DNA of 21,711 bases from a virus, in IMG/VR virus record IMGVR_UViG_3300047189_000123, positions 1-21,711 of that record. The stretch is one strand, 5' to 3'. The notes beneath the pieces are model-generated. The model was not told where the DNA came from. It worked only from the letters and a program-made list of their open reading frames with translations, and ran no database searches. Each line of letters starts with the position of its first letter. The first letter of the stretch is position 1. Shown here in pieces: positions 1-21,711 of the stretch. The position numbers and the translations under genes were made by a program.

Positions 1-435
1 TTAATGCTTGCTCTGTACACCCTTGATCTTCTCCCATGTACGGAGTCCGCCGAGGCCAAGGAGGCCAATGAGTAGCGGATAGAGCTCACTCATGTCCACC
101 TTGAAAAGTGACACGGTGCTTCCTGTCAGAGAAACGATCCACTGTGCGATAGGTAAGCCTAGATAGTTCATCATGAGCGCCAGTCCGCAGACCCACCCTA
201 TCGCGGGTCTCCACCAGGATACGAATTTGCTTGGACTCGCTGCCTCCACCTTGTTCACATCCACCTGCGCGAGCATGGCGGCATTTTCCATTTCCACAAG
301 CTTCTGCTCGATCTCTGCTTGTTTGATAGGATCGATGCCAGTGATGGCTACCCGGATATCTTTGGCAAGTTGCCCTGCCCCGGTCATTATACCGGTAGCC
401 CCACCGCTGATAAGTTGCTCTAACCATCCTGCCAT
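1..435 (-). CDS. Holin, GTA_holin_3TM-like
   Basis: This 144-residue protein probably forms the inner-membrane lesion that lets the endolysin reach the cell wall. The N-terminal third is amphipathic and includes a charged helix (KQAEIEQKLVEMENAA). It is followed by the WWRPAIGW signature at about residues 74-81, hydrophobic segments at about 79-103, and a last one at about 119-132 (LLIGLLGLGGLRTWEKIKG). This arrangement and length match the 3TM holin family first described in gene transfer agents. The ATG at 435 lies next to the end of the endolysin gene, and AAGGAAGG sits about 6 bases upstream inside that gene, so the two are probably coupled. It is the last gene of the late operon in this window; its TAA is at the window edge. 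Confidence 0.82.
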   Translation of the reverse strand: MAGWLEQLISGGATGIMTGAGQLAKDIRVAITGIDPIKQAEIEQKLVEMENAAMLAQVDVNKVEAASPSKFVSWWRPAIGWVCGLALMMNYLGLPIAQWIVSLTGSTVSLFKVDMSELYPLLIGLLGLGGLRTWEKIKGVQSKH

Positions 436-436
436 A

Positions 437-928
437 TCATACCTTCCTTTCCATATGCGGCGGGTCTCTTCCTAATCCAGTCACCGGGTCAACCGGTGGC
501 CAGTCCTGCCCGCAGACCCAGCCAAGCCCACGCGCTATTGCACCTATCCGCTTATATTCTTCTGCATATTTGATATAGTTCCACGTCGGGCGCATGGTGG
601 TTCTTCCTGACACATCAATATGGGGGACAAGTGGGACAATATCAATAGCCCTTCCCGCCTGATGGGGTGACTTTGTAGTAACCCCGTCGCAATTGGTCAC
701 GGTATATGAGTTCTCATTGTCCGTTATCGGTCCCATGTGCGCCTTCCCACGCAAGGCGTTAACTTCCTCAAGCTTCTTTCGTCCCTGGGCGTGTAGGGCA
801 ATCTGCTCCGAATCAGAACGCCGAGTGGAGGTAATCACGTGAGGCTCGTTTGCGGCTTCCAGAGCGTGCTTCAGGGTCCACGCCGGTATCTGATACTGTG
901 CGCCCATATCCTCAATGCGGGTTGTCAT
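437..928 (-). CDS. Endolysin, M15-family (VanY/T5 endolysin-like) peptidase
   Basis: A 163-residue peptidoglycan peptidase, probably cutting the L-Ala-D-Glu or D-Ala-linked stem peptide as the phage T5 endolysin does. The zinc site is visible: SPHQAGRAID at residues 87-96 gives His89 and Asp96 (the SxHxxGxAxD motif), and DPPHMER near the C-terminus gives the third ligand, His158. The upstream ALHAQGR motif at residues 44-50 is also typical of phage M15 lysins. There is no signal peptide, so export relies on the adjacent holin. The ATG overlaps the stop of the preceding membrane-protein gene as ATGA, with GGAG just upstream. The exact bond cleaved cannot be told from the sequence. Confidence 0.87.
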   Translation of the reverse strand: MTTRIEDMGAQYQIPAWTLKHALEAANEPHVITSTRRSDSEQIALHAQGRKKLEEVNALRGKAHMGPITDNENSYTVTNCDGVTTKSPHQAGRAIDIVPLVPHIDVSGRTTMRPTWNYIKYAEEYKRIGAIARGLGWVCGQDWPPVDPVTGLGRDPPHMERKV

Positions 929-1206
929 TCCTTCTCCAGTCTATCGATGATCTTAGTCAATGCCTCTGCGTTAGCTATGGAACGTTCCATGAGCTTCTCC
1001 AAGTTCACTATCCTGTCATCGTGCTTTATAGAAATTGCTTCCTCTTTGGATACCCTGTCCTCTACGGCCTTGAATTTGACAAGAGTTTGCGCAGATAGAG
1101 AAGAGGCTACAATACCACTTGCTCCTACAATGAGAGACAGTATAACCGTTACAGCCGTCCATGTGGGAATTGTTGATGTTCGCCGTTCCCTTGCTTCTAC
1201 TGTCAT
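925..1206 (-). CDS. Single-span membrane protein with coiled coil, candidate i-spanin
   Basis: About 93 residues. A short polar N-terminus is followed by one transmembrane segment at about residues 14-39 (TWTAVTVILSLIVGASGIVAS) and then a charged heptad-like helix up to the C-terminus (DRIVNLEKLMERS... KIIDRLEKE). In the lysis cassette this topology fits an inner-membrane spanin, which would help disrupt the outer membrane of a Gram-negative host. No lipobox-bearing outer spanin partner was found nearby, so the call is tentative; a holin or antiholin accessory is an alternative. A GTG at 1209 directly precedes the ATG at 1206. The ATG is preferred because AGGGAGGGG lies just upstream. Confidence 0.55.
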   Translation of the reverse strand: MTVEARERRTSTIPTWTAVTVILSLIVGASGIVASSLSAQTLVKFKAVEDRVSKEEAISIKHDDRIVNLEKLMERSIANAEALTKIIDRLEKE

Positions 1207-1237
1207 CACCCCTCCCTACCAGCGTATAGATTCATCG

Positions 1238-1387
1238 CTACACCTGTCCCTGCTTCATCCTCACCACTTCTTTGCCGATCCTCTCGAACTGGTACACCCC
1301 ATCGATGTTGAGCACTACTCTCATGCCGCGCAGTACCTCCACCCCGCTTATGAGATACGGCACCCATGTTCTATTGTTGCTCGCCAT
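1238..1387 (-). CDS. Small hypothetical protein, 49 residues
   Basis: This short gene is supported by a good ribosome binding site (GGCGGAG, 3-4 bases before the ATG) and by filling the space between the appendage-like gene and the spanin-like gene on the same strand. The protein starts MASNNRTWVPYLISGVEVL and ends VVRMKQGQV. It is basic, with a beta-type pattern in the middle (MRVVLNIDGVYQFERIG). No membrane segment, cysteine motif or known domain is recognised. Its place just ahead of the lysis genes fits a tail or lysis accessory role, but nothing shows which. Confidence 0.5.
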   Translation of the reverse strand: MASNNRTWVPYLISGVEVLRGMRVVLNIDGVYQFERIGKEVVRMKQGQV

Positions 1388-1439
1388 TCGCTCCGCCTTT
1401 CGTCCTCTCGTTCTGCGGCATTATGCCGTTGAGTTTCAT
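1371..1439 (-). CDS. Possible 22-residue leader ORF
   Basis: A tiny ORF (MKLNGIMPQNERTKGGANGE plus two Gln) starts one base after the TAA of the appendage-like gene. It overlaps the start of the 49-residue gene by 17 bases. Its codons for KGGA contain the ribosome binding site of that downstream gene, so it could be a coupling leader. Its own ribosome binding site is weak. It may be only spacer sequence. Confidence 0.25.
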   Translation of the reverse strand: MKLNGIMPQNERTKGGANGEQQ

Positions 1440-1440
1440 A

Positions 1441-1902
1441 TTAGCACCAATAGATTAGCCCTATGATATTGACCACGCTGACATCTGCGTTGCTCACACT
1501 CCACTTAAATTGCTTGTTGCTATCCAACGGAACAAGAAATGAACCTGATCCTTCTATTGCCGTTGTAGGATTGAAGATGCGTCCATAGACAGTTGTGCCC
1601 GCCGAATCCTTTATTAATAATTGCCGCCCCGCCGTAGCTGCTACTATCTCCCCGTATGCATACATCAGTTTTGAGCCTGTTGGTGCTCCGCTATAGGTTT
1701 CGGTATGATCAGAAGTGTCAACTGGGTCAACGCCATTTACGATAGTCTGTGGATGGATATGCGACGTGCCGTTGCTCGGCTCGCCGGGGACGGGGGAATA
1801 ACCAGTAATTGTTTTCTTAAATATAACATCCTTATCGAATGTCACCTTGTCTCTAAAGAACTTCTCACCAAGAATTTCTTGCAATGCAGCACGCAGATTC
1901 AC
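1441..1902 (-). CDS. Putative short tail appendage/fibre-like protein
   Basis: A 153-residue protein with no clear family match. Residues about 14-36 repeat a short beta pattern (KVTFDKDVIFKKTITG), as seen at the trimeric base of phage fibres. A Gly/Pro/Ser stretch and a His-x-His motif (TSHIHPQ, about residues 46-52) follow, then a beta-rich C-terminal half ending NIIGLIYWC. It starts with GTG, overlapping the TGA of the large ejection protein as GTGA, with AAGGCGG about 7 bases upstream. Its place after the tail and ejection genes and before lysis suits a receptor-binding or fibre component. That role is inferred from position and composition only. Confidence 0.4.
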   Translation of the reverse strand: MNLRAALQEILGEKFFRDKVTFDKDVIFKKTITGYSPVPGEPSNGTSHIHPQTIVNGVDPVDTSDHTETYSGAPTGSKLMYAYGEIVAATAGRQLLIKDSAGTTVYGRIFNPTTAIEGSGSFLVPLDSNKQFKWSVSNADVSVVNIIGLIYWC

Positions 1903-4900
1903 TTCTCTACCGCCTTCTGTATAAGATTTTTAGCTCCCTTAACAAACCGAATCGCCGGTGTTATTGGAAGTCCAGATATCAATCCAGCCAAGTCCGCTAT
2001 TGATTCTGCATATTTCTGTGCTTTTGTCCAACTTTTGTATGTCTTTGGATCAAGAGAAAGCATGATTACATTCGTCATGGTATTCGCAAGGTTATCAATA
2101 GGAGTCAAACCTTGGTTCTGATAATTCCAATTCAGTAAGACTTTGTTAACGGCCGCCTGAACTACATCTCTTGCAATTGGTATTCCACCTACCAATCCAC
2201 GAGTTGTATGAGCAAGAATATCTTTACCAAGCGGAACCTGTTCCTGACCCATAAACTCTTTGCGTGCCCTATCTACGGCCGTCTCTGCCAGAGGTTCTGC
2301 GATTAGAGAAATTGCCATGACCTGTGCAAATCTGGCCCACATGACCGGAGTATTCGCTTTCTTTGCTTCAAAGAAGGCTCTCCGTCTCATGTTCATAGAC
2401 GTACTTCCTTCACTTGAGAACAGAGTGAACATCTTCTGAAAAGTAGTTCCCCGTTGAAAATCGGATTGAAGAAGAGGATTTCCAGAAGTTTGCGTCATTT
2501 CCGTGGCATATTCGGCGAATTTATATGCAGCCGAAATCTTTTCTTCGGGAGTCATGATGGTGAGTTTTTCGGGCGTTATACCGGTTGCCTTCATTAATTC
2601 TTCACTAAGTTTCCCCGTCTTTACACCATCTTTCATCTCATCAAGAGCCTGAAGAACCGCTCCCCTCATGCCGGGCCTCACCGAACCTCTGGTATCGGCC
2701 CATCCAATAGGTGCCATTAGTTTCTTAGAAATCACCCGTGGTCCACCCAGCTCGGAACCCAATTGACCAGCCTTGAGAACATCCGATACTTCCCTACTTC
2801 TACCGGTACTAGTCCTGTTGGCATAAAGCAGAGAGTTTTCCTGTAGGGCTAGTTCTGTAGTTTTGGGATGCATTATCGAATCATAAAGTCCTTTTAGGAG
2901 ATAATCGGGTTTTACATATACACTATATCGCATGAAAGCAGCCGGTTGCTTTGCTGGAATAAAAACATTGGGGAATCCCATTATTGCCGTCGCCATTTTA
3001 TTACGTACTTTCAGCGATCCCATTTCAAAATCGCCAATGGGGTCTGATTGACCAGCCACGTCTTTGAGGACTTTTTCCATTACTTTCCAAGTCGCCTTAT
3101 TGGTTCTTTCTTCAAGAAGGTCTTTAAGGGATGGTCTGGCGGTAACTCTATCTTTTGCTTTCTGTCCAGGATAATAGAGCAAGCGGGAAGCATTTTTAAG
3201 TGGCTTTTCGAGATTTACGTATGCCGCCGCATGGTCTCTACTTACAGCAAGATCATGAGTAATTGGATTGAGATAGATAGGAATATTAGATTCTGTTCGC
3301 TCTATCAGGTGTCCTTTCGATTGACCTATTCTAACAATATTGCTTTTGGCTTGTTCTATGGAAACTTGCTTCTCTGCGTCTATTCCTCTTCCCTTTGGCA
3401 TAGTATCGATATGGTAATAATTATCTTGAAGAGGAAGCGGAATATCATTAAGGTCGAGATAAACCGTAGCCTGATCTTGACCCGTTCTTTTCAGAAGAGA
3501 GGAAGCGGAATCGGTATACAACTTCTCGTTGGGATTAGTCCTAACCGAATCCGATATTCTGGTTAATTCTTCTTCTGATATTCTAAAACTTCTATCCTTC
3601 AAGACACGACCCCTGAACCTGAAACCAAATCCGCCTTCCAATACATGTTTTCTATTTTCCGGATTCAGGGAATGCATATAGAGAGATAATTTCTCGGCCC
3701 TTGTTAAGTCAAGCATTTCTCCGTCAGAAAGAGTAATAGTCTCTGTTTCGGATAACCATTTTCTTACATCTCCAACTGTTTCTTTTAACGAAGTAGTTTT
3801 CGCCTGAAACTCGGAATCGAAAGTATTTTTGTAACCATCCCTTGCTTTGTACCCATCCATAACAGGATCGATTACTACTTGTTTAAAAGTAGGACCTATT
3901 TTTTCTGCAACAAGATCGGCCTGGTCAAGTCGTGTACCGACCGTCTCTATTAATTTCTGGAAACCTTCCTGTATTTTTTCTTTGATCCCATAAACACCGG
4001 CCTTGCCACTAGGGGGTTTTTCTTTCGGGACAGGTAATTCATTAGCTACTGCTTCGACCGCAAATGCGGTATCTACTTTCTGATTCCGTATCGTTATCTG
4101 GTGCGATTCTCTTTGAAGTTTTGCATAATAGATTATAGTATCACGGATTGTCTTCACATCATCGACGGATAAATCCTTGTAAGGTATTTTATCCAATTCG
4201 CCTATCTTTTCCAGAATTGATTTGGGAAGGTCAATCTCGGGATTCGTTTCCAATTGTGTTTTGAGATCATTCAATTTAACCTTGGTATCTGACCGGAAAT
4301 GTTCGTCAGTAAATCTATCCATGATTGCTTTGACTGGTTCTGCATATTCGGGACGCATCTGAGTCACGTCAACCTTAGAGATATCATTTATGTACTTTGT
4401 GGTAAGTTGTTTCGCTTCCAACTTTGCTTTCATCTCATCGATTGCTATAGTCACCGCTTCCTTGGCGGGCATATCCTTCGTTTGAATATAATCAGCGGAA
4501 GATTCGGCGGATTGAATAGATTTGTCCAGAGCAATGGCCTCATTATCCGTCATGGCAATGATGTCGCCTATCTTTTGTTCTCCCGGTGCGGGAGGTACGT
4601 AAGGTTTGGTTTTCTCTATGCCGGGTTCAACGGGTTTTATTTCTGCGATCTTTGATTTCGCTTCTATCTCCTCTACTTTGCGTACTTGTTCTTTCACAGC
4701 CAAATCCAGTGCTCCTCCACGGATCGTTTTGAATAAACCAAGACCAATTGAACCTGCCGCAATGGTAGACCCAACAAGAGTAGAAAGACTTCCCTCCACT
4801 CCTATCTGTGTCAATACTTCTTGAGCATCTTTGAGTTGTATCTCCCCACCCTTTACTGCATTAGTTAATGCCGCTGCAATTTCAGGGACAACAGTGTTGA

Positions 4901-5963
4901 CCGTGGAAAACCCATATCCGTATAGGGCTTGTTCTCCTATTGCCAAAGCACCCCGCACCGCCGTGCCTTTCAGAATACTTGCCAAGATAGCCTTCTGCGC
5001 TATTTTTTCTGCCAGCCCAACACCAGCAGTCATTCCGCGCAGAACAGGAACAATCATCATCGCCGTATTCACAACCCCGAGGCCTATCGCAACCCCCTTG
5101 GCTATTTTCGGGTCTACTCCGTTATCAGTCATTCCAAGATAGGCTTCTCCTATACTGTCTTCTACCATTCCCTTAGTAACTTGTCCTACCGGCCCTTCGG
5201 TAAGCGCTTGAGGAACCTTCCATGGGGCGACTACCATACTAGATAAAGATGCGCCGACTCGTGCGGATACGTCTTTGGCGATACTGTCAGATTTGCTTTG
5301 CGCCGGTCCTTTAAGACTATCAACGATGTTATTAGGAATACCTACCAACATCCCATAGGCAAAGTTTATGAATGCATTTGGGATGGCTTTTATTTGTTCC
5401 TCGGTACTTGGCATAATAGTTTTGATTTCTTCAAGCCGTTTCAAGTCTTCAGGAGTAGAAGTCCCCAACGCGGTCCTACCGCCTATCTTTGCTCTTTCCC
5501 GATTCAACTCAGCGGCAGTCAAAGTATTCTCTATTCTTTTCCAGACATTCGGTGGGTCTTTGGGTTGTCCCGGCCATAGAGATTGAGAAACCCTATCCAA
5601 ATTCCCCTGAACGGTTTCCAATGGAAGATTATAAAGTTTCGCCGTACCCCATTCCGCCTTCACGGTATCCAATGCCGTCTGGCCTTGTGGGTGATCTTTT
5701 ATCATCTGTTGCGTCACCGGATCGGAGAAAACATTGTCATTTGCCTTCTTGAGGGTAGACCAATCTACTTTGGAAAGGTCCGGGGGCTTGCGCACCACAG
5801 GTTCGGCATTTCCAAAGTCAGCTACTTCGTTGAATGACTCGGTAGTTGTTGAAGGAGAGAAGTCGGCCACTTCATCTACCACTATCTTGGCTGCATCGCC
5901 AAAGTCGGCTACTTCGTCAAATGAGGATATTTTTTTTGTATCTATAGCCGGTACGTCTGGCAT
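1899..5963 (-). CDS. Large internal virion (DNA-ejection) protein
   Basis: A 1354-residue protein, the largest in the window and probably carried inside the capsid and ejected with the DNA. The N-terminus has three copies of an EVADF motif at residues 17-21, 31-35 and 46-50. Three hydrophobic stretches at about 285-315, 340-366 and 390-413 could enter the host membrane. A long charged, helix-rich middle follows, then a C-terminal part (PNVFIPAKQPAAFMRYSVY... FQKMFTLFSSEGST) resembling the large polyvalent or internal proteins of podoviruses. No lytic transglycosylase motif was recognised. A TTG at 5981 is in frame, but the ATG at 5963 is preferred: it overlaps the preceding TAA as TAATG, has AGG upstream, and aligns with the MPDxPAI start of the neighbouring ejection protein. 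Confidence 0.7.
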   Translation of the reverse strand: MPDVPAIDTKKISSFDEVADFGDAAKIVVDEVADFSPSTTTESFNEVADFGNAEPVVRKPPDLSKVDWSTLKKANDNVFSDPVTQQMIKDHPQGQTALDTVKAEWGTAKLYNLPLETVQGNLDRVSQSLWPGQPKDPPNVWKRIENTLTAAELNRERAKIGGRTALGTSTPEDLKRLEEIKTIMPSTEEQIKAIPNAFINFAYGMLVGIPNNIVDSLKGPAQSKSDSIAKDVSARVGASLSSMVVAPWKVPQALTEGPVGQVTKGMVEDSIGEAYLGMTDNGVDPKIAKGVAIGLGVVNTAMMIVPVLRGMTAGVGLAEKIAQKAILASILKGTAVRGALAIGEQALYGYGFSTVNTVVPEIAAALTNAVKGGEIQLKDAQEVLTQIGVEGSLSTLVGSTIAAGSIGLGLFKTIRGGALDLAVKEQVRKVEEIEAKSKIAEIKPVEPGIEKTKPYVPPAPGEQKIGDIIAMTDNEAIALDKSIQSAESSADYIQTKDMPAKEAVTIAIDEMKAKLEAKQLTTKYINDISKVDVTQMRPEYAEPVKAIMDRFTDEHFRSDTKVKLNDLKTQLETNPEIDLPKSILEKIGELDKIPYKDLSVDDVKTIRDTIIYYAKLQRESHQITIRNQKVDTAFAVEAVANELPVPKEKPPSGKAGVYGIKEKIQEGFQKLIETVGTRLDQADLVAEKIGPTFKQVVIDPVMDGYKARDGYKNTFDSEFQAKTTSLKETVGDVRKWLSETETITLSDGEMLDLTRAEKLSLYMHSLNPENRKHVLEGGFGFRFRGRVLKDRSFRISEEELTRISDSVRTNPNEKLYTDSASSLLKRTGQDQATVYLDLNDIPLPLQDNYYHIDTMPKGRGIDAEKQVSIEQAKSNIVRIGQSKGHLIERTESNIPIYLNPITHDLAVSRDHAAAYVNLEKPLKNASRLLYYPGQKAKDRVTARPSLKDLLEERTNKATWKVMEKVLKDVAGQSDPIGDFEMGSLKVRNKMATAIMGFPNVFIPAKQPAAFMRYSVYVKPDYLLKGLYDSIMHPKTTELALQENSLLYANRTSTGRSREVSDVLKAGQLGSELGGPRVISKKLMAPIGWADTRGSVRPGMRGAVLQALDEMKDGVKTGKLSEELMKATGITPEKLTIMTPEEKISAAYKFAEYATEMTQTSGNPLLQSDFQRGTTFQKMFTLFSSEGSTSMNMRRRAFFEAKKANTPVMWARFAQVMAISLIAEPLAETAVDRARKEFMGQEQVPLGKDILAHTTRGLVGGIPIARDVVQAAVNKVLLNWNYQNQGLTPIDNLANTMTNVIMLSLDPKTYKSWTKAQKYAESIADLAGLISGLPITPAIRFVKGAKNLIQKAVEK

Positions 5964-7837
5964 TACTTTACCTGTTCCCAACCGTTTCCGACACGCTTAT
6001 AAACCACGTTACGGATAACCCCCCCTACGGTTTCCCCGGTTACCTTGTAGATATTTCCATCACTGGCCTTATAATTAAAGTCGCCACTCTTTGTTTGTGA
6101 GATAGCGGTGATATCCTTAATTCCCTTCCACCAGAGGACTGATTTCTCTTCTTCCTGAATCTTCGGGTATGCCGTTTTCAGTTTTGGCATGAGTTCAGGA
6201 GAAGAAGTAATAGTTCCTCCCAATTGTTCGCGGGCGATATCAAGTTTCATTTCGGCAGAAAGTTGTCCCTGGAACAATCCGGGGAAACTGCCACCTATCT
6301 GTTTCTCTACCATCTTATTGATTTCTTTCTCAAGAGTCCCAGTCATCAATTCATCTACTTTCTTACCCCATGCATTTTTGTCATCGGGATTATTAACCAT
6401 GTAATCTATTAGGGTTTGAGTAGCGGTATATTTTTCATATGCAATTCTCTGCATATCAGAAGCGGCACCCTTTGTAGTTTCAAGTGCTCTCATTTGAGCG
6501 TCGTAATAATCTTCTATTGGAGCAAGAAAATCCTTTCTTTCATCGTTATCCCCGAACTCATCAATGGCTTTAAGCATCTGGCCATATAAATCTCCCGGAA
6601 TACCCTGATTCAGGAAATTACCAGAGTTAAGTCTTCTTCCTTTCTCCGTCTGCGTCCATTTGTTTTTCACGTCATAAACAATGTTCCAAGCTTCGGCTAT
6701 TTTCGCTTCATCTTTGAAGCCCGGTGCGCCTTTTCTTTTACCGGTTGCAATATCATCCATGGTCTGTTTGTAAAGAGACATGAGTTGATTGTATTCTGGT
6801 TCTGTTATAGAAAGTAGTGGGTCTTCATTGTTAACAAGTTTCCCGAGATCGTTTGGATTCCAGGGAGGTGTTTTTATAACACTAGGATCCCACATAGTCA
6901 TTGAGATATCTAGTTGAGAGTAGTTCTTTGTCTGCCCGGCGGTTATTTTATGGTCGGCAATTCTTTTTGTCTCTGCATCGAGATTATCTCTATATGCTTT
7001 TACGCCTGAGTAATATTCAGACCCTACCAATTCTGTCATAAGTTGAGTAACTCGGTCCCTCGGAATTAGAATAGCGGGGTCTTTGGATGCTTCCAGAAAA
7101 CCGGTAAAGTCTTTTACTTGTGCCGCCTTACGTTGCTCCTCTCCTATCTTCATATCCGATGCGTGTTTGTCTTCCAATTTGGTACGCATGTCTTTGATTT
7201 GAGAAGAATCGAGTCCAAGTCTTTTTTCGGCATCTGGAGAAGTAAGATTTACTATTTGAGATTGATAATCAATAAGTGATAATTGAGCAAAAGCAGAATT
7301 GAATTTCGCTTTCGGTATATCCTTTTCTATCACGGTTCTTAATTCGTCATTCGAGATAACTCCTCTTTTATTGGCATCTACCGCCGTATCATATGCGGTC
7401 TGAACGTCTCCACTTTCAACCGCATTGGATATGGTGGTGACGGCCAAAGCCTCGGCCTTTCCTATATTTCTGTCTAGGGCAAGATCGGAAACGCCTTTCA
7501 ATTGGCCATTATTCTTTGTGACCCAATACTCATCGAATAATTTCCTGGCCTCCGGATGTTTAAGAAATGGCGCTACGCCATCTTGTATTTCGGTCGTTTT
7601 CTCGGTCCACTTGGGAAGATACTCGTCCGGATTTGGGTTGTTATAAATATCATTGTTGAATAATTGAGTCTGCTCGTTTGCATAGTTTTTAGCTTGTGTA
7701 ACTTCTGAGAATATTTCAGCATCGAGATATGCCTTTTGGGCACCGTAGATATTGCTTATGGCCGCCCCAACTTTCATAAGCCCTTCGCCGAGAAGCATCA
7801 GATTTTTCGAGGGTGCAATGGCTGGTATATCGGGCAT
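5963..7837 (-). CDS. Internal virion (ejection) protein, helical, 624 residues
   Basis: Placed second of three consecutive ejection-type genes, matching the position of T7 gp15 or P22 ejection proteins. The protein is soluble and almost wholly alpha-helical in composition (for example YDTAVDANKRGVISNDELRTVIEK), with no transmembrane segment. It ends with a small beta-like region (SGDFNYKASDGNIYKVTGE... KRVGNGWEQVK). The N-terminus is MPDIPAIAPSKN, nearly the same as that of the next ejection protein. An ATG at 7852 is in frame, but 7837 is preferred: it overlaps the previous stop as ATGA and has GGGGAG 7 bases upstream, while 7852 has no ribosome binding site. Function is assigned by position and size, not by a catalytic motif. 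Confidence 0.6.
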   Translation of the reverse strand: MPDIPAIAPSKNLMLLGEGLMKVGAAISNIYGAQKAYLDAEIFSEVTQAKNYANEQTQLFNNDIYNNPNPDEYLPKWTEKTTEIQDGVAPFLKHPEARKLFDEYWVTKNNGQLKGVSDLALDRNIGKAEALAVTTISNAVESGDVQTAYDTAVDANKRGVISNDELRTVIEKDIPKAKFNSAFAQLSLIDYQSQIVNLTSPDAEKRLGLDSSQIKDMRTKLEDKHASDMKIGEEQRKAAQVKDFTGFLEASKDPAILIPRDRVTQLMTELVGSEYYSGVKAYRDNLDAETKRIADHKITAGQTKNYSQLDISMTMWDPSVIKTPPWNPNDLGKLVNNEDPLLSITEPEYNQLMSLYKQTMDDIATGKRKGAPGFKDEAKIAEAWNIVYDVKNKWTQTEKGRRLNSGNFLNQGIPGDLYGQMLKAIDEFGDNDERKDFLAPIEDYYDAQMRALETTKGAASDMQRIAYEKYTATQTLIDYMVNNPDDKNAWGKKVDELMTGTLEKEINKMVEKQIGGSFPGLFQGQLSAEMKLDIAREQLGGTITSSPELMPKLKTAYPKIQEEEKSVLWWKGIKDITAISQTKSGDFNYKASDGNIYKVTGETVGGVIRNVVYKRVGNGWEQVK

Positions 7838-8544
7838 CAGAAATCTCCCCATTGTCTATAATCATATTGATAGTTTTTCCAATCATAGTTATAGTTTTCC
7901 GTGGCCAATGAAGTTACCTCCGGCATAGACCAATCGGCGCTAGAAGCCTGATTTGTTGCCGCTGCTCCCGCACCTAGCGCCGTTGCTACAACACTAAGCC
8001 AGCCGTATTTCTGTAGAAACTCCGCATCAGCCAGAGAGTTTGTTTGAGTTACCTCCGATTGTAGAAGACTTGCTTGTGTCTCAAGTGAACTTACATCGAG
8101 TCCCTCTAGCGTACTCTTCAATTGGATGTTCTGTGTTTTTATATCCGCGTTAGCCTGAGAACTCAGAACTCCTGTCTGTCTATCGACCTTCATCTGTATA
8201 TCTTGTGTCTGTCTTAAAACCGATTGCCCACTGACATTTCCAACCGCGGCAGTAGCTACAGAAGACCCCTTTGCTTTTGCCCCAGCCTCGGATACTTGCA
8301 GTCCAGAATAGGCAGCGGTCTGTCGAATCTGGTCTACGTTGATCTGTGCGAGTTCTTCCGCCGATTGCTTTTGGTTATTGATGTATTCGAGTTGCGCCTT
8401 TAGAGCTGCCTGTTGGGCATCATAGACTTTTTGCTGTTCATGAATCGCTGCTTGATCCGCCTTGTTCTGTTGTGCCTGTCCTATAGCCGCAAAGATACCT
8501 CCGGCTACGGTTATGCCAAGTCCAATCAAAGAAAGCCAAAACAT
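7837..8544 (-). CDS. Internal virion protein, T7 gp14-like
   Basis: A 235-residue protein with a hydrophobic N-terminal helix (residues 1-22, MFWLSLIGLGITVAGGIFAA), a long Gln/Ala-rich helical middle (about 23-175), a second hydrophobic segment at 180-198 and a Tyr/Trp/Asp-rich tail (NYDWKNYQYDYRQWGDF). This layout is shared by gp14-type ejection proteins, which insert in the outer membrane during T7 infection. The start overlaps the nozzle stop as TAATG and the stop overlaps the next start as ATGA. The GxxxG-rich second segment suggests helix packing in a pore. Confidence 0.7.
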   Translation of the reverse strand: MFWLSLIGLGITVAGGIFAAIGQAQQNKADQAAIHEQQKVYDAQQAALKAQLEYINNQKQSAEELAQINVDQIRQTAAYSGLQVSEAGAKAKGSSVATAAVGNVSGQSVLRQTQDIQMKVDRQTGVLSSQANADIKTQNIQLKSTLEGLDVSSLETQASLLQSEVTQTNSLADAEFLQKYGWLSVVATALGAGAAATNQASSADWSMPEVTSLATENYNYDWKNYQYDYRQWGDF

Positions 8545-11177
8545 TACCGGTCTCCCATTTCCATATCAGGAGCAATTGCTATAACGGTCATGGGCAACGG
8601 GTCTTTCTGAATACACCAGATATAACCATCTCTGTCCCATTGGCCCGGATAATTAATAGAAAGACAATCGGTAGTAAGATCGGTTGTGGACAGATATGCC
8701 ACCGGCTCAGTAACAGAAGTTGTTGGTCCGAATTCCCCTCCAATTGTTTCATGGACCCATACATTGAGATTTCCCGTTCTCTTAGAAAGTCCCAATCCCG
8801 ATCCCCAAGCAGAGTTTTGATCAATCCTCATAGTCTGCGCCCAAGAAGTAAAAGGAAGTCCAATGTGGACTTTGGTTGCATTTATAGCAGAGATTGTAAG
8901 GGTTCCTCCAACTCCAACGACCAAACCCTTTTCTATCGTACTACCATTAATTTTGGCCCATACAGTTTCCCCGGCAAGTTGTGGAACGGAGGCAGAATAA
9001 ACCGTAGCCGAGCCGGCTGCGGAATTATAGTATCCGCAATCCAATCCATGATAGGCTTCCTTGCTTGTTATTGCCATGGTATCGAAATAAATGATGTATC
9101 GTTTGACTGCCGCGCCGACTGTCCATTTCACTATGGCCCATATTTCATCTTCTGCGCCGGAAGTGGGAATTACTGCAATGCTTTCGATTATACCTGCTCC
9201 CGCTAGGGTTGCACCCATTTTTGTTCGCCACCAAGCTCTAGTTGTTCCCTCGAAAGTAAGTCCCGGTGACTGTCCATCTGTTCTGACGAAATGTGCGATG
9301 GTCTGAGGATCATCCTGATGATCCATACTAGTTATTCCACCCTTTGCAATATGGTCTGCAAAAGCGGTAAGGTCGGGAGATTTCCAAGCTTCTTGTCCCG
9401 CGCCAGGTACATATCCTCTTACAATTTCTCCACCCCGTTGTGTGAAAATAATAGTATCATGAATACGAATGGGTTGGATATTGTCAGACCCGAAAGACGA
9501 TTGCCATTGCATTCTTGCGGTCTGAGGAGTAATCCCTTCTTCTTCACTTCCTCTTAAAACCCCCTCGGCAGTTCGAGTTCCTATAGCTAACTCGGTTCCT
9601 CCCACCATCCATTGGATTGCTACATTTCTGCCCGATACAAGATCATAGGAAAAAGCCTGATCTGAATACTGGCCAATATAGAAATTATTAAAAATCTTGG
9701 TCATGCTTCCCCAAAGGGTAGAAGGTTTCTCAAGAGTAGGACCTACCATGAGTCGGCCTTCATGATAAGTCAGATATCTAGGATAATGGGAAGACTGGTC
9801 AAACCATTCATCCTCATCCCTGTAATTATATGCCGTTTGACAGATATCAGTAATTGCCGGCGCTACACTCACTACCGTAGAAGTCCAGGAAGTTCCGGTG
9901 TCACTTGTCCATAGGACATTTTTATTCCATCCTATGAATCTATTCTTATACCAAATAAGATCGGTCCCATAGGAACCAAGTGTTGCGATTCTAGTCCAGA
10001 TTGTACCGGATGCACTAGTATATACCCAGCCGTTGGTAACTGTTATTGCTACCCATATAGGAATCCCTCCCGGCGTTCCTCTGGCTAATGTCTTAAAACA
10101 ATCCCCGGCAACGGAAAGAACAAGACTCCATGGGGCGCACGTACTTCCGGCTGTATATATCGATCCGGATGCGGCACTTCCCGCCTGGCCTGCCCCCACC
10201 CAAAAACCGTTATATCCTATTATTTCTCGTACATCCGGCCCGGAGGCTCCACCGGTCCCCGTCCAACTGGCGGGTATTGCATTGATCGATCCAGCCCCGG
10301 CGCCCTGTCCGTCCACTCTCCATCTTTCTATAAGTTCATCATATGCGACACACCAATATGTGTTAGAATAACCCGTCGCTCCAGATTGAATCCACGATAG
10401 ACCATCATCCAGAGTATAAAATACCTTATCCCCCGTTCCTGCCAGAACGCCTATTCCATATTTATTTATCTCAAGTGCGAATATAGAGGTAGGACATCCG
10501 ACGGGAGTTACGTCCAACCAAGATATTCCGTCCGTTGATACAAATACTTTAGCGTTGTTATAGGAACAGGTTATCCAGTTGTTCTTCCCTCTTTTTATGC
10601 GAGTGAACGATTGAAGGGAAGGAACACCACCTTTTTCCCATTTTATAAAATCATAGGTAAATATGTTTCTTCCATCCGTAATTTGACTAATGACTTTTTC
10701 TGTTGCCGTTATGGGAACTATATTCATAGCCCAACTATTGTCAGAAGTCCACTTGAGCTTTCTTATTGGATGTTGACCGTTGAAGCAAGTAAAATAAAGC
10801 GCCTTTTCGTTGGGAATATAGGTCCATCGAAGATCGGTTAAATCTCCTGTTGAATAAGGAGTTGCCAATTCATAGACCGCCGCCGCTAGAGAAACTTGAA
10901 CATGGTTCTTATAGAACCGACAATAGAGATTCCCCATTTCGATGACATAGATGTTCGATGAATCTATCTCACACTGGACAAGGAGTGTCTGACTGGCGCT
11001 ATTCTTCACCTCGGCTACATAGAAACTTCCCGGTCGCCTTTGGATAGCTCCTTGCTTCTTGACAATGAAGTTTTCGCACGTGAGAAGTCCGTGCTGTGTA
11101 AGGTCTCCAGGAAGTCCGTCAAGCCAGGGAGCGAGTTCCCCACTTGAGAAGTTCCTAGGAATAGGTCGCGCTCTCAT
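8544..11177 (-). CDS. Tail nozzle protein (T7 gp12-like) with inserted Asp-box beta-propeller
   Basis: An 877-residue tail tube closing protein. The N-terminus is the classic nozzle start: NFSSGELAPWL at residues 9-19, then ENFIVKKQGAIQRRPGSFY at 35-53. The nozzle core resumes at about 465-500 (PRYLTYHEGRLMVGPTLEKP, then SMTKIFNNFYIG). Between these, residues about 195-440 carry Asp-box repeats: STDGISW (214-220), TLDDGLSW (255-262), a degenerate SASGTIW (388-394) and TSDTGTSW (424-431). Such repeats mark sialidase-type beta-propellers, so this is probably a propeller domain on the outside of the tail. The start overlaps the adaptor stop by 4 bases. Sialidase activity is not implied, because catalytic residues were not identified. 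Confidence 0.83.
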   Translation of the reverse strand: MRARPIPRNFSSGELAPWLDGLPGDLTQHGLLTCENFIVKKQGAIQRRPGSFYVAEVKNSASQTLLVQCEIDSSNIYVIEMGNLYCRFYKNHVQVSLAAAVYELATPYSTGDLTDLRWTYIPNEKALYFTCFNGQHPIRKLKWTSDNSWAMNIVPITATEKVISQITDGRNIFTYDFIKWEKGGVPSLQSFTRIKRGKNNWITCSYNNAKVFVSTDGISWLDVTPVGCPTSIFALEINKYGIGVLAGTGDKVFYTLDDGLSWIQSGATGYSNTYWCVAYDELIERWRVDGQGAGAGSINAIPASWTGTGGASGPDVREIIGYNGFWVGAGQAGSAASGSIYTAGSTCAPWSLVLSVAGDCFKTLARGTPGGIPIWVAITVTNGWVYTSASGTIWTRIATLGSYGTDLIWYKNRFIGWNKNVLWTSDTGTSWTSTVVSVAPAITDICQTAYNYRDEDEWFDQSSHYPRYLTYHEGRLMVGPTLEKPSTLWGSMTKIFNNFYIGQYSDQAFSYDLVSGRNVAIQWMVGGTELAIGTRTAEGVLRGSEEEGITPQTARMQWQSSFGSDNIQPIRIHDTIIFTQRGGEIVRGYVPGAGQEAWKSPDLTAFADHIAKGGITSMDHQDDPQTIAHFVRTDGQSPGLTFEGTTRAWWRTKMGATLAGAGIIESIAVIPTSGAEDEIWAIVKWTVGAAVKRYIIYFDTMAITSKEAYHGLDCGYYNSAAGSATVYSASVPQLAGETVWAKINGSTIEKGLVVGVGGTLTISAINATKVHIGLPFTSWAQTMRIDQNSAWGSGLGLSKRTGNLNVWVHETIGGEFGPTTSVTEPVAYLSTTDLTTDCLSINYPGQWDRDGYIWCIQKDPLPMTVIAIAPDMEMGDR

Positions 11178-11989
11178 CTAATACTCGTCCACAGAGTCGA
11201 TGGAGGTTGGACTTGTCTTTGGTCGGCAGAATTGCTTATTTTGGCTCTTGTGTACGCCATCTGCCATTCCGTTAAAAGTGATTGATGGATGGATGTGTCT
11301 TGTGTTATTCTCGGAGCAATAAGCCACGCCAACCGGGCAGCCATCAATTCAACAAGTTCATCATTCCATTGGGTTACCGTTGTGACCTTCCTGAGATATT
11401 TCAATGCGGCATAACTTACATTGGTATATACCCAGGTTTTTTCTTTCTTCCAACTATAAGAATCATTTTCTCCCCATGCCTCATCTATGACAGAAATTGG
11501 TCTTATGCAATCACTGGGAATATCGTATATAAAATTCCAATCATTGCCTGGACTTCTATACACATATCCACCGGAAGAATATCCGGAGTATCCAAGACCC
11601 GGTATCGCAGAACCTTTAAGGTCATAGATGGTAATTGTAGCCGATCCTGATACGGCTTGCACGGTGAACATACCATTGTTAAGCTGGGTCATTCCCACAA
11701 CATCTTCAATCGTTACCAAGTCTCCCGCGACGTAAATGTGTCCTGAACAAGTGATAACCGGAGGAGTGGTTTGAGTGATACCGGTAATAGCGACCTTTGC
11801 CGATCTTTCCAATGCGACCTTATGAGTAAGGACAACCCAATTCAACATTGACTGACAAATGTCTCGGTTGATCGAGTAATATGCATTACATACTACCGCA
11901 TCCCGAGTCGAATCGGTAAGAGTAGTGATTGCGGGTTGGCCTAGTCGGCCTAGGGCGGCATTGGCGATATCCAGCGAAGTACTGGCCAC
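11174..11989 (-). CDS. Tail adaptor protein (T7 gp11-like tail tubular protein A) with FCCH-like insert
   Basis: A 271-residue head-tail adaptor joining the portal to the nozzle. The N-terminus (LDIANAALGRLGQPAITTLTD, then NAYYSINRDICQSMLNWVV) and the C-terminal helical part (ELVELMAARLAWLIAPRITQD) are typical of podoviral adaptors. Residues about 67-145 are a beta insert (ITQTTPPVITCSGHIYVAGD, then VVGMTQLNNGMFTV) resembling the E1 ubiquitin-activating-enzyme FCCH domain, which is often annotated in phage tubular proteins and has no ubiquitin role there. The start is GTG with a perfect AAGGAGG 6-7 bases upstream, overlapping the stop of the preceding small gene. Confidence 0.82.
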   Translation of the reverse strand: MASTSLDIANAALGRLGQPAITTLTDSTRDAVVCNAYYSINRDICQSMLNWVVLTHKVALERSAKVAITGITQTTPPVITCSGHIYVAGDLVTIEDVVGMTQLNNGMFTVQAVSGSATITIYDLKGSAIPGLGYSGYSSGGYVYRSPGNDWNFIYDIPSDCIRPISVIDEAWGENDSYSWKKEKTWVYTNVSYAALKYLRKVTTVTQWNDELVELMAARLAWLIAPRITQDTSIHQSLLTEWQMAYTRAKISNSADQRQVQPPSTLWTSIR

Positions 11990-12000
11990 GCTGGGCCTCC

Positions 12001-12246
12001 TTAACCGCTATATTCAGTCAACATCTGAGTCCAGATATTTATCAGATAGTTTCTATCTGCCGTCGATATCCAACTACCACTGGAAAACCCGTTTATAGGA
12101 GAAAGAAGAGACCCGGCTGAACCCCTATAGATCGCTTCAAGTTGTGCCTTCTGACAAGTAGTAAAACACGTCGCGCTTCTTGCGGTAGAAAGCCAGGTTT
12201 TGGTTGTAGTCCACAGAGTGTGTGAACTGGTAAAAGTCTGTTTCAT
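12001..12246 (-). CDS. Small hypothetical virion-region protein, 81 residues
   Basis: Not recognised. The protein is Ser/Thr/Trp-rich with two cysteines (ATCFTTCQ) and a polar helical end (DRNYLINIWTQMLTEYSG). It has an excellent ribosome binding site (AAAGGAG, 6 bases before the ATG) and sits between another small gene and the tail adaptor, so it is almost certainly expressed with the structural operon. The position between cement and adaptor genes suggests a minor head or head-tail joining protein; that is inference only. Confidence 0.62.
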   Translation of the reverse strand: MKQTFTSSHTLWTTTKTWLSTARSATCFTTCQKAQLEAIYRGSAGSLLSPINGFSSGSWISTADRNYLINIWTQMLTEYSG

Positions 12247-12257
12247 TGATGTCTCCT

Positions 12258-12587
12258 TTAACCCGTTGCGATATTCGCAGACGATTCCTTATAGGCAATG
12301 CAACTGCCGCTTGCCAGGGTGAAGGATGTCCACATGCCGTAAATTGTCTGTCCTGCCGCAAAGGTCATAGATGCCAATGTGCTACTAGCGCTGGCAAAGA
12401 CGGTTTTTATTCCACTTGCTACCGATCCTGGACACGCTACCGCGCCAAGACCTAGGGATTTAAATACCGTAGTCTCTCCAAAAGAAAAGGCGCAAAAGAA
12501 AAAGTTTCCAAGTGAAGAGGCCTCATGAACAAGAGTATCCTTGCACCAGATACTTCCATACCGGCCGAGTCTCGGTTCGCTATCCAT
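12258..12587 (-). CDS. Small hypothetical virion-region protein, 109 residues
   Basis: Not recognised. It is a soluble, Ser/Ala/Gly-rich protein with a beta pattern (TIYGMWTSFTLASGSCIAYK) and a C-terminal SSANIATG. Composition and position right after the cement protein suggest a second decoration or capsid-associated protein. AGGGGGG lies about 5 bases before the ATG. It is separated from the cement gene by a strong stem-loop, so its transcript level may differ from that of the capsid genes. Confidence 0.6.
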   Translation of the reverse strand: MDSEPRLGRYGSIWCKDTLVHEASSLGNFFFCAFSFGETTVFKSLGLGAVACPGSVASGIKTVFASASSTLASMTFAAGQTIYGMWTSFTLASGSCIAYKESSANIATG

Positions 12588-12619
12588 GGCAACCCCCCTT
12601 CGGGTACTTATGTACTATC

Positions 12620-12646
12620 GGGAAGGGGCCTTTCGGCCCCATTCCC
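12620..12646 (-). terminator. Strong stem-loop after cement gene, no U tract
   Basis: GGGAA-GGGGCC-tttc-GGCCCC-a-TTCCC forms an 11-bp stem with one bulge. In the mRNA (minus strand) the loop is GAAA, a stable GNRA tetraloop. No run of T follows on the minus strand, so it is more likely an mRNA 3'-end stabiliser or partial terminator than a complete intrinsic terminator. It lies 6 bases past the cement stop codon. Confidence 0.6.
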
Positions 12647-12652
12647 ATTTTC

Positions 12653-13075
12653 TTAGTACCTCGGCGCACAGTAGGAAAGGTATGCATCGTATACACCCGC
12701 CGTCATCGACGGACAAGTCAAGACGTTGTAGAAAGTCATCTTGGTGAACCTATTGATCGTAGCCCCGGCCGGGATCGGCTGCGCCATCAGATAAGCTCCC
12801 TTCGTCAGTTCTGCGATTGAGAACGTTCTACTGGTCATGTGTACTATGTAAGTACCCCCCGAAGCCGTGGAAGAACTCCAGGTACAATAGAACGAGTTCG
12901 ATGCACTTCCCGCGAAAGCCGTTCCGATCTGTGCTATTACCCATACCGGAGTACCGGCACCTCCGTTCCAAGCCGCGACCATGTGATCGAGGATCGTTGA
13001 ATCGGCGCTTCCACCCGATGCAATTGCGATGGCAAGAGCGCCATCCGCGTACTGAGTGTTATAATCCAGTTGCAT
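12653..13075 (-). CDS. Capsid cement/decoration protein, Bbp16-like
   Basis: A 140-residue, beta-rich protein directly after the major capsid gene. The start (MQLDYNTQYADGALAIAIAS) and the end (PAGATINRFTKMTFYNV, then TAGVYDAYLSYCAPRY) follow the pattern of the Bbp16 cement proteins of BPP-1-like capsids, which cap the shell at three-fold positions. It has one of the strongest ribosome binding sites in the window (AAGGAAGGAGG), as expected of a protein made in hundreds of copies. It lies 14 bases from the capsid gene stop. The family assignment is from remembered pattern, not alignment. Confidence 0.68.
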   Translation of the reverse strand: MQLDYNTQYADGALAIAIASGGSADSTILDHMVAAWNGGAGTPVWVIAQIGTAFAGSASNSFYCTWSSSTASGGTYIVHMTSRTFSIAELTKGAYLMAQPIPAGATINRFTKMTFYNVLTCPSMTAGVYDAYLSYCAPRY

Positions 13076-13089
13076 ATTAACCTCCTTCC

Positions 13090-14085
13090 TTACGCCACAA
13101 CCACTTCGGCAATCCCGATGGAATCAAGTTGTCTTACGGGAACCTTGCGGTTGAAGTAGGTTACGGGTTCGCCCCAGAGATCGGCCAGGGTATACATCAC
13201 ATTAACCTTGTCCATGGCCATGATGTCCATCTGAGTGAGCACGGATGTGTGCGCGTACATGTAAGCCCCCGCTCCGCGATTCATCATACCGTTCAAGAGT
13301 GCAATCGCGTAATCAGGTTCGAAGATGTTCACACCGCTTGCCGTTACTTCCATATTTGCAAGACGGGTCAGACACCTGTCGTCGTGTACGGCGAATCCGG
13401 CCGTAAGTACGTACTTGCTCCGGAACGCGCTATACAAGTACCCGGAAGAGTCAACGACTGTTTCCAGTCCCTTATCTTCCGCCTTGATCGGGGCATTGCC
13501 TCCTGGTCCGTTATCTGGTTGATAGATCATATGACATTCATTCTCGCCCCACTGGACGAAGAATACACTCGTGGTATCTCCACCAGACCCTCCAACTCCA
13601 AGGACTTTCGGAGGATAAGTTGTTGCGGCCGAAAGAGCATTCAGTCGGATTCTCCATCCGTCGAACTTCTCAGGGTCGGCCAGAGTATCCCCTCCTATGA
13701 GTGCGGCAATGAACGTCTGCCCGAGACCCATTATGAATGCATCATTCTCGGTCTGTCTGAAGGCTACTTTGTCGCCCAAAAGAATGCTCAGAGTAGCCTC
13801 ATCGATCTGAGCCCAGCTTTCCAGCCGGCCGATGTTCTCGACGATCTGTTTGGTCTGAGACATTTCAGGTGCGACGCCGTAGTTCTGTTTCCTCCAAGTA
13901 CCGGCGGGAAGTGAAATCCGGCGGTTGTGGACATGGGATGCCAACTGGTTAGCCGGTATCCAAATCGTGTCCGCAATAACATCGTCGAACTTCGACAACA
14001 CCTCGGCGGGACGGAGGATTTGGCCGTTATTGGTTCTTTTGCAAACCTCAACGATGCCAAGCTTATTTACTGAAGTACTTGCCAT
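13090..14085 (-). CDS. Major capsid protein, BPP-1 Bbp17-like (HK97 fold)
   Basis: A 331-residue shell protein. The N-terminal stretch MASTSVNKLGIVEVCKRTNN, ISLPAGTWRKQNYGVAPEMS at about residues 57-76, AQIDEATLSILLGDKVAFRQ at about 92-111 and DTTSVFFVQWGENECHMIY at about 170-188 match a widespread podoviral capsid family that includes BPP-1. There is no N-terminal delta domain long enough for HK97-style cleavage; a separate scaffold gene lies just upstream instead. AAGGAG lies 6 bases before the ATG. A hairpin may cover that site. Confidence 0.85.
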   Translation of the reverse strand: MASTSVNKLGIVEVCKRTNNGQILRPAEVLSKFDDVIADTIWIPANQLASHVHNRRISLPAGTWRKQNYGVAPEMSQTKQIVENIGRLESWAQIDEATLSILLGDKVAFRQTENDAFIMGLGQTFIAALIGGDTLADPEKFDGWRIRLNALSAATTYPPKVLGVGGSGGDTTSVFFVQWGENECHMIYQPDNGPGGNAPIKAEDKGLETVVDSSGYLYSAFRSKYVLTAGFAVHDDRCLTRLANMEVTASGVNIFEPDYAIALLNGMMNRGAGAYMYAHTSVLTQMDIMAMDKVNVMYTLADLWGEPVTYFNRKVPVRQLDSIGIAEVVVA

Positions 14086-14093
14086 GCTGTTCT

Positions 14094-14114
14094 CCTTGGC
14101 CCATCGACCAAAGG
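14094..14114 (-). promoter_or_regulatory. Hairpin over the capsid-gene ribosome binding site
   Basis: In the mRNA sense, CCTTTGG, an 8-base loop and CCAAGG can pair (one bulged U). This hides most of the AAGGAG that serves the capsid gene at 14085. It is in the 72-base gap between scaffold and capsid genes. The stem is short, so an effect is only possible, not shown. Confidence 0.3.
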
Positions 14115-14157
14115 ATTTTCAACTTCGCCGGTCTTTAAGATTGTCGGCTATCTGGTC

Positions 14158-14925
14158 CTACTGAATGCGTCGGGTCCTGTTTGCTCCTGTCATCTGAGGA
14201 GAGTTCGGGAAGTCCTTACTTCCATCATCTTCTTGGGCTTCAGAAACATGAGTACCCGTTTCTAGCGTATCCGGACTTATAGTTTTGCCGAATTTTGCCA
14301 GAAGTTTCAACATCACTGGATCATTTCCTGGGCCAGCGTTCATATACTGGATGGTCTGTGCATCTCCGAATTTACGAAGAACGGAACCGATCATAGCCAT
14401 GTTCTTATCGTATTCCCCGCTCCATTCTTTTCTCAAGTTTTCACGCGCCTTCTCTTTCATCTCGGAAACCATGGCAGAACCACGATTTGCTAGATCGATG
14501 AAAGTCTTGTGAAGTCTCTTGGCGTTGTCTGGATTGAGTCCAAGATCAAACGCCATTTCGCGGATACGATTCTCGGTTTCCGTGTCCTTTGTAACTCCGT
14601 CTGCCAGAAATAGGGTATCCAGTACATATCCGTCCTTTGACTTGGGACGGCCAAGCCTTTCGTAGAATGCCGCCTTGTCCTCATCCGTGGCATCCTTGCC
14701 GGGAAGTGTTATGGTAGCTCCTAATTTCGTTTCGAGTGACAGATACGATTTGGCAAGATCGTTCCCAGTTTTGAACTTGGCGAGCCTGCTTCGATCCTTC
14801 TCCTCAAAACCTTCGAGCTTCAACACTAGGTCCTGGGTTGAAGATTGATTGCCAGTCGCGGAAGCCTCACCGTTACCCGATGCTTCGGCAGCGAGACTCT
14901 TTCCGCCCTGATCGACTTCAGCCAT
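14158..14925 (-). CDS. Capsid scaffolding protein
   Basis: A 255-residue, highly charged protein directly before the capsid gene. The N-terminus is Ser/Gly/Ala-rich and probably disordered. Next come LVLKLEGFEEKDRSRLAKFK and the motif ITLPGKDATDEDKAAFYERLGRPKSKDGYV at about 91-120, which is diagnostic of podoviral scaffold/assembly proteins, then a long coiled-coil-like helix (KTFIDLANRGSAMVSEMKEK). The C-terminal basic end (TGANRTRRIQ) suits capsid binding. A GTG at 14934 is in frame, but the ATG at 14925 has AGGTGG 5 bases upstream and is preferred. The start overlaps the preceding gene by 8 bases. Confidence 0.82.
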   Translation of the reverse strand: MAEVDQGGKSLAAEASGNGEASATGNQSSTQDLVLKLEGFEEKDRSRLAKFKTGNDLAKSYLSLETKLGATITLPGKDATDEDKAAFYERLGRPKSKDGYVLDTLFLADGVTKDTETENRIREMAFDLGLNPDNAKRLHKTFIDLANRGSAMVSEMKEKARENLRKEWSGEYDKNMAMIGSVLRKFGDAQTIQYMNAGPGNDPVMLKLLAKFGKTISPDTLETGTHVSEAQEDDGSKDFPNSPQMTGANRTRRIQ

Positions 14926-15238
14926 TTTCCCCACCTTCCGACCCCGTAGGGTCTATTGCTTCATTCGGGATTGTGAATCTCTGCATCGACTCAACGAGCC
15001 GGTCATAGTTCAATCCCTGTATCAAACCCATATTCTCAAGCAACTCGATACCCCAGTTATGGAGTACTCGTTGTTCATCTGTTTCAATACGTTTGAACAT
15101 TCCGCATCTCTCCAATAGCCATACGAAAACTCTCCGGGTATTTTCATCCCGCAAGAATGTATGTCTATAAGCAAGGATAGTAAGGTCAAGTCTACTATCC
15201 TTGCGTAGGAGTTTATCTAGAAACTTGCTCAAGTACAC
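14918..15238 (-). CDS. Bbp19-like small head-region protein
   Basis: A 106-residue helical protein between portal and scaffold genes. RHTFLRDENTRRVFVWLLERCGMFKR at about residues 25-50, followed by NWGIELLENMGL, follows the pattern of Bbp19-family proteins, which occupy the same gene position in BPP-1-like phages and have no firm function. The start is GTG at 15238, overlapping the portal stop by 26 bases with GAGGAGG only 3 bases upstream. A TTG at 15232 would have a more usual 9-base spacing and is a real alternative. The high Arg/Lys content could allow nucleic acid or portal contact. Confidence 0.65.
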   Translation of the reverse strand: MYLSKFLDKLLRKDSRLDLTILAYRHTFLRDENTRRVFVWLLERCGMFKRIETDEQRVLHNWGIELLENMGLIQGLNYDRLVESMQRFTIPNEAIDPTGSEGGENG

Positions 15239-16898
15239 TTCCCTCCTCTACCTGCTGATTGAGACCCGGAACGGCTTTTCCCATTTTGACCATCTGGTCC
15301 GCCTGTTGTGAGGCGGCAACTTGTTTGGCCCGTTGCTGGCGAATTTTATCCCTGACCTTTTCATCCATTATGGCCTCTTCAGGAAGACCGTCACCCTTGC
15401 TCATTTCACGTGTAATGAAATCCCAATTGTAGTTATCAAGCATTCCCGAGGCCACGGCGGGAGCGACAGGTGCGATAGCCTGTACCATTCCGGTAATGTC
15501 ACGCATGACGGCTCGATACGGCTCCGTCTTAAAGAAAGAACGACTCGCTTGCGCCAGAGGGCCTTGGTAGTCAACCTCGACACGGCCTCCTCCTTGTAGA
15601 ACCATGGGCGGTTCGGGGATCATCCTGGCATCCCATGCGGACTGGAAAAGACAATCCATCATCCGGTCAAGAACATCCTGATTGAGACCGGAGATATGAG
15701 GGCCTAGCATGACGGCTTTCTCTTCCATCCTCTGTCTGATTTCAGTAGCCGTCATTTCCCTTTGCGCCTTGGACATCATCATGAAGAAATCAACAAGGAA
15801 GTGTTTTTCTATTAGTTCTTGTTTGCGCTCCTCTCTATCTAATCCAGCGCGAAGATTAAGAGGAGGGTTTATTCTTTTGACTGTCCGGTTGATATCTTCA
15901 TATGCATTTCTTCCTCCGGGGACATATTTGATGTCATTAAGTCTCTCAGCAGGTATATCGAGTACGGGATCAACTTCCAGTTGAGCGGCATGAATATCAG
16001 TTTTAGCATATTGGTATAGAGCTTTGATATCCGCCAAGGCCGTCCAACCCGGACCTCTCCCGTAGATTTCATCACTTGATTTCTCCACTCTCCAGACACC
16101 GTAAGGATTCACCGGATATCCACTTTCGCGGATCGTGGATTCGTGTTCCACGTCTATATAACAAGACGCGAATTTCATTTCCTTATTGTCTTGTTTCTTC
16201 GGGTTCCAATCCAATCTCTGTTCTACGACATGTACGACTTCATGTTCGGTCTGGAACTCATCCGGGTCTTCGGCTTCATCGCGAATCTCTTTATCGAGTG
16301 AATCATTTTTGAATCGTTCAAGCATTCTACGGGAAGTCATCATGAAGTTCCGATCTACGATATTGACTTCTCCATTGTCATCCTCGGCTATATAAACTTC
16401 TCTAGGATGAATGGTATTGAACCATGCCTTTCTAGAACTAGGATCGAAATATGTATAGATAGTTGCAGTTCCAAGCCCCCCACCGTCTTTGAAGAGCATA
16501 TACATTTCTTTATAAAAGTTGCTGCGCTGAATGAGTCCGTAAAGAACTTGCTCGACGATACTCAGCCATATCCGCACTTCGCGGTTATCCATCAACCTTT
16601 CATTCGGGATTCTTAGGCTGAACCATTTGTAACTGGAAGACAGGAGATACCCTTGCGAACCGGATGCGTAGAGATTCAACGCAGCAACAGGAGTACCATC
16701 GTAAATCTCAAGATCGTTTCTCTGTCCCTTTTTGGGGTTGACTGTATTGAACACGGTTCTGTTGGGGACTACATTTTGACCAATATCTTCCCATACCACT
16801 TCATATGGTTCTCTAACAGCCTTCATGGTATGGAACGCAGAAAGTTTATCTGAGGCATATTTGTCTGTAGATCGAATAACAGCGGGTGCCTCGGTCAA
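15213..16898 (-). CDS. Portal protein (podoviral head-tail connector)
   Basis: A 561-residue portal, the dodecameric ring through which DNA enters and leaves. Family signs include YEVVWEDIGQNVVPNRTVF at about 32-50, YGRGPGWTALADIKALYQYA at 279-298, and TATEIRQRMEEKAVMLGPHI at 383-402 followed by a helical segment (LNQDVLDRMMDCLFQSAWDA), all typical of the Head-tail_con family of T7-like podoviruses. The length is normal. The start is an uncommon TTG at 16898, supported by AAGGAG 8 bases upstream and a 4-base overlap with the preceding stop; no better in-frame ATG exists nearby. Confidence 0.88.
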   Translation of the reverse strand: MTEAPAVIRSTDKYASDKLSAFHTMKAVREPYEVVWEDIGQNVVPNRTVFNTVNPKKGQRNDLEIYDGTPVAALNLYASGSQGYLLSSSYKWFSLRIPNERLMDNREVRIWLSIVEQVLYGLIQRSNFYKEMYMLFKDGGGLGTATIYTYFDPSSRKAWFNTIHPREVYIAEDDNGEVNIVDRNFMMTSRRMLERFKNDSLDKEIRDEAEDPDEFQTEHEVVHVVEQRLDWNPKKQDNKEMKFASCYIDVEHESTIRESGYPVNPYGVWRVEKSSDEIYGRGPGWTALADIKALYQYAKTDIHAAQLEVDPVLDIPAERLNDIKYVPGGRNAYEDINRTVKRINPPLNLRAGLDREERKQELIEKHFLVDFFMMMSKAQREMTATEIRQRMEEKAVMLGPHISGLNQDVLDRMMDCLFQSAWDARMIPEPPMVLQGGGRVEVDYQGPLAQASRSFFKTEPYRAVMRDITGMVQAIAPVAPAVASGMLDNYNWDFITREMSKGDGLPEEAIMDEKVRDKIRQQRAKQVAASQQADQMVKMGKAVPGLNQQVEEGSVLEQVSR

Positions 16899-17140
16899 GA
16901 ATTGATCTCCTTCGTCATCGCTGCTCGGATTGCGGCGGAATGTGCCACCAATTTGGGAAGTTTCCCTTGAAATCTCATGGCTTTGATCATAAGGCGTCTT
17001 TCGGGAGCGAGTTTCCTAGGATCCATTTTTGCCACACGTTCCATGGTCTCATTGTAAGACTTTCGGAACTCTGGATTATCCATAGAATATCGTCTGTAGG
17101 TTCCGCCTATCTGTTCTTTCCCATGAATGATGAATTCCAT
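16895..17140 (-). CDS. Small hypothetical protein, 81 residues
   Basis: Not recognised. A basic, helical protein (MDPRKLAPERRLMIKAMRFQ, then AAIRAAMTKEINS) with a short beta N-terminus (MEFIIHGKEQIGGTYRRYS). GGAGG lies 4 bases before the ATG. Both ends overlap neighbours (TAATG with the gene before, TTGA with the portal), so its synthesis is tied to terminase and portal. A role in packaging or portal assembly is plausible from position only. Confidence 0.62.
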   Translation of the reverse strand: MEFIIHGKEQIGGTYRRYSMDNPEFRKSYNETMERVAKMDPRKLAPERRLMIKAMRFQGKLPKLVAHSAAIRAAMTKEINS

Positions 17141-17538
17141 TATACCTCCATGGGGACTTTGTCAGAAACGGCAAGATCGCATTCTCGTAGAGTCATGAAC
17201 CTGGCTTTGTCCCTGACATAATCTCCGATTTCATCGGGGTCCAGAAGAACGAATTTCACCGTGGTGGGAGTATTGATTTCCCTCATCTCATTCGTTCTCA
17301 AGTCCTTTTTGAAGAACTTCCTTGGCTGGGCCTCGGTATATCTCTTGGCAATGGGGGAAGAAGTACACAGATAATCAGGCCGTTTCTTTCCTAATCCGGC
17401 GGGATAGAAAGACCTTTCATGAAGGACCATAGGAGGAACTCCGTCCTCCGGCCACTCTTCCCTTCGCGCCGATGGCGCCATATATCCCATCTGACAAGTA
17501 ACAACGCATTCGTAGTAGTAGCGTCTATCTTTAGCCAT
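17140..17538 (-). CDS. Hypothetical protein, 132 residues
   Basis: Not recognised. It begins MAKDRRYYYECVVTCQMGYM and has a mixed alpha/beta pattern with two cysteines (CVVTC). The C-terminal half contains TTVKFVLLDPDEIGDYVRDK. The reading frame is open up to 17640, inside the terminase nuclease gene. The ATG at 17538 is chosen because it lies 4 bases after the nuclease stop and has GAGGAG plus a nearer AAGG upstream; the extra 34 residues would overlap the nuclease and have no support. It sits between terminase and portal. Confidence 0.6.
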   Translation of the reverse strand: MAKDRRYYYECVVTCQMGYMAPSARREEWPEDGVPPMVLHERSFYPAGLGKKRPDYLCTSSPIAKRYTEAQPRKFFKKDLRTNEMREINTPTTVKFVLLDPDEIGDYVRDKARFMTLRECDLAVSDKVPMEV

Positions 17539-17542
17539 TACC

Positions 17543-18229
17543 TTAATTGCTCCTCGAATAAGGATCGTAGGACTTATAGTCCTCAGAGTGATAACTCTGT
17601 TGCTCACCCCGCAACGCGGAGGGAGCGTGACTTTCAGCAAACCAAGTAGCCAAAGCCACCGAGATCACCAAGTCATCATGGACTGCATTTTCGATACTCT
17701 CATAAGAAACGGTCGATGATGTCTTATTGATCTTGTATCCAAATGCTCCCAATTCCTCACGGAATTCCTGTTGATATTTGACCCCTTTCATTACTTTAAG
17801 TTTTCCAGTCTGTGCCAGTTTAACCAATTGAGTTACCAAGGCCTCCTTGGGTACGTGGTACTCGTTGGGTTCGGGTTGGCTTACTGTCTCACCTCCTGTA
17901 ATAACGATACCGATCATGGGGACGTGTTTCTTCCGGATTGATTCCATGACCGGAGCCCCCACTCCCGTCATGTCTCCCAGTGCCCAATTCCGAGACCCCA
18001 TCAACTCCGGCATTTTCCAAAGTCTTGCAACTTCGTTCTCCACAATCTCATAAGGCGTATTCAACTCAAATCGCCTCATGTACATCACATAATAGCGAGA
18101 GATAAACTTCGTCGGGTCCAGGTCTTCAGCATGAGGCGTAAACCATTTGCGGGCTACGATAGAGAGAGCGGAGAAATCTTGCGCTCTTCCAATATCCAGT
18201 CCAAAAAAAACTGCCTCATGAGGTTGCAT
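17543..18229 (-). CDS. terL: Large terminase, nuclease half (separate gene)
   Basis: A 228-residue RNase H-fold nuclease that cuts phage DNA during packaging. Three acidic positions are in the expected order: Asp12 in FFGLDIGRAQDFSALSIV, Asp86 in ALGDMTGVGAPV, and HDD at residues 184-186 before LVISVALA. It corresponds only to the C-terminal half of a normal large terminase; the ATPase half is the preceding gene, 14 bases overlapping and in another frame. Its own ATG has AAGGA 6 bases upstream, inside the ATPase gene, so separate, coupled translation is likely. A run of eight T at 18203-18210 encodes Val-Phe-Phe just before the first Asp. Confidence 0.85.
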   Translation of the reverse strand: MQPHEAVFFGLDIGRAQDFSALSIVARKWFTPHAEDLDPTKFISRYYVMYMRRFELNTPYEIVENEVARLWKMPELMGSRNWALGDMTGVGAPVMESIRKKHVPMIGIVITGGETVSQPEPNEYHVPKEALVTQLVKLAQTGKLKVMKGVKYQQEFREELGAFGYKINKTSSTVSYESIENAVHDDLVISVALATWFAESHAPSALRGEQQSYHSEDYKSYDPYSRSN

Positions 18230-19067
18230 TTGCTATCCTTCTCAACTCAGAGGCAACCCCCGCTTCAAATGCCGCCTGCCAACCATAGCCTTCTTCCAGA
18301 AGATTCATTCCAAAGGCTCCCGGGTCGATTACAAATCCGTCATCCGTGAAGATGGCTGAGATCATATCGTCAGAGAAGAGAGTTCCCGAAACTTCCAGGA
18401 ACTTGCAATGATACTCTTGCTCGAACCAGTCTGGCCCGAGAAGATTCAATTGCTGTTCAAGGAACTTCGCCTCAATCCTAGGACATTGCTCAGCCACTAC
18501 CGAGAAGGTTTTCCATTGGCTTCCTGGTTCATCCTTGTTCTTCCAGACATCCCAAAAGAACCCCCTCTTTCCGCGAGGAGTACTAGCTAATATCAAAGAC
18601 CCATGAGATACCGCCAACATTGGATTGACGGCTTTGAAAAACTTTTCACTTACCACCGCCGCCTCATCTATAATCACAAGGTTCGGGGTGAATCCTAGGA
18701 TTGACTCCTCACTTCCCGGAAGACTCAGAACTCGACTTCCGTTATCCAGAGTCAAAGAGTAGGAGTTGTCATCCGTTCTCTTCGGACCCTCCTCAACCTC
18801 CTTGTAAACCTTCAGAACTTTCCTGAACAATTCTTGAGACTGCCTAAGAGAGTTACTGAACAGAAGTACCAACTGGTCATTTCTGGTCATTACTTGCCAC
18901 GCTGTTCTTTCTGCCGCCGTGGTACTCTTTCCTGTCTGCCTAGAACAACACCACGCCTGGTATTGTGTAGGGCAATCCAGGGCTTCCTGTTGCCAAAGAT
19001 CAAGTCTTATACCTGTCTGCTCCTTAACCCACAAAGACGGATGTAGGAGATGCGACATTGGTATCAT
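18216..19067 (-). CDS. terL: Large terminase, ATPase half (separate gene)
   Basis: A 283-residue packaging motor ATPase. The adenine-binding Gln region is RLDLWQQEAL (21-30), Walker A is CSRQTGKST (41-49), Walker B is NLVIIDEA (129-136) and motif III is LILASTPRGKRG (158-169). The nuclease domain that normally follows is absent; the frame stops at TGA (18216-18218) and the nuclease begins in a shifted frame. The two proteins total 511 residues, about one ordinary large terminase. Start choice is uncertain: ATGs at 19067 and 19058 both lack a clear ribosome binding site, and a TATACT box lies so near that the mRNA could be leaderless. This is the first gene of the late operon. Confidence 0.87.
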   Translation of the reverse strand: MIPMSHLLHPSLWVKEQTGIRLDLWQQEALDCPTQYQAWCCSRQTGKSTTAAERTAWQVMTRNDQLVLLFSNSLRQSQELFRKVLKVYKEVEEGPKRTDDNSYSLTLDNGSRVLSLPGSEESILGFTPNLVIIDEAAVVSEKFFKAVNPMLAVSHGSLILASTPRGKRGFFWDVWKNKDEPGSQWKTFSVVAEQCPRIEAKFLEQQLNLLGPDWFEQEYHCKFLEVSGTLFSDDMISAIFTDDGFVIDPGAFGMNLLEEGYGWQAAFEAGVASELRRIANATS

Positions 19068-19075
19068 CTATAACT

Positions 19076-19081
19076 AGTATA
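19076..19081 (-). promoter_or_regulatory. Possible -10 box for the late operon
   Basis: TATACT on the minus strand, 8 bases before the terminase ATG. No good -35 hexamer is at the right distance, so a phage or host activator may be needed. TTGTCA occurs too far upstream (26 bases). Confidence 0.3.
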
Positions 19082-19106
19082 TCAGATTGAAAAGGATTCT
19101 ATTCAC

Positions 19107-19134
19107 TTGACAAATGGGGCAGATATGGTACGAT
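19107..19134 (+). promoter_or_regulatory. Sigma70-like promoter for the plus-strand cluster
   Basis: TTGACA, a 16-base spacer and TACGAT, with TGG just before the -10 (extended -10). Transcription would begin near 19141, on or next to the ATG at 19140, which implies either leaderless translation or use of the internal ATG at 19221. Confidence 0.55.
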
Positions 19135-19139
19135 AAGGA

Positions 19140-19661
19140 ATGATTTCAACCGGACCTACGTATCTTATTGCCGATGAGATAAAGAAGGCTGTTACCAAGG
19201 AACGTGAGGAGATCATAAAAATGTTGGAAGATATATATGAGAGTGGGCGAGGTGCTCTGAATGATGCCATTGGCATACTTAAGGCACGCGGGGAGAAGAA
19301 GCTGGAATGCCATTACTGCGATGGTGCGGGAATAAGGAACTGGGCCACCGTCTGTCTTTACTGTAACGGTGATGGGAGGAAGAAGCCTCCCATATACTGG
19401 TATGAAGTCATTGACTACGATGGAAAGCGTAAGCGTATGTGGAGTACAGAACCGATACAGGATGGTATCCCTGGTGACGAGACAGAGAAGAAGTATTGCT
19501 GTCCGTGCCGATCATATTACTGGAAAATTATCAATGGTGCTCCCTGCGGATGTGCATGTCACTCACCCAAGAAGCAGGAGGGTTTCAAACATTTGGGGCA
19601 GCCGGTATATATAGAGTTGAACCAGAAGCCGGAGGGTTTCGATCCAAATGACGCTCACTAG
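19140..19661 (+). CDS. Cysteine-rich zinc-binding-like protein
   Basis: 173 residues if started at 19140. An N-terminal charged helix (ADEIKKAVTKEREEIIKMLE) is followed by two CxxCxGxG-type knuckles at residues 57-64 and 72-79 (CHYCDGAG, CLYCNGDG), like the DnaJ zinc region. A second cluster follows at 120-141 (CCPC, then CGCACH). These suggest two zinc sites and a role in protein or nucleic-acid binding; no enzyme motif is seen. The ATG at 19140 has AAGGA touching it, which is too close. The ATG at 19221 has GAGGAG 9 bases upstream and would give 146 residues with all cysteines kept. The longer form is listed because its N-terminal helix is common in phage proteins of this type. Confidence 0.62.
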   Translation: MISTGPTYLIADEIKKAVTKEREEIIKMLEDIYESGRGALNDAIGILKARGEKKLECHYCDGAGIRNWATVCLYCNGDGRKKPPIYWYEVIDYDGKRKRMWSTEPIQDGIPGDETEKKYCCPCRSYYWKIINGAPCGCACHSPKKQEGFKHLGQPVYIELNQKPEGFDPNDAH

Positions 19662-19806
19662 CTACCAAGTATCTGGTTATGATTACTTCACCAAGTCAAA
19701 AATTCTTGAGATAGCTCAGGAACTTAGAGACAATCCTGGACTCCGTATAAAACCTTATCTTTCAACTAAGATATCAGAACTGCGCGCCGCCTTGGTGAAA
19801 AAATGA
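19648..19806 (+). CDS. Small hypothetical protein, 52 residues
   Basis: Not recognised. A small, basic, helical protein (MTLTSYQVSGYDYFTKSKIL at the start, STKISELRAALVKK at the end). It overlaps the zinc-protein gene by 14 bases and the next gene by 4 (ATGA). GGAGGG lies 11 bases before its ATG. The tight fit between two genes supports it as a real coding unit. Confidence 0.5.
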   Translation: MTLTSYQVSGYDYFTKSKILEIAQELRDNPGLRIKPYLSTKISELRAALVKK

Positions 19807-20063
19807 CCCTAAACCAAATTAAGAAAAAGTATGGCGCCCCCGCATTTGACTGGATAACTCAGAAACTAGTAGATGGTACCATAAAACCCACCTACCACAA
19901 CGGTAAGGGCTATTTTACTGTAAGATTAGAAAATCCTAAGTGTAAAAGACCATTCATCACTATGCGAGATCATTTCAAGTATGTAGGACTAGATACTTGG
20001 GAATTGCCTGATATAGTCCGATTCTCAGATATCGTCCAGGTAATCATAGATCAACCACAATGA
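19803..20063 (+). CDS. Small hypothetical protein, 86 residues
   Basis: Not recognised. The N-terminus (MTLNQIKKKYGAPAFDWITQ) looks like a helix-turn-helix-type or recognition helix region. It is followed by a beta stretch with Lys/Arg and a Cys (GYFTVRLENPKCKRPFITMR) and an acidic end. It is linked by ATGA overlaps to the genes on both sides, so the cluster is one transcription unit. A DNA-binding role is possible but unsupported. Confidence 0.5.
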   Translation: MTLNQIKKKYGAPAFDWITQKLVDGTIKPTYHNGKGYFTVRLENPKCKRPFITMRDHFKYVGLDTWELPDIVRFSDIVQVIIDQPQ

Positions 20064-20245
20064 GAGAGTTACTGTATTGTGATGACAAACTCATTATAGC
20101 AAGAGTATCAATTATCCTAGATGGGCTATCCTTCGTAAAAATAATAAGATATGCTTTACCAGGTAAAATAGATCTGTACCATGATCACGAATGGTGGCTC
20201 GATTACTGTATGGCCCTAGAAGAAATAAATAGCTTTTCACCATGA
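20060..20245 (+). CDS. Small hypothetical protein, 61 residues
   Basis: Not recognised. An acidic, aromatic-rich protein (RYALPGKIDLYHDHEWWLDY) beginning MRELLYCDDKLIIARVS. Its ATG overlaps the previous stop as ATGA, with no strong ribosome binding site of its own, so it depends on coupling. It is the last gene of the plus-strand cluster, converging with the helix-turn-helix gene beyond. Confidence 0.45.
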   Translation: MRELLYCDDKLIIARVSIILDGLSFVKIIRYALPGKIDLYHDHEWWLDYCMALEEINSFSP

Positions 20246-20278
20246 ATTCTAGAAATTTGAGAGATAGCCGATCTTAAT

Positions 20279-20321
20279 ACGCGCGGGCACTGGCGGCCGA
20301 ACCCCCCTAGCCCCCCCATGG
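20279..20321. other. GC-rich tract with paired C runs, possible packaging-start site
   Basis: Within the 172-base gap between convergent genes (20246-20417) lies GCGCGGGCACTGGCGGCCG, then CCCCCCTAGCCCCCCC and CATGG. The rest of the gap is AT-rich, with short palindromes (TTGCTAGCAA at 20327-20336; GTAGC/GCTAC arms at 20384-20398). GC-rich tracts near terminase genes are often cohesive-end or pac sites, but no cleavage signature can be proven here. Confidence 0.3.
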
Positions 20322-20417
20322 AAATGTTGCTAGCAATTAACAGTTAACACGTATTGCCGTTAGATATAGTGTATTATGCCTTGGTAGCCCGTTGCTACTA
20401 CAACCATGCTGTAACCA

Positions 20418-20666
20418 CTATGCATAGGATGGGTCTAACAGACTAGCCATGCTAGTGCGTAGGCTATATACATAGCGTGATATAGTAGGCTGGCTCTTAC
20501 CTAGAGCTCGCCCTATCTCACTCTCGCTGTAGCCATGCGTCATCAGTAAGAATGTACGTTGTCTACTATTAGATACATGCTCCAGCACATGCTCAATATC
20601 AGCAACTAGCACAGGATTGCACCCCGCATACCTCATATCATGCCCTATTGTGTCCAGCGTACTCAT
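20418..20666 (-). CDS. Helix-turn-helix transcription regulator (sigma region 4/LuxR-like)
   Basis: An 82-residue DNA-binding protein. The helix-turn-helix occupies about residues 34-70: SRQRTFLLMTHGYSESEIGR, then ALGKSQPTISRYVYSLR, with the recognition helix at SQPTISRYVYSL. This is the fold of sigma70 region 4 and LuxR effector domains. A longer frame runs up to 20717, but the ATG at 20666 overlaps the previous stop as ATGA and has GGAGG 10 bases upstream. It shares a transcript with the candidate small terminase. Candidate targets are the divergent promoters at 21280-21397 and the late-operon start near 19075; late-gene activation is inference. Confidence 0.68.
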   Translation of the reverse strand: MSTLDTIGHDMRYAGCNPVLVADIEHVLEHVSNSRQRTFLLMTHGYSESEIGRALGKSQPTISRYVYSLRTSMASLLDPSYA

Positions 20667-21250
20667 GTTCCCACTTCCTCCAAATATCGCTCTAGGCTCT
20701 CGTGGCATAGCTCGCACTCTATGCTATGGTACTTGCGCATGTAATCTGCCATCCTAGCCCTAGTATCTTGCCCCTGGCCTTGCTTGGCAGCTTGTAGCTT
20801 GTCTTGCTCTAGCTTGAGTTTAGTACTGTCAACTATTACACTTGTTAACAGTTTACAACCCTCAATTAACACTCTCTCAGCTTGAGCATAGTATTGATCG
20901 GCTATCCCCTGAGCCTCTAGTTTGCTGCCGGTAGCTGTATCTATTATCTCTCTACCCTTAGTTATGCGATCCTCTGCTCTATCTATAGACTTACGGACTC
21001 TTGCTAGTACAGAGTCCATAGTTAGGTCGGAGTGGTGCTCTACTCGTCTAGAGATAGCGGCTTGGATATGGCCGTTACGGTGGTGGCGGGCGAAAGTGGC
21101 AACTGATATATCAGGGTAGGTGCGATGTAGGTCGGCGTAGCTGCGCCCCTCGACTAACCATTTATCAATCCCTTCGCGATCCATGTTGATACAGATCGTG
21201 CATGGGCGGCCATGCTTGCGACCGGGGACCATTGCCGCCGTCAAATTCAT
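20663..21250 (-). CDS. Candidate small terminase subunit (DNA-binding)
   Basis: 195 residues. The N-terminal part carries PGRKHGRPCTICINMDREGI (9-28) and a helix-turn-helix-like unit, KWLVEGRSYADLHRTYPDIS then VATFARHHRNGHI (30-62), a pattern common in phage small-terminase-like proteins. A long coiled-coil-prone middle follows (about 80-165), suited to ring assembly. CxxC pairs occur near both ends (17/20 and 179/182) and could form one zinc site. The frame opens at a GTG at 21298, but the ATG at 21250 has GGGGGG 8 bases upstream and lies 23 bases from the predicted transcript start. Another DNA-binding regulator is the alternative. Confidence 0.5.
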   Translation of the reverse strand: MNLTAAMVPGRKHGRPCTICINMDREGIDKWLVEGRSYADLHRTYPDISVATFARHHRNGHIQAAISRRVEHHSDLTMDSVLARVRKSIDRAEDRITKGREIIDTATGSKLEAQGIADQYYAQAERVLIEGCKLLTSVIVDSTKLKLEQDKLQAAKQGQGQDTRARMADYMRKYHSIECELCHESLERYLEEVGT

Positions 21251-21279
21251 ATAGCAATCCCCCCAGTTGCCATATTGAT

Positions 21280-21308
21280 AATGTATCACGCGATCCACGG
21301 GTTGTCAA
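21280..21308 (-). promoter_or_regulatory. Sigma70-like promoter for the candidate small terminase
   Basis: On the minus strand: TTGACA (21308-21303), a 17-base spacer and TACATT (21285-21280), with TGA just before the -10 (extended -10). An 11-base palindrome, GGTTGTCAACC at 21300-21310, covers the -35 and could be a repressor site. Confidence 0.6.
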
Positions 21309-21368
21309 CCACTATACATGTGTTACCCTATATTTATTGCCATTTTGCTACATATCGTATTAATATCC

Positions 21369-21397
21369 TTGACACTAACCGTTAGTGAGAGTATAGT
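21369..21397 (+). promoter_or_regulatory. Near-consensus sigma70 promoter, rightward
   Basis: TTGACA (21369-21374), exactly 17 bases, then TATAGT (21392-21397), with an AT-rich stretch upstream (21330-21368) that could act as an UP element. Transcription would begin near 21404, about 15 bases before the first well-supported ATG. It is the best-matching promoter in the window. Confidence 0.75.
21373..21387. promoter_or_regulatory. 15-base perfect palindrome in promoter spacer, probable operator
   Basis: CACTAACCGTTAGTG is a perfect inverted repeat around a central C. It starts within the -35 box and fills most of the -35/-10 spacer of the rightward promoter, the classic place for a dimeric repressor. 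It resembles a TetR, Xre or Cro-type site. The binding protein is not identified here. Confidence 0.65.
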
Positions 21398-21418
21398 TGA
21401 GGCATGGAGGATAGAGAG

Positions 21419-21571
21419 ATGACAGAGTACGGCTCGGTAGAGCGCTGGATTGACGACGCTATCTTTATCTCTGTGAGCGCGGCCCGGCATGATCGTATCA
21501 CCGACGATCAGTTTTACGATGCCAAAGAGGAGATTGATAGATTGGCCAAAGCGGCCGGGGTAACAGCATGA
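21419..21571 (+). CDS. Small hypothetical early-type protein, 50 residues
   Basis: Not recognised. An acidic helical protein (MTEYGSVERWIDDAIFISVS, then DQFYDAKEEIDRLAKAAGVTA). It is the first gene after the strong promoter and palindrome. The start at 21419 has GGAGG 8 bases upstream; an in-frame ATG at 21404 would fall at the predicted transcript start. Position after a strong, repressible promoter is typical of early or regulatory phage genes. Confidence 0.55.
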   Translation: MTEYGSVERWIDDAIFISVSAARHDRITDDQFYDAKEEIDRLAKAAGVTA

Positions 21572-21711
21572 CAGCAATCACGGATCATGCGGTACTGGTA
21601 GGGCTGGTGTACATGCCCGTGCGCAAAGTCCGGGAGACCGTCAACGCACTCCGGGAAATCACCAATTACAGCGCCCTATATGCGCGCAACACTGAGGAGG
21701 ATAGTGACTAG
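21568..21711 (+). CDS. Small hypothetical protein, 47 residues
   Basis: Not recognised. It overlaps the previous gene as ATGA and ends with TAG at the last base of the window. The N-terminus (DHAVLVGLVYMPVRKVRETV) has a short hydrophobic stretch followed by a basic helix. Ends with acidic residues. It belongs to the same rightward transcript; nothing shows its function. Confidence 0.45.
   Translation: MTAITDHAVLVGLVYMPVRKVRETVNALREITNYSALYARNTEEDSD

Follow-up and report, generated by a model that had tools for sequence, protein, structure and literature searches.

The large terminase, TerL, is described as one chain that carries both the packaging motor and the nuclease (e.g. PMC7824862). 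In the Thermus phages P23-45, P74-26 and G20c (structures 4zni, 5tge and 5m1q) it is a single chain of 485 aa, whose ATPase fold and RuvC-like nuclease are separated by a short hinge. The same two folds are encoded in the window, by which we mean the whole stretch of DNA that was analysed, a 21,711-bp IMG/VR metagenomic virus record with its structural genes on the minus strand. The nuclease residues of the window are equivalent to D294, D347 and H427-D428-D429 of the Thermus phage protein, but the two folds lie on two chains. Among the INPHARED phages the nearest TerLs are those of Thermus phage Riverbug and Meiothermus phages MMP17 and MMP7, which share 36–37% identity with the window ATPase and 49–51% with the split ATPase of a Sinorhizobium locus; those of Riverbug and MMP17 are single ORFs, unlike that of the window. 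When several members of the lineage described below were compared by tblastn with 50,697 INPHARED records, the only close matches were the fused Thermus/Meiothermus TerLs and an annotated TerL of a Tunturiibacter phage (Tunturi_4), the latter found with the nuclease of another lineage member, not that of the window, as the query.

Other arrangements of TerL are known. The terL gene of the Jug phages comprises several ORFs, like that of the window, but is rejoined by RNA splicing (PMC12363816). The window, on the other hand, has no intron, and its two genes have independent start codons. In phi29-type phages the packaging ATPase, gp16, functions although its own chain bears no catalytic nuclease, and phi29 lacks a separate terminase nuclease as well; the window encodes such a nuclease next door, its active site intact. 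In the annotation of actinophages the ATPase and nuclease domains of TerL carry separate labels. PHROGs has the two halves as separate families, phrog_7579 and phrog_27743, the latter without the name of a terminase nuclease; each matches one protein of the window, so both halves have already been collected as families. Searches of open-access papers turned up the intron-split terL (PMC12363816) but no account of a two-gene TerL lineage; they covered few papers from subscription journals.

The relevant features of the window are as follows.

15213–16898, minus strand: portal gene, podovirus head-to-tail connector (Pfam Head-tail_con, E 1.1e-111)
17140–17538, minus strand: small gene after terL-N, with a counterpart after the split pair of the nearest syntenic relative, L012 (31% identity, E 5e-16)
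17543–18229, minus strand: terL-N, RuvC/RNase H-like nuclease of the large terminase, 228 aa
18216–18229, minus strand: overlap of terL-A and terL-N, 14 nt, ATGCAACCTCATGA (ORF list, sequence and script)
18216–19067, minus strand: terL-A, packaging ATPase of the large terminase, 283 aa
18233–18235, minus strand: TAG stop in the nuclease frame, two codons 5' of the terL-N ATG
18236–18240, minus strand: AAGGA, Shine-Dalgarno-like site for terL-N, within terL-A, 6 nt ahead of the ATG (18229–18227)

An earlier note on this DNA had read the locus as two overlapping terL genes, and its coordinates, 14-nt overlap, AAGGA and TAG agree to the base with the sequence and the ORF list. It was also correct in giving terL-N a private ribosome binding site, although such a site is ordinary for a gene within an operon. 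The frame of terL-N is +1 relative to that of terL-A, and the two products together amount to 511 aa. Neighbouring genes of the window overlap by 1 to 55 nt, most neighbours among the structural genes overlapping or almost touching, and the 14-nt overlap alone is ordinary in this genome.

What are the two proteins? The product of terL-A contains the three motor motifs that the earlier note had ascribed to it: the P-loop SRQTGKST, the Walker B motif IIDEAA and the coupling motif STP. It matches Pfam Terminase_6N (E 5e-14) and phrog_7579 (terminase large subunit, 239 positions; E 2.4e-51), and a profile built from it and its relatives finds P74-26 TerL (4zni) and T4 gp17 in the PDB (E 3e-23). 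The AlphaFold2 model has a pLDDT of 90.4, and its best Foldseek matches are the ATPase domains of T4 gp17 and P74-26 TerL. The motifs and the ASCE fold of a TerL ATPase domain are thus all present. At its C-terminus (18216–18338, minus strand) the protein carries about 40 extra residues that end in a predicted helix, 263–282, and are absent from L012; this extension may be a docking element.

The product of terL-N keeps the three acidic positions of the nuclease, as the earlier note had proposed; residue alignment to P23-45 places them at D12, D86 and D185/D186. Its sole family match is phrog_27743 (233 positions; E 6.9e-35), which PHROGs labels ‘unknown function’. Against the PDB the family profile, which matches solved TerL structures at E 5e-15, finds G20c (5m1q), P74-26 (5tge) and, both weakly, the terminase nucleases of RB49 and of herpesvirus. 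The AlphaFold2 model (pLDDT 87.8) is matched by Foldseek to the TerL nucleases of G20c and SPP1 and to RuvC. The RuvC/RNase H-like fold and the acidic positions are those of a TerL nuclease domain, and for both halves the profiles and the predicted folds lead to TerL. The surroundings are those of a terL gene as well, with the portal (Head-tail_con) and the major capsid protein (GP7) encoded downstream on the same strand. A candidate small terminase or DNA-binding gene (20663–21298, minus strand) lies upstream of terL-A and terL-N, and plus-strand genes (19140–20245) stand in between.

Is the split peculiar to this record? Relatives were gathered by alignment-based scans of IMG/VR and of GTDB genomes; single-protein scans of viral contigs with terL-A, terL-N or the portal, and of genome contigs with terL-N, gave no matches. 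The nearest syntenic relative, L012, is also split, with identities of 47% for the nuclease, 44% for the ATPase and 50% for the portal, and in both loci the terL pair lies upstream of the portal gene. Its junction is unlike that of the window, being either an overlap of 8 nt, if a GTG is taken as the nuclease start, or a gap of 43 nt, if the ATG that aligns with the terL-N start of the window is taken. No relative closer than 47% identity was found in the scanned sets, so the window's own junction is confirmed by analogy only.

Counting the window, 83 loci have the halves in separate ORFs on one strand. The frame relation between the halves is 0 in 12 of them, 1 in 23 and 2 in 48. The spacing ranges from a 32-nt overlap to a gap of about 1.6 kb, the commonest being a 4-nt overlap (25 loci). 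The set includes some incomplete loci and some near-duplicates, and a simple score decided which start codons were used, so that each spacing taken singly is approximate; that the genes are split does not hinge on these values. In most of these loci the halves are adjacent, with an overlap or a gap of a few bases, and the nuclease has its own start and a Shine-Dalgarno-like site. The gap is wide in L061 (1586 nt) and in L189 (935 nt). In L061 (5959–8927) other ORFs lie between the halves, and the nuclease gene is followed directly by a 468-aa ORF, maybe a portal. The order is reversed, nuclease first, in one locus only (L149, 5983–7917).

The hosts of the split loci include methanogens, Acidobacteria, rhizobia, Bacillota and Chloroflexota; the records name Methanoculleus, Methanoregula, Methanothrix, Methanoperedens, Bradyrhizobium, Sinorhizobium, Thermovorax, Zavarzinella, Acidobacteria, Chloroflexota and Clostridia. 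Isolate genomes of Bradyrhizobium, Thermovorax and Zavarzinella are split too, at other junctions. In samples drawn from the genus Bradyrhizobium and from a methanogen order, phrog_27743 had matches in 15 of 196 genomes (a few of the 15 short or weak) and in 7 of 150, respectively. Some 15 further Bradyrhizobium and methanogen loci include no fused gene; a separate ATPase ORF stands beside the nuclease in all but one, in which no ATPase was found. Fused frames in close relatives had been named in advance as the observation that would count against two genes. The nearest relatives are all split, and their junctions differ.

Could the two frames belong to a single gene? A base-calling or assembly error within one continuous terL gene is suggested by the metagenomic origin of the contig (IMG/VR) and by two frames that lie one base apart. 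But the relatives, isolate genomes included, are split at other junctions, and the error would have to fall within a 20-nt stretch, bounded by the TAG and the TGA, that contains no run of more than three. The A8 run at 18203–18210 lies downstream of the terL-A stop, so that a length error there cannot have made the split. Joined into one chain, moreover, the halves would be connected by a linker that exceeds that of most single-chain relatives by about 40 residues. We regard such an error as exceedingly improbable. Programmed frameshifting would yield a single protein from both frames, with a short product of the ATPase alone possibly made as well. Dual products made by frameshifting are known in phages, which we counted in its favour together with the overlap of the frames. 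Against it, terL-N starts at an ATG of its own behind a Shine-Dalgarno-like site, and the RNA structure at the junction is ordinary (z 0.25). Among relatives all three frame relations occur, some gaps are wide and one locus has the order reversed; the conserved frame relation that, with a slippery site, marks a programmed frameshift gene is absent. This explanation, too, is very unlikely. The alternative offered in the earlier note, a one-base error or a +1 frameshift between about 18216 and 18232, is accordingly excluded for the lineage by the differing junctions of the relatives, and is very unlikely for the window.

Splitting by a group I intron or an intein is a documented route for terL, since in the Jug phages the intron-split gene is rejoined by RNA splicing (PMC12363816). 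The 14-nt overlap, however, leaves no room for an intron between terL-A and terL-N, the window has no Rfam match, and in most relatives the halves overlap or stand just a few bases apart. An intron or intein as a present-day element of the window is refuted, and as the explanation of the locus it has almost no chance of being correct; as the ancient cause of the split it is possible. Sequencing error, frameshift, intron and intein alike cannot yield a pattern that includes all three frame relations, wide gaps and a reversed order. Might the terminase instead be decaying, or its nuclease half have been taken into another role? Some relatives do have tandem nuclease copies, three of them without the motif I aspartate. 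In the window, on the other hand, both halves are intact, with high-confidence folds and all catalytic residues kept, and their place upstream of the portal is shared with L012, the halves being adjacent in most loci of the lineage. We give decay or a change of role very little credence.

How old is the division into two genes? In the ATPase tree one group (SH-aLRT 95) holds 66 split, 6 fused and 2 unscored rows, one of the split rows (L003) being the cut end of a phage record with no real split. The fused Acidobacteria and Thermus/Meiothermus rows nest within the split group, so the TerLs of the latter are probably rejoined or retained single-chain forms. The deep branches of this tree have weak support. 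A smaller, more careful tree joins the window and L012 at 100/99, its deep order being uncertain, and over bootstrap trees the state changes between split and fused 3–7 times. What can be claimed with care is an old split, common within a broad TerL lineage whose members are viruses and proviruses of bacteria and archaea; several changes of state occurred in this lineage, and they are most simply read as rejoining.

The length of the hinge bears on the same question. From the ATPase mark to nuclease motif I there are 9–18 residues in most single-chain relatives and 25–35 in the fused Acidobacteria, which we take as rejoined. The window terL-A tail runs 45 residues past the profile mark, the longest of all. 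A split at a short hinge, together with this tail, indicates that the end of the ATPase has drifted since the split, and the three lengths form an independent argument against a recent break. A separate observation concerns the TerL of Rhodobacteraceae phage LS06-2018-MD07 (L007, 2803–4851), which has an apparent intein-like insert, CFAAGTLVQTDAGKVRIEDIRVGD...HEYFAENILVSN.

Where the site is present, the catalytic acids are kept in nearly all stand-alone nucleases. A single ATPase gene is followed by two or three nuclease genes in L044 (6733–7944), L153, L162, L170, L171, L174–L176, L186 and L189. One copy in each of L044, L171 and L153 has Ser or Glu for the motif I Asp, and in several copies the His that precedes the Asp pair is gone. 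In L051 (5993–6607) a stand-alone ATPase is followed by a different RuvC-like ORF, and in L059 by no recognisable nuclease; replacement of the partner is possible in both.

We conclude that this tailed virus, of podovirus type, very probably makes its large terminase as two separate proteins, each from its own gene in an operon where the two genes overlap, and that the split is old. The locus departs from the canonical TerL, in which both domains share one polypeptide, in having two ORFs in different frames, and the split is kept in relatives. The earlier note's preference for a two-polypeptide motor over a broken gene is the best inference from these sequences, given that relatives are split and that the catalytic acids are kept in nearly all nucleases. 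The ATPase, terL-A, would pump DNA through the portal and the RuvC-like nuclease, terL-N, would cut the concatemeric DNA. The nuclease would be translated from its own start, probably coupled to the translation of terL-A. At the portal the two proteins probably come together without a covalent link, and there the nuclease may be held on, and cut, DNA gripped by the ATPase. The isolated nuclease domains of the SPP1 and P22 terminases are weak or inactive (work cited in PMC5389553), and a stand-alone nuclease presumably therefore needs its partner nearby. Some members of the lineage would have rejoined the halves, and others have duplicated the nuclease.

What does the split mean for the family? 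As judged from the sequences, it is a family-wide trait across bacteria and archaea and not the quirk of one genome. We lean towards the wider reading of an ancient lineage of tailed viruses, mostly uncultured and infecting bacteria and archaea, whose large terminase has two subunits. The nuclease would join the ATPase ring in trans and, once untethered, would in some members have been duplicated and have partly lost catalysis, giving heteromeric cutters. One family of ‘unknown’ function, phrog_27743, gains a function, and searches with full-length TerL may miss or misjudge viruses whose terL is split. Models of translocation and of headful cutting assume that the ATPase and the nuclease are tethered. 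With separate subunits in a natural lineage, each activity could be removed or titrated without the other, so that the need of translocation for the nuclease, and the control of cutting, would become directly testable.
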